Positions 1 through 64,000 of a stretch of DNA of 64,000 nt are shown piece by piece. The stretch is taken from assembly GCF_011067135.1 (NCBI RefSeq), contig NZ_JAAMOW010000004.1, positions 62,001 through 126,000 of the forward strand. The letters run 5' to 3'. A program made the position numbers and the translations under genes. The stretch's first letter is position 1. Every line of letters starts with the position of its first letter. A model generated the notes under the pieces. The model was not told the origin of the DNA, did no database searches, and was given only the letters and a program-made list of their open reading frames with translations. Source of the stretch: Solimonas terrae (GTDB taxonomy: Bacteria > Pseudomonadota > Gammaproteobacteria > Nevskiales > Nevskiaceae).

Positions 1-842
<842 letters not shown>

Positions 843-905
843 CGAGTCCGGGGCTGCCGGCAGCAGCCCCGCTCGCGGCTGGCTCTGCGTTGGAAGCAGT
901 CAAAG

Positions 906-936
906 GCCCCGTCGGAAACGGCGGGGCTTTTCTTTT
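906..936 (+). terminator. Rho-independent terminator of glnA
   Basis: A 9-bp GC-rich stem (906-914 with 919-927, one G-T pair) closed by a GAAA tetraloop and followed by TTTTCTTTT. It lies 64 bases after the glnA stop and just before the DUF4124 gene. Confidence 0.9.
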
Positions 937-961
937 GCGCGCGCTGCGTTACGCTGCCGGC

Positions 962-1492
962 ATGAAGGGGGCACTCTCGCTTTTGCTTTGCCTGTTCGCA
1001 GGGGCCGCTGTCGCGGACGACGCCGTGTATCGCTATACCGACGCCAATGGCGTCGTGCATTACAGCGATCGTGCACCGGACCGGCACGCGAAACCGATCC
1101 GCCTCGGGCCGCTCGCCACCAGCACGCCTACCCGGCACGCGATGTTCTATTCGCCGGAAGTCCTGCGGGCGGCAGCACGCTTTGCCGTGCGTGTCGAGTC
1201 GCCGACGCCCGATCAGCGGATCGAAGCGGGCCGTGCACCACTGGTCGCCGCGGCCAGCGTGATGCCGGCACTGGTGCAGGGCTTTCACCTTGTTTATCAG
1301 GTAGATGGGCACGCGGTCACGAGCGGTCCGGTCGATGCGCTGAGTATCCAGCTGCCGTCGCTGGCGGCAGGTTCGCACGCGCTGCAGATCGTACTGCTCG
1401 ACGAGCACGGCGCCGAGGTCGCACGCTCGACGCCGGCGAACTTCCAGATCGCCGGCACCAGGCTGGCGAGCGGCGCACCAAAACAGCCATAA
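962..1492 (+). CDS. Exported DUF4124-domain protein
   Basis: 176-residue protein of unknown function. The N-terminus (MKGALSLLLCLFAGAAVAD) is a clear Sec signal peptide, which decides the start at 962 over the upstream in-frame codon at 890. The mature protein begins with the DUF4124 pattern DAVYRYTDANGVVHYSDRAP, typical of small periplasmic proteins encoded between glnA and ntrB in many Gammaproteobacteria. The C-terminal half (about residues 80-165) looks like a beta-sandwich, with VVTSGPVDALSIQLPSLAAG-like strands. No catalytic motif is visible, and any link to nitrogen control is by position only. Confidence 0.85.
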   Translation: MKGALSLLLCLFAGAAVADDAVYRYTDANGVVHYSDRAPDRHAKPIRLGPLATSTPTRHAMFYSPEVLRAAARFAVRVESPTPDQRIEAGRAPLVAAASVMPALVQGFHLVYQVDGHAVTSGPVDALSIQLPSLAAGSHALQIVLLDEHGAEVARSTPANFQIAGTRLASGAPKQP

Positions 1493-1577
1493 CGCACTAA
1501 ACTGGTGCCTTTCTGGCTGCTCCGCCGCCCTGTGCCGGCGCTTCGCCCATGGCCTGCATCTTGCGTTCGCTTGCCCG

Positions 1578-2645
1578 ATGAAACTGGGTGCCCGCAGCCG
1601 CGTGACCGCGGAAGACGTGATCGACGGACAGACCACGGCGGTGGTCGCCCTCGACGAGAGCTTGCGCGTGTCGGTTCTGAATTTCGCCGCCGAAGGGATT
1701 TTCGAAGTGTCGCGGCGCCTCACGCTCGGCGAGGCGCTGGTGGACGCCATTGCGCATTTCGCTCCGCACGAGCTGCGCCTGCGCAAGGCGCTCGACACCA
1801 TGACCGGGTTCATCGAGCGCGAGCTCAAGCTGGCGCGTCCGGGCAGCTCGTCGATCACCGTCGATCTGATTGTCACGCCGTTCGTGGTCGGCAAGAAACC
1901 GGGTCTGCTGATGGAAATGCAGCCGGTCGATCGTCATCAGCGCATTGCCCGCGACGGTACTCTGCAGACCCAATTCGACGCCAGCCGCGAGCTGATTCGG
2001 GGCCTTGCCCACGAGATCAAGAACCCGCTCGGCGGCATTCGCGGCGCCGCACAGCTGATGGAGCACGAGTTCCCGGACTCGCAGCACCGCGAATACACGC
2101 GCGTGATCATTCGCGAAGTCGATCGCCTGCAGAATCTCGTCAACCGCATGCTCGGCCCGAATCGCGCGCCGCAGAAGGCACTGCTCAACATCCACGAAGT
2201 GCTCGAACACGTGCGGCGGCTGGTGCAGGCCGAAGCGCCGCCTGCGGTCGCGGTCTTGCGCGACTACGACCCGAGCATTCCCGAGGTCGTGGTCGATCGC
2301 GAGCAGATGATCCAGGCTGTGCTCAATGTGCTGCGCAATGCGCTGCACGCGGTCGACGGGCATGGCTCGATCATCCTGCGGACACGCACCCGGCGACAAC
2401 TCACCGTCGGTGGCGCGCGTCACAAGCTGATGGTGCAGATCGACATCGAAGACAGCGGCTGCGGCGTGCCGCCGGACATGATCGAAAAGATTTTCTATCC
2501 GATGGTCACGACCCGCGCCGACGGGACCGGCCTCGGATTGCCGCTTTCGCAGTATCTGGTGCACAGCCACGGCGGACTCATCGAGTGTCGCTCGCGGCCC
2601 GGCTGCACCGTGTTTTCCATCTTCTTGCCTATCGAGTCCGCATGA
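1578..2645 (+). CDS. glnL: Nitrogen regulation sensor kinase NtrB
   Basis: Histidine kinase/phosphatase that sets the phosphorylation of NtrC in response to PII and nitrogen status; cytoplasmic, 355 residues. An N-terminal PAS-like region spans residues 15-120. The H-box GLAHEIKNPLGG has the phospho-accepting His145. The C-terminal ATPase domain shows an N-box (VLNVLRNALHA), DSGCGVPPDM and GTGLGLPLSQ. The length is normal for the family. The gene overlaps ntrC by 4 bases (ATGA), implying translational coupling. No strong Shine-Dalgarno precedes 1578, but this ATG gives the family-typical N-terminus. Confidence 0.96.
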   Translation: MKLGARSRVTAEDVIDGQTTAVVALDESLRVSVLNFAAEGIFEVSRRLTLGEALVDAIAHFAPHELRLRKALDTMTGFIERELKLARPGSSSITVDLIVTPFVVGKKPGLLMEMQPVDRHQRIARDGTLQTQFDASRELIRGLAHEIKNPLGGIRGAAQLMEHEFPDSQHREYTRVIIREVDRLQNLVNRMLGPNRAPQKALLNIHEVLEHVRRLVQAEAPPAVAVLRDYDPSIPEVVVDREQMIQAVLNVLRNALHAVDGHGSIILRTRTRRQLTVGGARHKLMVQIDIEDSGCGVPPDMIEKIFYPMVTTRADGTGLGLPLSQYLVHSHGGLIECRSRPGCTVFSIFLPIESA

Positions 2646-4135
2646 ACGCGCTGAACGTCTGGATCGTGGACGATGACGAATCGATCCGCTGGGTCATCGA
2701 AAAGTCACTGAGCCGTTCCGGCATGAAAGTGACCAGTTTCCCCGGTGCGGCGGAACTGCTCGATGCGCTGGCCGACAGCGCACCCGATGTTCTGGTCTCC
2801 GACATCCGCATGCCCGGTGTCGACGGCCTGACCCTGATGACGCGCGTGCACGCGGCGCATCCGGAGTTGCCGGTCATCATCATGACCGCCCACTCGGATC
2901 TGGATGCGGCCGTCGCATCGTACAAGGGCGGCGCTTTCGAATACCTGCCCAAGCCCTTCGATGTCGACGGTGTCGCCGATCTGGTGCGCCGCGCCGCGCG
3001 TACGCGCGAAGTGGCGGACGAAGTCCCGGCCGAACCGCCGGCGACGATGATCGGCGAAGCGCCGGCAATGCAGGACGTGTTCCGTGCGATCGGCCGTCTG
3101 TCGCAGTCGCATATCACGGTCCTGATCACCGGCGAGTCAGGCACCGGCAAGGAACTGGTCGCGCGCGCGCTGCATACCAACAGCCCGCGCACCGGCAAGC
3201 CGTTCATTGCCATCAACACCGCGGCGATTCCCAAGGACCTGCTGGAATCGGAATTCTTCGGCCATGAACGCGGCTCGTTCACCGGCGCGGCTACCCAGCG
3301 CAAGGGTCGCTTCGAGCAGGCTGACGGCGGCACGCTGTTTCTCGACGAAATCGGCGACATGCCCGCCGACCTGCAGACCCGCCTGCTGCGCGTGCTGTCG
3401 ACCGGCGAGTTCTATCGAGTCGGCGGTGTCGCGCCGATCCGCGTCGACGTGCGCGTGATCGCCGCAACCCATCAGGATCTCGACGAGCTCGTGCGTGAAG
3501 GCCGATTCCGCGAAGACCTTTATCACCGACTCAATGTCATCCGCGTGCGCATACCGCCGCTGCGCGAACGACCGGAAGACATCCCGCAACTCGCGCGCTC
3601 GTTTCTGCTGCGTGCAGCCGAAGAGTTGAAGACCGAACCCAAGCGTGTGCGTGCCGATGTCATGCAACGCCTCAAGGCATTCAACTGGCCGGGCAACGTC
3701 CGCCAGCTCGAAAACATCTGCCGCTGGCTGACCGTCATGGCGCCCGGACAGGACGTGCATCCCCAGGATCTGCCGCCGGAGCTGACGCAGGTTCCCAGCT
3801 CGCCGGCCAAGGCTGCCGCGCACGCTGCGCTGTTGCCCGGCGTGTCAGCATCACCCGTCACGGTTCCCGTTGCGACGATGCCGGCCGCGGTACCGGCAGC
3901 ATCTGCGGTTGCCGAAAGCTGGAACGACAGTCTGCACGAATGGGCGCGACGTGAACTCGCGGCCGGACACAGCGATCTGCTCGGCACGGCCATCCCGCTG
4001 TTCGAGCGGACCATGATCGATGTCGCCTTGCATGCCACCAAGGGACAGCGCCAGGAGGCGGCCAAGCGCCTGGGTTGGGGCCGCAACACATTGACCCGGA
4101 AGATCAAGGAACTGGGGATGGGAGACGACGAATAG
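2642..4135 (+). CDS. glnG: Nitrogen regulation response regulator NtrC
   Basis: Sigma-54 activator, 497 residues. The receiver domain (1-120) has the acidic pocket DDDE at 10-13 and phospho-acceptor Asp54 (VLVSDIRMPG), the canonical NtrC position. The AAA+ domain (about 140-380) has Walker A GESGTGKE, the sigma-54 contact loop GSFTGA (usual GAFTGA, with the common Ser variant) and Walker B GGTLFLDEIGD. The C-terminal Fis-type helix-turn-helix (QEAAKRLGWGRNTLTRKIKELG) binds enhancers. The start at 2642 overlaps the ntrB stop, and the gene ends before a strong bidirectional terminator. Confidence 0.97.
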   Translation: MNALNVWIVDDDESIRWVIEKSLSRSGMKVTSFPGAAELLDALADSAPDVLVSDIRMPGVDGLTLMTRVHAAHPELPVIIMTAHSDLDAAVASYKGGAFEYLPKPFDVDGVADLVRRAARTREVADEVPAEPPATMIGEAPAMQDVFRAIGRLSQSHITVLITGESGTGKELVARALHTNSPRTGKPFIAINTAAIPKDLLESEFFGHERGSFTGAATQRKGRFEQADGGTLFLDEIGDMPADLQTRLLRVLSTGEFYRVGGVAPIRVDVRVIAATHQDLDELVREGRFREDLYHRLNVIRVRIPPLRERPEDIPQLARSFLLRAAEELKTEPKRVRADVMQRLKAFNWPGNVRQLENICRWLTVMAPGQDVHPQDLPPELTQVPSSPAKAAAHAALLPGVSASPVTVPVATMPAAVPAASAVAESWNDSLHEWARRELAAGHSDLLGTAIPLFERTMIDVALHATKGQRQEAAKRLGWGRNTLTRKIKELGMGDDE

Positions 4136-4220
4136 TCGCGAGTAGTGCGCGGGCCTGAGCCGGGCCTGGCCGCAAGCAGGACGCGGCGGTGCGCTCACCC
4201 GCATCGAATGCCGCGCAAAC

Positions 4221-4255
4221 AAAAGCCGCCGACGCGTGCGCGTCGGCGGCTTTTT
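4221..4255. terminator. Bidirectional terminator between ntrC and the luxR-type gene
   Basis: Perfect inverted repeat 4225-4236/4239-4250 (GCCGCCGACGCG arms) followed by TTTTT on the plus strand. An A-rich run (4218-4224) upstream supplies a U-tract for the opposite strand. It separates convergent genes. Confidence 0.92.
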
Positions 4256-4266
4256 CATGCGCATGA

Positions 4267-5481
4267 TCAGCCGAGGCTGAGCACGCTGTTCAGCAGCAGG
4301 CGCACGAGCATGGTCTGCCGGGTGACGCCGGTCTTGCAGAAGATCGAGCGCAGATGGGTGCGCGCGGTATTGCGCCGCACGTTCATCTTCTCGGCCGCTT
4401 CGTCGAGCGTCAGGCCTTCGGTCAGCAGCAGCGCCAGCTGCGCTTCCATGCGCGTCAGGCCGAACAGGCGACGAACCAGTTCCTGCGAAGGCTGCGCGGC
4501 ATTGGCTTCCGGATCGCGCAGGAAGACGGCCACGGCCGGGCGCTGCTTGCTCTCCGACCAGCGACCGAGCGGAATCGCGCGAACGAGAATGCCGAGCTTG
4601 GCGCGACCGGACGGACGCGTGACCGCCATTGCTTCGACGACGCCGGGGCCTTCGCTGTCATTGGTGCCGGCCAGAGCGCCGCGCAGCATGCGCTGCAGGT
4701 CGCGGCTTTCCTGGCTGCTCTCGATGCAGAGGTTGTTGCCGGACAGCCAGATGCCGTCCTTCTCGGCGAGAATGCGCCGCGCCTCCTGATTGGTCTCGAC
4801 GATGTTGCCATTGGCATCGAAGCTCAGCATGCCGAGCAGCATGCGATTGACGGTGCCGGCGAACAGCGAGCGCTCGCATTCGAGGAAGTCGAGGCGCGCA
4901 TGCAGCTGGATGGAACGCTTCAGGTGCGGCAGCAGCAGCTTGATCAGCGACTTGTCGTCCGTCGAGAACGGACCGGCGTCGGCGCTGCGCGTGATGCGGA
5001 AGCGGCACTCGATGCCGTCCTTGGTGTAGATGTCGGCACCCAGCAGATGACGGACGCCGATCGGTTCAAGGAAATCGTGGTAGTACTGGCTTTGCAGCCA
5101 CTGCGGGCCGATCAATTCCTCGGCCGAGAACACATCGCCCTCGGCCAGCCGCACGAACGGATCGGCGGCAAAGAAATGCGTCTCGTAGGATTCGACGTTC
5201 TGCGCGGTGGTCGGGCCGGTGTTGATCATCACGCCGGTGCTGTCCGATGACGGCGGCCGCAGCATCAGCGTGACGTGCGCGGCGGCCAGCACTTCGCGAA
5301 TGCGCAGCATCGCCGTCTGCCATGGCGGCGATTCGGTCGGACCTTCATAGATCGCGCCGAGCAGCTGGTCGATCGTTTCGAGCTTCAGCGGTTCGGCGGC
5401 GCGCGGGCGACCGGTCTTGAGCACGGCGCGCTTGGCGGCAGCAGTCCGGGTACCGGACATCTGTTCGGCGGATACGGCCAT
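4267..5481 (-). CDS. LuxR-type transcriptional regulator (TeiR-like candidate)
   Basis: 404-residue regulator. The C-terminal 65 residues form a LuxR/FixJ-type helix-turn-helix (LTRMEAQLALLLTEGLTLDEAAEKMNVRRNTARTHLRSIFCKTGV). The N-terminal 300 residues contain PAS/GAF-like sensor segments (for example ANGNIVETNQEARRIL around residues 225-240). The start at 5481 is supported by AGGAGG eight bases upstream. It is divergent from the ketosteroid isomerase gene and adjacent to ring A/B genes. Its size and architecture resemble TeiR, the LuxR-type steroid-responsive activator of Comamonas testosteroni. A role in steroid control is inference from size, domains and position. Confidence 0.8.
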   Translation of the reverse strand: MAVSAEQMSGTRTAAAKRAVLKTGRPRAAEPLKLETIDQLLGAIYEGPTESPPWQTAMLRIREVLAAAHVTLMLRPPSSDSTGVMINTGPTTAQNVESYETHFFAADPFVRLAEGDVFSAEELIGPQWLQSQYYHDFLEPIGVRHLLGADIYTKDGIECRFRITRSADAGPFSTDDKSLIKLLLPHLKRSIQLHARLDFLECERSLFAGTVNRMLLGMLSFDANGNIVETNQEARRILAEKDGIWLSGNNLCIESSQESRDLQRMLRGALAGTNDSEGPGVVEAMAVTRPSGRAKLGILVRAIPLGRWSESKQRPAVAVFLRDPEANAAQPSQELVRRLFGLTRMEAQLALLLTEGLTLDEAAEKMNVRRNTARTHLRSIFCKTGVTRQTMLVRLLLNSVLSLG

Positions 5482-5521
5482 CGATTTCCTCCTCGATCAA
5501 GCTGGGGTCGTTCGCTGCCGC

Positions 5522-5539
5522 AAGTCCTCTGCGGGACTT
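5522..5539. promoter_or_regulatory. Short inverted repeat upstream of the luxR-type gene
   Basis: AAGTCC-N6-GGACTT lies 41 bases upstream of the start at 5481, in the 252-bp divergent region shared with the isomerase gene. It could be an operator or autoregulatory site. No other copy was noticed. Confidence 0.3.
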
Positions 5540-5733
5540 TTGCGAATGAATTCTTGAAACGACCGAACCGCAATAGTCGGCTGGCTTTGCGTATCCCGTC
5601 AAGTCGGGGCGCGGATGACCGGCTCGATTGGGGCGGTTTTACCACGGCTTTCGTCCGGACGGACGATTCTGCGAACCCGCGTGCCCCCGAGCATGGCACG
5701 CACGATCAAGACCTAACTCGAGGAGCGTGTGCG

Positions 5734-6129
5734 ATGGCGGGTGCCGGCGAAAAAGTGATGAAAGCGGCGATGCAGGCCTATGTCGATGGCTTCAATCGTG
5801 CGGATCCGGCGGCGGTCGCCGCGTTGTTCGCCGACGACGCGACGATCGAGGACCCGGTGGGCAGCCCGCTGAAGACCGGCAAGGCGGAGATTTCGAAGTT
5901 CTACGAGTTCTCGATGAAGACCGGCGCCAGGCTCAAGCTGGCGGCGCCGATCCGCGGCTCGCACGGCAATTCCGCGGCGATGGCCTTCGACGTCGAACTG
6001 AAGATGCCGGAAGGCCAAGCGGTGATCCGGGTGATCGACGTGATGACGTTCAACGAAGCCGGCCAGTTCACGTCGATGCGCGCGTTCTGGGGGCCGGGCG
6101 ACATGGAAGTCATCGGCGGGAAGAAGTAG
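5734..6129 (+). CDS. ksi: Steroid delta5-3-ketosteroid isomerase
   Basis: Moves the C5-C6 double bond of 3-oxo-delta5 steroids to C4-C5, an early step of androgen/sterol degradation. It is 131 residues, close to the 125-131 usual for the family. The catalytic residues are in place: Tyr16 (oxyanion hole), Asp40 in IEDPVGS (proton-transfer base) and Asp102 in VIDVMTF (second oxyanion donor), numbering nearly identical to the Pseudomonas enzyme. The start at 5734 is chosen for GAGGAG upstream and for homology; the frame stays open upstream without similarity. It lies 2 bases from the next gene, so the two are co-transcribed. Confidence 0.93.
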   Translation: MAGAGEKVMKAAMQAYVDGFNRADPAAVAALFADDATIEDPVGSPLKTGKAEISKFYEFSMKTGARLKLAAPIRGSHGNSAAMAFDVELKMPEGQAVIRVIDVMTFNEAGQFTSMRAFWGPGDMEVIGGKK

Positions 6130-6131
6130 CC

Positions 6132-6599
6132 ATGCTCAGCGCCCAGCAGATCTCCGATCGCCTCGAACTCGAGCAACTGGTGGTTGCCTACGCCTATGCG
6201 ATCGACGAACGCGCGTTCGAGCGGCTCGATCACATCTTCACGCCGGACGCGCACATCGACTATCGCGCCGCCGGCGGCATTGCCGGTGGCTATCCGGAGA
6301 TCCGCAAATGGCTGCCGGAAGCGCTGGCGATCTTTCCGGGCTACATGCACTTCAACGGCAATTTTGCCTTCGAGATCGAGGGCGACGAGGCGCGCGGCAA
6401 GGTAGCCTGCATCAATCCGATGGTGCTGCCGAAAGCGGACGGCACGCCGGGCGAAGGCGAAACCATGTTCTTCGGACTCTGGTATCTGGATCGCTACCGG
6501 CGCACCGCAGCCGGCTGGCGCATCGTCGAGCGCGTCGAGAAGCGCTCGTTCGACTACAACATGCCGGACGCCTTCAAGCAGGCCATGAAGCGCGACTGA
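6132..6599 (+). CDS. SnoaL-like (NTF2-fold) protein
   Basis: 155-residue NTF2-fold protein of the SnoaL_4 type: ISDRLELEQLVVAYAYAIDERAFERLDHIFTPDAHIDYRAAGG matches the cone-forming N-terminal helices and strand. The C-terminal strands carry WYLDRYRRTAAGWRIVERVEK. The reaction is unknown; such proteins are isomerases, dehydratases or binding proteins. It is co-directional with and almost abutting the ketosteroid isomerase, so a second small-molecule step on a steroid is plausible. A terminator follows. Confidence 0.8.
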   Translation: MLSAQQISDRLELEQLVVAYAYAIDERAFERLDHIFTPDAHIDYRAAGGIAGGYPEIRKWLPEALAIFPGYMHFNGNFAFEIEGDEARGKVACINPMVLPKADGTPGEGETMFFGLWYLDRYRRTAAGWRIVERVEKRSFDYNMPDAFKQAMKRD

Positions 6600-6614
6600 G
6601 CCGCCACACCCGAC

Positions 6615-6644
6615 AAAAAGGCCCGCGAGTCGCGGGCCTTTTTT
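6615..6644. terminator. Bidirectional terminator between the SnoaL-like and kshA-like genes
   Basis: 8-bp perfect stem GGCCCGCG/CGCGGGCC (6620-6627 with 6631-6638), flanked by A5 on the left and T6 on the right. It can therefore terminate both convergent transcripts. Confidence 0.92.
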
Positions 6645-6659
6645 GCTCCGGCGCCGAGC

Positions 6660-7775
6660 TCAGGCGTTGACGGCGATTTGCAGGGACTCGTGGCTGGCTT
6701 CGCGCATGTCGTCCGGTGCGCCCTCGATGCCGCGCGCGAGATGGACCCCGTCGACCTGGCGCCGGTACTCCTGCGCGTTCGCACGCGGGTTGTAGAACTG
6801 CTTGTACCAGATGCGCTGCAGGCGGAACGGACCGTCGCCCTGCACGAACAGGCCCTGGAAGCATGGCCGCTTGTGGCGCCAGACTTCGAAGTCCTGCGCG
6901 AAGGCAGCCAGCGCCATGTCCTGATACTGGCGCGCAGCGGCATGATCGGCTTCGGTCGCCGGCTGGCCGGTCGCCGAGCGTACGAGCAGGGCGTGCCAGA
7001 CATAGGAGGAGCCGTCGTCGACCGGCGTGTGCGCGATGAAGATGTACGAATCGTACAGGCCACTCATGCGCGTGATCAGGATGCTCGGGCCGTGATAGAC
7101 CGCCTCGGTCACCAGCAGCGGGCCGCCTTCGGCGACCAGGGTGCGATGTCCGCCGCCCATGCGCTGGATCGCCAGATGGCCGCTGAATTCGTTCTCGAAA
7201 AACTTGGTTCTGGAGCCGTGCACCGGCCCGAAGTGCGCCGCGTCGGTGATGTTGTCGACGATCTCCTGTGGATGCACGTCGATCTTGCCGAGATCGTCGA
7301 AGGTCCAGTGCGTCCAGGTCGGATCGTTCCATTCGTTGAGGAACGGCGCTTCCCATTCCGGCTCGCCACCTTCGGCGTCGTGCCAGACGAACACCGCGCC
7401 CATGCTCTCGACCACCGGCCAGGAACGAATCCTGGCGGCGGGCGGAATCGGACCGCTCGAGTACGGAATCTGGTTGCACTTGCCATCCGGGCCGAAGCGC
7501 CAGGCGTGATACGGGCAGCGGATCGAATCACCCTCGACCGAACCGTCCTGCGCAACATACGAGGTGCTGTTTTTCGCCAGATGCGTGCCCATGTGCGGGC
7601 AATACGCGTCGAGCAGGATCACCTTGCCGCTGTCCTTGCCGCGATACAGCGCGAAGTCCTGACCGAAGAAGCGCACGCCCTGCGGTTTGTCGGTGACCTT
7701 CGCCGATTCGGCGACCATGAACCAGCCGCGTGGAAAGGTATGTTCACCAAGCTTGTAATCTTTCGAGCTGGCCAT
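6660..7775 (-). CDS. kshA: Rieske non-heme iron oxygenase, KshA-like (3-ketosteroid 9alpha-hydroxylase candidate)
   Basis: Oxygenase component expected to hydroxylate C9 of 3-ketosteroids, opening ring B together with KstD. It is 371 residues. Rieske ligands are Cys59-x-His61 and Cys87-x2-His90; the mononuclear iron motif is N175-x2-D178-x2-H181-x4-H186. The segment after the Rieske centre (CPYHAWRFGPDGKC...IPYSSGPIPP...VFVWHD) is KshA-like. The gap between the two Rieske half-motifs is 25 residues, longer than the roughly 16 remembered for KshA, so the substrate could differ. The start at 7775 has GAGGAG upstream. No reductase (KshB) gene is nearby. Confidence 0.82.
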   Translation of the reverse strand: MASSKDYKLGEHTFPRGWFMVAESAKVTDKPQGVRFFGQDFALYRGKDSGKVILLDAYCPHMGTHLAKNSTSYVAQDGSVEGDSIRCPYHAWRFGPDGKCNQIPYSSGPIPPAARIRSWPVVESMGAVFVWHDAEGGEPEWEAPFLNEWNDPTWTHWTFDDLGKIDVHPQEIVDNITDAAHFGPVHGSRTKFFENEFSGHLAIQRMGGGHRTLVAEGGPLLVTEAVYHGPSILITRMSGLYDSYIFIAHTPVDDGSSYVWHALLVRSATGQPATEADHAAARQYQDMALAAFAQDFEVWRHKRPCFQGLFVQGDGPFRLQRIWYKQFYNPRANAQEYRRQVDGVHLARGIEGAPDDMREASHESLQIAVNA

Positions 7776-7898
7776 GCATGGCGCTCCTCATCGAAACCAA
7801 AAAAGCGATTGCCGACGAGTGTGGGCACGGGCCCCAACGGTCACATCACCCGTTTGAATGAAGTGACAAAGCGCTTGCGTACCTAGCGTGTCGGACAT

Positions 7899-7912
7899 CA
7901 CGGTGACCCGTG
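7899..7912. promoter_or_regulatory. Inverted repeat in the kshA/GH5 divergent region
   Basis: CACGG-TGAC-CCGTG lies in the 187-bp region between the divergent kshA-like and GH5 genes. It is a possible operator serving one or both. No second copy was noticed in the window. Confidence 0.3.
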
Positions 7913-7962
7913 CGCGCAGTGCCTGCGCGCAGGATGAGTGACCGGAAATCGGGGGAGACAGG

Positions 7963-9477
7963 ATGCGTGCCGTTCACTTGTTCGGAGCATCGGTGCTGGC
8001 GTGCGCGCTGGTCGGCTGCAAGGCATCGACGGTGCCCGGCGAAGCGCAATCCGGCGATGAGGCGTCCGCGCCGCTGCGCCGCGACGGTCGCTGGCTGGTC
8101 GACGCGGAAAATCGCGTCGTCATGCTGCATGGCGTGAACATGGTCTGGAAGACCGCGCCGTTCGTGCCGCCTGCGACGGCCGACGGATTTGTCGCGGCCG
8201 ACGCCGACTGGCTTGCCGACCACGGGTTCAACACCGCACGCATCGGCGTGCTCTGGGCCGGCGTGATGCCGACGCAGGCCGGTGTCATCGATCAGGATTA
8301 TCTGGTTGCCTGGGACCGTGTCATCCAGTTGCTCGCCAGGCGGCACATCTGGATGCTGTTCGACTTCCATCAGGACATGCTCGGACCGCTGTATCAGGGC
8401 GAGGGGGTGCCGGACTGGGCGGTCGAACAATTGCCCGGCAGCTTCACGACCCTGCTCGGGCCACCGGCCTTCGGTTTTCCGTTCAACTATTTCACGCCGC
8501 AGCTTTCGCAGGCCTACGACAATCTCTGGGCGGACACCGGCGAGATCCGCGACGGCTTTCGCGAGGCCTGGACGGCAGTTGCGAAGCGTTGGGCCGATCA
8601 GCCGTATTCGATGGGCTACGATCTTTTCAACGAGCCCTGGGCCGGTCTCGAATACGCCAGTTGCCTGGTGCCGCTGGTCGGATGTCCGGCGCACGACTCG
8701 CAGGAGCTGCAGCCGTTCTACGAGTACGCGCGCAACGGCATCCGCAGCGTCGATCAGCAGCACATCATCTGGTTCGAGTCCGAACCCGAGGGCAGCAGCG
8801 TCGGCACGCCGAAGGGGTTCACGGCGGTTGCCGGAGAATCGCAGCTCGGCTATTCCTTCCACGACTACTGCCCGCTCGCGGCGCTGACGCAGTCGGTCCA
8901 GCTCGGTCTGATCGACGCCCTGCCGATTCCGGCGACCTGCAACGGCTTCAACGAGGCCTCCGCCAACGAGGCGCGCGATCAGGCCGATCGAATGAATGCC
9001 GTCGAACTGCTGACCGAGTTCGGGGCCACCGACGATCTCGAACTGCTGCGCCAGACGACCGCACTTGCCGACGAGCATCTGATCGGCTGGCAGTACTGGC
9101 ATTACAAGAACTGGGCCGACCCGACCACGCAATCGCAGGGCAGTGGTGCACAGGGGCTGTTCACCGACGACGCCGACCTGTCGACAGTGAAACCCGACAA
9201 GCTGCGCATCCTCGAGCGCAGCTATCCGCAGGCGACCGCCGGCATCCCCGAGGAGCTATCGTTCGATCCCGACAGCGGCGCGTTCCACTACCGCTACACG
9301 CCGCGCGCTGCCGGCGGGCCGACCCTGATCTACATACCGCTGTCGACCCACTACCCGAACGGCTATCACGTCGAGGTCAGCGGCGCGACCGTGGTCTCCG
9401 CGCCGAATGCCGGGCAATTGCGGCTCGACAATCTCGCCGGCGCCAACGAGGTGACGATCGATCTGACGGCGAACTAG
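7963..9477 (+). CDS. GH5-family glycoside hydrolase lipoprotein (endoglycoceramidase-like)
   Basis: 504-residue lipoprotein; signal peptide with lipobox ALVGC (Cys19). The TIM-barrel domain (about 40-400) has the GH5 acid/base Glu224 in DLFNEPWAG and nucleophile Glu352 in LLTEFGA. HGVNMVWKTAPFVPP and FDFHQDM match the endoglycoceramidase-type GH5 branch, whose members cut glycosides from lipid aglycones. A C-terminal beta-sandwich (about 420-504) follows. GGGGGAG precedes the start. It is divergent from kshA. A steryl or other lipid glycoside substrate is an inference from family and location. Confidence 0.85.
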   Translation: MRAVHLFGASVLACALVGCKASTVPGEAQSGDEASAPLRRDGRWLVDAENRVVMLHGVNMVWKTAPFVPPATADGFVAADADWLADHGFNTARIGVLWAGVMPTQAGVIDQDYLVAWDRVIQLLARRHIWMLFDFHQDMLGPLYQGEGVPDWAVEQLPGSFTTLLGPPAFGFPFNYFTPQLSQAYDNLWADTGEIRDGFREAWTAVAKRWADQPYSMGYDLFNEPWAGLEYASCLVPLVGCPAHDSQELQPFYEYARNGIRSVDQQHIIWFESEPEGSSVGTPKGFTAVAGESQLGYSFHDYCPLAALTQSVQLGLIDALPIPATCNGFNEASANEARDQADRMNAVELLTEFGATDDLELLRQTTALADEHLIGWQYWHYKNWADPTTQSQGSGAQGLFTDDADLSTVKPDKLRILERSYPQATAGIPEELSFDPDSGAFHYRYTPRAAGGPTLIYIPLSTHYPNGYHVEVSGATVVSAPNAGQLRLDNLAGANEVTIDLTAN

Positions 9478-9562
9478 CGTCGCCGCCTCCGTGCGGACGT
9501 GCCTTGCATGCGTGCCCGCGGACATGGACGAACGGGCGGGTTCCGATCGTGCGGTGACGGTG

Positions 9563-11218
9563 CTACGACGCTGTGCAGCCGCGTCGCAGATTGTTGCAGC
9601 GCTCCTCACGGCCGCCGCGCGCCGGATAGTCGCGTGCCGAGTGAAAGTGCCAGCTCATCTTCAGCCGTCCCTGCGGGCCATCGTCGTCGAGCAGGCGTGC
9701 GTCGGCGTCGGCGTAACCGGCTTCGCCCGGCTTTTTCAGCCAGCGATCGAACCAGGCCAGCGTGTAGTGTTCGATCAGCGGCAAGCCCCAGCCGCCGCTG
9801 CACGCGCCATTGACCAGCTGCGGGCACCACGAGCTTGCCGGAAAGGTCGGCAACAGGCTGAAGTCGAAATGCGTCGCGCCGGCGATCGTGATCGCGAACA
9901 CCGGTACGCCGGCATCGGCAAACGCCTGATAGGCGAGCAGATGATCGTCCGGATCAGGCGGTGTCAGGTATGGCGCCGCGGTCGTCGCGATGCTGGTTGC
10001 GCTACTGCCGGCCGGGCTGACGTATTCGCTCATCAGGCTCAGCGCCGGCACGCGCGGAACGGCCGCATAGCCTTCGCTGAGCGGCGCGCCCGGATCGCCG
10101 ACCGCGAGCGCGTCCCAGGCGACGATCACCTTCACCGGATTGTGCGCGTCGAGCTTGCCGAACCACGGCGCGGCGCCGTCGGCGCCGAGACCTTGCACGA
10201 TCGAGGCGCCGAATGCGCCGGCCGAATGCCCGGCGACGCCGAGGCGATCACGGTCGATGCGGTCGAAGTACGGGTTGTAGCCGGTGACCGCGGTCGGATA
10301 ACGGCCGGCGCAGGTCTGGTTCTCCGGATACGGCTGCGACGGCGTCGAATGCAGGAAGTCGATCGCATTGACCAGCCCGGTGACGAACACCGAGGTGTCG
10401 ATGTTGCCGCCCTGTCCGCCGCTCGGCGTTTGCCAGTCGGAACGGCCCTGGCCGCGCGGATCGTAGGTCATGACCATGTAGCCGTTGCGCACCAGCAGTT
10501 GCGCCGCCCACCAGTACAGCGTTTCCGGCGCCTGGATCGAGCCGTTGTCGATGACGATGGTCGGCAGCCTGGCATCGGCCGGCGCGTTCTTCGGCAGCCA
10601 GACGTGGCCGCTGAGGCGCGCGCAGCCGTCGTCGTAGAACACGATCGGCACCACCTCCGCTTCTTCGGTGTAGAAACGGCCATCGGCGCCGGCGACCTGC
10701 GGATAGCGGTAGGGATCGCCCGTGCACTGCAGTGACCAGGTCGAACACAGCGGCACCAGCGGCGCATTCAGCGGCAGCGAGATCGCGGCGGTCGGATCGG
10801 CCTGGATCGCCGCGATGCGATCCTGCAGGGTCTGTGCGAGCTCCGACGGCGGCGTGTTCAGCAGCGCCGTCAACAGCGGACTCGATGCCAGCAGCCAGCT
10901 CGGATCATCGAGATCACGCGCCGTGTAGTCGAACTGGTTCGCGGCGCTCTGCTCGATCCAGCGCGTGACGAACGCCGGATTGGCCGCTTCCTCGACCGGC
11001 GCTTCGAGAATCTTCGCGTAGTTCTGCGCCTCGCAGCTCGTCCACTGCGCGGACGGATAGGCAGCGTCGTCGCAACGCAGATCGATGCCGGCCGTGTCGC
11101 CGCCCGGATGATCGCCGCCGGCGGCGGCGAGTGACGCGGTCGGCGCCGAACGCCCGCAGGCGCCGAGCGCCAGCATCAGCAACGACACCCCGACGCCGCG
11201 ATTCAGGATCCTGCGCAT
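9563..11218 (-). CDS. Secreted lipoprotein alpha/beta hydrolase
   Basis: 551-residue lipoprotein; signal peptide MRRILNRGVGVSLLMLALGAC ends in a lipobox. The alpha/beta-hydrolase domain (about 190-530) has the oxyanion/strand region IVIDNGS, YDPRGQGRSD and the nucleophile elbow GVAGHSAGAFG. A likely acid and the His in IAGATHFDFS complete a triad. The N-terminal 150 residues are helical and unassigned. The start at 11218 is chosen for the signal peptide and for GGGGGAG upstream; an upstream extension in frame has no such features. It may release esterified lipids or steroids outside the cell; the substrate is unknown. Confidence 0.82.
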   Translation of the reverse strand: MRRILNRGVGVSLLMLALGACGRSAPTASLAAAGGDHPGGDTAGIDLRCDDAAYPSAQWTSCEAQNYAKILEAPVEEAANPAFVTRWIEQSAANQFDYTARDLDDPSWLLASSPLLTALLNTPPSELAQTLQDRIAAIQADPTAAISLPLNAPLVPLCSTWSLQCTGDPYRYPQVAGADGRFYTEEAEVVPIVFYDDGCARLSGHVWLPKNAPADARLPTIVIDNGSIQAPETLYWWAAQLLVRNGYMVMTYDPRGQGRSDWQTPSGGQGGNIDTSVFVTGLVNAIDFLHSTPSQPYPENQTCAGRYPTAVTGYNPYFDRIDRDRLGVAGHSAGAFGASIVQGLGADGAAPWFGKLDAHNPVKVIVAWDALAVGDPGAPLSEGYAAVPRVPALSLMSEYVSPAGSSATSIATTAAPYLTPPDPDDHLLAYQAFADAGVPVFAITIAGATHFDFSLLPTFPASSWCPQLVNGACSGGWGLPLIEHYTLAWFDRWLKKPGEAGYADADARLLDDDGPQGRLKMSWHFHSARDYPARGGREERCNNLRRGCTAS

Positions 11219-11443
11219 CTTGCTCCCCCCGTTGCGGTCGGTGCCGCCGGTCGTCCTTGGCGCGACCGGTTGTGCGATCCATTCTGGAACGCCAGGGCGG
11301 CGCTGTCGACGCCGTCCGGCGCGCGCATGTCGGCTAGTCGTTTCGGACGATGCCTGCCAGCGGGGCTTCTGCGACAAAGCGTCTCGTGCAGGACGGCGCT
11401 TTCGTGCCAGACGCCTGCGCCCCCGATTCGCGAGGAGATCACC

Positions 11444-12646
11444 GTGTCAGGTACCGCCCAGAAAACCGCAACGACCACGCCCATCAGTCCCGAAGTGCTG
11501 GTCCAGCGCGCGCGCGAGATGGTGCCCGTGCTCGCCAGCCGCGCGAAGCAGGCCGAGGAACTTCGCATGATCCCGGCCGAGACCGTGCAGGAAATGCAGG
11601 ACGCCGGCTTCTTCCGCGTTCTGCAACCGAAACTCTACGGTGGCTACGAGATGGACCCGCAGGTGTTCTACGACGTCTGCATGACGCTGGCCGAAGGCTG
11701 CATGTCGACCGCCTGGATCTACGGCGTGATCGGCGTGCACAACTGGCAGATCGCGCTGTTCGATCCGAAGGCCGCCGAAGACGTTTTCGGCCGGGACAGC
11801 AACACGCGCATCGCCTCGACCTACATGCCGAAAGGTCAGGTCAAGCCGGTCGAAGGCGGTTTCCGCTTTTCCGGTCGCTGGGGCTTTTCCAGCGGCTGCG
11901 ATCACTGCGACTGGATCTTCCTTGGCGGCCTGATCTTCAACGAGGGCCAGCCGCCCGAGTACCGCACCTTCCTGCTGCCGAAGTCGGACTTCGAGATCGT
12001 CGACACCTGGCACGTGATGGGGCTCAAGGGCACCGGCTCGAAAGACATCGTCGTCAAGGATGTGTTCGTGCCGGAATACCGCACGCACAAGGGCAGCGAC
12101 GGTTTCATGGGCACCAACCCCGGCCGCCACACCTTCACCGCCGATCTGTACAAGCTGCCATTCGGGCAGATCTTCGTGCGCGCGGTGTCGTCGGCCGCGA
12201 TCGGTGGTCTGCAGGGTGCGCTCAATACCTTCGTCGACTTCGCCAAGGTGCGCGTCGGCGACATGGGCAACAAGACCTCCGAGCAGCCGCCGGCACAGCT
12301 CGCGGCTGCCGAAGCGGCGTTGGCGATCGACGAGATGAAGCTGGTCCTGCATCGCAACTTCGATGTGCTGATGGGCAAGATCCGCAAGGGCGAGCCGCTC
12401 GACGACATCGCCCAGCGCGTGCACTTCCGTGCACAGGCAGCGCAGGTCGTCGAGCGCTGCGCCAGACATGCCTATGCGCTGTTCTCGGCCTGCGGGGGGC
12501 GCGGCATCTTCACCGACTTCCCGCTGCATCGTTACCTGTTCGACATCTACGCCGCGCGTGGCCACTACGCCAACAATCCGGATCAGTTCGGCCGCAACTA
12601 CGGCGCCGTGCTGCTCGGTCGCGACAACACCGACGTGTTCCTGTAA
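11444..12646 (+). CDS. hsaA: HsaA-like flavin-dependent monooxygenase (3-HSA hydroxylase, oxygenase component)
   Basis: 400 residues of the acyl-CoA dehydrogenase-like flavoprotein monooxygenase class. HsaA/TesA2 hydroxylates 3-HSA, the 9,10-seco phenol, at C4 using reduced flavin from a separate reductase (HsaB). Pattern blocks RMIPAETVQEMQDAGFFRVLQPKLYGGYE, GWGFSSGCDHCDW-like WGFSSGCDH, GLKGTGSKDIVV and a C-terminal GGRGIFTDFPLHRYLFDIYAARGHYANNP match this family rather than true dehydrogenases. The start is GTG at 11444 with GAGGAG seven bases upstream. It is followed by kstD. No HsaB gene is in the window. Confidence 0.88.
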   Translation: MSGTAQKTATTTPISPEVLVQRAREMVPVLASRAKQAEELRMIPAETVQEMQDAGFFRVLQPKLYGGYEMDPQVFYDVCMTLAEGCMSTAWIYGVIGVHNWQIALFDPKAAEDVFGRDSNTRIASTYMPKGQVKPVEGGFRFSGRWGFSSGCDHCDWIFLGGLIFNEGQPPEYRTFLLPKSDFEIVDTWHVMGLKGTGSKDIVVKDVFVPEYRTHKGSDGFMGTNPGRHTFTADLYKLPFGQIFVRAVSSAAIGGLQGALNTFVDFAKVRVGDMGNKTSEQPPAQLAAAEAALAIDEMKLVLHRNFDVLMGKIRKGEPLDDIAQRVHFRAQAAQVVERCARHAYALFSACGGRGIFTDFPLHRYLFDIYAARGHYANNPDQFGRNYGAVLLGRDNTDVFL

Positions 12647-12751
12647 GGAACCTCCGGTTCGGGCCCGGGCCGTCCGGCGGCGCAACAGTTCACCGGACTG
12701 TTCCGCGCTGCGCCGCATCGGTCCGGACTTTCACATCAAGCGGGCACTGAC

Positions 12752-14482
12752 ATGGGCGTAGCGGAATCTGGAAGTTGGGACCAGCAGTACGACGTCATCG
12801 TCGTCGGTTCCGGTGGCGGCGGCATGACCGCGGCGCTGTGTGCCAAAGGTCATGGTCTGTCGTCGGTCGTCATCGAGAAGTCCGACAAGTACGGCGGCAC
12901 CAGCGCGGTGTCCGGCGGCGGCATCTGGATACCGTGCAACGACGACATCGCGCGCACCGGTGGCCAGGATTCGTTCGAGGACGCGCTGACCTATCTCAAG
13001 GGCCTGATCGGCGACGAGGTGCCGCAGGCTCGCATCGAGGCGTATCTGCACAACGCGCCGGAGATGGTGCGATATCTGGCGAAAAACTTCGACGTGCGTT
13101 ATCGCAACGTGCCGAAGTATCCGGACTACTACCCGAACAATCCCGGCGGCAAGCAGGGGTGGCGCTCGATGGAGCCGGTCGCGTTCGACGCCTCAAGGCT
13201 CGGTGACGAGTTCCACAATCAACGCGAGTCGTTCAAGGGCACGCTGCTGATGGGCCGCATCGCGATGGATCAGGTCGAGGCGCACAAGCTGTTTTCGCGC
13301 GGGCCGGGCTGGGTGTGGCTGACGGTGAAGATGCTGCTCAAGTACTGGTTCGACATCGGCTGGCGCATGAAGACGCATCGTGATCGTCGCCAGGTCCTCG
13401 GTCAGGGCATGGTCGCGACGCTGCGCTACGCGATGATGCAGCAGCACATTCCGCTGCAACTCGACACCGGCATGGAATCGCTGATCGAGGAAGACGGCCG
13501 TGTCGTCGGCGTCGTCGTCAAGCACCAGGGCAAGACGCTGCGTTACCACGCGAGACGCGGCGTGATCCTCGCCTGCGGCGGCTTCGAGTCCAATCAGCAG
13601 ATGCGCGACCAGTATCTGGCGAAGCCGACGACGGTGGCCTGGACCGCGGCGCCGCCGATCAATCACGGTGACGGCATTCGCGCCGGTCAGGCCATCGGTG
13701 CGGCGCTCAAGCACATGGATCTGGTCTGGGGGTCGCCGACCGTGAAAAAGCCCGGCGCCGATCAGCAGATCACGCTGTTCATCGAGCGCGGCATGCCGGG
13801 CTGCGTCGCGGTCAACAGGAAGGGCAAGCGCTTCGTCAACGAAGCCGCGGCTTATCCGGACTTCCGCAACGCGATGTATGCCGACGATGCCAAGGGCAAC
13901 GGCACGGTGCCGTGCTGGCTCGTGTTCGACGCGACGTTCCGCTACAAATATCCGATGGGCATCTTCCTGCCCGGCCAGATCGAGCCGGACTCGAAGCTGC
14001 CGAAGGACTGGCTGGACAAGGTCTACTACCGCGCTGACACGATCGAGGCGCTGAGCGCCAAGATCGGGGTCGACACGGAAGGGCTGAAAGCGACCGTCGC
14101 GAATATGAACGAGTATGCGAAGGCCGGCGTCGATCCCGAATTCCACAAGGGCGAAACCGCGATCGATCGCTACTACAGCGACCCGAGCGTCAAGCCGAAC
14201 ACCTGTCTCGGGCCGATCATCAAGCCGCCGTTCTACGCGGTGAAGCTCGATGCCGGCGAGATCGGCACCAAGGGGGGTCTGGTGACCGATCCGCAGGCGC
14301 GCGTGCTGCGCGATGACGGCAGCGTCATCCCAGGGCTGTACGCAACCGGCAACACCTCGGCTGCGGTCATGGGGCCGACCTACGGCGGTGCCGGCTCGAC
14401 CTTGGGGCCGGCGATGACGTTTGCCTATGTGGCCGTGCGGGATCTGGCCGCCCAGGCGGCGGCACTCAAAGCCGCCGCCTGA
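12752..14482 (+). CDS. kstD: 3-ketosteroid delta1-dehydrogenase
   Basis: FAD enzyme of 576 residues that introduces the C1-C2 double bond into 3-ketosteroids; with 9alpha-hydroxylation this opens ring B. The N-terminal dinucleotide fold is VVGSGGGGMTAALCAKGHG, followed by GGTSAVSGGGIWIP. The C-terminal signature TYGGAGSTLGPAMTFAY contains the Tyr and Gly of the KstD active site. Length and motifs fit KstD better than the fumarate reductase branch. It lies 105 bases after hsaA on the same strand. Confidence 0.93.
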   Translation: MGVAESGSWDQQYDVIVVGSGGGGMTAALCAKGHGLSSVVIEKSDKYGGTSAVSGGGIWIPCNDDIARTGGQDSFEDALTYLKGLIGDEVPQARIEAYLHNAPEMVRYLAKNFDVRYRNVPKYPDYYPNNPGGKQGWRSMEPVAFDASRLGDEFHNQRESFKGTLLMGRIAMDQVEAHKLFSRGPGWVWLTVKMLLKYWFDIGWRMKTHRDRRQVLGQGMVATLRYAMMQQHIPLQLDTGMESLIEEDGRVVGVVVKHQGKTLRYHARRGVILACGGFESNQQMRDQYLAKPTTVAWTAAPPINHGDGIRAGQAIGAALKHMDLVWGSPTVKKPGADQQITLFIERGMPGCVAVNRKGKRFVNEAAAYPDFRNAMYADDAKGNGTVPCWLVFDATFRYKYPMGIFLPGQIEPDSKLPKDWLDKVYYRADTIEALSAKIGVDTEGLKATVANMNEYAKAGVDPEFHKGETAIDRYYSDPSVKPNTCLGPIIKPPFYAVKLDAGEIGTKGGLVTDPQARVLRDDGSVIPGLYATGNTSAAVMGPTYGGAGSTLGPAMTFAYVAVRDLAAQAAALKAAA

Positions 14483-14512
14483 CGCGCGGCCGACGCTGCG
14501 GTGCGGCGGCTT
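14469..14512. other. Inverted repeat at the kstD/GGDEF convergent junction
   Basis: Ten-base arms AAGCCGCCGC (14469-14478) and GCGGCGGCTT (14503-14512) with a 24-base loop overlap both stop regions. There is no long T-tract, so it is at most a weak terminator. Confidence 0.3.
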
Positions 14513-15537
14513 CAGCGCGCAGGCGCGCGCTGAGCCTGCTGCTGGCGGCGCTTCTGCGCATACATCGCGTGGTCGGCACGTTCGACCAGCTGGATCGGGT
14601 CCTCGCCGTCGGCCGGATAGAGGGCCACGCCGGTGCTCGCGCGCAGCGGCAATGACTGGCCGTCGAAATCGAACGGTGCGCGGCACTCGTTGTGGACGCG
14701 CAACGCCAGGCTTTCCGGCTCGTCGCGGTTGCTCACCTGCGGCATCAGGATCGCGAATTCGTCGCCGCCCAGGCGCGCAACCGTGTCGGTGCCGCGCGCC
14801 GATTGCCGCAGGCGTCGCGCGAATTCGACGATGGCCTGATCGCCGGCGCGGTGACCCCAGCGATCGTTGATCGGCTTGAGCCCGTCCATGTCGAGCTGGA
14901 TGACGGCCACCTGTTCGCGATGTCTGGCGGCACGTGCCAGACAGTGACGCAAGCGGTCGAAGAACAAGGCCCGGTTGGCAAGCCCGGTCATCGCGTCATG
15001 GGTGGCGCGGTGGAACAACTCGTCGGCTTCGAAGCGCGTCGCGTGGTACATCGAGGCGCCGATCATCTCCGACAGCAGTTCGAGAATCTGCGTTTCGCCG
15101 GGGCCGAAAGCGCGTGATCGCTCCGAGGTGACCTTGAGCACGCCGATCACGGCATCCTGATGGCGCAGCGGCACCACGACCATCGAGCGGACGCCGATGC
15201 GCCGGCAGGCTTCGCGATCGACACGTTCATCCGTCTCGCTGTCGTCGCAGCGCAGGACTGCGCCGGAGGACACACACAATCCGGACAGGCTGCCGCGCAG
15301 CGACAGGCGCAGGCCAATGAACGGCAGGATCACGCCGGCAGTGGCGCGATAGACCATGTCGCCCATTTCGGCCAGCTCGATCACGGCGCCGGTGGCGGCG
15401 GTGAGATCGAGGGCGCGATCGGTGGCGAGCGCCATTACCGCTGCCAGATCGGGACCCTGTCGGGCGATCTCGGCCTGCACCTTGATGACGGCCAGCAAGC
15501 GCTCTGTACTGGGGGGCGACGATTCGAAGCTGTGCAT
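14512..15537 (-). CDS. Diguanylate cyclase with GAF sensor domain
   Basis: 341-residue cytoplasmic protein that should make cyclic di-GMP. A GAF domain (about 20-165) includes SGLCVSSGAVLRCDDSETDERVDREACRRIGVRSMVVVPL. The GGDEF domain (about 175-335) has HDAMTGLANRALFFDRL, the intact active-site loop ARLGGDEFAIL and ASTGVALYPADGED. No membrane segment is present. It is convergent with kstD and not obviously part of steroid metabolism. Confidence 0.93.
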   Translation of the reverse strand: MHSFESSPPSTERLLAVIKVQAEIARQGPDLAAVMALATDRALDLTAATGAVIELAEMGDMVYRATAGVILPFIGLRLSLRGSLSGLCVSSGAVLRCDDSETDERVDREACRRIGVRSMVVVPLRHQDAVIGVLKVTSERSRAFGPGETQILELLSEMIGASMYHATRFEADELFHRATHDAMTGLANRALFFDRLRHCLARAARHREQVAVIQLDMDGLKPINDRWGHRAGDQAIVEFARRLRQSARGTDTVARLGGDEFAILMPQVSNRDEPESLALRVHNECRAPFDFDGQSLPLRASTGVALYPADGEDPIQLVERADHAMYAQKRRQQQAQRAPAR

Positions 15538-15802
15538 CGGGTCGCTCCGGTGCGGCGGACCGTGGATGTCGGGAGAGGGCGGGAACCGGGCGATTTGGCC
15601 TGCTCCCCCAAACGCAGCGTAAAAAGGCGCGCGTGCCTCGATCCGTCCGCAGGCGATGGGCGGATTTTCCGGCCTGACGGAAGGCGCAGCGCAGCGGTGA
15701 CGAGCGGAAGCGCCGGTTGGGCCGGCCGTTCGAGGGCAGGCGAATGGCGCGGTCGGCGAACTTGCGGCGCCGGCACCTTACACTGGCGCATCGTTCCTTC
15801 GG

Positions 15803-16549
15803 ATGGTCCCCGTGCGCCTGCTTTCGCGAATGCTGCCCGCGCTGTTGCTGCCTCTGAGTTTTGCATGTGCAGCGAGCTGGAAATCCGATCTCGGCAACTG
15901 GTTCAAGCAGGCCCAGCCGCCGCCGGCCGGCGCCACCGCCCTCGACAACAGCCAGATCGTGTCCGGCCTGCGCGAGGCGCTTGCGCAGGGTACGACCAAG
16001 GCCATCAACCAGCTCGGTCGCACCGATGGCTTCTGGGGCGATGCCGCAGTGCGCATTCCCCTGCCGTCGCCCTTGTCCGGAATCGAGAACAGCCTGCGCC
16101 AGTTCGGCCAGGGCCCGCGCCTCGACGAATTCCAGCTGACCCTGAATCGCGCCGCCGAACGTGCGGTGCCGCAGGTCGCCGATATCTTCGGCAACGCCGT
16201 GCGACAGATGAGCGTTGCCGATGCCCGCGCGATTCTCGACGGTCCGCAGGATGCCGCGACCCGCTACTTCCAGCGCACGGCGAGCGATTCGCTGCGCGTG
16301 AAGATCCTGCCGATCGTGCGCGGTGCGACCGCCGGTGTCGGCGTCACGCAAAGCTACAAGCAGCTGAGTGCCAAGGCCGGCCCGCTGCTGCAGCTGTCCG
16401 GTCACGCGGTGCCGGATCTCGACAACTATGTCACGGACAAGGCGCTCGCCGGTCTGTTCACGACCATTGCCGCCGAGGAAGCGCGCATTCGCACGAATCC
16501 GGCCGCGCGCGGAACCGAACTTCTGAAGCAGGTGTTCGGCAGCCACTGA
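15803..16549 (+). CDS. Exported DUF4197 protein
   Basis: 248 residues with an N-terminal signal sequence (LLSRMLPALLLPLSFACAA; a Cys near the cleavage site could be lipidated). The rest matches the DUF4197 pattern: SGLREALAQGTTKAINQLGRTDGFWGDAAVRIPLP, NRAAERAVPQVADIFGNAVRQM, DAATRYFQRTASDSLRVKILPIV and KALAGLFTTIAAEEARIRTNPAARGTELLKQVFG. The family function is unknown. It lies 265 bases from the divergent GGDEF gene. Confidence 0.88.
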   Translation: MVPVRLLSRMLPALLLPLSFACAASWKSDLGNWFKQAQPPPAGATALDNSQIVSGLREALAQGTTKAINQLGRTDGFWGDAAVRIPLPSPLSGIENSLRQFGQGPRLDEFQLTLNRAAERAVPQVADIFGNAVRQMSVADARAILDGPQDAATRYFQRTASDSLRVKILPIVRGATAGVGVTQSYKQLSAKAGPLLQLSGHAVPDLDNYVTDKALAGLFTTIAAEEARIRTNPAARGTELLKQVFGSH

Positions 16550-16589
16550 GCGTGGCCCGGCGAGTCCGGCATTCGTCGCTCGATTGCCG

Positions 16590-17609
16590 TCAGTCCGGAC
16601 GCAGCACGACCTTGCCGGTGTTGCGGCGCGCTTCGATGTAGGCATGCGCTTCGCCGGCCTGCGCGAAACTGAAAACCTGATCGACATGCGGGCGCAGCCA
16701 GCCGTCGTCGACACCCTGCAGCAGGGCCTGCATCCAGCCGCGGATCTTGTCGACTTCGTGCCAGAGATGGCCGACGTTGACGCCGAACACTGAACGATTG
16801 CCGTCCATCAGCGGCAGCGGATGGAAGAACGGCATGCCCAGTGCGACCGGCAGCAGCTTCAAGGGACCGAACAAGCGCGACTCGGTGACGCCGGAAATGC
16901 CGAACATGCCGAGCCGGCCGGTGCTGCGTAGCGCGCGGTAACTTTTCTTCCAGTGGCTGCCGCCGAGCGGATCGGTGATCAGCTCGACGCCGCGGCCGTC
17001 GGTCAGGCGCTGCAGTTCGGTCGGCCAGTCCTGCGTGCGGTAATCGATCGCCTCGTGCAGGCCGCGTTCCTTGAGAAATGGGTGCTTGCCGCTGCTGGCG
17101 GTGCCGATGATGCGCGCGCCGATGTGGCGTGCGACATCGATGCAGGCGAGTCCGACGCCGCCGCCGGCGTTGTGGATCAGCACGGTTTCGTCGTGGCTCA
17201 GCGAACCCATGACGACGAGCAACTGCCAGGCGGTCAGGTAGTTCACCGGAATCGCCGCGCACTGTTCGTGCGAGAGCGCCGCCGGCTTTTCGAACATCTG
17301 TGCCACCGGCGTCACCACCACGTCGGCATAACCGCCGAAACGCGTGAGGCCGAACACCTCGCGGCCCAACCACGCCGGATCGACGTCGGGACCGACCGCG
17401 TCGACCACGCCGGAGACTTCGTAGCCGACCACGCAGGGCAGTTTCGGCGCGTCTGGGTACAGGCCCTGACGGGCGAGGATGTCGGCGAAGTTGATGCCGC
17501 TGGCGCGCACGCGCACCCGCAGCGTGCCGGCGGTAGCCTGTGGATCGGCGCTTTCGCGGACCACGAGTTTTTCCGGGCCGCCGCGCCCGCTGATGTAGAT
17601 GCTGCGCAT
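16590..17609 (-). CDS. NADPH:quinone oxidoreductase-type MDR protein
   Basis: 339-residue medium-chain dehydrogenase/reductase without the zinc-binding cysteines. N-terminal GroES-like domain: ASGINFADILARQGLYPDAPKLP and VVGYEVSGVVDAVG. Rossmann domain: VLIHNAGGGVGLACIDVARHIGARIIGTASSGKH. The C-terminus HVDQVFSFAQAGEAHAYIEARRNTGKVVLRPD is typical of quinone oxidoreductases. The substrate is unknown. It is divergent from an SDR gene 112 bases away. Confidence 0.88.
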   Translation of the reverse strand: MRSIYISGRGGPEKLVVRESADPQATAGTLRVRVRASGINFADILARQGLYPDAPKLPCVVGYEVSGVVDAVGPDVDPAWLGREVFGLTRFGGYADVVVTPVAQMFEKPAALSHEQCAAIPVNYLTAWQLLVVMGSLSHDETVLIHNAGGGVGLACIDVARHIGARIIGTASSGKHPFLKERGLHEAIDYRTQDWPTELQRLTDGRGVELITDPLGGSHWKKSYRALRSTGRLGMFGISGVTESRLFGPLKLLPVALGMPFFHPLPLMDGNRSVFGVNVGHLWHEVDKIRGWMQALLQGVDDGWLRPHVDQVFSFAQAGEAHAYIEARRNTGKVVLRPD

Positions 17610-17721
17610 GCCACGCTCCGTCGTCGGAATTCGCCAAGCATGCCATGCCTACCCCACGCGGGTTAGGCGATGCCGTCATCGCGATTCCACACTAGGCGCC
17701 TCACGGATACGGGGCGTACGC

Positions 17722-18477
17722 ATGGCAAAGCTGCAGGGCAAGGTTGCATTGGTGACCGGCGCCGGACAGGGCGTGGGACAGGGCATCGCGTTTGCGCTGG
17801 CCGCTGCCGGCGCGAAGATCGCGGTCACCGGCCGTACGCTGGCGAAACTCGAGGCGACCGTCGCGGAGATCGGCAAGCGTGGCGGCACGGCGCTGGCGAT
17901 CGAATGCGACGTCAAGAACGCAGCCTCGCTCGAAGCCTGCGTCGCGCGCACGGTCGGCGAACTCGGCGGCCTCAACATCCTCGTCAACAACGCCCAGGAA
18001 GTGCCGCTGGGCGCCTTGCTGCAGGTCAGCGACGACGCCTTCACGGCGGGGTGGGAATCCGGCCCGCTCGCGAGCTTCCGCCTGATGAAACTCTGCCATC
18101 CGCATCTGAAGGGTGACGGCAACATCATCAACTTCGGCTCGTCGTCGGCGAAGCGCTGGGACCTCGCCGGCTACGGCGCGTATGCGGCGGTGAAGGAAGC
18201 AATCCGTCAGCTGACGCGCGCCGCGGCCTGCGAGTTCGCAAAGGACGGCATTCGCGTCAACGCGATCCTGCCGCTTGCGGATTCACCGGCAATGGCCTGG
18301 TGGACGCGCGAACGCCCCGACGAAGCCGCCGCGTTCGTCGCCACCGTACCGCAGGGCCGCGTCGGCTCCTGCGAACACGACATCGGCCGCTTCGTCGTCT
18401 CGCTGTGCTCGGAGGACTCGCGCTACATCACCGGCCAGAGCATCGGCGTCGACGGCGGGCAGGCGTTTCTCGGGTGA
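17722..18477 (+). CDS. SDR-family oxidoreductase
   Basis: 251-residue classical short-chain dehydrogenase. It has the NAD(P)-binding glycine motif TGAGQGVGQG, NNAQ in place of NNAG, active-site Ser in GSSSAK, YAAVK (Tyr-x3-Lys) and a C-terminal ITGQSIGVDGGQ. The start at 17722 begins the family pattern MAKLQGKVALVTGA; the in-frame upstream stretch lacks similarity. Steroid relevance is possible but not shown. Confidence 0.9.
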   Translation: MAKLQGKVALVTGAGQGVGQGIAFALAAAGAKIAVTGRTLAKLEATVAEIGKRGGTALAIECDVKNAASLEACVARTVGELGGLNILVNNAQEVPLGALLQVSDDAFTAGWESGPLASFRLMKLCHPHLKGDGNIINFGSSSAKRWDLAGYGAYAAVKEAIRQLTRAAACEFAKDGIRVNAILPLADSPAMAWWTRERPDEAAAFVATVPQGRVGSCEHDIGRFVVSLCSEDSRYITGQSIGVDGGQAFLG

Positions 18478-18512
18478 GCGCGTCACTTCGGCACGCGGCC
18501 GCCGGTGTCGCG

Positions 18513-19235
18513 CTAGCGCGTGCCGGGATCTTCGATGAACGCAGGCCGCGCCAATGCGTACGGCGGACTCTGCGCCAGTGCACGCAGCGCCTTGAGCATC
18601 TTGAACGGGGTGCTGATCGACATCGAGTTGATCAGCGCAGCCGGCAGTGGTCCGTTGGGATCGGAAAGCAGCGTGACTTGGGCGCGGACACCGTCGCCGT
18701 CCGGCGTCAGTGTCCAGACCTGCGTCGAGCGGACGATGCGCACCACGCCATTCCCGGGCCGCGGCGCCGCGTCGCGCAGGGCGGTATCGGTGATCGTGAC
18801 GACGAAACTGGTCGGGTCCTGCCTGATCTGCCGCTGGTTGACGATGTCGCGATCGCTGACCGGCCACGGCATGTGAAGCCGGGCGTAGAGCTGATAGCGC
18901 GTCGCACTTTCGCGATGCTGGATCGTCGCCTGCGCGACGCGCTCTTCGAGCCGGTCCTGCGCCGCCGGATCGTCGATCACGGCGACGACACTCGGCAGGC
19001 GTGCGGCGATCCGGGCGCTGCCACGAATCTGGCGAATGCTCCAGCCGTCCACGGCCCGGGTCTGGACCTGGATGCCATCACGATCCAGCTCCAGACGCCA
19101 GTCGTCTGCGGCGACTGCGCGCGAAGCCGGCATCAGAAATGACACGACGATGAGGCACGCGCAGCGACGCAGGTGTCGGCGCCTGCTGTGCGACACGTCG
19201 GGCGACGGACAAGCGCGCATGGCTTCGTTACTCAT
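18513..19235 (-). CDS. Exported START-domain lipid-binding protein
   Basis: About 240 residues. A basic n-region (SRRRHLRR), a hydrophobic stretch (CLIVVSFLM) and an ASRAVA cleavage site predict export to the periplasm. The mature part has START/SRPBCC features: WRLELDRDGIQVQTRAVDG, LPSVVAVIDD, MPWPVSDRDIVNQRQI and a C-terminal helix STPFKMLKALRALAQ. START proteins bind sterols and other lipids in a closed cavity. The start at 19235 overlaps the stop of the upstream TonB receptor by eight bases (ATGAGTAA), indicating translational coupling; a downstream ATG at 19220 is the alternative. A periplasmic sterol-carrier role is inferred. Confidence 0.82.
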   Translation of the reverse strand: MSNEAMRACPSPDVSHSRRRHLRRCACLIVVSFLMPASRAVAADDWRLELDRDGIQVQTRAVDGWSIRQIRGSARIAARLPSVVAVIDDPAAQDRLEERVAQATIQHRESATRYQLYARLHMPWPVSDRDIVNQRQIRQDPTSFVVTITDTALRDAAPRPGNGVVRIVRSTQVWTLTPDGDGVRAQVTLLSDPNGPLPAALINSMSISTPFKMLKALRALAQSPPYALARPAFIEDPGTR

Positions 19236-21816
19236 CGCCCCAGGCATAGGACAGCGTCAGCCCGACGATGCGCGGCTCGGCGTACATCGATGCCTGGAAG
19301 TACGTCAGGTTCCACTGGTTGCTGTTGGACAGCCGGTATTCCTTGTTCATGAGATTGGTGCCGTACAGGCGCGCACTGAGGCCCGATCCGAAAATCTGGC
19401 TCCAGCTCAGGCTGGCGTTGAGCAAGCCATAGGACGGCAGCCACGCCTCCGGCTCGGCATCCGGTGGTGTCGATGCGCTGTATTGGCGGTCGGTCCAGGC
19501 GTACGTGACCGAAGCCTGCACATATCCTGCCGTCGGGTTGACCGGCAGCATGCTGCGTGCCGACAGGCTGAATTGATGCCGGGGCGTCTGCTGGAACGGC
19601 GCACAGGAGAAATCGACCATGTTTCCGGCCTGGACCTTCTGTCCACTGCAGTCGAGCTGCGGCGTCGCACCGGTGTATTCCAGCTCGAACTCGCGGTACT
19701 TGGCGCGCGTGTAACCGTAGGTCGCCACGAATGCCGCGCCGCGCACCGGCTCGATGGTGAACTCGGTTTCCAGGCCGGCGACCCAGGCGCTGCCGACATT
19801 GAAGATCGATTGTCCCAGCTGCGGGACCGGGCTGACCGCGTGCGGATCGACGTAAGCGTCGATGCCGGCCTTCTGCAGGTTCGTGTAGTCGGTGTAGTAA
19901 ACCGCCGAGTTCCAGCGTACCGGCATGTCGGCGATCTCGAATTCCGACTTGTCGCCGATCTCGTAGTTCAGGACGAATTCCGGTGCGTAGGTGTAGCGCG
20001 CGGGGTTGACCGAAATCGGCGCGATGCCGCCGGTCTTGTAACCGCGGCTGACCTTGCCGTACAGCAGATTGCGGCCGAGCTTGTAGTCGAGGCCTGCGGT
20101 GTAGGTCCACTCCGCGTCGTCGATATCCGCCGCGTACGACTTGTTGACGAGCGGAATCGTGTTCAGCGCCAGCTGCCGGATCGACGCGTGGCCGCTCGTC
20201 TTGTCGCTGGTATGCCGCGCACCGAGCGTCAGCTTGAGACCCGACAGGCTCTCGAACACGTCGCCGAGATCATAGGTCGCCTGCGCAAACGGCGCGAACG
20301 ACGATTTCGTCTCCTCGTACTGCTGGGTGGTGTGCACGAACATCAACGAGGTCGCGAGGATTTCGCCTTCGGCTTCATTGTGTTCGTAGTACGCGCCAAC
20401 CACATAACTCAGCGAGCGATCGAGTGCCGAGCCGGCCAGGTGCAGTTCTTCCGTGACGCTGTGAATGTCGGCTTCCAATACGTCGGACGGATTGGTGAAT
20501 TCGTTGATGGCGGCGCGCGAGCCATCGAGATCCCAGCGATAGGAATGTCGCAGGGTCGAATAGCTCGCGATGTTGATCAGCGAGACATCATCCGACAGCG
20601 CAAACGTCGTCTTGTCGACGACGGCACCGGACTTGAGAATGTCGTTGGGGTCGGCACTCAGCTGGACTTCGCGATTACTGCGCGCGGCCTGCTCATCGAC
20701 GATGTCCTGTCCGCAGTTCGTCGACGGTCCGAAGAAGTCCAGGACCAGGCAGCCCGCGTTCAATACCTGCGCAAGGTCGATGCCCGGAATGATCTGCGTT
20801 GCCGCGCCGAGGCCGATCGCGCCCGGGATCGCCTGGTTGAGCCCTTCGCGGTTGATCTGTTTGATGACGACGGCCGTGCCGTTGTCGTGGCTGCTGGCGT
20901 AGTGCCCCATCAGGTAGTTTTCGATGCCGTCGCTCGGTCGCCACAGCAGGCTGGCGCGGCCGGCCCAGTAATGACGGTTGTCGTAATCCTTGCCGGTGAC
21001 GACATCGCGCGTGAAGCCGTCGCGCTGATAGAACTGGCCACCGACGCGCGCCAGCAGGCTGTCGGCGACGATCGGCACGTTCAGCACGCCTTCGTAGTTG
21101 TAGCCGGTCAGATTGCCCTTGCCCGCAAGGCTGAGGGCGCCGGCGCGCAGGTAGCCCGACCAGCCGTCCTTCGGCTTCTGCGGTTCCAGCAGCATCGCGC
21201 CGCCCGTGGTGTTGCGCCCGAAAAGCGTTCCCTGCGAGCCTTTGAGAATCTGCACGCTGGCCAGATCGAAGAACTTGCCGGGACCGCCCTGGTAGTTGGC
21301 GACCGGGTCGGATGGCAGCGGCACTTCGCCCAGATACATCACGACACCGGGACTGGAGCCATAGGTTGCGCCCTGCCCGCGGATCGTCGGCGTCTCGGTG
21401 TTGCGCATCTGGCTGTTCGCCCCGACGATCAGTGACGGCACACGTCCCTGCAGATCCTGCGGCGTGGTGATCTGCTCGCGCTGCAGGTCGTCGGCGCTCA
21501 TCGTCGAGATCGCGATCGGGACGTTTTGCAGGTTCTCCTTCGAGCGACGCGCGGTGACGACAATCTCGGCGATCGCTCGGCTACTCTGAGGCTCCGCGGC
21601 AGCGTTCACCGGTTCCGGCGCTGCGGGAACCGGGATGGTCGCGTACGGCGCGGCATTACTGGTGTCCTGATCGGCGCCGGCATCCGCTGCGGTCGTCTCG
21701 GGCACCGTGACCGTGGGCGCAGCAGCGTCCGTATCAGTGGCCTGCGCGAGTGCAGACGACATCCCTGCAAGGTTGGCGGCCGCCAGCAGGCTGCCACCCA
21801 TTACGAGTGCTTTCAT
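19228..21816 (-). CDS. TonB-dependent outer-membrane receptor (first)
   Basis: 862-residue receptor. The signal peptide starts MKALVMGGSLLAAANLAG with AGGAGGAGAGG upstream, fixing the start at 21816. The plug domain contains EIVVTARRSKENLQNVPIAISTMSADDLQ, GQGATYGSSPGVVMYLGEVPLPS and VQILKGSQGTLFGRNTTGGAM. The barrel ends in an aromatic-rich strand (RIVGLTLSYAWGDE). The substrate is unknown. Shared operator sequences with the P450 operon and coupling to a START-domain gene suggest a steroid or related lipid. Confidence 0.92.
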   Translation of the reverse strand: MKALVMGGSLLAAANLAGMSSALAQATDTDAAAPTVTVPETTAADAGADQDTSNAAPYATIPVPAAPEPVNAAAEPQSSRAIAEIVVTARRSKENLQNVPIAISTMSADDLQREQITTPQDLQGRVPSLIVGANSQMRNTETPTIRGQGATYGSSPGVVMYLGEVPLPSDPVANYQGGPGKFFDLASVQILKGSQGTLFGRNTTGGAMLLEPQKPKDGWSGYLRAGALSLAGKGNLTGYNYEGVLNVPIVADSLLARVGGQFYQRDGFTRDVVTGKDYDNRHYWAGRASLLWRPSDGIENYLMGHYASSHDNGTAVVIKQINREGLNQAIPGAIGLGAATQIIPGIDLAQVLNAGCLVLDFFGPSTNCGQDIVDEQAARSNREVQLSADPNDILKSGAVVDKTTFALSDDVSLINIASYSTLRHSYRWDLDGSRAAINEFTNPSDVLEADIHSVTEELHLAGSALDRSLSYVVGAYYEHNEAEGEILATSLMFVHTTQQYEETKSSFAPFAQATYDLGDVFESLSGLKLTLGARHTSDKTSGHASIRQLALNTIPLVNKSYAADIDDAEWTYTAGLDYKLGRNLLYGKVSRGYKTGGIAPISVNPARYTYAPEFVLNYEIGDKSEFEIADMPVRWNSAVYYTDYTNLQKAGIDAYVDPHAVSPVPQLGQSIFNVGSAWVAGLETEFTIEPVRGAAFVATYGYTRAKYREFELEYTGATPQLDCSGQKVQAGNMVDFSCAPFQQTPRHQFSLSARSMLPVNPTAGYVQASVTYAWTDRQYSASTPPDAEPEAWLPSYGLLNASLSWSQIFGSGLSARLYGTNLMNKEYRLSNSNQWNLTYFQASMYAEPRIVGLTLSYAWGDE

Positions 21817-21925
21817 GTTCCTCTCCTCCTGGCGACTTCGCCCTGGCGGCCCCCGCTGGCGGGTGGCCAAGTCCCGTGCCGCCCGGCTTGCCGCATCAAT
21901 GCGGTCTTCGACTCATGGCCCGGAC

Positions 21926-21977
21926 AACTGGCATCAATGCTAGTAGCGCCCATTCTCTACTGTCAATAGTGCCAGTA
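21926..21977 (-). promoter_or_regulatory. Promoter and operator of the TonB receptor/START operon
   Basis: Read on the minus strand: an interrupted palindrome TACTGGCA-N4-TGACAGTA (21977-21958) overlaps the -35 TTGACA (21966-21961). An 18-base spacer and TAGCAT (-10, 21942-21937) follow, then GCCAGTT at 21932-21926. The same elements at the same spacings occur before the P450 gene. The -10 is about 120 bases from the receptor start. Confidence 0.75.
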
Positions 21978-22044
21978 GTGGCGGCAGCTGACGCCGGAGA
22001 ATTGCGATACGTGTGTCGGATCGCCGCGCAAAGGCGCGAGCCGC

Positions 22045-22626
22045 TTACCTTGCGGGCGCCGTCTTCTTGTCGCGGGTCAGTCGGCGCAGCAGCGCGTCGA
22101 TTGCGGCTCTTGCTTCGGCATGGCCACGCACGGCGCCGATGCTGCTCTCGACGGCCAAGGTCTGCGAGACGCTCTGGATGAGGATGGCAATCGCTGCTGG
22201 CGGCAGTTCCGGCTTGACACCGCGCGCCTGGAAATAGGCGGCGATCGCTTCAGTCTGCACCTGGCGGAACTCGTCCATGTAATGGCGCATCTCCGCGCGG
22301 ATTGCCGGCTCATGGCTCGCCATGGCGATGAACGCAAACGTCGTCGCGCTCGCGTCGACCTGCACCTTCCAGAGCGCTTTCAGCGGATCGCGGCGCAGTG
22401 CCTCGCGCATACGGGCCAGACCGCTGTCGCCGTAGAAGCGGACGACGCTCAGCAAGAGCTCCTCGATCGTCCGGAAGTAGTAATGGACAATTTGTCGCTT
22501 GAGGCCGACTTTTTCGGCCAGCCGGCGGGCGCTGAGCGCACCATAGCCTTCGGTGCGGATGATCTCCACGGCCGCCTCGATCAGCAGGGCCCTGCTTTCT
22601 TCTGCGGGCCGTCTCGTCTCCGCCAT
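22045..22626 (-). CDS. TetR-family transcriptional repressor
   Basis: 193 residues. The N-terminal TetR helix-turn-helix is ALLIEAAVEIIRTEGYGALSARRLAEKVGLKRQIVHYYFRTIEELLLSVV. The C-terminal 130 residues are an all-helical ligand/dimer domain without a recognised signature. The start at 22626 (MAETRRPAEES) is preferred over the longer frame from 22683, which adds no family-like sequence. It lies between the TonB receptor and the P450 gene, both of which carry the same palindrome in their promoters, so it is the obvious candidate repressor. The inducer is unknown. Confidence 0.9.
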   Translation of the reverse strand: MAETRRPAEESRALLIEAAVEIIRTEGYGALSARRLAEKVGLKRQIVHYYFRTIEELLLSVVRFYGDSGLARMREALRRDPLKALWKVQVDASATTFAFIAMASHEPAIRAEMRHYMDEFRQVQTEAIAAYFQARGVKPELPPAAIAILIQSVSQTLAVESSIGAVRGHAEARAAIDALLRRLTRDKKTAPAR

Positions 22627-22717
22627 CCGCGCACCTCGAACGATTCCAGTCGGCAAGGATAGCAACAAGCCACGATGACTCATGCTCTGGCGTTGCCGCC
22701 GTCCATTGGGCGGCTAT

Positions 22718-22769
22718 TACTGTCACATTTGACAGTAGCGTCTCGTATTAACTAGCATCATCGCCAGTT
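22718..22769 (+). promoter_or_regulatory. Promoter and operator of the P450/NHL operon
   Basis: Perfect palindrome TACTGTCA-CATT-TGACAGTA (22718-22737) overlaps the -35 TTGACA (22729-22734). After 18 bases comes TAGCAT (22753-22758), then GCCAGTT at 22763-22769. The layout is the same as the TonB receptor promoter. The site also lies about 90 bases upstream of the tetR start, so autoregulation is possible. Confidence 0.78.
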
Positions 22770-22831
22770 AACGATGCGCCGGGCGGATGCGCCGCGCATT
22801 GCCACGAGCCCCGATCGCAAGACGTTCAACC

Positions 22832-24040
22832 ATGACACATCCGATTCCGGGCACGGCCCTGCTGGATCCGGCCGTCCTCGACGACCCGTATCCGTTCTAT
22901 CGCCGACTGCAGAGCGAAGCGCCGGTGTGGCAGGTGCCCGGAAGCCGGATCTTCATCATCACGCGGCACGCGCTGCTCGACGAAGCCAGCCGCCGCGTCG
23001 AGGATTTCTCGTCCAATCTGCGCGGCGTCCTGTATCGCGGTCGCGGCGGCGTTCCCGCGCGGCTGACGCGCCAGAAGGGTATCCCGCAGATCCTGGCGAC
23101 GGCCGACCCGCCGCTGCATGGCGTGCACCGCAAGGCCGTGTTTCCGGAGCTGGTCGCCAAGCGCATGGCGACGATGGCGCCGGATGTCGAGCAGGTCGCC
23201 GATGTGTGCATCACGCAATTGCTGCAGGCGCCGTCCGCCGACTTCATGGCGGTACTCGGCAATCCGCTGCCGATGACGGTGGTCAGCAAGCTGGTCGGTT
23301 TCCGCGGCAGCAATATCGACACGCTGCTCCAGGCAGCGTTCGATTCCACGGCGGTTGTCAGCGGCTCGCTGTCGCTGTTCCAGCTGTTGAAGACGATCTG
23401 GCGCAGCGCCACGATCCAGCGCTGGTTGGACGGGCAGCTGCGCGAAGGGTCCGATGCCGGCGACAACATTCTCGCGGCGATCAAGCGCAATATCGAAAGC
23501 GGCACGCTGCGCCAGATGGAAGGGCGGGCCATTCTGCACATTCTGCTCGCGGCCGGCGGCGAATCGACGTCCAGTCTGCTTGGCAACGCCGTGCGCATGC
23601 TCGCCGAGGATCAGGCGCTGCAACAGACGTTGCGCGAGCAGCCGGATCTGATCCCCGCCTTCCTCGAGGAAGTGCTGCGGCTGGAATCGCCGTTCCGCTT
23701 CCACCTGCGCTCGACACCGAAGGACACGGAACTCGGCGGCGTCGGAATTCCCGAGGGCGCCACGGTCCTCATGTTCTGGTCGGCCGGCAACCGCGATCCC
23801 GATGTGTTCGCCAGACCCGACGAACTCGATCTGTCGCGGCCGCGCATGCACATGACCTTCGGCCGCGGCATCCACACCTGTGTCGGCGCGCCGCTGGCGC
23901 GTCTGGAGGGCGCGATCATCCTGCGCATGCTGCTGGCGCGAACGAAGCGGATCACGCTGACGCCGGGGCGTACGCCGAAATGGGTGACCAGCCTGCAGGT
24001 GCGTCGGCACGAGCAGCTGCACATCAGCATTGACTCTTAG
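22832..24040 (+). CDS. Cytochrome P450
   Basis: 402-residue soluble bacterial P450. The I-helix oxygen-activation motif is AAGGEST (Glu where Asp is common), the K-helix ExxR is EEVLRLESP, and the heme loop FGRGIHTCVGAPLARLE carries axial Cys350. It needs ferredoxin and reductase partners, not encoded nearby. The start at 22832 gives MTHPIPGTALLDPAVLDDPYPFYRRLQ, a typical P450 N-terminus. It is in one operon with the NHL protein 15 bases downstream. A steroid or sterol hydroxylase role is inferred from the regulon, not from the sequence. Confidence 0.93.
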   Translation: MTHPIPGTALLDPAVLDDPYPFYRRLQSEAPVWQVPGSRIFIITRHALLDEASRRVEDFSSNLRGVLYRGRGGVPARLTRQKGIPQILATADPPLHGVHRKAVFPELVAKRMATMAPDVEQVADVCITQLLQAPSADFMAVLGNPLPMTVVSKLVGFRGSNIDTLLQAAFDSTAVVSGSLSLFQLLKTIWRSATIQRWLDGQLREGSDAGDNILAAIKRNIESGTLRQMEGRAILHILLAAGGESTSSLLGNAVRMLAEDQALQQTLREQPDLIPAFLEEVLRLESPFRFHLRSTPKDTELGGVGIPEGATVLMFWSAGNRDPDVFARPDELDLSRPRMHMTFGRGIHTCVGAPLARLEGAIILRMLLARTKRITLTPGRTPKWVTSLQVRRHEQLHISIDS

Positions 24041-24055
24041 CACGCCGCTCCGCTC

Positions 24056-25126
24056 ATGAGCCTCCAACGGGCGTTCGGCAAGCTCAACGAGCTGGGCAGT
24101 GACGCGTTCATCGCCGGCACGCGCTTTCTGTCGAAGCGGAACTGGGTCAGCACGTCGAGCGCCGACGCGAGGATCGTCGGTGCCGGCGCATTTCGTTACC
24201 GCGTCGATCATGACTGGTGCAAAGCCATGCCGGATGCGGTGCCGGTCAAGAACGCCCATGAAATGGCGATCGACGCGGACGGACACCTCTATCTGTTGAC
24301 CGACCATCCACGCAACAACGTCATCGTTTTCGATCGTGACGGCTGCGTGCTCGACACCTGGACCTTGGGGCTGCGTGGCGCCCATGGCCTGACGATCGCC
24401 ACGCAGGACGGGCGACAATGCCTTTGGATCTGCGATCCCTATGCTGCCCAGGTGATTCAGACCACGTTGAAAGGCGAGGTTCTGCGCCGGCTTCCGGGCC
24501 CGCACGCACTGGGCCTCTATCGTGCGCTGATGCCGTATGCGCCGACACAGACGGCGGTTGCACCGAACGGCGACATCTATGTTGCCGACGGGTATGGATC
24601 GCAGCACGTGCTGCAATTCGACGCTGCCGGAAACTTCATCCGACATTTCGGCGGCAAAGGTTCGGCGCCCGAGAACCTGGACTTCGCACACGGGATCGCC
24701 ATCGATTCCAGAAAGGGGCGCGGTCACGAAGTCCTGCTGGTCACCTCGCGCCGGCAATCGTGCATCAAACGTTTCAGCCTCGATGGCCACTACCTGGGCG
24801 AGATCAAGCTGCCTGGCGGCTATCCATGCCGACCGGTGCTGCACGGCGAGCACATGCTGGTCAGCCTGTGCTGGTCGGGTGCGCACATGAAGCCGAATTC
24901 GGGCTTCGTCGTGATCCTCGACATGCACGATCGGCTCTGCACGGCCTTGGGCGGCACCGCGACACGCGATGCGCAAGGTGAACTGGTCGCACTGCAGTCG
25001 TCGTACGACTGCTTTCACCATGTACACGACGTCTGCGCCGATCTATCGGGCAATCTCTACGTCGCGCAATGGAATGCCGATGGCGTCTATCCGTGGCGGC
25101 TCGCAGCGATCGCCGCGCCAGCGTGA
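24056..25126 (+). CDS. NHL-repeat beta-propeller protein
   Basis: 356 residues with repeated NHL-like blades: NAHEMAIDADGHLYLLTDHPRNNVIVFDRDGCVL, GAHGLTIATQDGRQCLWICDPYAAQVIQTT, TQTAVAPNGDIYVADGYGSQHVLQFDAAGNFIRHFGG and VHDVCADLSGNLYVAQWNADGVYPWRL. The fold resembles the lyase domain of peptidylglycine-amidating enzymes, but no function can be assigned. No signal peptide is evident, so it is probably cytoplasmic. It follows the P450 by 15 bases and should share its promoter. Confidence 0.78.
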   Translation: MSLQRAFGKLNELGSDAFIAGTRFLSKRNWVSTSSADARIVGAGAFRYRVDHDWCKAMPDAVPVKNAHEMAIDADGHLYLLTDHPRNNVIVFDRDGCVLDTWTLGLRGAHGLTIATQDGRQCLWICDPYAAQVIQTTLKGEVLRRLPGPHALGLYRALMPYAPTQTAVAPNGDIYVADGYGSQHVLQFDAAGNFIRHFGGKGSAPENLDFAHGIAIDSRKGRGHEVLLVTSRRQSCIKRFSLDGHYLGEIKLPGGYPCRPVLHGEHMLVSLCWSGAHMKPNSGFVVILDMHDRLCTALGGTATRDAQGELVALQSSYDCFHHVHDVCADLSGNLYVAQWNADGVYPWRLAAIAAPA

Positions 25127-25171
25127 GTGCGCCGACGCGACGTCGCGGGATTCTCGCCAGGCACTGCGGGT

Positions 25172-26014
25172 TCACGCCCAGGCTTCGAGCACGCGTACGC
25201 TGTCGCCACCACGCTGCGACGCGTACTCGCGTGTGGCAGCGATCGCGTCGGTCCTGACCGCACGCACGCGCTTGAAGCCGGCGCCCTTCAGGATTTGCGC
25301 CAAATCCCGGGGCGACTTGAAATGCACGTGCATGCGGCCCTTGACGAACGCGCTGAGCAGCGCGCCGAACGCGATCACGGCCGGATGCTGCACACGTTCA
25401 TTGAAATACACGTCACTGAAATAGACGCCCTGCGGAAAACCGCCCAGCGTCTCGGCAATGCGTTGCCACACTCCGCGCGCCGAGGCCGGGTCCAGATAGT
25501 TCATCAGGCCTTCGGTGATGATCGCCGTGCCGACGTCGGGATCAAGTCGCTTGGCGACCGCGGCCAGCGAATCCGGACCGTCGGACGACAGCGCATCGAG
25601 TTCGACCAGCTGATGCCGCTCCGACAGCGAACCGGTCTGCAGCAGCAGCGCTCGCTTGCAGGCGGCCATCGTCGGCAGATCGGTTTCGATGTAGCGCAGG
25701 CGATCGCCGTAGCGCTGCATGAACGACCAGCCGCGCGGCGACAGCCCCGCGGCGATCTCGATCACCTGACCGATCCTGCCGGAGTCGATCGCCTTGCTCA
25801 GTTGCGCATCGATGCCCTTGTGGCGCGCCAGCATCAGCGCATCGAGCGAGAAGCCGGACAGCCTGCGGGTAACACCGGTCAGCACGCGGAACGCGCGATC
25901 GAGCCGCTTGCCCTGCGGCGTCGCGAACGCCGGATGCGACATGCCCTGGCGAAACCAGAAGTAGCCCGTCGCATACGCCGTGGGGCTGACGCGCGCGGTC
26001 TGTTCGCGGGCCAT
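25172..26014 (-). CDS. Class I SAM-dependent methyltransferase, LCMT-like
   Basis: 280 residues resembling the leucine carboxyl methyltransferase/O-methyltransferase group: SP(T)AYATGYFWFRQG, QVIEIAAGLSPRGWSFMQRYGDRLRYIETDLPTM (SAM-binding motif I region) and TAIITEGLMNYLD. The acceptor is unknown. The start at 26014 shares one base with the stop of the upstream SDR (TGATG), so the pair is translationally coupled. It is convergent with the NHL gene. Confidence 0.82.
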   Translation of the reverse strand: MAREQTARVSPTAYATGYFWFRQGMSHPAFATPQGKRLDRAFRVLTGVTRRLSGFSLDALMLARHKGIDAQLSKAIDSGRIGQVIEIAAGLSPRGWSFMQRYGDRLRYIETDLPTMAACKRALLLQTGSLSERHQLVELDALSSDGPDSLAAVAKRLDPDVGTAIITEGLMNYLDPASARGVWQRIAETLGGFPQGVYFSDVYFNERVQHPAVIAFGALLSAFVKGRMHVHFKSPRDLAQILKGAGFKRVRAVRTDAIAATREYASQRGGDSVRVLEAWA

Positions 26015-26793
26015 CAGACGCCCGGCGCGCCGGGGAAACCGACGTAGTACTGGCCGGTCAGCATGCCGCCGTCGACCGCGATCTCGGCGCCGCACAGATA
26101 GGAGGCTTCGTCGCTGGCGAGAAACAGCGACGTGTAGGCGACTTCGCTCGGTTCGCCGATGCGCTGCAGCGGCACCATCGTGTAGCGCTTGTTGGCTTCG
26201 GCGCGCGCTTCGGCGAACGGATTGCCCATCGCCGTGTCGATGCCGCCCGGATGCACGGAATTCACGCGCACGCCCTTGTGTCCGTATTCCATCGCCGCCG
26301 CGCGCGTCAGGCCACGAATGCCCCACTTGCTGGCGTTGTACGCGCACAGGCTGTTCGCGCCTTTCATGCCGTCGACCGACGAGATGTTGACGATGCTGCC
26401 GTGGCGGCGCGTGATCATGTGCGCGCCGACGGTCTTCACGCCCAGGAAGGTGCCGACGAGGTTGATGTCGACGACGCGTTCGAAGTCGGCAAGCGTGGTG
26501 TCGGCGATGCTCTTGAACAGCAGCACGCCGGCGTTGTTGACGAGAATGTCGACGCCACCGAATTTCGCGATCGCCTTTTCCAGCACCGCATGCCAGGAGC
26601 CTTCCTGGCTGACGTCGTGGTGGACGAACAGTGCGCTGTCGCCCAGTTCCGCGGCGAGCTTGCCGCCTTCGTCGTCGAGCACGTCGGCGATCACCACCTT
26701 CGCGCCTTCGGCAACGAACAGTCGGCTGGTGGCGCCGCCCATGCCGCGGGCGCCGCCGGTGATGATGGCGACCTTGTTGCGCAGTCGTGCCAT
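26014..26793 (-). CDS. SDR-family oxidoreductase (hydroxysteroid dehydrogenase-like)
   Basis: 259-residue classical SDR. It shows TGGARGMGGATSRLF, NNAGVLLFKS, Ser in NISSVDGMKGAN, YNASKWGIRGLTRAAAME and VNSVHPGGIDTAM. The NISSxxG...YxxSK layout is common in 3alpha/20beta-hydroxysteroid dehydrogenases, but substrate cannot be read from sequence. The start at 26793 is preceded by GGGAGA. It is coupled to the methyltransferase and divergent from the second TonB receptor. Confidence 0.9.
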   Translation of the reverse strand: MARLRNKVAIITGGARGMGGATSRLFVAEGAKVVIADVLDDEGGKLAAELGDSALFVHHDVSQEGSWHAVLEKAIAKFGGVDILVNNAGVLLFKSIADTTLADFERVVDINLVGTFLGVKTVGAHMITRRHGSIVNISSVDGMKGANSLCAYNASKWGIRGLTRAAAMEYGHKGVRVNSVHPGGIDTAMGNPFAEARAEANKRYTMVPLQRIGEPSEVAYTSLFLASDEASYLCGAEIAVDGGMLTGQYYVGFPGAPGV

Positions 26794-27090
26794 GAGTGTC
26801 TCCCTTTTGCGTTGATGGTGATCGGAAGCGCGGCGGCAAGGTCCACGTCGCCACGGACGCCTGCGGCATCCTTGCACCGCGCCGGCGGCCGAGCCTCACC
26901 CGAACGTGCGACCGTCCGTCTGCTGCACGACAACATTCATCGGTGAGTCCGACTTCTCACCCTTCCAGACGAAGGCCGGAGCGTGCGGAGTGACGACGAT
27001 ACGGGCCAGCCGTCGCCACGTACGACGGTGAGAAGCATCGGGGCGCCGTGATCGGCGTGCGCGGATGCGACAACCATTACAAGGAGAGCC

Positions 27091-29430
27091 ATGATCCGAA
27101 TCGATCGCGTGCGCCGCGCCGGCGCAATTGCCGCGTTGCTGCCGTTGCCGCTGCTGTTCAGCCATCCCGCCGTTGCGGCGGACAGCGCAGACGCTTCCGC
27201 TGCTGCCGCGCCGGCCGCCGCCGCGGCGGCCGATGGTGGCGACGACAACAAGATCGCGGAAATCGTCGTCACCGCCCAGCGTCGCGAAGAGAAGCTGCAG
27301 AAGGTGCCGATCGCCGTGACGGCGATGGATTCGAAGCAGATCGAGAATCGCGGCATCCAGAATGTCGGTGACCTGTCGGCGCTCGCTCCCGGCCTGCAGA
27401 TCAGCAAGACCGCTTCGAACACGACGATCTCGCAGATCACGATCCGCGGCCTGTCGCAGATCAATCCGGCGATCTACTGGGATCCGGCGGTCGGCGTCTA
27501 TGTCGACGGCGTCTACATCGGCAAGGCGCAGGGCGGCATCTTCGACATCGTCGATCTCGAACGCGTCGAAGTGCTGCGCGGTCCGCAGGGCACGCTGTAC
27601 GGCCGCAACACGCTGGCCGGTGCGATCAATCTGATCACGCGGCGTCCGTCCGGTGAATTCGGCGGCTCCGCGAGTCTCGAAGTCGGAAACTACAACGCGA
27701 TCACCGAAAAGGCGTCGATCGATCTGCCGAAGATCGGCATCGTCAGCATGTCGCTGGCGGCGCGGCAGGAGCAGCGCGACGGCTGGGTCAAGACCAGCAA
27801 CGACAGTTCGACCAGCAAACTCAACGACCGCAACAACAACGGCCTGCGCTTCGCTGCCGACTTCGACTTCGCCCCCGATGTGCTCGGTGAATACCGCTAC
27901 GACCGCAGCATCACCAACCAGACGCCGAACTGGGATCAGCTTTATCACGTCGACAACAATCTCGGCTATCCGGGCTTCGACGGCTACGCTTCGCACGATC
28001 GTCTCAAGCATGCCGATCTCGACGCGCCGATGTTCGAGAAAGCCCACATCAGCGGACATGCCTTCACGCTGAACTGGACGCTCGACGACATCAACACGCT
28101 CAAGTCGATCACCGGCTATCGCAAGCTGAGCTGGGACGATTCGCTCGACCTCGACGGTTCGCCCTACGACATCGCATTCACGCAGCGCTTCACCAAGTAT
28201 CACCAGATCTCGCAGGATCTGCAGTGGCTGGGGCACACCGACCAGCTGAACTGGGTCGGCGGCCTGTACTACTTCGGCGACAACGGCGGGACCAACAACC
28301 CTCAGCACTTCTTCAGCCATTCTTCCAACTACGATTCGAGCTACTCGACCAAGACCCACGCCGGCTCGGTCTACGGTCAGCTCGACTACAAGCCGATCGA
28401 TCCGCTGACGCTGAGCGCCGGTCTGCGCTACACGCGCGAGAAGAAGGAACTGGCCCGCACCTTCGGCTGCAATTCGCCGTTCTATCCGGAGTGCACGAAT
28501 TCCGATCCGGCTGCGTTCAACTACCTGATCCCTGCCGGCACCGGCGCGCAGAAAACCTTCCATGCGACCACACCGATGGCGTCGGTCGCCTGGCAGTTCA
28601 CGCCGGACCTCAATGCCTACCTGCGCTACGCCGAGGGTTTCAAGAGCGGGGGCTTCAACGGCGAGTTCAGCGATCCGACGCTGTCGTCCGCCGACAACGT
28701 GGCTGAAACCCAGACGCCGTTCAAACCCGAGAAACAGCGTTCGTACGAGCTCGGAACGAAGTCGACCTGGCTCGACCAGCGCATCGTGCTCAATGCCGCG
28801 GTCTACTACAACAAGGCCAAGGATCTGCAGGAGTCCATCTTCCTCGGCTCCGGCGCGGCCGCGTCGAGCGTGCGCAACGCCGGCAAGGCGACGATCTATG
28901 GCGCCGAGCTGGAAGGTCAGGTCGCGCTCTGGGCCGGATCGCGGCTGGGCTTCAACTACGCCTATCTGCACACCAAGTACGACGAGTTCATCGACGGCGG
29001 TGCCGATGTCGCCGACAACCGCGCGTTCGTCCACGCGCCGAAGAACACCGCGAACCTGTATCTCGACATGCGTCTGGCGCAGCTGGGCTGGGCAGAGCTG
29101 CGCGGCATGGTCGACTACGCGTACACCGATGCGTTCTATACCTACGCCTACCAGCTGACCGGACCGAGCGACGCCGGCTATGACCCGAGCAAGCAGGTGG
29201 CCAGTGATGCGAAGGTGCCGTCGACCGGCCTGCTCAACCTGCGACTGTCGCTGTCGAAAGTGAAGCTCGGCGATGCGGCCAGCGGCGAACTGGCGCTGTG
29301 GTGCCGCAACGTCACCGACAAGGATTCGCCGACCAACTTCATCGATTTCGGGCCGGCGTTCGGCAGCCTCACGGTCGCCAACTTCAACGACCCGCGCACC
29401 TTCGGCGTGACCGGTGTCGTGCGCTGGTAA
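27091..29430 (+). CDS. TonB-dependent outer-membrane receptor (second)
   Basis: 779 residues with AAGGAG before the start. The signal peptide ends near PAVAADSADA. The plug has EIVVTAQRREEKLQKVPIAVTAMDSKQIENRG, ITIRGLSQINPAIYWDPAVGVYVDGVYIGK and VEVLRGPQGTLYGRNTLAGAIN. The barrel ends with FNDPRTFGVTGVVRW, the usual aromatic C-terminus. The 297-bp upstream region, shared with the SDR, holds short inverted repeats (GGTGAG-N8-CTCACC at 26942; CCGTCG-N7-CGACGG at 27010) but not the palindrome found at the first receptor. Substrate unknown. Confidence 0.92.
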   Translation: MIRIDRVRRAGAIAALLPLPLLFSHPAVAADSADASAAAAPAAAAAADGGDDNKIAEIVVTAQRREEKLQKVPIAVTAMDSKQIENRGIQNVGDLSALAPGLQISKTASNTTISQITIRGLSQINPAIYWDPAVGVYVDGVYIGKAQGGIFDIVDLERVEVLRGPQGTLYGRNTLAGAINLITRRPSGEFGGSASLEVGNYNAITEKASIDLPKIGIVSMSLAARQEQRDGWVKTSNDSSTSKLNDRNNNGLRFAADFDFAPDVLGEYRYDRSITNQTPNWDQLYHVDNNLGYPGFDGYASHDRLKHADLDAPMFEKAHISGHAFTLNWTLDDINTLKSITGYRKLSWDDSLDLDGSPYDIAFTQRFTKYHQISQDLQWLGHTDQLNWVGGLYYFGDNGGTNNPQHFFSHSSNYDSSYSTKTHAGSVYGQLDYKPIDPLTLSAGLRYTREKKELARTFGCNSPFYPECTNSDPAAFNYLIPAGTGAQKTFHATTPMASVAWQFTPDLNAYLRYAEGFKSGGFNGEFSDPTLSSADNVAETQTPFKPEKQRSYELGTKSTWLDQRIVLNAAVYYNKAKDLQESIFLGSGAAASSVRNAGKATIYGAELEGQVALWAGSRLGFNYAYLHTKYDEFIDGGADVADNRAFVHAPKNTANLYLDMRLAQLGWAELRGMVDYAYTDAFYTYAYQLTGPSDAGYDPSKQVASDAKVPSTGLLNLRLSLSKVKLGDAASGELALWCRNVTDKDSPTNFIDFGPAFGSLTVANFNDPRTFGVTGVVRW

Positions 29431-29450
29431 GACGTGTCGATGTCATTCGA

Positions 29451-29473
29451 GGCCCGCTTCGGCGGGCCTTTTT
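29451..29473 (+). terminator. Rho-independent terminator after the second TonB receptor
   Basis: 7-bp stem GGCCCGC/GCGGGCC closed by a stable TTCG tetraloop and followed by TTTTT. Confidence 0.93.
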
Positions 29474-29509
29474 CTTGCGCCGCTGCCGGGCCTCGCGCAT
29501 GCTCGACCG

Positions 29510-30214
29510 ATGCGTACGCCCCTGCTTCCGTCGCTGCTCGCCGCCACGCTCGTGCTGGGCGGCTGCCAGTCGTCGCCGCCACTGGCCGATGCCGGCGCGC
29601 CGATGCCCTTCGTCGCCGCGCCGACGTCCGCCGGCATCGTCTACCTGCTGCAGCCCGAGCCGTCGCGCACGACGATCTACGTCTACCGCGCCGGTCGCGC
29701 CGCGCACTTCGGACACAACCACGTCCTGACCGTCCCCCAGCTCGAAGGCTGGGTGCAGGTGCCGGACGACCAGCTCAATGCTGCGCGCTTCTCGCTGCGT
29801 TTCCGGCTCGACCAGCTGCAGGTCGACGATGCCGCGCTGCGCGCCGCGACCGGTGGCGGCTTCAGCACGCCGCGTTCGGCGGACGATATCGCGGGTACGC
29901 AGCACAACATGCTGAAGTCACTCGACGCCGACCACGATCCCTGGGTCGTGCTCAATTCCGTGACGGTGGTCGGCGAATGGCCGGTCGCGGTTGCCGATGT
30001 CGCCGTCACGCTGCACGGGGTGACGCGCGTGCAACGCGTGGTTCTTCATCTGCAGCACACCGCCCGGGAACTCGGCGCACGGGGCAGTCTGGTCGTTCGC
30101 CAGAGCGACTTCGGCATCAAGCCGTTTTCGATCCTCGGCGGCGCGCTTGGCGTCGATGACACGCTGGCGATCGATTTCGATCTGCAATTGCAGGCGATCA
30201 GCCGGACGCCCTGA
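29510..30214 (+). CDS. YceI-like lipoprotein
   Basis: 234 residues. The signal peptide MRTPLLPSLLAATLVLGGC ends in a lipobox, which fixes the start at 29510. The rest resembles a YceI-type lipocalin-like barrel: GRAAHFGHNHVLTVPQLEGWVQV, ARFSLRFRLDQLQVD, GTQHNMLKSLDAD and the C-terminal SDFGIKPFSILGGALGVDDTLAIDFDLQ, the conserved end of the family. YceI proteins bind isoprenoid or other amphiphilic lipids. Its role here is not known. Confidence 0.85.
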   Translation: MRTPLLPSLLAATLVLGGCQSSPPLADAGAPMPFVAAPTSAGIVYLLQPEPSRTTIYVYRAGRAAHFGHNHVLTVPQLEGWVQVPDDQLNAARFSLRFRLDQLQVDDAALRAATGGGFSTPRSADDIAGTQHNMLKSLDADHDPWVVLNSVTVVGEWPVAVADVAVTLHGVTRVQRVVLHLQHTARELGARGSLVVRQSDFGIKPFSILGGALGVDDTLAIDFDLQLQAISRTP

Positions 30215-30380
30215 CGCAAGGGCGGCGCCCGCGGTGCCGGCATCGTGGCTGTTCTGCGCGACCGGGACGCGCAGGCTGGAGAAAGCGAAGAGGGAACGCT
30301 GCCGGCGTTGCGGCCCTGGCGCAGTCGACCGCGATGATGAACGGTGCCGGGTTCTCGAATGATCGGCACATCGGCTGGCG

Positions 30381-30421
30381 CCGTCATCACGCCGATCGAT
30401 CCGCGATCGGCGTGATGACGG
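30381..30421. repeat. Perfect 18-bp inverted repeat between convergent genes
   Basis: CCGTCATCACGCCGATCG (30381-30398) and its exact reverse complement (30404-30421) are separated by ATCCG. It sits 8 bases beyond the stop of the minus-strand RQD-rich gene and 166 bases past the YceI gene. It has no T-tract on either side, so it is an mRNA 3'-end structure or factor-dependent terminator rather than a classical one. The rest of 30215-30380 shows nothing recognisable. Confidence 0.75.
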
Positions 30422-30429
30422 ACAGCGGT

Positions 30430-30909
30430 CTAGTTGTCGTGCGTATCCTGACGGCTTGCGCGGGCATCGTCACGCGCTTTCTTGCGCGTCGCCCGGGCAT
30501 CGGCACGGGTGCTCTGGCGTGCGCTGCTGTCAGCCTTCACGGTGGACCGACGTGCCTTGCGATTGCCCTGGCGTGTGTCCTGGCGTGCCGCGCGTGCGTC
30601 CTGCCGTGCTTTCTGGCGGTCGGCGCTGGTGCCCTGCATGGCGTCCTGGCGTTCGTTGCGAATGTCCTGGCGCGTGTCCTGACGGGCACCGCGGGCATCC
30701 TGACGGGTCTGCTGCCGTGCGTCGCTGTTGGCTGCCGCGGTGTCGTGCCGGCCGGCACGATTGTCCTGTCGTGCGGCCTGCCGCTCGGCTGCGTTTTGCG
30801 CGGCGGTGCTCGATGCCGGGGTGCTCGGCGCCGCAGCATCCTGTGCCCAGCTCATGCCGCTGGCCATCGCCAGCACCGTTGCGCCGACGATCGGTATCCA
30901 TTTGTTCAT
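30430..30909 (-). CDS. Exported Arg/Gln/Asp/Ala-rich low-complexity protein
   Basis: 159 residues. The signal peptide MNKWIPIVGATVLAMASGMSWAQ is clear, and AGGAGG sits six bases before the start. The mature part is built from degenerate RQDxR/ARQDTRQ units (for example ARQDARAARQDTRQGNRKA) with alternating positive and negative charge, predicted helical or disordered. No family is recognised. Possible roles, all speculative: periplasmic chaperone-like or polyanion-binding protein. It is flanked by hairpins on both sides. Confidence 0.75.
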   Translation of the reverse strand: MNKWIPIVGATVLAMASGMSWAQDAAAPSTPASSTAAQNAAERQAARQDNRAGRHDTAAANSDARQQTRQDARGARQDTRQDIRNERQDAMQGTSADRQKARQDARAARQDTRQGNRKARRSTVKADSSARQSTRADARATRKKARDDARASRQDTHDN

Positions 30910-30932
30910 TTGTTCCTCCTGGGGGTGACGGC

Positions 30933-30952
30933 CGCCGATCCGTTGATCGGCG
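30933..30952 (-). promoter_or_regulatory. Hairpin in the 5' leader of the RQD-rich gene
   Basis: 8-bp stem CGCCGATC/GATCGGCG with a four-base loop, 23 bases upstream of the start codon and just above the AGGAGG. The arm sequence recurs in the inverted repeat after the same gene. It could affect translation. Confidence 0.4.
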
Positions 30953-31030
30953 ACGACAACCCGGAAGACTACGCCTGAATCATGAACGGTGCTTAAATGA
31001 ATCCGGCTTGTTACAGACTGTTACGCGGCG

Positions 31031-31894
31031 CTATTCGACGATCGCCGGATGCGCCTGCGTCGGCCCGCCGAGCATCGGTCGGTGCGATGGCGGCTGCCGG
31101 CCTTCATCGTCGATGCCGTACTCCTGGGCGAGCTCGGCGCCGATCAAGACCTGCCCCGATTTTTCCGCGCGCTTGTCATCGCGATAGAGCGCGCCGATCA
31201 CGTGGCCGGTGAATTCCGGCGTCTCGGCGATCTCCCAGAAACCGGCGTATTTGTCCGGTTCGCTGTCCATCACCCGCTTCGTGCGATCGGTGCGCAGCAT
31301 GCCCATCCAGATCGACGCGGTCGCGACATTGTGCGCCTTGAGATCGACGGCCATGTCCTTGGCGAACTTGTCGACGCCGACCTTCTGCGCACCGTATGCC
31401 GGGCCGTGCATGTAACAGCTGGCGCCGAACGACGAAGTGAATGCGATCAGGCCGTTCTGCTTCTCGACCATCATCGGCGCCGCGTACCAGCTGGCGACGT
31501 AGGCCGAGCGCAGGCCGACGTCGAGAATGTCGACCAGCTCGATCGGCTTGGTCCAGAAGCCGCCCTTGTTGATCAGCTCGTCGTGCAGATAGGTCGCGTT
31601 GTTGACGAGGATGTCGACATGACCCTGTTCCTTCCTGATGCGCTCGAAAAGGTTTTTCACGTCGCGGTCGCTGGCATGATCGCAGGCCACGGCGATGCCC
31701 CTGCCGCCGGCCTTGGTCACCTCGTCGGCGGTGCCGCCGATCGTGCCCGGCAGCGCGGCGTCGCCTTCCTTCTGCGAGCGGCCGGTGACATAGACCGTCG
31801 CGCCCAGTGCGCCGAGTGCCAGGGCGATGCCCTTGCCGGCACCGCGCGACGAACCCGTGACCACTGCCACCACGCCTTCCAATGCTCCGCTCAT
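31031..31894 (-). CDS. SDR-family oxidoreductase (DHRS1-like)
   Basis: 287 residues. NAD(P) motif TGSSRGAGKGIALAL, NNATYLHDEL, Ser in AFTSSFGASCYM, and YGAQK as Tyr-x3-Lys. The extra C-terminal 40 residues (EYGIDDEGRQPPSHRPML) and the AYGAQKVGVDKFAKDMAVDLK stretch resemble the DHRS1-type branch. It lies 25 bases after fadD3 on the same strand, so it belongs to the fadD3 operon. The substrate is unknown; a CD-ring or side-chain hydroxyl/keto step is plausible. Confidence 0.88.
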   Translation of the reverse strand: MSGALEGVVAVVTGSSRGAGKGIALALGALGATVYVTGRSQKEGDAALPGTIGGTADEVTKAGGRGIAVACDHASDRDVKNLFERIRKEQGHVDILVNNATYLHDELINKGGFWTKPIELVDILDVGLRSAYVASWYAAPMMVEKQNGLIAFTSSFGASCYMHGPAYGAQKVGVDKFAKDMAVDLKAHNVATASIWMGMLRTDRTKRVMDSEPDKYAGFWEIAETPEFTGHVIGALYRDDKRAEKSGQVLIGAELAQEYGIDDEGRQPPSHRPMLGGPTQAHPAIVE

Positions 31895-31919
31895 GCTTCG
31901 CTCTCCTCGATGTTGCGGA

Positions 31920-33497
31920 TCAGGCCGACGTGCCGGCCTGATCGCTGATGCGTTTGCGCAGTTCGAACTTCATCACCTTGCCGGATGCATTGGTCGGCAG
32001 CGTGTCGGCGATCTCGATGTGGCGCGGGACCTTGTAGTTCGCCATCTGTTCGCGGCACCACGCGATCAAGGCACCTTCGTCCACGCTCTGGCCCGGTCGC
32101 AGCAGCACATAGGCCTTGCCGACTTCGCCCATGCGCGCGTCCGGCACGCCGATCACCGCCACCTGCGCGATCGCCGGATGCGCCGCCATCGTGCGCTCGA
32201 TCTCGGCCGGATAGCAGTTGAAGCCGCCGGCGATGTACATGTCCTTGAGTCGGTCGGTGATGCGCAGATAGCCGCGCACATCGAGATGGCCGACATCGCC
32301 GGTGTGCAGCCAGCCTTCGGCATCGATGGTCTCGGCGGTGGCTTGCGGATCGTCGAGGTAGCCGCGCATGACGTTGTAGCCGCGCACGACGATCTCGCCG
32401 GACTCGCCCGGGCCGAGCGCGCGTCCTTCGCCGTCGACGCAGCGCAGTTCGATGCCGGGAATCGCCTTGCCCGAGGTCAGCGCGATGGTTTCGGCATCGT
32501 CGCCGGCGTCGCAGAGACTGACGATGCCGCAGGTTTCGGTGAGACCATAGCCGGTCAGCACGACTTCGAAGCCGAGTTCGGCGCGAATGCGTTCGATCAG
32601 GCTCGGCGCAATCGCCGCCGCGCCGGTGATCGTCGCGCGCAGCGAGGACAGATCCGTGCTCGCGCGCTGCGGGTCATCGAGCAGGCTGATGAACAGGGTC
32701 GGCGGGCCGGGCAGCACGGATATCCGCTCGGCCTCGATGCGCTTGAGGATGGCGCGCGCGTCGAACACCGCGTGCGGCAGCACCGTCAGCCCGGCGATCA
32801 GGCCGGCCAGCCAGCCCACCTTGTATCCGAACGAATGAAAGAACGGATTGACGATCAGATAGCGATCATCGGACCGCAGGCCGACGCAGGTCGACCACGC
32901 CGCGATCGCGCGCAGGTTCTGCTCGTGCGTCGTCACCACGCCTTTCGGCAGGCCGGTGGTGCCGGAGGTGAACAGCACGTCGAGGCAGTCGTCCGCCTTC
33001 ACCGCATGGCTGCGCGCATCCAGCTCGGCATCGGTGACCGCCTCGCCCCCGGCGAGAAACGCCGGCCAGTCGAGATCATCGGCTTCGGCGTGCTCGATGA
33101 CGACGATCGCGCCCAGCGACGCGGGCCGCTGCGGTGCGAGCATCGTCGGATAATGCTGGCCGAGAAAGCGACCGACCGAGAACAGCACGCGCGCGCCGCT
33201 GCGTTCGAGCACATACGCGGCCTCGTTGCCGCGCATGCGCGTATTGATCGGCACCAGCGCGGCGCCGACGCTGTGGATCGCCAGACCGGCGACGATCCAC
33301 GCCACATTGTTCGGCGACCAGATCGCAACGCGATCGCCGGCCTGCACGCCGAGCGCGATCAGTGACTTCGCGGCGCGCCGGCGCAGCATGTCGAGCTCGC
33401 CGTAGCTGAGCTGCACACCATCCTCGCCGACGACCGCGACGCGATCGCGGAACGTCGCGACGGAGGCGGCGAAGGCTTGTGGGGCGGTTTCGATCAT
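31920..33497 (-). CDS. fadD3: Acyl-CoA synthetase, FadD3-like (HIP-CoA ligase)
   Basis: 525-residue AMP-forming ligase expected to attach CoA to HIP, the CD-ring propanoate left after ring A/B cleavage, committing it to ring degradation. Motifs: phosphate loop LFTSGTTGLPKGV, GYGLTETCG, GWLHTGDVGHLD, ITDRLKDMYIAGGFNCYPAE and the catalytic Lys in NASGKVMK. Segments such as DRVAIWSPNN, NPFFHSFGYKVGWLAGL and ISVLPGPPTLFISLLDDP match remembered actinobacterial FadD3 closely. It is in an operon with HSD-like and flavoprotein genes, divergent from the ipd operon. Confidence 0.88.
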   Translation of the reverse strand: MIETAPQAFAASVATFRDRVAVVGEDGVQLSYGELDMLRRRAAKSLIALGVQAGDRVAIWSPNNVAWIVAGLAIHSVGAALVPINTRMRGNEAAYVLERSGARVLFSVGRFLGQHYPTMLAPQRPASLGAIVVIEHAEADDLDWPAFLAGGEAVTDAELDARSHAVKADDCLDVLFTSGTTGLPKGVVTTHEQNLRAIAAWSTCVGLRSDDRYLIVNPFFHSFGYKVGWLAGLIAGLTVLPHAVFDARAILKRIEAERISVLPGPPTLFISLLDDPQRASTDLSSLRATITGAAAIAPSLIERIRAELGFEVVLTGYGLTETCGIVSLCDAGDDAETIALTSGKAIPGIELRCVDGEGRALGPGESGEIVVRGYNVMRGYLDDPQATAETIDAEGWLHTGDVGHLDVRGYLRITDRLKDMYIAGGFNCYPAEIERTMAAHPAIAQVAVIGVPDARMGEVGKAYVLLRPGQSVDEGALIAWCREQMANYKVPRHIEIADTLPTNASGKVMKFELRKRISDQAGTSA

Positions 33498-33621
33498 GCG
33501 CTGCGAAATAGCCGCGTCTCCAAATCTGAAAGTCCGCGCCAGTGAGGCGGAAGAGAAAGCAGTCCAGTGAACTGCTTTGCCGCCGGACGGCGCGGTTGCC
33601 TGTGCAGGACGTGCATGCTCC

Positions 33622-34389
33622 TCAATCCGCCCACATCAAGTAACCATTGTCGATGCGCATCTCGGCCCCGTTGATGAATTTCGATTCGTCGCTGGCGAGG
33701 AACAGCACCAGATTGGCGATGTCCTGCGGCTGCGCGAAGCGCGCCTGCAATTGCTTCGGGTCCTTTTCGCGCACGTAGGCCGGTGGCGCGCTCTTGTCCT
33801 GATGCAGGTTGAACACCATCGGCGTGGCGATGCCGTCCGGGTGAATCGAATTGCAGCGGATCTTGTAGAGCTTGGCGCGGCAGTGCGCGGCGACGCTGCG
33901 CGTCAGGCCGGCGACCGCTGCCTTCGAAGCGCTGTAGGCGCAGAACGAAGACTGGCCGCCGATGCCGGCCATCGACGACATGTTGACGATCGAGCCGTTC
34001 GGCCGCGACTTCATCGCTTCGAGGCCGTAATGGCAGCCGAGGAAATAGCCGTCTGAATTGACCTTCTGGATCTTCTGCCACAACTCGAGCGTCGTGGTCT
34101 CGATGGTGCCGTAGGCGAGGATCGCGGCATTGTTGACGAGGATGTCGACGCCGCCGAATTTATCCTGCGTGGCGGCGATCACCGCTTTCCAGTCGGCTTC
34201 GGACGAGATGTCGTGACGCACGAACAGCGCGGCATCGCCGATGCTCCTGGCGACCTCGCGGCCGGCTTCCTCGTTGACATCGGTCAGCACGACCTGCGCG
34301 CCTTCGCGCGCCAGCAGCAGGGCGTCTTCCTTGCCGACGCCACTGGCGGCGCCGGTGACGATCGCCACTTTTCCCGAAACACGTCCCAT
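33622..34389 (-). CDS. 3beta/17beta-hydroxysteroid dehydrogenase-like SDR
   Basis: 255 residues, the length of the Comamonas 3beta/17beta-HSD (about 254). It shows GKVAIVTGAASGVG, FVRHDISSEADWKAVIAATQ, VLVNNA-type ILVNNAAIL, NMSSMAGIG, YSASKAAVAGLTRSVAAHCR, IRCNSIHPDGIATPM and LVLFLASDESKFINGAEMRIDNG. The VRHDxSSEADW and NSIHPDGIxTPM blocks are close to the Comamonas enzyme as remembered. It would oxidise the 3- or 17-hydroxyl of steroids with NAD. AGGAG precedes the start. Confidence 0.88.
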   Translation of the reverse strand: MGRVSGKVAIVTGAASGVGKEDALLLAREGAQVVLTDVNEEAGREVARSIGDAALFVRHDISSEADWKAVIAATQDKFGGVDILVNNAAILAYGTIETTTLELWQKIQKVNSDGYFLGCHYGLEAMKSRPNGSIVNMSSMAGIGGQSSFCAYSASKAAVAGLTRSVAAHCRAKLYKIRCNSIHPDGIATPMVFNLHQDKSAPPAYVREKDPKQLQARFAQPQDIANLVLFLASDESKFINGAEMRIDNGYLMWAD

Positions 34390-34427
34390 GCGGATGCTCC
34401 TGTTCTGATCTGGTCGTTGAGGGGTAT

Positions 34428-36137
34428 TCAGGCCGCGGCCTGCAGCGCGTCGACGCCGGCCGCGGCGCGGCCGGCACGGCGGCCGGACCACAGGCAGTCG
34501 GCGATCGACAGACCGCTGATGTACGAATTCGAGGCAATGCCGACGGCGGTGCGGCCGGCGGCGTAAAGGCCGCCGATGTCGCGGCCGTCGGCGTCGATGA
34601 CGGCACCGCTGGCTTCGTTCACGCGCAGGCCGCCGAGCGTGATCGCCGGACACGGAAAGCCGCGATTGCCCGCGGAGATGTCGAGCGCGTAATACGGGCC
34701 GTTCAGCTCCTTGAGCAGCGCGCTGCTCTTGCCGAGCGCATCCTGCTTGCGCCGCGCGCCGTCGTTGTAGCGCTCGATGCTCAGCTGCAGCGCCTCCGGC
34801 GGCAGGCCGATCCTGGTGGCCAGCGCCGCGGCGGTGCCGGCACGCGGTGCACGCAGCATCAGCAGCAGGGCCGGAACGCTCTGGAATGCCCACAGCCCGC
34901 CGAACAGGGCTTCGCGGATCGCCGCGCGTCGCGCGCGCCGGTCGAGAATCAGCCAGGCGCGGCCGTTCTGGTGTTCGCAGATCTGCACGCCGAGCCGGGC
35001 GCCGTAGACCTGCTCGTTGCAGAAGCGTTCACCCTGCGCATTGACGACGATGCCTTCCGGCCAGTGCGTCGGCGGATTGATGAAGCGCCAGGCCGATACC
35101 TTGTCGAGGCGCGCGCCGACCGCACCGACCGACAGGCCGAGCCGGATGCCGCTGCCGTCGCAGCCGGTCGCGCCGAGTCGCGCCGGGGCGAGGAACCGGG
35201 GCGCGTGTTCGGCAACCATCGCGCGATTGAAGATGAAGCCGCCGGTCGTCAGCACCACGCCGCGCTGCGCGCGCACGAACACGGTCCTGGCTTCGGCCAG
35301 TTCGATCGCCAGTGCGCGGGCACGCAGGCGGTCGGCCCAGGCGGCGACGACGTTGTGCACGGCTTCAGCGCGGCGCAGCAGCTTGCGGTGTTGCTGCGCA
35401 GCCCGGGAGCCGGTCGGCAACTGGCGCAGCTCGACGCCAATGACGGTCTGGCTGCTGCGATCGACAATCAGGCGGTGCACGCCGCTCTGCTGCAGGACGC
35501 GGATGCCGAGCGCGTCGACCCGCGCGCGCAGGCGGTCGAACAGGGTCTTGCCGGAAAACAGGCCGGCGCCGCGCGCGCGGTGTCCGCGTGGCACCGGCTC
35601 GGCGACCGCAGCGTATTCCTTCACCGCCTCGTTGCCGGAGTAGTACAGATACGTGCCGTTCTTCGGGTACGAGGTCTTCGGCAGCAGCTTGAGCTTGTCG
35701 GCGTCGGTGTCGAAGGACACGCCGATGCCTTCCAGCCAGGCGATCAGGCCGCGGCTGTCGTCGCAGAAGCGGCGCAGCGCGCCTTCGCTGACGGCGTCGC
35801 CACTTTCCTGCTGCAGATAGCGGAACATGTTGTCCGGCGTGTCGTGGACGCCGGCGCGGCGCTGCTGTTCGGTGCCACCGCCGCCGTAGACGATGCCGCC
35901 GCTGCGCGCGGTCGCACCGCCGCCGTCGAAACGCTCGACGATCAGGGTCCTGGCGCCGCTTTCGCGGGCGGCGATCGCGGCACTGGCGCCGGCGGCGCCG
36001 AACCCGACGACCAGCACGTCGCAGCGCCAGTCCCAGTGCAGTTCGGATTCGCCGTTGATGATGCGCGGGCTGTCGATGCTCAGGGTGCCGTCGGCGGCGG
36101 CAGCGCGCGCGTGGGGCGACGGAACGGACGTGGTCAT
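34428..36137 (-). CDS. FAD-dependent oxidoreductase, KstD/fumarate-reductase type
   Basis: 569-residue flavoprotein. FAD-binding VLVVGFGAAGASAAIAARESGARTLIVE, then GGATARSGGIVYGGGG; a C-terminal block GGLYAAGRTAVGIASNSYISGLSIADCLWSGRRAG binds flavin. It belongs to the family containing KstD and 3-ketosteroid delta4(5alpha)-dehydrogenase (TesI type), but lacks the KstD end motif YGGAGSTLGP, so it is more likely a delta4 dehydrogenase or a ring C/D redox enzyme. The start at 36137 is chosen as the first Met before the conserved fold; its ribosome binding site is poor. Confidence 0.8.
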   Translation of the reverse strand: MTTSVPSPHARAAAADGTLSIDSPRIINGESELHWDWRCDVLVVGFGAAGASAAIAARESGARTLIVERFDGGGATARSGGIVYGGGGTEQQRRAGVHDTPDNMFRYLQQESGDAVSEGALRRFCDDSRGLIAWLEGIGVSFDTDADKLKLLPKTSYPKNGTYLYYSGNEAVKEYAAVAEPVPRGHRARGAGLFSGKTLFDRLRARVDALGIRVLQQSGVHRLIVDRSSQTVIGVELRQLPTGSRAAQQHRKLLRRAEAVHNVVAAWADRLRARALAIELAEARTVFVRAQRGVVLTTGGFIFNRAMVAEHAPRFLAPARLGATGCDGSGIRLGLSVGAVGARLDKVSAWRFINPPTHWPEGIVVNAQGERFCNEQVYGARLGVQICEHQNGRAWLILDRRARRAAIREALFGGLWAFQSVPALLLMLRAPRAGTAAALATRIGLPPEALQLSIERYNDGARRKQDALGKSSALLKELNGPYYALDISAGNRGFPCPAITLGGLRVNEASGAVIDADGRDIGGLYAAGRTAVGIASNSYISGLSIADCLWSGRRAGRAAAGVDALQAAA

Positions 36138-36198
36138 GGACGCGAGGGCGGGGATGGGAGCCTTCGCATTATTTCGATCGCGGCGCCCCGATCTTCGT

Positions 36199-36250
36199 CC
36201 AATGAGACGAGCAAAGCGTCTGTCTGCGCGGCTTTGACTCGTCTCATTGG
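36199..36250. promoter_or_regulatory. Long inverted repeat between the fadD3 arm and the hsaC-ipd operon
   Basis: Arms CCAATGAGACGAG (36199-36211) and CTCGTCTCATTGG (36238-36250) are exact reverse complements. The pairing continues inward as CAAAGC/GCTTTG, with one unpaired A, leaving a 13-base centre. It lies in the middle of the 218-bp divergent region, 61 bases from the minus-strand start and 105 from hsaC. It is a candidate double operator controlling both directions. Confidence 0.6.
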
Positions 36251-36355
36251 GTGAAGCTCCAGAAACGGCCCGTCTCGATAATTTCCGCTCATCAATAAAC
36301 AGCTTGCCGCCGGTGCGCCGGCGGGCATGGCTGCATAACCAGACGGCGGAATCCC

Positions 36356-37243
36356 ATGCTGAAAATCGAGGCGCTCGCTTACATCGTCGTCGAGGCGACC
36401 GATCCTGCGAAATGGCAGGCATTCGCCGAGCAGATGCTCGGCATGCAGGCGCTGGCCGCCGGCGACGGTCTGTCGCTGAAGATGGACGAGCGCGATTTTC
36501 GCGTCAGCATCGTCAGGGGCGATGCCGACCGCTATCTCGCATCGGGCTGGCAGCTGGCCGACCGCGCGGCGTTCGACGCCACGGTCGCCGCGCTGCGCAA
36601 GGCCGGCGTCGACGTGACCGACGGTGCCGCTGAGCTGGCCGCGGCACGCAGGGCCGCGGCGATCGCCAGCTTCACCGACCCGGCCGGCAACCGCCACGAG
36701 CTGGTCTGCGGCTATACCGGCGGCAAGACGCCGTTTGTCTCGCCGATCGGCGTGCAGGGCTTCAAGACCGGCGCGCAGGGCATGGGCCATACCGTGCTGC
36801 CGGCGATCCCGTTCGAGCCGACCCTGCAACTGTTTCACGAAACCCTCGGCATGGGCCTGTCGGACATCTTCAATTTCAAGCCGGGCCCCGACGCGCCGAA
36901 CATCCGCATCTACTTCCTGCACGCGGCGGCCGGCCGCCATCACAGCCTCGCGCTCGCCGAAATGCCGAACCCGGCCGGCTGCGTGCATGTGATGGTCGAG
37001 GTCAATCAGCTCACCGACGTCGGCAAGGCCTATGACCGGCTCAGGGCGCAGGGCGTCAAGCTGATGGCGACGCTCGGCGAGCACGAGAACGACCGCATGA
37101 CCTCGTTCTACATGATGACGCCCGGCAACTTCGCGATCGAATACGGCTACGGCGGCATCAGCGTCGAGCCCGGTGTCTGGCAGACCACGCAGACGCAGCA
37201 GGTCTCGATCTGGGGCCACGACTTCTCGGTCGGTTTTCAATAA
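36356..37243 (+). CDS. hsaC: Extradiol dioxygenase, HsaC/TesB-like
   Basis: 295-residue type I (vicinal oxygen chelate) extradiol dioxygenase, the two-domain size of BphC/HsaC. The iron ligands are His145 (GMGHTVLP), His211 (CVHVMVEV) and Glu262 (FAIEYGYGG), the standard 2-His-1-Glu facial triad. In this context it should cleave the catechol 3,4-DHSA between C4 and C5 after HsaA hydroxylation. It is the first gene of a long operon: ipdA starts on the base after its stop. The partner hydrolase HsaD is not in the window. Confidence 0.88.
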   Translation: MLKIEALAYIVVEATDPAKWQAFAEQMLGMQALAAGDGLSLKMDERDFRVSIVRGDADRYLASGWQLADRAAFDATVAALRKAGVDVTDGAAELAAARRAAAIASFTDPAGNRHELVCGYTGGKTPFVSPIGVQGFKTGAQGMGHTVLPAIPFEPTLQLFHETLGMGLSDIFNFKPGPDAPNIRIYFLHAAAGRHHSLALAEMPNPAGCVHVMVEVNQLTDVGKAYDRLRAQGVKLMATLGEHENDRMTSFYMMTPGNFAIEYGYGGISVEPGVWQTTQTQQVSIWGHDFSVGFQ

Positions 37244-38134
37244 ATGGCACAACTCGACAAAACGATGCGCGCGGCCGATGTGGTCGCGCAGCTGCGCGAC
37301 GGCATGACGATCGGCATCGGTGGCTGGGGGCCGCGGCGCAAGCCGATGTCCATCGTCCGCGAGATCCTGCGCTCGAGCCTGAAAGACCTGACGATCGTCG
37401 GCTACGGCGGCACCGACATGGGCATGCTGTGCGCGGCCGGCAAGGTGAAAAAGCTCATCTACGGTTTCGTCTCGCTCGACTTCATCCCGCTCGAACCGTT
37501 CTTCCGCAAGGCGCGCGAGTCCGGCCAGATCGAGGCGATGGAACTCGACGAAGGTCAGCTGCACTGGGGGCTGCGCGCGGCGGCGATGCGGCTGCCGTTC
37601 CTGCCGACCCGCGTTGGCCTGGCGACCGATCAGCTCACCAAGATCAATCCGCAATTCCGCACCGTGACCTCGCCGTACGACGACGGCGAAGTCCTGCTGG
37701 CGATGCCGGCGCTCAAGCTCGACGTTGCGTTGCTGCACACGCACAAGGCCGACAAGCTCGGCAACACGCGCCTGTACAGCCCGGACCCGTTCTTCGACGA
37801 ACTGTTCGCGCGTGCCGCCGATCGCTGCTACGTCAGTTGCGAGGATCTGGTCGAGCAGATCGCGAGTACCGATGAAGCCGACGCGCGCTGCAATCCGTTC
37901 GAGCGCAGCCTGGTCAGCGGCGTCGTGCTCGCGCGCGGTGGCGCGCATCCGACCTCGCACGTGCCCGGCTACGGCTGGGATGCCGCGCACCTCAAGCGCT
38001 ACTGCGCCGCGGCCGAAGAAGACGGCGGCTGGGCGAAATACGCCGACGAATTCCTGACGGGCGACGAAGCCGCGTATCAGCAGGCTGTCGGCGGACTCGA
38101 CGCCATCATCAAACTTCCGCGGCAGGTGTTCTGA
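37244..38134 (+). CDS. ipdA: IpdA-like CoA-transferase-family hydrolase, alpha subunit
   Basis: 296 residues. With IpdB it opens the last steroid ring by hydrolysing COCHEA-CoA. Conserved blocks: VAQLRDGMTIGIGGWGPRRKPMSIVREILRSSLKDLTIVGYGG, GMLCAAGKVKKLIYGFVSLD, AMELDEGQLHWGLRAAAMRLPFLPTRVGL and VTSPYDDGEVLLAMPALKLDVALLH. These match actinobacterial IpdA strongly as remembered. It overlaps nothing but abuts hsaC and lies 2 bases from ipdB, so subunits are made together. Confidence 0.93.
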   Translation: MAQLDKTMRAADVVAQLRDGMTIGIGGWGPRRKPMSIVREILRSSLKDLTIVGYGGTDMGMLCAAGKVKKLIYGFVSLDFIPLEPFFRKARESGQIEAMELDEGQLHWGLRAAAMRLPFLPTRVGLATDQLTKINPQFRTVTSPYDDGEVLLAMPALKLDVALLHTHKADKLGNTRLYSPDPFFDELFARAADRCYVSCEDLVEQIASTDEADARCNPFERSLVSGVVLARGGAHPTSHVPGYGWDAAHLKRYCAAAEEDGGWAKYADEFLTGDEAAYQQAVGGLDAIIKLPRQVF

Positions 38135-38136
38135 TC

Positions 38137-38946
38137 ATGAGCGAAAGTTCCGCCGCAACGAATTTCACACTGGCCGAGTTGCTGATCTGCGCCTGCGCCG
38201 ATGTCTGGCGCGAGGAAGGCGAGGTTCTGGCGACCGGCATCGGCATCATCCCGCGTATCGCCCAGGGTCTGGCCAAGTTGACGCACAGCCCCGGCCTGAT
38301 GATCACCGACGGCGAGGCTTATCTGACCGAAACGCCGGTCGTGATCGGCGCGAAGAACCATGAGGGCCGCGCCTACGCCGGCTGGATGCCGTACTCGCGC
38401 GTGTTCGACGCGCTCTGGCACGGCCGCCGTCACGCGCTGGTCGGCCCGGTGCAGGTCGACCGCTGGGGGCAGGCGAACATTTCCTGCGTCGGCGACTTCG
38501 CCAGGCCGAAGCGACAGATGCTCGGCCTGCGCGGCTTTCCGGGCAACAGCATCAATCACGTGAATTCGATGTTCGTGCCGAACCACGGCCCGCGCGTGTT
38601 CGTCGAGAACGAAGTCGACGTCGTCTGCTCGGTTGGCTACCGCAAGGAGCGCTGGCCGGCGGGCGTCAGGAACGACTACATGCGCATCCACCGGATCGTC
38701 ACCGATCTGTGCGTGATGGACTTCGGTGGCCCCGAGCACGCGATCCGCGTCGTCAGCCTGCATCCGGGCGTGAGCTTCGCGCAGGTGCAGGCCGCGACCG
38801 GCTTCCCCTTGCTGAAGGCCGACAATCTGCGCGAGACGACGCACCCGACCGAGGCGCAGCTCGCGGTTATCCGCCAGCTCGATCCCAAGGACGTGCGCAG
38901 CAAGCAGCTCAAGGACAATCCGCCCGGGATTCGCCCCGCGGCATGA
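38137..38946 (+). CDS. ipdB: IpdB-like CoA-transferase-family hydrolase, beta subunit
   Basis: 269-residue partner of IpdA. Family blocks: TLAELLICACADVWREEGEVLATGIGIIPRIAQGLAK, GLMITDGEAYL, GWMPYSRVFDALWHGRRHALVGPVQVDRWGQANISCVGDFARPKRQMLGLRG, INHVNSMFVPNHGPRVFVENEVDVVCSVGY and VVSLHPGVSF. The end overlaps the start of the DUF35 gene by four bases (ATGA). Pairing of the two subunits in one operon is the rule in known degraders. Confidence 0.93.
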   Translation: MSESSAATNFTLAELLICACADVWREEGEVLATGIGIIPRIAQGLAKLTHSPGLMITDGEAYLTETPVVIGAKNHEGRAYAGWMPYSRVFDALWHGRRHALVGPVQVDRWGQANISCVGDFARPKRQMLGLRGFPGNSINHVNSMFVPNHGPRVFVENEVDVVCSVGYRKERWPAGVRNDYMRIHRIVTDLCVMDFGGPEHAIRVVSLHPGVSFAQVQAATGFPLLKADNLRETTHPTEAQLAVIRQLDPKDVRSKQLKDNPPGIRPAA

Positions 38947-39386
38947 GCGACGTGAATCCCAAGACCGCGTCCGTACCGGCGCTCGACGGCTGGTTCACGC
39001 TCGATTGTGAACGCCCGCAGCTGCTCGGCAATCGCTGCGCCGCTTGCGGCACGGTCTATTTCCCGAAGCTGAAGAGCGGCTATTGCCGCAACCCGGACTG
39101 CGACGGCGAGGCCTTCGAGGAGACGGCGCTGTCGCGGACGGGCACGCTGTGGTCCTACACGAATGCCGCCTATCAGCCGCCGGAACCGTTCGCTCAGGTC
39201 GACAAGGACGCGTTCAAGCCGTTCGCGATTGCCGCGGTCGAACTCGAGGCCGAAAAGATGATCGTGCTCGGCCCGATCGTGAACGGCACCGGCGTCGAAC
39301 AATTGAAGGTCGGCATGCGGATGGAGCTGGCGCTGGAGCCACTCGCCGACGGCAAGCTGACCTGGAAGTGGAAGGTCGCGGCATGA
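38943..39386 (+). CDS. Zn-ribbon OB-fold (DUF35) acyl-CoA-associated protein
   Basis: 147 residues. The N-terminal zinc ribbon has Cys32-x2-Cys35 and Cys48-x4-Cys53 (NRCAACGTVYFPK...YCRNPDC). A C-terminal OB-fold follows: GTLWSYTNAAYQPPEPF, KPFAIAAVELEAEKMIVLGPI, KVGMRMELALEPL. DUF35 proteins partner with thiolase-fold enzymes; in the actinobacterial ChsH2-Ltp2 system the DUF35 domain docks a retro-aldolase. It overlaps both neighbours by four bases, and the downstream gene is thiolase-like, so a complex is likely. Confidence 0.88.
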   Translation: MSDVNPKTASVPALDGWFTLDCERPQLLGNRCAACGTVYFPKLKSGYCRNPDCDGEAFEETALSRTGTLWSYTNAAYQPPEPFAQVDKDAFKPFAIAAVELEAEKMIVLGPIVNGTGVEQLKVGMRMELALEPLADGKLTWKWKVAA

Positions 39387-40570
39387 GTGCGAACCGCGAC
39401 ATCGCCATCCTCGGCGTCGGCATGCACCCCTGGGGCAAGTGGGGCCGCAACTTCGTCGACTATGGTGTCGTTGCCGCGCGCGCGGCGCTTGCCGATGCCG
39501 GCGTCCACTGGCGCGATGTGCGCTTTGTGTCCGGCGCCGCGACCATCCGCAACGGCTATCCCGGTCAGGTCGCGGGCGCCACGTTCGCGCAGGCGCTCGG
39601 CTGGCAGGGCGCGCAGGTCAACACCTCGTACGCCGCCTGCGCGTCGGGCTCGCAGGCGCTCGCCGCCGCGCGCTCGAAGATCCTGTCGGGCGAGTGCGAA
39701 GTGGCGCTGGTGATCGGCGCCGACACCACGCCCAAGGGCTTTCTCAAGCCGCAGCCCGGCGATCGTCCCGACGATCCGGACTGGGTTCGCTTTCGCATCG
39801 GCATCACCAATCCCACTTACTTCGCGCTGTATGCGCGACGCCGCATGGCCTCGTACGGCGACACGCTCGAGGACTTCGCGGCGGTCAAGGTCAAGAATGC
39901 CGCGCACGGTCTGAGCAATGAGAACGCCCGCTACCGCAAGGCATTCAGTGCCGCCGACGTCGCCGCCTCGCCGATGGTGGCCGATCCGCTGCGCCTGATG
40001 GACATCTGCGCGACGTCGGACGGCGCCGCGGCGATCATCGTGTCCAGCGTCGACTACGCCAGGCGCATCGGCAAGGCCGGCGCGCCGCGCATCGCCGCGA
40101 TCTCGACGGTGACGCCGAGCTTTGCATCGGCACTGGTCGAGATGCCGGACATCGCCACCGATTCGGCAATCGCCGCGCCGGCGCAGAGCTTCCGCGCGGC
40201 GCTGCCGAAAAAGGCCTACGAGGAAGCCGGCATCGGGCCGGAGGATGTCAGCGTTGCCGAGGTCTACGATCTGTCGACGGCGCTGGAACTCGACTGGATC
40301 GAGGATCTGCAGCTGTGCGCGCGTGGTGATGCGGCGAAACTGCTGCGCGCCGGCGAGACGCAGGTTGGCGGCCGCATTCCGGTCAATCCGTCCGGCGGGC
40401 TCGCGTGTTTCGGGGAAGCCGTGCCCGCGCAGGCGCTCGCGCAGGTCTGTGAACTGACCTGGCAACTGCGTGGCCAGGCCGGCGAGCGTCAGGTCGCGAA
40501 CGCGACGGTCGGCATCACCGCGAATCAGGGCCTGTTCGGCCACGGCTCGTCGGTCATCGTGAAGCGCTGA
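39383..40570 (+). CDS. Thiolase-fold protein (SCPx/Ltp-like), possible retro-aldolase
   Basis: 395 residues of the SCPx-type thiolase/lipid-transfer family. The nucleophile Cys86 is present (SYAACASGSQALAAARSKI). The usual GHPxGATG histidine motif is replaced by NPSGGLACFGEAVPA, and the C-terminal Cys motif CxGGG by ANQGLFGHG. Tyr295 in VAEVYDLST corresponds to the Tyr-Asp seen in Ltp2 aldolases rather than the His-Asp of thiolases. This argues against ordinary thiolysis and for a retro-aldol or CoA-substrate lyase working with the coupled DUF35 protein. The second Tyr of Ltp2 is not evident. Confidence 0.85.
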   Translation: MSANRDIAILGVGMHPWGKWGRNFVDYGVVAARAALADAGVHWRDVRFVSGAATIRNGYPGQVAGATFAQALGWQGAQVNTSYAACASGSQALAAARSKILSGECEVALVIGADTTPKGFLKPQPGDRPDDPDWVRFRIGITNPTYFALYARRRMASYGDTLEDFAAVKVKNAAHGLSNENARYRKAFSAADVAASPMVADPLRLMDICATSDGAAAIIVSSVDYARRIGKAGAPRIAAISTVTPSFASALVEMPDIATDSAIAAPAQSFRAALPKKAYEEAGIGPEDVSVAEVYDLSTALELDWIEDLQLCARGDAAKLLRAGETQVGGRIPVNPSGGLACFGEAVPAQALAQVCELTWQLRGQAGERQVANATVGITANQGLFGHGSSVIVKR

Positions 40571-40571
40571 G

Positions 40572-41447
40572 ATGACGGCGATGAATCCCCCCAAGGACGC
40601 CGGCTCGAACGTCGTGCTCTATGACGTCGCCGATGGCATCGCGACGATCACGATGAATCGACCGCGCTATCACAACGCGCAGAATTCGAAGATGACCTAT
40701 GCGCTCGATGCCGCGTTCCGCCGCGCGGTCGATGACGACGCGGTCAAGGTCATCGTCCTCGCCGGCGTCGGCCGGAATTTCTCTGCCGGGCACGATATCG
40801 GCACGCCGGAACGCGACGCGCACGAGAGTTTCGAGCGCGCGCATCTGCTGCCCGATCACGTCGGCAAGCCCGGCGCCGAGTTCCAGCTGGTGCGCGAGCA
40901 GGAGGTCTATCTCGGCATGTGCCGGCGCTGGCGTGACGTTCCGAAGCCGACCATCGCGCAGGTGCAGGGTGCGTGCATCGCCGGCGGTCTGATGCTGGCC
41001 TGGGTCTGCGATCTGATCATCGCCGGCGACGATGCGTACTTCGCCGATCCGACCGCGAAGATGGGCATCCCCGGTGTTGAATACTTCGCGCATGCCTTCG
41101 AGCTGCATCCACGCATCGCCAAGGAATTCCTGATGCTCGGCGAGAAGATGAGCGCCGAGCGCGCGTACCAGATGGGCATGGTCAATCGGGTTGTCCCGCG
41201 TGACGCACTGGACACGGAAGTCCGCGCGATCGCGGCGAAGCTCGCTGCGCAGCCGCGTCTGGCGCTGAGCCTGATCAAGCAGTCGATCCACCACATCGAG
41301 GATCTGCGCGGCAAGCGCTCGGCGATGGACGCGGCCTTCGGCTGGCACCACTTCGCGCACGCACACAATCAGCTCGTCACCGGCAACAACCTCGCCGGCA
41401 TCGACGCCAGGGCGATGGCGGCATCGAACAAGGCGAACGACGCATGA
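40572..41447 (+). CDS. Crotonase-family protein (EchA13-like), both catalytic Glu replaced
   Basis: 291 residues of the enoyl-CoA hydratase/isomerase superfamily: ATITMNRPRYHNAQNSKM, VGRNFSAGHDIG (oxyanion hole) and CIAGGLMLAWVCDLIIAGDDAYFADPTAKMGIPGVEYFAHAFEL. At the two positions where crotonases carry catalytic Glu, this protein has Met (GGLMLA) and Thr (DPTAKMG), so a standard hydration is unlikely. The GVEYFAHxxEL block with RIAKEFLMLGEKMSAERAYQMGMVNRVVP recalls EchA13-type proteins. It is within the ipd operon and overlaps ipdC by four bases. Confidence 0.85.
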   Translation: MTAMNPPKDAGSNVVLYDVADGIATITMNRPRYHNAQNSKMTYALDAAFRRAVDDDAVKVIVLAGVGRNFSAGHDIGTPERDAHESFERAHLLPDHVGKPGAEFQLVREQEVYLGMCRRWRDVPKPTIAQVQGACIAGGLMLAWVCDLIIAGDDAYFADPTAKMGIPGVEYFAHAFELHPRIAKEFLMLGEKMSAERAYQMGMVNRVVPRDALDTEVRAIAAKLAAQPRLALSLIKQSIHHIEDLRGKRSAMDAAFGWHHFAHAHNQLVTGNNLAGIDARAMAASNKANDA

Positions 41448-42508
41448 GCGAGCTGCGCACGCCGCTGACCGAACTGCTCGGTTGCCGCTATCCCGTCGTG
41501 CAGACGGCGATGGGCTGGGTGGCCGACGCCAGACTGGTTGCCGCCACCACCCGCGCCGGCGGTTTCGGCTTTCTCGCCGCGGCGACCATGACCACCGAAA
41601 CCTTGCGCGAGCAGATCGCCGCGGTGCGCGGCGCCTGCGACGGCAAGTTCGGCGTCAACTTCCACATGTTCCAGCCGAATGCACGCGAGGTCATCGAGCT
41701 GGTGCTCGAGAACAGCGATCGCGTGCGTGCGGTCAGCTACGGTCGCGGACCGGACGCCAGGACGATCAAACGCTTCAAGGATGCCGGTGTGTTGTGCATG
41801 CCGACCGTCGGCGCGCTCAAGCACGCGGTGAAGGCCGTCGAACTCGGCGCCGACATCATCACCGTGCAGGGCGCGGAAGGTGGCGGCCATACCGGCTCGG
41901 TGCCGACCACGCTGCTGTTGCCGCAGGTGCTTGATGCGGTGCAGGTGCCGGTCGTTGCGGCCGGCGGCTTTCACAGTGGCCGCGGTCTGGCCGGCGCGCT
42001 GGCTTTCGGTGCCGCCGGCATCGCCATGGGCACGCGCTTCCTGATGACCGCCGAATCGCCGGTGCCGCGTGCGACGCTGGAAAAATATCTGGCCGTCAAG
42101 GAACCGGCGCAGATTCGGGCGTCGACCGCGGTCGACGGCATGCCGCAACGCATGATCGACAACCCGTTCCTGCTCAGGCTCGAAAGTGGCGGCCTGCTGC
42201 ATCGCCTGTTCGTCGCGCTGGCGAGCGCCTGGCGCTGGCGCGCGCACACCGGCATGTCGGTCGCGCACATGATGCGGACGTTCTTCGCGGCGATGCGCGA
42301 AGGCGACGGCGCCATCCGGACGATGATGGCCGCCAACGCGCCGGTGCTGATCCAGCGCGCGATGGTCGAAGGGCGCCCGGACGAGGGCGTGCTGCCGAGC
42401 GGTCAGGCGGCGGCGGTGATCGGCAGCTTGCCGACGGTGGCCGAACTGATGGCCTCGCTCGTGGGCGAGGCACGACAGCGGCTTGCGGCCCTGGCCGCCA
42501 TCCAATGA
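41444..42508 (+). CDS. ipdC: IpdC-like FMN-dependent reductase/oxidase
   Basis: 354 residues of the nitronate monooxygenase/FabK-like TIM-barrel family. In actinobacteria IpdC acts on the CD-ring CoA thioester 5-OH-HIC-CoA. Blocks: LRTPLTELLGCRYPVVQTAMGWVADARLVAATTRAGGFGFLAAATMT, GKFGVNFHM, DIITVQGAEGGGHTGSVPTTLLLPQVLDAV, VVAAGGFHSGRGLAGALAFGAAGIAMGTRFLMT (phosphate binding) and VDGMPQRM. The match to remembered IpdC is strong over the whole length. It is translationally coupled to the preceding crotonase gene. Confidence 0.92.
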   Translation: MSELRTPLTELLGCRYPVVQTAMGWVADARLVAATTRAGGFGFLAAATMTTETLREQIAAVRGACDGKFGVNFHMFQPNAREVIELVLENSDRVRAVSYGRGPDARTIKRFKDAGVLCMPTVGALKHAVKAVELGADIITVQGAEGGGHTGSVPTTLLLPQVLDAVQVPVVAAGGFHSGRGLAGALAFGAAGIAMGTRFLMTAESPVPRATLEKYLAVKEPAQIRASTAVDGMPQRMIDNPFLLRLESGGLLHRLFVALASAWRWRAHTGMSVAHMMRTFFAAMREGDGAIRTMMAANAPVLIQRAMVEGRPDEGVLPSGQAAAVIGSLPTVAELMASLVGEARQRLAALAAIQ

Positions 42509-42518
42509 AGGAATGCAC

Positions 42519-43277
42519 ATGAGTCAGGGTTTCACCACCACGATTGCGGACGGCATTGCCGAACTGGTGCTCGACCGGCCGCCGGTCAATGCGCTCGACG
42601 ATGCCGGCTGGCATGCGCTGGCCGACGAGATCGAACGCCTCGGCCATGAGCCTTCCGTGCGCGTCATCGTCCTGCGCGCCGAAGGCCGCGGCTTCTGCGC
42701 CGGCGTCGACATCAAGGAACTCGATGCGCATCCGGAGCGCATCGTCTCGGTCAATGCCGGCAATTACCGCAGCTTTCGCGCCGTGCATCGCAATGCGCTG
42801 CCGGTGATCGTTGCCGTGCACGGCTTCGTGCTCGGCGGCGGCATCGGACTGGCCGGCGCCGCGGACATCGTCGTGGCTGCCGACGACGCCACATTCGGCG
42901 TGCCGGAAGTCGATCGCGGCGCGATGGGCGGCGGCGCGCACCTGCAGCGGCTGTTCCCGGTGCAGAAGGTGCGCATGATGTACTTCACCGGCGAGCCGAT
43001 CACGGCAGCCGAAGCGCATCGGCTCGGGGCCGTCGAGAAAGTGGTGCCGCGCACCGAGCTGCGCGACGCGGCGCTGACGATCGCCCGCACGATCGCCGCC
43101 AAGTCGACGGCGATGATCCGCCTCGCCAAGGAATCGCTGAACGGCATCGAGGACGGCAATCTCGAGGACAAGTACCGCTGGGAGCAGGGCTTCACCCTGC
43201 AGGCCTACAGCGAAAAGGATTCCGCCGAGACGCGCCGTGCCTTCGTCGAGAAACGCAATGTCCACTTCGACAAATAA
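42519..43277 (+). CDS. echA20: EchA20-like crotonase (HIEC-CoA ring-opening hydrolase)
   Basis: 252 residues of the crotonase superfamily. EchA20 hydrolytically opens a ring of HIEC-CoA to give COCHEA-CoA, the IpdAB substrate. Blocks: AELVLDRPPVNALDDAGWHALADEI, VIVLRAEGRGFCAGVDIKELDAHPERI, HGFVLGGGIGLAGAADIVVAADDATFGVPEVDRGAMGGGAHLQRLFP and AAKSTAMIRLAKESLNGIEDGNLEDKYRWEQGFT. RAEGRGFxAGVDIKE and the YRxEQGFT end match remembered EchA20. The start at 42519 is chosen over Met codons at 42483 and 42513 by family alignment and AAGGAA upstream. Confidence 0.9.
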   Translation: MSQGFTTTIADGIAELVLDRPPVNALDDAGWHALADEIERLGHEPSVRVIVLRAEGRGFCAGVDIKELDAHPERIVSVNAGNYRSFRAVHRNALPVIVAVHGFVLGGGIGLAGAADIVVAADDATFGVPEVDRGAMGGGAHLQRLFPVQKVRMMYFTGEPITAAEAHRLGAVEKVVPRTELRDAALTIARTIAAKSTAMIRLAKESLNGIEDGNLEDKYRWEQGFTLQAYSEKDSAETRRAFVEKRNVHFDK

Positions 43278-43369
43278 GAAATGAACTCGGAAACCACCAC
43301 GCGCACTGCGTGTCTCGAACGCCCGCGCCAGGGATGGTGCGGGCTTGCGCAGGACGCGTACGAACAACC

Positions 43370-44536
43370 ATGAGACTTGAATACACCGAACGTCAGAAGA
43401 AGTTCCGCGAGGAAATTCGCGGCTGGCTGGCGGCCAACGTGCCGAAGCAGCCGCTGCCGAGCTTCGATACGGAAGAAGGCTTCGAAGCGCATCGCCGCTG
43501 GGAAGCGCGGCTGTTCGAAGGTCGCTGGAGCGCGGTCACCTGGCCCAAGCAGTATGGCGGGCACGGCTGCGATCTCGTCGAGTGGCTGATCTTCGAAGAA
43601 GAATACTGGCGTGCCAACGCGCCGCTGCGCGTCAACCAGAACGGCGTCTTCCTGCTCGCGCCGACGCTGATGGAGTACGGCACGGACGAACAGAAGGCAC
43701 GCTTTCTGCCGCGCATGGCGTCCGGCCAGGACATCTGGGCACAGGGCTGGTCCGAGCCCGGCGCCGGTTCGGACATGGCGGCAATCCGCAGCAAGGCGGT
43801 GCGCGACGGCGATCACTACGTCATCAACGGCCAGAAGACCTGGTCGACGCGTGCGGTCTGGGCGGACTGGTTGTTCGGCATGTTCCGCACCGATCCCGAA
43901 TCGAGCCGCCATCACGGCCTGACCTTCATCCTGCTGCCGCTCGACCTGCCCGGCATCACGATCCGGCCGATCAAGCAGCTCAACGGTCTGCCGGGGTTCG
44001 CGGAAATCTTTTTCGATGACGTGCGCGTGCCGGTCGGCAATCGCCTCGGCGACGAAGGCGCCGGCTGGAGTGTGGCGATGGCCACCGCCGGCTTCGAACG
44101 CGGCCTGATGCTGCGCTCGCCGGCGCGTTTCCAGCAGACCGCGCGCAGCCTTGTCGATCTCTACAAGCGGCACCGCGATGTTGCCGATACCGATCCGGGC
44201 ATCCGCGAGGCGGTGCTGAAAAGCTGGATGGACGCCGAGGCCTACACGCTGGCGACCTACCGCACCGCGAGCCGACTCGGCAAGGGCGCGAAGATCGGCG
44301 CCGAGGCGAGCACCAACAAGATCTTCTGGTCGGAACTCGATCTGCTGATGCACGAAACCGCGCTGCGCATCCTCGGTCCGCTTGGCGAGCTGATGCCGGA
44401 CGCACCGAGCGCCGGCGACGCCGCGCACTGGCTCGACGGTTTCCTGTTCGCGCAGGCCGGTCCGATCTACGCCGGCACCAACGAGATCCAGCGCAACATC
44501 ATTGCCGAGCGCATGCTCGGATTGCCACGGTCGTGA
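43370..44536 (+). CDS. fadE30: Acyl-CoA dehydrogenase, FadE30-like (alpha-type subunit)
   Basis: 388 residues; FAD-dependent dehydrogenase of a steroid-derived CoA thioester. N-terminal helices, the WAQGWSEPGAGSDMAAIRSKAVRDGDHYVINGQKTWSTRAVWADW beta domain and the C-terminal QAGPIYAGTNEIQRNIIAERMLGLPR are present. The usual C-terminal catalytic Glu (YEGT) is Ala here. A Glu in GFERGLML, in the helix used by isovaleryl-CoA dehydrogenase and the steroid FadE proteins, is the likely base. The next dehydrogenase is shorter and looks like its partner. Confidence 0.87.
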   Translation: MRLEYTERQKKFREEIRGWLAANVPKQPLPSFDTEEGFEAHRRWEARLFEGRWSAVTWPKQYGGHGCDLVEWLIFEEEYWRANAPLRVNQNGVFLLAPTLMEYGTDEQKARFLPRMASGQDIWAQGWSEPGAGSDMAAIRSKAVRDGDHYVINGQKTWSTRAVWADWLFGMFRTDPESSRHHGLTFILLPLDLPGITIRPIKQLNGLPGFAEIFFDDVRVPVGNRLGDEGAGWSVAMATAGFERGLMLRSPARFQQTARSLVDLYKRHRDVADTDPGIREAVLKSWMDAEAYTLATYRTASRLGKGAKIGAEASTNKIFWSELDLLMHETALRILGPLGELMPDAPSAGDAAHWLDGFLFAQAGPIYAGTNEIQRNIIAERMLGLPRS

Positions 44537-44559
44537 TGACTCCGCGCTCCCCTACCCCA

Positions 44560-44608
44560 CCATCCGCGCTGCGGATGGCCCCGCCCTCTCCCACGCCGTG
44601 GGCGAGGG
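44560..44608. repeat. REP-like double hairpin between two acyl-CoA dehydrogenase genes
   Basis: First hairpin CCATCCGC-GCT-GCGGATGG (44560-44578). Second hairpin CCCTC-t-CCCAC-GCC-GTGGG-c-GAGGG (44584-44608). The composition is like the interspersed CCCTCTCCC-type repeats of Gammaproteobacteria. It fills most of the 103-bp gap and may trim or protect the operon mRNA. Confidence 0.5.
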
Positions 44609-44639
44609 ACGACTGAGTCGCTTCGCGACAACGATATCC

Positions 44640-45695
44640 ATGGATTTCACTTTCGAAGATCAGCAGCTCGCGTTTCGCGATGCGATCCACAAGTTCCTGA
44701 TGGTCGAGGCGGCGCCGGAGATGCTGCGCGAGATCTGGGAAACGACGAGGACCGGGCGCTCGGCCGAACTGCGCGCCAAGCTTGCCGATCAGGGGCTGAC
44801 TGCCCTGTCGGTCCCCGAGGAGTTCGGCGGCATCGGCCTCGGCGATCTCGACTGGGTGCTCGTCCAGCAGGAGCTCGGCTATTTCGCGATTCCCGACTCG
44901 CTGACCGACAGCGCGTATCTGGCCGTGTTCCTGCTCAATCACCTGCCGGCCGACATCGCGCTCAAGCGCGAATGGCTGCCGCGCATTGCATCCGGCAACG
45001 CGCGCGTCGCCGTCGGTCATCCGGTCAATCCGCTGGTCGCCGATGCCGAGCTCGCCGATCTGCTGCTGCTCTGGCACGAGGACGAGATTCATGCGCTGAC
45101 GCGCGACCAGTTGCAATGCGAGTTCAACGCCAGCATCGATCTGTCGCGGCGCCTGTACAGGCTCAACTGGACGCCGACGGCGGCGACGCGCATCTGTCCG
45201 GCCCGCCAAGGGGGTGCGCTGTGGCGTGAACTGCTCGACCGCGCGGCGCTCGCGGCCAGTGCGCAGCTGCTCGGCCTTGCCCAGCGCATGCTGGATCTGG
45301 GCGTCGATCACGCCGCGCAGCGCAAGCAGTTCGGCAAACCGGTCGGCTCGTTCCAGGCCGTCAAGCATCACTTCGCCGATGTCGCCGTGAAGATCGAATT
45401 CGCCGAGCCGGTCATTCATCGCGCGGCCTATGCCGTGGCGGAAGATGATCCACGGCAGTCGGCGTACGTGTCGCATGCCAAGCTCGCCGCCGGCGAAGCG
45501 GCGCGACTCGCCGCGCGCAAGAGCATCCAGGCGCATGGCGCGATGGGCTACACCTGGGAAGCCGATCTGCAGATGTACATGAAACGCGCCTGGGCGCTTG
45601 ATTCGGCCTGGGGCGACGCCAAGTTCCACAAGGCGCGGATCGATCACAGCATTCTCGCCGACGGTGCCGCGCTCGGCCCCGGCACCACGTTCTGA
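44640..45695 (+). CDS. Acyl-CoA dehydrogenase, beta-type partner subunit
   Basis: 351 residues, shorter than a standard dehydrogenase. The N-terminus MDFTFEDQQLAFRDAIHKFLM and the C-terminal region AQLLGLAQRMLDLGVDHAAQRKQFGKPVGSFQAVKHHFADVAVK and SIQAHGAMGYTWEADLQMYMKRAW are intact. The central region lacks a clear WxxSEPxAGSD block and no catalytic Glu is evident. This is how the non-catalytic halves of alpha2beta2 steroid dehydrogenases (FadE26/27 type) look. It probably pairs with the dehydrogenase encoded 103 bases upstream. The start at 44640 follows from the conserved N-terminus. Confidence 0.85.
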   Translation: MDFTFEDQQLAFRDAIHKFLMVEAAPEMLREIWETTRTGRSAELRAKLADQGLTALSVPEEFGGIGLGDLDWVLVQQELGYFAIPDSLTDSAYLAVFLLNHLPADIALKREWLPRIASGNARVAVGHPVNPLVADAELADLLLLWHEDEIHALTRDQLQCEFNASIDLSRRLYRLNWTPTAATRICPARQGGALWRELLDRAALAASAQLLGLAQRMLDLGVDHAAQRKQFGKPVGSFQAVKHHFADVAVKIEFAEPVIHRAAYAVAEDDPRQSAYVSHAKLAAGEAARLAARKSIQAHGAMGYTWEADLQMYMKRAWALDSAWGDAKFHKARIDHSILADGAALGPGTTF

Positions 45696-45721
45696 ACCGT
45701 TCAATTCACTGGAAGATTCCC

Positions 45722-46873
45722 ATGGCTGAAGCCTATATCGTCGATGCACTGCGTACCCCCACCGGCAAACGCAAGGGCAGCCTCGCTCACCTGCACGGCG
45801 CCGATCTCGGCGCGCATGTGCTCAAGGCGATCGTCGAGCGCAACGCCGTTCCGGCCGACGACTACGACGACGTGATCTTCGGCTGCCTCGATGCAATCGG
45901 CCCACTCGCCGGCAACATCGCGCGCACGAGCTGGCTGGCCGCCGGCCTGCCCTTGCATGTGCCGGGCGTGACCATCGACCGCCAGTGCGGCTCGTCTCAG
46001 CAGGCCGTGCATTTCGCCGCGCAGGCGGTGATGAGCGGCACGCAGGATGTCGTCATCGCCGGTGGCGTGCAGACCATGACGCAAATCCCGATTTCGTCGG
46101 CCATGCTCTGTGCCAAGCCGCTCGGCTTCGACGATCCGTTCTCCGGCTCCAAGGGCTGGGTCGCGCGCTTCGGGACGCAGCCGGTGTCGCAGTTCGTCGG
46201 CGCGCAGATGATCGCCGACAAGTGGAAGATCTCGCGCGAGGACATGGAGCGTTTCGCGCTCGAGTCGCACCGCCGCGCGCGCGTCGCGCAGGCCGAGGGC
46301 CGCTTCGACCGCGAGATCATCGAGACCGAAGGTCTGAAGACCGACGAGACCGTGCGCGACACCTCGATCGAGCAGATGGCCAAGCTCGAACCGCTGGCGC
46401 CCGGCGGCACGATCACTGCGGGCGTGTCGAGCCAGACCGGCGATGCCGCCTCGGCGATGCTGATCGTCTCCGAGAAAGCGCTGAAGCAGTACGGCTTGAA
46501 AGCGCGGGCCCGTATCCACCACATGAGCGTCTACAGCGACGATCCGATCTTCATGCTGACCGCGCCGATTCCGGCGACCAAGCGCGCGCTCGAAAAAACC
46601 GGCATGAAGCTGGAAGACATCGATCTGGTCGAGATCAACGAGGCGTTCGCACCGGTCGTGCTGTCGTGGTTCAAGGACATCGGTTACCCGCGCGAGAAGA
46701 CCAACGTCAACGGCGGCGCGATCGCGCTCGCGCATCCGCTGGGCGCGACCGGCGTCAAGCTGATGACGACGTTGCTGCACGAACTGGAGCGCACGAACGG
46801 ACGTTATGGTTTGCAGACGATGTGCGAGGGTGGCGGTGTTGCCAACGTGACGATCATCGAGCGGCTGGGCTGA
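45722..46873 (+). CDS. fadA6: Thiolase, FadA6-like
   Basis: 383-residue thiolase for the last thiolytic step(s) of CD-ring degradation. Nucleophile Cys89 (TIDRQCGSSQQAVHFAAQAVMSGT), NEAFAPVVLSW, HPLGATGVKL and the second catalytic Cys in QTMCEGGGVANVTIIERL are intact; note AHP in place of the usual GHP. Blocks GNIARTSWLAAGLPLHVPGVTIDRQCGSSQQA and IPISSAM closely match remembered FadA6. It is the last gene of the operon starting at hsaC; a large palindromic element follows. Confidence 0.92.
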   Translation: MAEAYIVDALRTPTGKRKGSLAHLHGADLGAHVLKAIVERNAVPADDYDDVIFGCLDAIGPLAGNIARTSWLAAGLPLHVPGVTIDRQCGSSQQAVHFAAQAVMSGTQDVVIAGGVQTMTQIPISSAMLCAKPLGFDDPFSGSKGWVARFGTQPVSQFVGAQMIADKWKISREDMERFALESHRRARVAQAEGRFDREIIETEGLKTDETVRDTSIEQMAKLEPLAPGGTITAGVSSQTGDAASAMLIVSEKALKQYGLKARARIHHMSVYSDDPIFMLTAPIPATKRALEKTGMKLEDIDLVEINEAFAPVVLSWFKDIGYPREKTNVNGGAIALAHPLGATGVKLMTTLLHELERTNGRYGLQTMCEGGGVANVTIIERLG

Positions 46874-46907
46874 CAGCAGTATTCGTTGAATGCCGACGCG
46901 GGGGTTC

Positions 46908-47437
46908 TTGATCCGGCCTTTTGTTTCGCGCTGTCGCGCGAGTTCCTTCTCTTTGCTTGTCCAAAGAGTAAGGAACCAAGAGAAAAGACACCCTGGCTTT
47001 CGCGTTGCCGCTACGCGGCAATGCCCTGCGATGCTCGAACGGCAGGCCGTGCCTGAAACTCGCGGCTGCGCCGCTCAGACAGTCAGGCCCGGACAACCCC
47101 TGCCGCTCTGCGCTTCTCGGCGCTTCGCAAAGGGACCCGAACGTCAAAAGCAACCGCCGCACGGCGCGATGATCGCGCTTTTGCTTTTGACGTTCGGGTC
47201 CCCATGGGCCGCACCGAGCAGCGCAGCGCGCGCAGGGAATGGCCGGCCAGGACGGCCGGCCAAGTCGTCGTCGCGGCAGGACGCCGCGTCGGCGACGGTC
47301 CCGAGCACGTGAGCAGCGCAGGGCACTCCGCGGCAGCGGAGTGCGGCCGTTGGGGTGTGCTTTCTTTTGCGTACTTTGCTTTGCACAAGCAAAGAAAAGT
47401 ACGTCGCGCCGCAGCGCGAAACAAAGGGCTGGATCAA
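46908..47437. mobile_element. 530-bp palindromic, non-coding MITE-like element
   Basis: The ends are inverted repeats: TTGATCCGGCCTTTTGTTTC on the left and TTGATCCAGCCCTTTGTTTC on the complementary right end, with similarity continuing for about 75 bases (30 of the first 34 match). Both ends contain a further TTTGCTTGT-based hairpin. The centre is a perfect 22-bp inverted repeat (47132-47153 with 47181-47202, starting GGGACCCGAACGTC). A smaller GGCCGGCC repeat lies at 47238-47260. There is no credible coding sequence, no transposase and no obvious target duplication. It occupies nearly all of the 624-bp gap between fadA6 and the next SDR gene. Confidence 0.7.
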
Positions 47438-47497
47438 CGACAGTAGATTGATGAAATCGAGCCGTCGTCTTTTTGAATTCGAATGAAGGAAACCGAC

Positions 47498-48376
47498 ATG
47501 GGCATCTGCAACAACCGCACCATCATCGTCACCGGCTCAGGCTCCGGCCTCGGCAAACACTATGCGCTGGCGCTCGCCGCCGAAGGCGCGAATGTCGTCG
47601 TCAACGACATCAATCGTGGCGCGGCGGATGCCGTCGTCGCCGAGATCGTCGCGGCGGGCGGCAAGGCGGTCACGGCATGCGCGGACATCACCTCGATGAG
47701 TGGTGCGGACACCATCGTCGCGGCCGGCGTCGACGCGTTCGGTGATGTGCATGGCGTCGTCAACAATGCCGGCGTCGTGCGCGATCGCATGTTCGCGTCG
47801 ATGTCGGAAGACGAATGGGATCTGGTGATCAAGGTCCATCTGAAAGGACATTTCTGCATCGCCAGCCGGCTCGTGCAGCGCTGGCGCGATCAGACCAAGG
47901 CCGGTCGGAAAGTCGATGGCCGCATCATCAACACCACATCCGGTGCCGGCCTGCAAGGCTCGATCGGTCAGAGCAACTACGTCGCTGCAAAAGGCGGCAT
48001 TGCATCGCTGACGCTGGTGCAGGCGGCCGAGCTCGGCCGCTACGGCATCACGGTCAACGCGCTGGCACCGGCGGCGCGCACCAACATGACCGAAGGCCCG
48101 TTCGCGGCGATGATGAAGAAGCCGGAAGACGGCAGCTTCGACTATTACGATCCGGCCAATGTCGCGCCGCTGGTCGTGTGGTTGTGCAGCCCGCTGTCGG
48201 CGAGAGTCAGTGGCAAGGTGTTCGAAGTCGAAGGTGGCAAGATCTCGATCAGCAACGGCTGGAAGACCGGCATCGTCCGTGACAAAGGCGCACGCTGGGC
48301 TTCGGCCGAGCTGACCGAGGTCGTCGAAGGCCTGATCGCCGAGTCGCCGAAGGCGCAGAAGGTCTATGGCACCTGA
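47498..48376 (+). CDS. SDR-family oxidoreductase (17beta-HSD4/MFE-2-like)
   Basis: 292 residues. Glycine motif TGSGSGLGKHYALALAAEGANVVVNDI, NNAGVVRDRMFASMSEDEWD, Ser in NTTSGAGLQGSIGQSN, YVAAKGGIASLTLVQAAELGRYGITVNALAP. This is the pattern of the dehydrogenase part of peroxisomal-type multifunctional enzyme 2, which oxidises 3-hydroxyacyl-CoAs. The start at 47498 has GAAGGA upstream; an earlier ATG at 47483 has none. It overlaps the thioesterase gene by 11 bases. A 3-hydroxyacyl-CoA step in side-chain or ring degradation is inferred. Confidence 0.88.
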   Translation: MGICNNRTIIVTGSGSGLGKHYALALAAEGANVVVNDINRGAADAVVAEIVAAGGKAVTACADITSMSGADTIVAAGVDAFGDVHGVVNNAGVVRDRMFASMSEDEWDLVIKVHLKGHFCIASRLVQRWRDQTKAGRKVDGRIINTTSGAGLQGSIGQSNYVAAKGGIASLTLVQAAELGRYGITVNALAPAARTNMTEGPFAAMMKKPEDGSFDYYDPANVAPLVVWLCSPLSARVSGKVFEVEGGKISISNGWKTGIVRDKGARWASAELTEVVEGLIAESPKAQKVYGT

Positions 48377-48827
48377 AGCTGGCGGCACGCGGATCGGGGA
48401 CTACCGCTACTGGGTCGACGAGCGCGTCCGCTTCAACGATCTCGACCTGCTCGGCCATGTCAACAACATCGCGTACGTCGTCTACGTCGAGACCGGCCGC
48501 GCGAACTTCCTGCGTTCGATCGACATGTTCGACCTGGGCGATCGACGGCAGACCGTCATCGTCCGCTTCGAGATCGACTACCGCCGCGAGGTGCAGTATC
48601 CGGCCGATCTGCGAGTCGGCGTGCGCGTGCTGGCGATCGGCAACAGCTCGTTCCAGATCGGCGTCGGCATCTTCGCCGGCGAAACCTGCGTCGCGACCGC
48701 CCGCAATGCCATCGTGCGCTGGGATCGTGAACTGCATCAGGCGGTTGCGCTGGACGATGGCGAGCGGGCGGCACTGCGTTCGTATCTGGTTGGTGTCTCA
48801 GGCATCCGTGATGCCACCCTGGGGTGA
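48366..48827 (+). CDS. Hotdog-fold acyl-CoA thioesterase (4HBT-like)
   Basis: 153 residues of the 4-hydroxybenzoyl-CoA thioesterase/YbgC group: DERVRFNDLDLLGHVNNIAYVVYVETGRANFL has the Asp (FNDLD) and the HVNN region of the active site, followed by RFEIDYRREVQYPADLRVGVRVLAIGNSSFQIGVGI. It would hydrolyse acyl-CoAs, perhaps to recover CoA from dead-end steroid intermediates. It overlaps the preceding SDR gene, so the two are coupled. Confidence 0.88.
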   Translation: MAPEAGGTRIGDYRYWVDERVRFNDLDLLGHVNNIAYVVYVETGRANFLRSIDMFDLGDRRQTVIVRFEIDYRREVQYPADLRVGVRVLAIGNSSFQIGVGIFAGETCVATARNAIVRWDRELHQAVALDDGERAALRSYLVGVSGIRDATLG

Positions 48828-48919
48828 TCCGCCGAACGGTCATTGCGACGGATGCTGGGTGCGATGCGCCAGCGTAGAGTAGGCCCCGTATCGGTGGCTG
48901 GTAGTGTCCGGGGGTGGCC

Positions 48920-50050
48920 ATGAAAGTGTTGATCGCAGTGTGCGGGGCCATGCTGCTGGCGGCCTGCAGCAATATGCCCAAGGCTGAGGCTCCTGCGACA
49001 TTGTTTGCGGATACGGCTTTCGGCGCTCCGCCTTCCGAATTGAAGAGCCTTGATCTGTTTGCGGTGAGTCCGGCGATGCGCGATTTCCTCGAGCAGGAAG
49101 TTCCGAAATACATGCGCCGAGACGGACCTGCCCGCGGACTCTACGAGGCAATGCGGACCCGCCTCCACATCGACTATGACGCTGCCGTGACGCGCACCGC
49201 AGCTGAAACCTTTGACATCAGAGCCGGCAACTGCCTGTCGCTGGTCATTCTCACGGCAGCGCTCGCCAAGCCCCTGGATATCGATGTGCGATACCGTTTC
49301 GTGCCTCGGGTGCGGACCTGGACGCGGACGCAGGGCATGTTGCTGCAGAACGGCCACGTCAATATCGAGCTGAGTCGAAGGACAGATACCGTGATCGCGC
49401 CGGCAATCGTGGTCGATTTCGTGCCAACGGAAGACTTGCAGGCACAGCTCGTGCGGGAAATCGACGAGCGCACAGTCTTGGCAATGTACATGAACAACCG
49501 CGCGGCCGAGACGCTGGCGGCCGGCGACGCCGGTGCCGCGTATTGGTGGGCACGTGCGGCAATTCATGCGGCGCCTGATTATGCAGCTTCCTACAATACG
49601 CTTGGCGTGAGCTACCTGCAGCATGGCGATCCGCAACTCGCCGAGCGCGTCTTCCGTTACCAGTTGGTCGGCGCGCCGGACGACACAATGCTGTTGTCCA
49701 ATCTTGTCGTCGCTCTTGACCATCAGGGGCGCACAGGCGACGCCGCACTGGTCCGGCAACAGCTGGCGAAGCTGCAGGGCTATCGACCGTTTGAGTTCCT
49801 CGACAAGGGCAAAGAAGCGTATGCTCGCGGCGATGCTGTGACCGCGATGAAGTTCTATCGGCAGGAGCTCGCACATCTTCCGTACAGCGCCGAACTGCAC
49901 TTCGCGATCGCAGTGGCCAGCGCACAGCTCGGCGACGTGAGTGGCGCCCGCGAGCATCTGAGCGAGGCCATGCAACTCAGCGTCAATCTCAGCGACCGCG
50001 ATCTGTACGCCGGCAAGCTGGAGAAGCTGCGCGCCTTGCAGATGCATTGA
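48920..50050 (+). CDS. Lipoprotein with transglutaminase-like and TPR regions
   Basis: 376 residues. The signal peptide MKVLIAVCGAMLLAAC ends in a lipobox; ATG 48920 is preferred over the GTG two codons earlier because of the GGGGGTGG just upstream. Residues 75-180 contain AETFDIRAGNCLSLVILTAALAKPLDIDVRYRFVP, a papain/transglutaminase-like Cys block. Residues 195-370 form TPR-type helical repeats (AAYWWARAAIHAAPDYAASYNTLGVSYLQHGDPQLAERVFRYQL). The function is unknown. It interrupts the catabolic genes and uses slightly less GC-biased codons than its neighbours. Confidence 0.82.
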   Translation: MKVLIAVCGAMLLAACSNMPKAEAPATLFADTAFGAPPSELKSLDLFAVSPAMRDFLEQEVPKYMRRDGPARGLYEAMRTRLHIDYDAAVTRTAAETFDIRAGNCLSLVILTAALAKPLDIDVRYRFVPRVRTWTRTQGMLLQNGHVNIELSRRTDTVIAPAIVVDFVPTEDLQAQLVREIDERTVLAMYMNNRAAETLAAGDAGAAYWWARAAIHAAPDYAASYNTLGVSYLQHGDPQLAERVFRYQLVGAPDDTMLLSNLVVALDHQGRTGDAALVRQQLAKLQGYRPFEFLDKGKEAYARGDAVTAMKFYRQELAHLPYSAELHFAIAVASAQLGDVSGAREHLSEAMQLSVNLSDRDLYAGKLEKLRALQMH

Positions 50051-50146
50051 CACCCGGCGCGCGGCCGGGTCGGCAATCGTCCCAACGGATGAAGAGTCCG
50101 CGGGGCATTGTTCGAATAATGCGGGACAACTCTCCGCAAGCAAAAG

Positions 50147-52477
50147 ATGAACCTGTCTCTCAGCGACGACCAGCTGCTGATTCGCGACGCCGCCGAGAAT
50201 TTCCTCGCCGATGTCAGTGACTCGGCTGCGGTGCGGCGGCACATGGCCGGCGAGCACGGCTTCGACGGCGGGATCTGGCAGCGGCTGGCCGCCGAGCTCG
50301 GCTGGTGTGCGATCCCGATCCGCGAGGCGCATGGCGGCCTCGGACTCGGCCCGGTCGAAATGGCCGTGCTGCTGGAGGCGATGGGGCGGCGCCTGTTCTG
50401 CGCGCCATACTTTTCGACGGTCTGTCTGGCGGCGACGCTGATCGCCGAGACCGGCAGCGACGACAGCATGGCCGGCCCCCTGGCGGCGATCGCCGAAGGG
50501 CGCGTGCGTTTCGGCGTCACGATGCCGGACCCGGACTGGCGTGCGGCCGCCGAGGCCGTGCAGGCCGATCTCGTCGGCGACGACTGGCGGCTCGAGGGCA
50601 CGATCGCGCAGGTCGTCGACGGTGCCAGCGCCGACACCCTGCTGCTGCTGGCGCGGACCGGCGACGCCGGTTTTGGGCTGTTCGCGGTGCCGCGCAAGGC
50701 CGATGGCGTTGCCGTCAGCGAGCTGTCGACCTGGGACTCGACCCGCCGCTTTGCGCGCGTCCACGTCGACGGCGCCGCTGCGGAACGAATCGACGATCCG
50801 CAGCGCGTCGACGGCTTTGTCCGCGCGCTCGCACTTGCGCGTCTGTATCTCGCTGCCGAATCGCTGGGCGGCGCGCAGCAGTGCCTGAACCTCACCGTCG
50901 AGTACGTCGCGCAACGCAAGCAGTTCGGCCGCACGATCGCTTCGTTCCAGGCCGTCAAGCACCGCTGTGCGGACATGATGGTGAAGGTCGAAGCGCTGCG
51001 CTCGCTGGTCGCCGGTGCCGCCGCGCTTGCGGCCGGTGATGCGGATGCCGCGGAACTCGCGCGCGAATGCGCGGCCGCAGGCCAGCTCGCAGCCGACACG
51101 TATTTCTGGTGTGCGCAGGAAGCCGTGCAATTGCACGGCGGCGTCGGCTTCACCTGGGAATACGATCCGCAGTTGTATTTCAAACGCGCGCAGGCCGCAT
51201 CGCACTGGCTCGGTACCGCCGAGCACGGGCGCGAGGTCATCGCGGCGTCGCTGCTGGCCGACGCACCCCCGCCGCAGGTCGCAAGTGTCCGCGCCGCCGG
51301 TGGCGACGAGGTCTTTCGCGACGAAATCGCGGCGTGGCTGCACGACCATCTCGACGGACGTTTCGCCGAGCTGCGCCACCGCGGCGGCCCCGGCGACGAA
51401 GAAGCCTTTCCGGCGCTGCGCAAGGAATGGGAACGCGAGCTGGCGGCCGGCGGCTGGACCTGTGTCGGCTGGCCGAAAGACGCCGGCGGACGCGGCCTGT
51501 CGATCGCGCAGCAGGTGATCTTTCACGAGGAATACGCGCGCGCCGGCGGGCCCGGACGCATGGGCCATATCGGCGAAGGCCTGATCGGGCCGACGCTGAT
51601 CGCGTTCGGCTCGGACGCGCAGAAAAAGCGCTTCCTGCCGGAGATCGTCGCTGGCCGCGAATACTGGGCACAGGGCTATTCGGAACCGAATGCCGGCTCC
51701 GATCTGGCCAATGTGCAGACGCGCACCGAGCAGCAGGCGGATGGTTCCTGGCAGGTGTCGGGCCAGAAGATATGGACTTCGCTCGCGCACGAGTCGGAAT
51801 GGATTTTCGTGCTCGCGCGTTGCGAGCCGGGCTCGAAGGGCAGCAAGGGACTGATCTTCCTGCTGCTGCCGCTGGACCAGCCCGGCATCGAGATCCGCCC
51901 GATCCGGCAGATGAGCGGTGGCTCCGAATTCAACGAAGTGTTTTTCGACAAGGCAGTGGCTGCGGCCGAGCACGTCGTCGGCAAGCCCGGCGATGGCTGG
52001 AAGGTGGCGATGGGCCTGCTCGAGGCCGAACGCGGCGTTTCGACGCTCGGGCAGCAGATGCATTTCGCGTACGAATTCGAGCTGGTCGTGAACGCGATGC
52101 GCGCGCGGGGCCGCGACCGCGACGCCGCTTTGCGTCAGCGCCTCGCGCAGGCCTGGTGCGGCCTGCGCGTGATGCGCTACAACGCGCTGCGCATGCTCGC
52201 CGACGGCGGCGCCCTCGGCCTCAAGCGCGAGGCGCTGATCTACAAGTACTACTGGTCGAACTGGCACCGTGAACTCGGCAAGCTCGGCGTCGACGCACTC
52301 GGTGCGCCGGGCGACGTGATCTCCGATGATCCCGCGATCCGGCCGCTGCAGCAGCTGTTCTTCTTCTCGCGGGCCGACACGATCTATGCCGGCACCAACG
52401 AGATCCAACTCAACCTGATCGCGGAACGCGGGCTCGGCATGCCACGCGAAGTCCGCCCCGCTCCGGAAGCCAAATGA
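50147..52477 (+). CDS. fadE34: Fused acyl-CoA dehydrogenase, FadE34-like
   Basis: 776 residues, twice the normal length: two dehydrogenase units in one chain. Residues 1-370 are beta-like (MNLSLSDDQLLIRDAAENFL; SLGGAQQCLNLTVEYVAQRKQFGRTIASFQAVKHRCADMMVK; QLHGGVGFTWEYDPQLYFKRA). Residues 385-770 are alpha-like (YWAQGYSEPNAGSDLANVQTR; GQKIWTSLAHESEW; EAERGV with the likely catalytic Glu; ADTIYAGTNEIQLNLIAERGLG). FadE34 (ChsE3) of actinobacteria has this fused plan and dehydrogenates C24-type steroid side-chain CoA esters. It overlaps ipdF by four bases. Confidence 0.88.
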   Translation: MNLSLSDDQLLIRDAAENFLADVSDSAAVRRHMAGEHGFDGGIWQRLAAELGWCAIPIREAHGGLGLGPVEMAVLLEAMGRRLFCAPYFSTVCLAATLIAETGSDDSMAGPLAAIAEGRVRFGVTMPDPDWRAAAEAVQADLVGDDWRLEGTIAQVVDGASADTLLLLARTGDAGFGLFAVPRKADGVAVSELSTWDSTRRFARVHVDGAAAERIDDPQRVDGFVRALALARLYLAAESLGGAQQCLNLTVEYVAQRKQFGRTIASFQAVKHRCADMMVKVEALRSLVAGAAALAAGDADAAELARECAAAGQLAADTYFWCAQEAVQLHGGVGFTWEYDPQLYFKRAQAASHWLGTAEHGREVIAASLLADAPPPQVASVRAAGGDEVFRDEIAAWLHDHLDGRFAELRHRGGPGDEEAFPALRKEWERELAAGGWTCVGWPKDAGGRGLSIAQQVIFHEEYARAGGPGRMGHIGEGLIGPTLIAFGSDAQKKRFLPEIVAGREYWAQGYSEPNAGSDLANVQTRTEQQADGSWQVSGQKIWTSLAHESEWIFVLARCEPGSKGSKGLIFLLLPLDQPGIEIRPIRQMSGGSEFNEVFFDKAVAAAEHVVGKPGDGWKVAMGLLEAERGVSTLGQQMHFAYEFELVVNAMRARGRDRDAALRQRLAQAWCGLRVMRYNALRMLADGGALGLKREALIYKYYWSNWHRELGKLGVDALGAPGDVISDDPAIRPLQQLFFFSRADTIYAGTNEIQLNLIAERGLGMPREVRPAPEAK

Positions 52478-53265
52478 TCACCGTCCCGCCGCCGCCCTAT
52501 GTTCCCGCCCACGGCCTGCTCAAGGGCCGCAGCGTGCTGATCACCGCCGCCGCCGGCGGCGGCATCGGCTTTGCGGCGGCGCTGCGCTGCGCCGAGGAAG
52601 GCGCGCGCGCCGTTTTCATCTCCGACATCCATCCCCGCCGTCTGGACGAGGCAGTCGCGGCGCTGAAGAAGGAGCATGCGGGCTGTGAGGTCCATGGCCG
52701 CATCGCCAATGTCGCCGTGGAAGACGACGTGCAGGCGCTGGTCGAGGATGCGGAAAGCAAGCTCGGCGGCGTCGACGTGCTGATCAATAACGCCGGTCTC
52801 GGCGGCAGCAAGCGCGTTGTCGACATGACTGACGAGGAATGGAACAAGGTGCTCGATGTGACGTTGACCGGAACCTTCCGCATGACGCGGGCGATGCTGC
52901 GCAGGATGCAGCCGCGCGGCCGCGGCGTGATCGTCAACAACGCCTCGGTGCTGGGCTGGCGTGCGCAGAAGGAGCAGGCGCACTACGCGGCCGCCAAGGC
53001 GGGCGTGATGGCGCTGACGCGCTGCAGCGCGGTCGAGGCCGCCGAATTCGGTGTGCGCATCAATGCCGTCTCGCCGTCGATCGTCTTTCACGAACATCTG
53101 CGCAAGAGCGCGCCGGAAGCCCTGCTCGACGAACTCGCCAGCCGCGAGGCCTTCGGTCGTGGCGCCGAAGCCTGGGAGGTCGCCAACGTGATGGTGTTCC
53201 TCGCCTCCGATTATTCGTCCTACCTCGTCGGCGAAACCGTGTCGGCGTCGAGCCAGAGAGCCTGA
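52474..53265 (+). CDS. ipdF: IpdF-like SDR (5-OH-HIP-CoA dehydrogenase)
   Basis: 263 residues. It should oxidise the 5-hydroxyl of the HIP-CoA ring system. The N-terminus PPPYVPAHGLLKGRSVLITAAAGGGIGFAAALRCAEEGA has the unusual TAAAGxGIG glycine loop of IpdF. VLINNAGLGGSKRVVDMTDEEWNKVLDVTLTGTFRMTRAML, VNNASVLGWRAQKEQAHYAAAKAGVMALTRCSAVEAAEFGVRINAVSPSI and FLASDYSSYLVGE match remembered actinobacterial IpdF very closely. It is coupled to the FadE34-like gene by an ATGA overlap. Confidence 0.93.
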   Translation: MITVPPPPYVPAHGLLKGRSVLITAAAGGGIGFAAALRCAEEGARAVFISDIHPRRLDEAVAALKKEHAGCEVHGRIANVAVEDDVQALVEDAESKLGGVDVLINNAGLGGSKRVVDMTDEEWNKVLDVTLTGTFRMTRAMLRRMQPRGRGVIVNNASVLGWRAQKEQAHYAAAKAGVMALTRCSAVEAAEFGVRINAVSPSIVFHEHLRKSAPEALLDELASREAFGRGAEAWEVANVMVFLASDYSSYLVGETVSASSQRA

Positions 53266-53270
53266 AGCCG

Positions 53271-53729
53271 ATGAGCAAGCCCGTTTTCAATTCGATCGAC
53301 GCCGTGCTCGCCGCGGTCGGCCAGACGCTGGGCACCAGCGAGTGGCTCACGGTCGCGCAGGATCGCGTCAATCTGTTTGCCGACGCCACCGACGATCACC
53401 AGTGGATACACGTCGATGTCGAGAAGGCCACGGCCGGACCGTTCGGCGCGCCGATCGCGCATGGCTACCTGTCCCTGTCGCTGGCCTCGCGCTTCCTGCC
53501 GGAAATCGTCGACGTGCGCATGAAGATGGGCGTCAACTACGGTCTCGACAAGGTGCGCTTTCCGATGCCGGTCAAGGTCGGCAGCCGTATCCGCGGCAAG
53601 GGCGAGCTGATCGCCGCCGAAAAGACCAAGGACGGCGGCGTGCAGGCCGTGATCCGTGTGACCGTCGAGATCGACGGCGAAGCCAAGCCGGCGTGCATCG
53701 CCGACACGATCAGCCGCTATTACTTCTGA
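53271..53729 (+). CDS. MaoC-like (R)-specific enoyl-CoA hydratase
   Basis: 152-residue single hotdog hydratase. The catalytic pair Asp42/His47 lies in ADATDDHQWIHVD, followed by GPFGAPIAHGYLSLSLASRFLPEI, the hydratase-2 pattern. It would hydrate enoyl-CoAs formed by an acyl-CoA dehydrogenase such as the FadE34-like protein encoded upstream. ipdF ends 5 bases before its start, so it is the third gene of the fadE34-ipdF-maoC operon. It could act alone as a homodimer or with the DUF35 protein; the latter is speculation. Confidence 0.9.
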   Translation: MSKPVFNSIDAVLAAVGQTLGTSEWLTVAQDRVNLFADATDDHQWIHVDVEKATAGPFGAPIAHGYLSLSLASRFLPEIVDVRMKMGVNYGLDKVRFPMPVKVGSRIRGKGELIAAEKTKDGGVQAVIRVTVEIDGEAKPACIADTISRYYF

Positions 53730-53826
53730 GCAGGCACTGTACCGGTGAACATCGTTTCCGTGAGCGCAGTGCAGCGAGAACGCCGGCGACAGACGCCCGC
53801 GCGAAATCCATCAAGCGAGACACTCC

Positions 53827-55032
<1,206 letters not shown>

Positions 55033-55137
55033 AGCGGCCGACCGAAAAGACGCGCATGTGCCGGACCGGGGCGCACGAGACCGACCGGCGCGCCCGCACG
55101 AGGCGGCGCGACACGAGTGTAAAGAGGAGAGAGTCTG

Positions 55138-56385
55138 ATGAAGGCAACGCCAGCAGCGGCAGGATCCGATCCTGCCGGCCCCGCGTCGACCGGCGCCTGG
55201 CCGGCACTGATCTTCACGCTGATCGTGGCCGCCGCCGCGGCGTACGCGTTCTCGCCGCGTCCGGCGCCACCGTTCGCGCCGACCGCCGTGCATCCGGACG
55301 GGTTGCTGGTCGATGGTCTCGCGCGCGACGGTGACCGTCTGCTGGCGGTCGGCGAGCAGGGCCGGATTCTGGTCGCCGACAGTGTCAAGGGTCCCTGGCA
55401 TGAAGCGACGGTCGACCCGCAGCGCGGTTCGACGCTGACCAAGGTCAAGTTCATCGACGACAAGCTGGTGCTCGCGGTCGGTCACGATGGCTGGATCCTG
55501 CGCAGCACCGATCGCGGCGAACACTGGAAGGAAGCCTTCTTCATTCCGACACCGAAGGACGCCGACGAAGACAGCCCGAGCGGTGCGATTGCGCCGCCGC
55601 CCGACGCCGGCAGCAGTGCCGAACCGCCGCCCGATGCCGGCATGAGCGCCGAGCCGCCGCCGGACGCGTCGATGAGTGCCGAACCCCCGGGCGACGTCGG
55701 CACCAGCGCGGAGCCACCGGCCGACGACGGCAGTGCGGGCTTCGGCGGCGACAGCGGGCCCGAACCACTGCAACCCGATCCGCTGCTCGGCATCGCCGGT
55801 CCGTTCAACGATCGCATCTTCGCGGTCGGCGGCTTCGGCCTGATGCTGAAGTCCGACGATCAGGGGCAAACCTGGCAACGCGTCGTCAGCGAAGCGGTGG
55901 GCGATCATCACCTCAGCGCGATGGTGCGCGCCGCCGACGGCGCGCTGATCCTCGTCGGCGAACGCGGCCTGATGGCGCGCTCGACCGACAACGGCGACAA
56001 CTGGCAGCTGCTGCCGCAGGTCTATGACGGTTCGTTCTTCGGCGTGCTCGCACTCAAGTCGAAGTCGCTGCTGGCGTTCGGCATGCGCGGCCACGTGTTC
56101 CGCAGCGAAGACGACGGCAAGACCTGGAAAGAGAGCAAGGTGCCGAGCGGCTCCTCGCTGTTCGGCGGCAACGTCAGCGCCGACGGTGATGTGGTGCTGG
56201 TCGGCGCCGGCAGCACGGTGCTGGTGTCGAAGGACGACGGGCGCAGCTTCACGCAGCCGCTGGAGCCGGCATTCAGTGATCTGGCGACGGTGTTGCCGGT
56301 GAGCGCCGACAGCTGGCTGGTCGGCGGCGACGGCGGCCTCAAGCTCGTCACCTCTGCTGCACACGACAAGGAGACACAGCCATGA
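55138..56385 (+). CDS. YCF48-like beta-propeller protein with Pro/Asp repeat insert
   Basis: 415 residues. One N-terminal membrane segment (WPALIFTLIVAAAAAYAF, residues 21-38) anchors a periplasmic BNR/YCF48 propeller: DRLLAVGEQGRILVADSVKGPWHEA, LVLAVGHDGWILRSTDRGEHWKEAF, DRIFAVGGFGLMLKSDDQGQTWQRV, GALILVGERGLMARSTDNGDNWQLL. Residues 152-200 are a tandem decapeptide of the form PPPDAGxSAE, inserted between two blades. The gene overlaps the RND transporter by four bases (ATGA), so the two act together. AGGAGAGAG precedes the start. Confidence 0.85.
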   Translation: MKATPAAAGSDPAGPASTGAWPALIFTLIVAAAAAYAFSPRPAPPFAPTAVHPDGLLVDGLARDGDRLLAVGEQGRILVADSVKGPWHEATVDPQRGSTLTKVKFIDDKLVLAVGHDGWILRSTDRGEHWKEAFFIPTPKDADEDSPSGAIAPPPDAGSSAEPPPDAGMSAEPPPDASMSAEPPGDVGTSAEPPADDGSAGFGGDSGPEPLQPDPLLGIAGPFNDRIFAVGGFGLMLKSDDQGQTWQRVVSEAVGDHHLSAMVRAADGALILVGERGLMARSTDNGDNWQLLPQVYDGSFFGVLALKSKSLLAFGMRGHVFRSEDDGKTWKESKVPSGSSLFGGNVSADGDVVLVGAGSTVLVSKDDGRSFTQPLEPAFSDLATVLPVSADSWLVGGDGGLKLVTSAAHDKETQP

Positions 56386-58958
56386 AGGGCGTCCTGCATC
56401 GCTGCGTCGACGGCATTTCCGACTTCCTGATCGGCTGGCGTCATGCGCTCGCCGCGCTGTTCCTGGCAATGACCGTGTTCTTCGGCTGGAGCGCGACGCG
56501 CGTCCAGCTCGATCCCGGCTTCCTGAAGCAGATCCCCATCAAGCACGAATACATGCGCACGATGATGGATCACATCAAGAACTTCTCGGGCGCCAACACC
56601 CTGCTTGTCAATCTGCACTGGAAAGGCGAAGGCGACATCTACAACGCGCCGTTCTTCGACGCGATGCGCAAGGCCACCGATGACGTCTTCCTGATTCCCG
56701 GCATCGATCGCACGCATGTGTCGTCGATCTTCACGCCGAACACCTACTACATCGAAATCACCGAAGACGGCTTCAAGGGCGAGCCGGTGGTGCCGGCGCG
56801 CTTCTCGGCCACGCCGGAGCAGCTGGCACGCGTGCGCCACAACGTCTCATTGTCGGGCCAGGTCGGCCTGCTGGTCGCCAATGATTTCAAGAGCGCGCTG
56901 ATCCGTGCCGACCTGCAGGAAGTCGACACCGGCAATCCGGAGAAGGCGCAGATCTTCTATCAGCAGGTGATGGCCGCGCTCGGCAACATCCGTGGCCGCT
57001 TCGAGAGCAAGACCAAGTACGTCTACACGCTCAAGGAAGACCATCCGCCGTTCAAGAAGGGCGACCAGATCGACGAGGGTTATGTCGACTACGGCTGGAT
57101 GCTCGACATGCAGCCCTTCTACGAGCGTCCGCCGGGCGGCGGCGAGCTGGTCAAGATCAAGGGCAAGGAGCTGGCGGTCGCCAAGGTCGCGAATCCGGAC
57201 TACAACCCGAACGTCGAGGTCAACATCATCGGCTTCGCGCAGCTGCTGGCCGATGTCATCAGCGGCCTGGTCGGCGTGTTCGCTTTCTTCGCGGTCGCGT
57301 TCGTCATCACCCTGGTGCTGCTCTATCTGTACTCGCGTTCGGTGCGCCTGACGCTGGTGGCACTGGTCGTCGCCCTGCTGCCGGTACTGTGGCTGATCGG
57401 CATCCTGCCGATCATCGGCTTCGGCATCGACCCGATGTCGATCCTCGTGCCGTTCCTGATCTTCTCGATCGGCGTCAGCCACGCCGTGCAGATGACCAAC
57501 GCCTGGCGCAACGAGGTCGTGCAGGGTTGCAGCTCGGTCGAGGCCTCGCGCGCGGCCTTCCGCAAGCTGTTTATTCCCGGCGCCGTCGCGCTGCTGACCA
57601 ACGCACTCGGCTTCGCCGTGATCATGCTGATCGACATTCCGATCGTGCACGAACTCGGCATCACCGCCTGCCTCGGCGTGCTGCTGATGATCGTCACCAA
57701 CAAGATGATCCTGCCGATCATCCTCACGCACGTCAGGCTGGAAGAGCGCAGCCGCCGCAATTCGCTCAAGCCGCCGTCGTCGCGACAGATGGCGATCTGG
57801 AACCAGATGGCCAAGTGCGCGACACCGAAGTTCGCACTCGGCGTGTTCGCGGTCTGCCTCGTGCTGCTGGCCGGTACCACGCAGCTGTCGCGCGGCCTGG
57901 TGATCGGCGACTCCGGTACCGGTGCGCCGGAACTGCGGCCGACATCGCGCTACAACCACGACGATCGCCAGATCGCGACGACCTACAACATCGGCACCGA
58001 CGTGCTCAGCATCATCGTCGAGGCGCCGGATTTCAGCGGCGACTCCTGCCTGCACTACCCGGTGATGAACGTCATCGACCAGCTCGAGCTGTACATGCGC
58101 GGTGTCGACGGCGTGCGTTCGGTGACCAGCGTCGCCGGCATCGGCAAGCTGGTCATCGCCGCGTTCAACGAAGGCAATCCGCGCTGGCGCGCGCTGCCGC
58201 GTTCGAGCGTCGGCCTGTCGACCGGCTCCAAGGCTTTCGACCCGAACATGGGGTTCAACACCGAAGGCTGCAAGGCGATCCAGGTCATGGTGTTCATGAA
58301 GAACCATGAAGGCGCGACCATCGCCCATGCGATCCGCGAAGCCAAGCGCTTCATCAAGGATCATCCGGTGCCCGGCGTGAAGATCCGTCTCGCCAGCGGC
58401 AACGTCGGCGTGATGGCGGCCACCAACGAGGCGGTCGAAGCCGCCGAAGCCAAGATGCTGCTCGCGATCTTCGGCGCGCTGGCGTTGCTGTGCCTGCTGA
58501 CCTTCCGTTCCTGGCGCGCGACGATCTGCGTGCTGGTGCCGCTGACCATGGTGTCGATCTTCTGCAACGCGCTGATGGCGTCGATGCACATCGGCCTCAA
58601 GGTCGCGACCCTGCCGGTCGTGGCGCTCGGTGTCGGTGTCGGCGTCGACTACGGCATCTACCTGTTCGAGCGCATCCAGCATCACCTCGCCGACGGTCAT
58701 TCGTTCGAAGAAGCCTTCCGCGAGGCGATGCTGCAGCGGGGCACGGCGGCGGTATTCACGGCGATCACGATGGCGATCGGCGTCGGTACCTGGACGTTCT
58801 CGGCGCTCAAGTATCAGGGCGACATGGGCCTGCTGCTGAGCTTCATGTTCCTCGTCAACATGCTCGGTGCGATCTGTCTGCTGCCGGCGCTTGGCGCCTG
58901 GCTGTTCCGCGATCGCGCCGCGGCGACTGCCGCCGCGCGTCGCGTGCGCCACGGCTGA
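56382..58958 (+). CDS. RND/MMPL-superfamily transporter
   Basis: 858-residue inner-membrane transporter. One membrane helix near residues 17-40 and two clusters of five helices (about 290-450 and 690-850) flank periplasmic domains. MMPL/sterol-sensing-like segments are FLIFSIGVSHAVQMTNAWRNE and VVALGVGVGVDYGIYLFERIQHHLADGHSFEEAFREAMLQRGTAAVFTAITMAIG. Such single-chain RND proteins move lipids; many are paired with YCF48-like propellers, as here. Export or import of a steroid-related lipid is suggested only by the neighbourhood. Confidence 0.9.
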   Translation: MKGVLHRCVDGISDFLIGWRHALAALFLAMTVFFGWSATRVQLDPGFLKQIPIKHEYMRTMMDHIKNFSGANTLLVNLHWKGEGDIYNAPFFDAMRKATDDVFLIPGIDRTHVSSIFTPNTYYIEITEDGFKGEPVVPARFSATPEQLARVRHNVSLSGQVGLLVANDFKSALIRADLQEVDTGNPEKAQIFYQQVMAALGNIRGRFESKTKYVYTLKEDHPPFKKGDQIDEGYVDYGWMLDMQPFYERPPGGGELVKIKGKELAVAKVANPDYNPNVEVNIIGFAQLLADVISGLVGVFAFFAVAFVITLVLLYLYSRSVRLTLVALVVALLPVLWLIGILPIIGFGIDPMSILVPFLIFSIGVSHAVQMTNAWRNEVVQGCSSVEASRAAFRKLFIPGAVALLTNALGFAVIMLIDIPIVHELGITACLGVLLMIVTNKMILPIILTHVRLEERSRRNSLKPPSSRQMAIWNQMAKCATPKFALGVFAVCLVLLAGTTQLSRGLVIGDSGTGAPELRPTSRYNHDDRQIATTYNIGTDVLSIIVEAPDFSGDSCLHYPVMNVIDQLELYMRGVDGVRSVTSVAGIGKLVIAAFNEGNPRWRALPRSSVGLSTGSKAFDPNMGFNTEGCKAIQVMVFMKNHEGATIAHAIREAKRFIKDHPVPGVKIRLASGNVGVMAATNEAVEAAEAKMLLAIFGALALLCLLTFRSWRATICVLVPLTMVSIFCNALMASMHIGLKVATLPVVALGVGVGVDYGIYLFERIQHHLADGHSFEEAFREAMLQRGTAAVFTAITMAIGVGTWTFSALKYQGDMGLLLSFMFLVNMLGAICLLPALGAWLFRDRAAATAAARRVRHG

Positions 58959-59035
58959 TCGCCCGGGCCGGAGGGCAGAACGCCACGCCGGCAACGACGG
59001 GGCGCGGTTCCTGTCGGCGCGGTGCCGGCAGGGGC

Positions 59036-59824
59036 TCAGCTCAGCGTCGCGAGGAACGCTTCGATCGCGGCGTTGACCGGTAACGGGTGCGTCAGGTTCG
59101 CGGCGTGGCCGGCGCCCGGCACCGTCACGATCCCGGCCTGCGGCAGGCGCGCGCACATGTCGCGCGCACGCTCCAGCGTAATCGCGGCATCGTCGCTGCC
59201 ATGGATGACCAGCGCCGGCACCTTGATGCCGGCGAGCTGCGCGCTGATGTCGTCGCGATCGAACAGCGTCTCGAAACAGGCGAGCAGGTTGTGCGGCTTC
59301 CACTGCCGCCACTTGGCCTGCCAGGCGGCGGTGCCAGGCCAGCCGGGACCAAGGATGATGTTGGCGACGATGTCCGCCACTTCCTGCGGCAATCCCTGCG
59401 TCGCCCAGGCATCCACCAGCTGCCGGTAGCCCGGCGCCTTCGCCGGGTCTTCCGGCTGTGCCTGCGTGTCGATCAGGATCAGCGCCCGCACGCGCTGCGG
59501 GTGGCGCAGCGCGCAACGCAGCGACAGATAGCCGCCCTGGCTCATGCCGGCCAGCACCGCGCTTTCGATGCCGAGATGTCCGAGCAGCGCCGCAAGATCA
59601 TCGGCGGAGTCGTAATACGAGAACGGCGCGATCGTGTCGCCTGCGGTCAAACCATGGCCGCGCTCGTCCCAGGTGATGCAACGCCAGCGGTTGCGCAAGG
59701 CCTGTACCTGCGCCGCGAACATCTCGTGATCCATCGCCAGACCATGCGAGAAGATGATCGCGGGGCCGTCGCCGCCGCTGTCCTCGTAATACAGATTCTG
59801 GCCGTTGGCTTTGGCGTAAGGCAT
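59036..59824 (-). CDS. Alpha/beta-hydrolase
   Basis: 262 residues. Oxyanion FSHGLAMDHEMF, WDERGHGLT, nucleophile elbow AGMSQGGYLSL, acid in IHGSDDAAI, and catalytic His in VPGAGHAANLTHP. This fits enol-lactonase/esterase-type hydrolases. The nucleophile context GMSQGG differs from the GNSLGG of HsaD-type meta-cleavage hydrolases, so it is unlikely to be the missing HsaD. It is convergent with the RND gene; the 77-base gap shows no clear terminator. Confidence 0.88.
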   Translation of the reverse strand: MPYAKANGQNLYYEDSGGDGPAIIFSHGLAMDHEMFAAQVQALRNRWRCITWDERGHGLTAGDTIAPFSYYDSADDLAALLGHLGIESAVLAGMSQGGYLSLRCALRHPQRVRALILIDTQAQPEDPAKAPGYRQLVDAWATQGLPQEVADIVANIILGPGWPGTAAWQAKWRQWKPHNLLACFETLFDRDDISAQLAGIKVPALVIHGSDDAAITLERARDMCARLPQAGIVTVPGAGHAANLTHPLPVNAAIEAFLATLS

Positions 59825-59905
59825 CGCCTGCGTCTCCTCATTCGTTCTTGTGTGCTCAGCTTAGCGCGCCGGACGCGACCGGTACCCGCACCGAAGCCGC
59901 CGCGA

Positions 59906-60238
59906 TCACGCGTCCAGCGCGCCCTGCAGGCGCTTCGGCGCCTTGTGTGTCCATGCCTTGCGGAGCAGGGCGCTGACCGCGGCGGGCCGCGCGGCGGCCA
60001 GTGCGATACGCAAACCGGCCGCGCGCGCGCCCCACATCAGCTTCTCGGCGAATTCCGGATACAGGGTCAGCGTGCGCTCGCGCTCTTCCTCGCCGACGAA
60101 CACGTGAATGTGCGTTTCCTCGTGCGGCGCGGTGACGAAAATCTTGCCGGCGACGCGAAACGAGGTGTAATGAAAGTGCGGTTCTTCCGTCACCTCCGGC
60201 AATGCCAGCGCCTGCTTGCGAATCGTCGCGAGCTTCAT
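59906..60238 (-). CDS. MmcQ/YjbR-family protein
   Basis: 110 residues: MKLATIRKQALALPEVTEEPHFHYTSFRVAGKIFVTAPHEETHIHVFVGEEER and a C-terminal LLRKAWTHKAPKRL match the MmcQ/YjbR (CyaY-like fold) pattern. The function is unknown. The start at 60238 is set by the family N-terminus; the frame continues upstream without similarity. Confidence 0.82.
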   Translation of the reverse strand: MKLATIRKQALALPEVTEEPHFHYTSFRVAGKIFVTAPHEETHIHVFVGEEERERTLTLYPEFAEKLMWGARAAGLRIALAAARPAAVSALLRKAWTHKAPKRLQGALDA

Positions 60239-60297
60239 CCAAGTCTCCGTGCGGTACGCGGTAGGGCAAGCATATCCCGGCTGCCGCGCTGCACGGC

Positions 60298-60696
60298 TCA
60301 CCGCCCGATCAGGCGCGCCTTCATGTCCGCATATGCCGACTCGATCAGCGCCGTCAGCGCCGCCGCATCGGCCGCGCGATCGGGCCGCAGTTTCACGTGG
60401 CGCATGAATTTGCCGCTGCCTTCCAGGAGATTTCCGGGATCGGCCAGTTCGGCGCCGAGAAAGAAGCCGACATTGACGTGCGACGTGAACGCGTTGACGT
60501 AGCCGAAAGCCGCCTCGCCCAGGCAGGCCGTCGGATGACCGTCGTGCAAAAGCTCGCGCACGTCCTCGCCACAAGCACGCATGACGTCAAACCAGTGCTG
60601 CGCGATTGCCCCCAGGCTGTCCGAATGTGCACGCATCCAGATCTCGATCTCCGGCGCTCGCTTGACCGATTCCGGGAACAGCATCAGCCGGCTCAT
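60298..60696 (-). CDS. DUF1801-type protein
   Basis: 132 residues. RELLHDGHPTACLGEAAFGYVNAFTSHVNVGFFLGAELADPGNLLEGSGKFMRHVKLR resembles the YdhG/DUF1801 iron-chaperone-like fold. No function can be assigned. It is on the same strand as the YjbR-like gene, 59 bases upstream of it. Confidence 0.8.
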   Translation of the reverse strand: MSRLMLFPESVKRAPEIEIWMRAHSDSLGAIAQHWFDVMRACGEDVRELLHDGHPTACLGEAAFGYVNAFTSHVNVGFFLGAELADPGNLLEGSGKFMRHVKLRPDRAADAAALTALIESAYADMKARLIGR

Positions 60697-60822
60697 CGAT
60701 TCGTCTCGACGATCTCACGCAAATGTGACGCACCAACTTCCATTCTCTCATCGTACAAGACCGAGGTGCAGGGCGGCACGGCCTGCGCCTGACCTGCCGT
60801 GGCTCCATTGTCGACACCGGGC

Positions 60823-63684
60823 TTACTGACCGGGCGAGCCGATATCGGCCGCATTGCCCGGCGCGGCGTAAGAGGCCAGCGCATCGCCGACCTTGGCCGC
60901 CGTATAGGCTGGTGCCGTGGTGGAAACGCCGTCCCAGACCGCCGAGGTGCTGTCCGTGCCGCCGAACGCGGTGCCGGCGTGACTGCCCGACGTAAACGTC
61001 ACGCCGGTCGAGGCCGGGGACGTCGGCACCGCGACCGTCGAGCCGTCGCCCTGCGTTGCGTCGACGGCATCGCCGTAGTTCAGGGCCGTGACCAGCTTGC
61101 CGTCGGCACCGAACAGGACGACCGCATCGGCCTTGCCGAGACCGATGCCCACGGTGCCCATGCTGAGCACCGTGGTGCCTGCATCCAGGCCCCAGGCGGT
61201 CTTGAAGCTTGCGACGTCATCGCTGGCCGTACCGTTGGTCACGATCAGGCGGCTGCCCGCCGCGATGACCGTCCCGGCCGGGAAGACCTCGTAGTTGCTG
61301 GCGTCGGTGGCGGTGGCGTGGTTGTCGCTCCACTTCCAGCCGGAGATGTCGACGTTCGCCGAGCCGTAGTTGTAGAGCTCGAAGAAGTCGGCGCCGCCAT
61401 CCGAGTTCTCTTTCGAGTTCACTTCGGTGATCAGCACGGTCGGTGCCGCCGCGACCGCCGCTGCCTTGCCCGGCGAGCCGATGTCGGCCGCATTGCCCGG
61501 CGCGGCGTACGAACCCAGGGCGTCGCCGACCCTGGCTGCCGTATAGGCCGGCGCCGAGGTGGAAACGCCGTCCCACACCGCCGAGCCGCTGTCGGTGCCA
61601 CCGAACGCGGTGCCGGCATGGCTGCCGGACGCGAACGTCACGCCGGCCGCGGCCGGGGACGTCGGCACGTCGACCTTCGAGCCATCGCCCTGCGTCGCGT
61701 CGGGAATGTCGTCGCCGTAGTTCAGGGCCGTGACCAGCTTGCCGTCGGCACCGAACAGGATGACCGCGTCGCCCTTGCCGAGACCGATGCCATGAGTGCC
61801 CATGCTGAGCACCGTGGTGCTCGCATCCAGGCCCCAGGCGGTCTTGAAGGTCGCGACGTCATCGCTGGCCGTGCCGTTGGTGACAACCAGCGTGCCGCCT
61901 GCCGGAATCACCGTGCCGGAGGCGAACACCTCGTAGTTGTTGGAATCCGTGGCCGTGGCGTGGTTGTCACTCCACTTCCAGCCCGAGATATCGACATCCG
62001 CCGAACCGTAGTTGTAGAGCTCGAAGAAGTCGGCACCGTCGTCCGAGTTCTCCTTCGAGTTCACTTCGGTGATCAGCACCGTCGGTGCGGCGACCACTGC
62101 CGCGACGGTGGTGAAGTTGAGCGACGACGATGACGTGATGCCGGCGTAGGCATTGCCCGAGGTATCGGTGATGACGCCGGACGTCATCCGCACGTCGTAG
62201 CCGGTGCTGTGCAGCAGCGCCGCGTCGGGCTTGATCGTGACCGTCGAACCGCTGAACGTCACCTGCGTGGCGTCGTTGACATCGATGGTGCGCGTATCGC
62301 TGTCCGTGCTCTCGATCAGGATGCTGCCGCTGCCCGGGCGTACCGTTTCGTTGAAATCGAGCGTGATGCTGGTGTCGATCCCGACATTGGTGGCGTCGTC
62401 GACCGGCGAGGCGCTGGTCAGCGTCGGCGGCGTGGCGTCGCTTTCGCCGACGGTCTTGAAGCTCAGCGTGGCAGCCGAGACCGTCGAATCGCCGGTGAAG
62501 GTGCCGTCGGCGTAGCTGATGCTGTAGGTCGAACCCGGCGCCAGATCCCAGGTGGGATTGATCTTCACGACCTTGCCGCTGATCGTGACCTGCGCGTCGG
62601 TCACGGGAATCGTGCGGACGTCGTTGCCGCCGTTGCTGAGCGTGATGTTGCCGCTGCCCGCGCTCACGTCCTGCGCGAAGCTCAGGTACAGGTTGCTGCC
62701 GGTGCCGACCGCGCTCTTGTCCGTGGTGGGCGCGAAAACCGTCATGCCGGGGTGGCCGTCGCCGCCGGCGGCCTTTTCACCGACGGTGTAGAGCTTGCCG
62801 TCGCTGTCCATCGTCACACCTTCGTTCTGGGCGGACGCGCTCATCGCGAGGGTGCTCTGGACGTGGCCGGCGCGGTCGACCTTGACGATTCGGCCGTCCG
62901 ACGCGTCGTCGATCAGCAGATTGTCGTAATCGGGTGCCGACGACGTCAGGATGTTCGACAACGCGAACACGTCGTTGATCGAGGCCGACGGCAGACCGAG
63001 CAGCGCCGGATCGAACAGATTGGTCGACTCGTCGGTGGAGGCCGAACCGTTCGACGCCGTGCCGGCGGTGAAATCGACCGTCGACTGGAACACTCCCATC
63101 GGGTCCATCTGCTTGGCGAAGATGTAGCCCGAGGTCATCGGGTCGAAGCTGACGCCTTCGAGGCCGATGTTGCCGATGGTCGTGCCGAGCTTGACGGTCC
63201 TGGCCTTGGACGCGTCCAGCGTCGAACCGGCGACATAGGTGAACTGGTCGATCTGGCGCAGGCGCTCTTCGACGAGCACGAACTGATTGCCGCCGACCCA
63301 GGAGATGCCTTCGGTGTCTTCGAACGCGCCCGGCGACAGCTCCATGGAATCGATGATCTCGCCGGTCTTCTTGACCTGCACGATCGACGTACCGCCGTCG
63401 CCGATGACGAACAGCGTGTCGGTGCTCGCGTTGTAGGTGACGCCGGATGCCTCGGCGGCCAGCAGGTTGTCGCCGCTGCCGACATCGAGCGCGAAACTGC
63501 CCGTCTGATGGTAGTTGTCGAGCTCGTAGCTGCTTTGCGGCGACGTGAAGGAAAGCGTCGGCGTGTCGTCCGTCGTCGGCGGCGTGTCGCCACTGTTGTC
63601 GTTGTTGTTGCTGCAGGCCGACAGCAACGCGATGTTCGTGAGCAGAAACAGGGCCGGCAACGCCGGCGAGGCAACGATTTTCAT
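60823..63684 (-). CDS. Large lipoprotein with SdiA-regulated-like propeller, Ig-like and duplicated lamin-tail domains
   Basis: 953 residues. The signal peptide (MKIVASPALPALFLLTNIALLSAC) ends in a lipobox, fixing the start at 63684. Residues 40-300: propeller like SdiA-regulated/phytase proteins (LAAEASGVTYNASTDTLFVIGDGGTSIVQVKKTGEIIDSMEL). Residues 300-520: two bacterial Ig-like domains (VDDATNVGIDTSITLDFNETVRPGSGSI). Residues 530-953: two lamin-tail domains, each opening TVLITEVNSKENSD. The domains suggest a cell-surface or secreted protein; its role is unknown. Confidence 0.87.
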   Translation of the reverse strand: MKIVASPALPALFLLTNIALLSACSNNNDNSGDTPPTTDDTPTLSFTSPQSSYELDNYHQTGSFALDVGSGDNLLAAEASGVTYNASTDTLFVIGDGGTSIVQVKKTGEIIDSMELSPGAFEDTEGISWVGGNQFVLVEERLRQIDQFTYVAGSTLDASKARTVKLGTTIGNIGLEGVSFDPMTSGYIFAKQMDPMGVFQSTVDFTAGTASNGSASTDESTNLFDPALLGLPSASINDVFALSNILTSSAPDYDNLLIDDASDGRIVKVDRAGHVQSTLAMSASAQNEGVTMDSDGKLYTVGEKAAGGDGHPGMTVFAPTTDKSAVGTGSNLYLSFAQDVSAGSGNITLSNGGNDVRTIPVTDAQVTISGKVVKINPTWDLAPGSTYSISYADGTFTGDSTVSAATLSFKTVGESDATPPTLTSASPVDDATNVGIDTSITLDFNETVRPGSGSILIESTDSDTRTIDVNDATQVTFSGSTVTIKPDAALLHSTGYDVRMTSGVITDTSGNAYAGITSSSSLNFTTVAAVVAAPTVLITEVNSKENSDDGADFFELYNYGSADVDISGWKWSDNHATATDSNNYEVFASGTVIPAGGTLVVTNGTASDDVATFKTAWGLDASTTVLSMGTHGIGLGKGDAVILFGADGKLVTALNYGDDIPDATQGDGSKVDVPTSPAAAGVTFASGSHAGTAFGGTDSGSAVWDGVSTSAPAYTAARVGDALGSYAAPGNAADIGSPGKAAAVAAAPTVLITEVNSKENSDGGADFFELYNYGSANVDISGWKWSDNHATATDASNYEVFPAGTVIAAGSRLIVTNGTASDDVASFKTAWGLDAGTTVLSMGTVGIGLGKADAVVLFGADGKLVTALNYGDAVDATQGDGSTVAVPTSPASTGVTFTSGSHAGTAFGGTDSTSAVWDGVSTTAPAYTAAKVGDALASYAAPGNAADIGSPGQ
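60835..62087. repeat. Tandem duplication encoding two lamin-tail modules
   Basis: Two direct copies with a period of 639 bases (213 codons): for example GAGCCGAT-tcGGCCGCATTG at 60836 and 61475. The copies are highly similar along their length, with scattered substitutions, indicating a recent or gene-conversion-maintained duplication. Confidence 0.85.
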
Positions 63685-63847
63685 GAGTGCGATGGGTTCG
63701 ATGGTCGTTTGTCCATCGCGCACGGTAGCGGCGGTTTATTTCATTCCGGTTTCGACTCCGTGACGCGGACCGCGCCGGCGCGAGGCCTCGGCCATGCGGC
63801 AGACACGTTCGCGCCGCGCCGTCATGGACACGGCATCGCCCGTGCAA

Positions 63848-64000
63848 TCAGCGTTTCGGCTTCGCCGTCGCACCGCCATACAACTTGCCGAAATGGGAGC
63901 TGATCGCCAGCGCCATCAGCAGACCTCCGACGCACAGTGCGGCGAGCTGCGCGCTCTGCCCGGGGTCGAAATGCGCGAGACGCCAGCCGAGGCCGTAGCC
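63848..64000 (-). CDS. C-terminal end of a probable membrane protein (5' end outside window)
   Basis: The last 50 codons of a minus-strand frame open to the window edge: GWRLAHFDPGQSAQLAALCV, then GGLLMALAISSHFGKLYGG and a basic tail ending KPKR before TGA. The hydrophobic stretch looks like a final transmembrane helix. The family is not recognisable from this fragment. It lies 163 bases upstream of the large lipoprotein on the same strand; that gap shows nothing else. Confidence 0.5.
   Translation of the reverse strand, partial: GYGLGWRLAHFDPGQSAQLAALCVGGLLMALAISSHFGKLYGGATAKPKR

Follow-up and report, generated by a model that had tools for sequence, protein, structure and literature searches.

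Two promoters flank a tetR-type gene in a 64,000-nucleotide stretch of the Solimonas terrae genome (hereafter, the window), one reading toward a cytochrome P450 gene and the other toward a TonB-dependent receptor gene, and both carry the same tandem pair of palindromes, O1 over the −35 box and O2 over the −10 box. It is likely that the local TetR-type repressor sits on both promoters and blocks them, probably as two dimers each, and that an inducer releases uptake and oxidation together. By sequence, the paired sites and their spacing are evident at both promoters, the arrangement is conserved at the P450 promoter of a second species, Sinimarinibacterium flocculans, and among the genomes searched it is restricted to the neighborhood of this tetR. 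Judged from the sequence, the switch is real, local and conserved and belongs to a known kind, with an architecture cleaner than an earlier, sequence-only reading of the same DNA had seen.

Table 1. Features discussed in the text. Positions refer to the window unless another locus is named.
Feature	Position	Strand	Description
KshA-type oxygenase	6660-7775		KshA_C
KstD-like dehydrogenase	12752-14482		below the curated cut-offs of named NCBIfam models
START-domain protein	18513..19247	(-)	PF01852; start overlaps the end of the receptor gene
TonB-dependent receptor	19228..21816	(-)	PF07715
O2, receptor promoter	21926..21945	(-)	TACTAGCA-N4-TGCCAGTT; overlaps −10
O1, receptor promoter	21958..21977	(-)	TACTGGCA-CTAT-TGACAGTA; one mismatched pair; overlaps −35; read directly and by pattern search
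tetR, presumed repressor	22048..22626	(-)	start MAETRR, conserved in S. flocculans; stop codon excluded
O1, P450 promoter	22718..22737	(+)	TACTGTCA-CATT-TGACAGTA; perfect palindrome; overlaps −35; read directly and by pattern search
−35 box of the P450-NHL operon (predicted)	22729..22734	(+)	TTGACA; promoter scan
−10 box of the P450 promoter (predicted)	22753..22758	(+)	TAGCAT; 18 bp after TTGACA; promoter scan
O2, P450 promoter	22750..22769	(+)	AACTAGCA-N4-CGCCAGTT; weaker palindrome; overlaps −10
Cytochrome P450	22787..24040	(+)	PF00067
NHL/beta-propeller protein	24056..25126	(+)	15 bp after the P450 gene
Palindrome and MarR locus at the P450 copy	L073 8447-8468 and 7971-8429		own genome

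The tetR-type gene is placed between the receptor gene and the P450 gene, with one O1-12-O2 unit on each side of it, and its position between the two promoters, which the sequence-only reading had given, can be read directly. The NHL gene is presumed to share an operon with the P450 gene, and the START gene to share one with the receptor. A scan of start codons placed a strong ribosome site, AGGAGGAGAG, before the receptor ATG at 21816; for the P450, translation may truly begin at the ATG at 22832. Among solved structures, CYP144 is the closest to this P450 by sequence.

The palindrome that had been described at both promoters, perfect in the P450 copy and with one mismatch in the receptor copy, was confirmed by direct reading and by search. 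Using a pattern derived from the finding itself and allowing up to three mismatches, we obtained 6 strand matches at 3 places in the window, where 0.27 were expected; none of 100 shuffles gave as many as 6. Similarly, the described layout, in which TTGACA overlaps the palindrome and is followed after 18 bases by TAGCAT and after 4 more by GCCAGTT, holds at both promoters (22729-22769 on the forward strand and 21966-21926 on the reverse), and TTGACA-N18-TAGCAT has exactly 2 occurrences in the window. A promoter scan of positions 21700-22900 listed both promoters, with 0.4 expected from shuffles; the same scan found no promoter for tetR.

A wider steroid regulon had also been proposed, and the genome-wide search does not support it. 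In the own genome (G000) there was no composite unit beyond the two window promoters and thus none before steroid genes, and single O1-like sites with up to two mismatches (27 forward-strand sites, counting the four in the window) were fewer than the 53 of a reversed-pattern control. The same was seen in S. flocculans (18 sites, known sites included, against 50), and a genome search with up to three mismatches returned 14 matches against 32 for its control. For the composite unit, we therefore rejected a genome-wide regulon. The sole other own-genome site that departs from the 18-bp operator core by only one mismatch (G000:C18:183071-183088; L039 9572-9589) is found some 150 bp ahead of a 531-aa ORF, lacks both TTGACA and O2, and may be a weak extra target of the repressor; the sites at C19:224666 and C16:54287 have no composite unit. 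In actinobacteria, KstR is a TetR-type repressor of steroid catabolism, and KstR and KstR2 govern large regulons through another motif, whereas the window offers two promoters only. By eye, no KstR-type AACnnGTT core was seen at the window operators, and with no composite site elsewhere in the genome neither this motif nor a large steroid regulon was encountered. KstR2 itself is described, in the part of the source available, as a Tet-like repressor of steroid genes (PMC4810484).

Could the repressor nonetheless be the sterol sensor of a steroid-degradation cluster? The window is rich in steroid-type genes, holding acyl-CoA dehydrogenases and thiolases besides the KshA-type and KstD-like genes, and EdcR, a TetR repressor encoded beside a P450 gene in a cluster with a TonB receptor gene, responds to estrone according to the accessible part of its report (PMC8700777). 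A family match with steroid enzymes is, however, no proof of growth on steroids. Against a sterol sensor, KshA_C is found in 11 of 11 genomes of the genus but the tetR ortholog in 2 of 11; in S. flocculans, both KshA_C matches are on contig C2 and the tetR-P450 pair on C1; and the nearest solved P450 is CYP144. The sterol inducer favored by the sequence-only reading is therefore unsupported by co-occurrence, and we consider a sterol sensor possible but rather doubtful. Between the KshA-type and KstD-type genes, the window also encodes a GH5 protein with a GH5 C-terminal domain (7963-9477), which might release sterols from glycosides.

The architecture became clearer downstream of O1. GCCAGTT had been taken for an extra half-site at each promoter; the half-site is real but not a lone one, as together with ACTAGCA, which overlaps the TAGCAT box, it makes up a whole second palindrome, the 20-bp inverted repeat O2, at both window promoters. 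The center of O2 is 32 bp from that of O1, giving a tandem unit O1-12 bp-O2 of 52 bp per promoter. Compared with ACTGKCA-N4-TGMCAGT, O2 has 2 mismatches at the window P450 promoter, 1 at the window receptor promoter and 1 at the P450 promoter of S. flocculans. When these three promoters were scored at 174 offsets with a consensus derived from O1, the summed mismatch averaged 30.2 (sd 4.2) but fell to 4 at +32, with 20 as the next lowest value, the three units not being independent since the window and S. flocculans P450 promoters are orthologous. It could be argued that O1 is the sole operator and that O2 consists of the −10 region plus a conserved start-site element resembling a half-site by chance. 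The left half of O2 indeed overlaps TAGCAT, includes most of the −10 box and is one base off consensus in each of the three units, so part of the conservation of O2 may stem from that of the promoter. The right half (TGCCAGT or CGCCAGT), on the other hand, lies downstream of the −10 box and has 0-1 mismatches at a constant offset in all three promoters; together with the gap between 4 and the next best 20, this makes a single operator unlikely.

When O1 is used to align the two window promoters, they agree at 17 of 20 positions of O1 and 15 of 20 of O2, but at only 4 of the 12 spacer positions, 27 of 100 upstream and 27 of 99 downstream. Outside the boxes their similarity is no greater than chance. 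A recent duplication of one promoter from the other is ruled out by these flanks and this spacer; the boxes and their spacing were either kept, or arose, separately from the surrounding DNA.

Orthologs of tetR were sought in 61 genomes (own, genus, family and order) and one was found outside the own genome, in S. flocculans (G006) of the same genus, with 66-68% identity; the next best proteins had 38-39%. A further scan of the genome contigs gave this one ortholog and three short N-terminal matches, and among the matches listed for 369 class genomes (up to 8 candidates scored per genome), there was no ortholog besides that of the own genome at E 1e-20. In S. flocculans, the orthologous tetR is divergent from an orthologous P450 (about 70% identical; locus L035), and between the two lie O1 (L035 8974-8993) and O2 (L035 8942-8961), with the 32-bp offset kept. 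With up to three mismatches allowed, 2 of 85 order genomes hold the composite pattern, at 3 places that are all beside this tetR, and the reversed-pattern control gives 0; of 369 class genomes, 1 holds it, namely that of the window (the order and class sets share the own genome, G039, G041 and G044). Both the tetR ortholog and the composite site were looked for in 61 genomes, and the same two hold them, within about 100 bp of each other. This pairing makes it very improbable that the sites belong to another regulator encoded elsewhere with tetR as a bystander, although the tie between protein and DNA is by sequence, the own-genome copy of the P450 gene adjoins a MarR gene and an AraC relative occurs in 5 of 9 receptor loci, that relative having no tblastn match in the window.

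The receptor side of the locus is less widely shared. The S. flocculans receptor ortholog, the end of which is about 4 kb from tetR, has no operator, so it is only in the window genome that the sequence suggests control of the receptor by the tetR product; the composite unit at a receptor promoter was met in one genome. In S. flocculans, an alpha/beta hydrolase gene comes after the P450 gene, and in the 19.9 kb surrounding the locus (L035) tblastn (E 1e-5) found no homolog of the NHL or START proteins. We also scanned 12 fetched loci for the operator with up to one mismatch, namely nine with receptor relatives (of 16 receptor matches besides the window's own), L074 (P450 only) and two loci of sister tetR genes, and this returned the S. 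flocculans unit only. Matches with two mismatches (L074 9208 and L037 18885) and the many with three look like chance.

In 8 of the 9 fetched loci (L035, at 11170-13449, L073, L075-L079 and L081, but not L080), relatives of the receptor are accompanied by a conserved group of membrane proteins that includes one COX3-like by Pfam, and the AraC relative is present in L035, L073, L075, L077 and L078. This receptor set beside membrane proteins is uncharacterised. The window has no match to the membrane-protein set or to the AraC relative (the latter by tblastn with the L073 protein as query), and with these usual neighbors absent, it is probable that the receptor joined the tetR regulon within the lineage of the window. 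We tentatively suggest, as something that may well prove otherwise, that the 52-bp unit is a portable promoter-operator cassette with two cooperating dimers three turns apart and the inner site kept weak because it serves as the −10 box, and that the receptor promoter gained it separately, after the receptor had left its usual membrane-protein neighborhood (with its COX-III-like member). A second P450 gene in the own genome, with a product 64% identical to that of the window (L073; C15, about 282.4 kb), is divergent from a MarR gene, and the palindrome immediately in front of its start, AAATGACAGCATGCTGTCAATT, is a different one.

The presumed repressor itself has the marks of the TetR family. 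Its TetR_N helix-turn-helix matches PF00440 with 39.9 bits (cut-off 24, E 3.7e-10), and PF13977, as a mark of the predicted C-terminal ligand and dimer domain, scores 27.6 bits against a cut-off of 27. The monomer, predicted from an alignment with at most six useful rows, has an all-helical TetR fold (pLDDT 82.9), with 4ich as best PDB match (TM 0.77, 18% identity); searches of the PDB and by fold gave generic TetR relatives only, with no clue to the ligand. The window and S. flocculans proteins share every residue from 30 to 54, a stretch containing the two short helices (33-40 and 44-50) of the predicted DNA-binding part. All 11 named NCBIfam TetR equivalog families listed (BetI, RutR, FadR and others) are below cut-off, the best being BetI with 29.2 against 201.3 bits. 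The helix-turn-helix domain, the predicted fold and, at the level of sequence, a palindromic operator beside its own gene thus place the protein in the TetR family.

Sister TetR proteins with 38-39% identity are encoded in the own genome (C13:220115) and in G029. Each sister gene has downstream of it a promoter region in which 26 bases, CGATGCTAATGTAGTGTTCAGCATTT (reverse strand; L036 10047-10072 and L037 9779-9804), are identical between the two; by eye this stretch is itself a palindrome over a plausible −10 box, and in the own genome it precedes a TauD-like dioxygenase gene. It is a candidate operator of a second TetR clade and is absent from the window at up to two mismatches. Consequently, different repressors of the clade seem to go with different operators, as expected if the operator follows the repressor.

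EdcR of Caenibius tardaugens is a close published precedent. In the parts of the two reports available, this TetR-type protein is encoded divergently from an operon that begins with the P450 gene edcA, the cluster includes the TonB-dependent receptor gene edcT, palindromes overlap the −10 boxes at the promoters, and the proposed operator, TnnCnnTACnAnTnGTAnnGnnA, is less conserved at the receptor and regulator promoters (PMC8700777, PMC7793797). The window resembles it in the repressor gene divergent from a P450 gene, the TonB receptor gene in the cluster and the palindromes at the promoters; a divergent P450 and a receptor with a matching operator are both found in the window, but S. flocculans has this for the P450 and not for the receptor. 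One operator per promoter is named for EdcR in those parts, whereas the window has two tandem palindromes of another sequence at each, and the EdcR motif TACnAnTnGTA, as given in the available text (PMC8700777), is by eye absent from O1 and O2.

Tandem operators have their own precedent in Tn10 tet, where, as far as the accessible text goes, a divergent control region holds two operators for the TetR dimer (tetO1 and tetO2), which overlap promoters and for which cooperativity is not indicated (PMC3037858). There the pair serves two divergent genes; in the window, a single promoter has its −35 and −10 boxes covered by a pair, and another promoter carries the whole unit again. PheR of Sphingobium, as the part of the source available describes it, links TonB receptors with phenanthrene catabolism, the effect on receptors being seen in transcriptomes (PMC13273656). 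It is thus like the window protein in being one repressor affecting TonB receptors and catabolic genes, but belongs to another protein family (IclR) and has another operator. A search of an open-access library, by titles and the starts of abstracts, on TetR, TonB receptors, P450, steroids and tandem operators gave no paper describing this locus, and one on Sinimarinibacterium and steroid gave nothing related by title.

We propose the following switch. The TetR-type protein encoded at 22048-22626 would act as the local repressor, with one dimer on the strong O1 over the −35 box and a second on the weaker O2 over the −10 box. As the sites are 32 bp apart, or about three helical turns, the dimers would sit on the same face of the DNA, perhaps cooperatively, and would shut RNA polymerase out of both the P450-NHL and the receptor-START promoters; tetR may also regulate itself. 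A small hydrophobic inducer, probably the compound imported by the receptor or its first oxidation product, would bind the repressor and free both operons at once, for uptake (receptor and START protein) and for oxidation (P450 and NHL protein). Since the same palindrome pair stands at both promoters, the cell probably turns on the uptake of one compound along with its oxidation. Of the earlier proposal that one repressor controls both, the shared operator linked to tetR has thus stood, with its linkage to the P450 kept in S. flocculans, and the sterol inducer and the steroid regulon have not found support.

The finding is a useful annotation for a P450 of unknown substrate rather than a surprise. 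It describes a regulon of two promoters whose operators follow a strict grammar that can be tested, and the paired sites provide a way to ask whether a second, promoter-overlapping site sharpens the response. For this gammaproteobacterial genus with steroid-type genes, it adds a candidate inducible switch for a hydrophobic compound.
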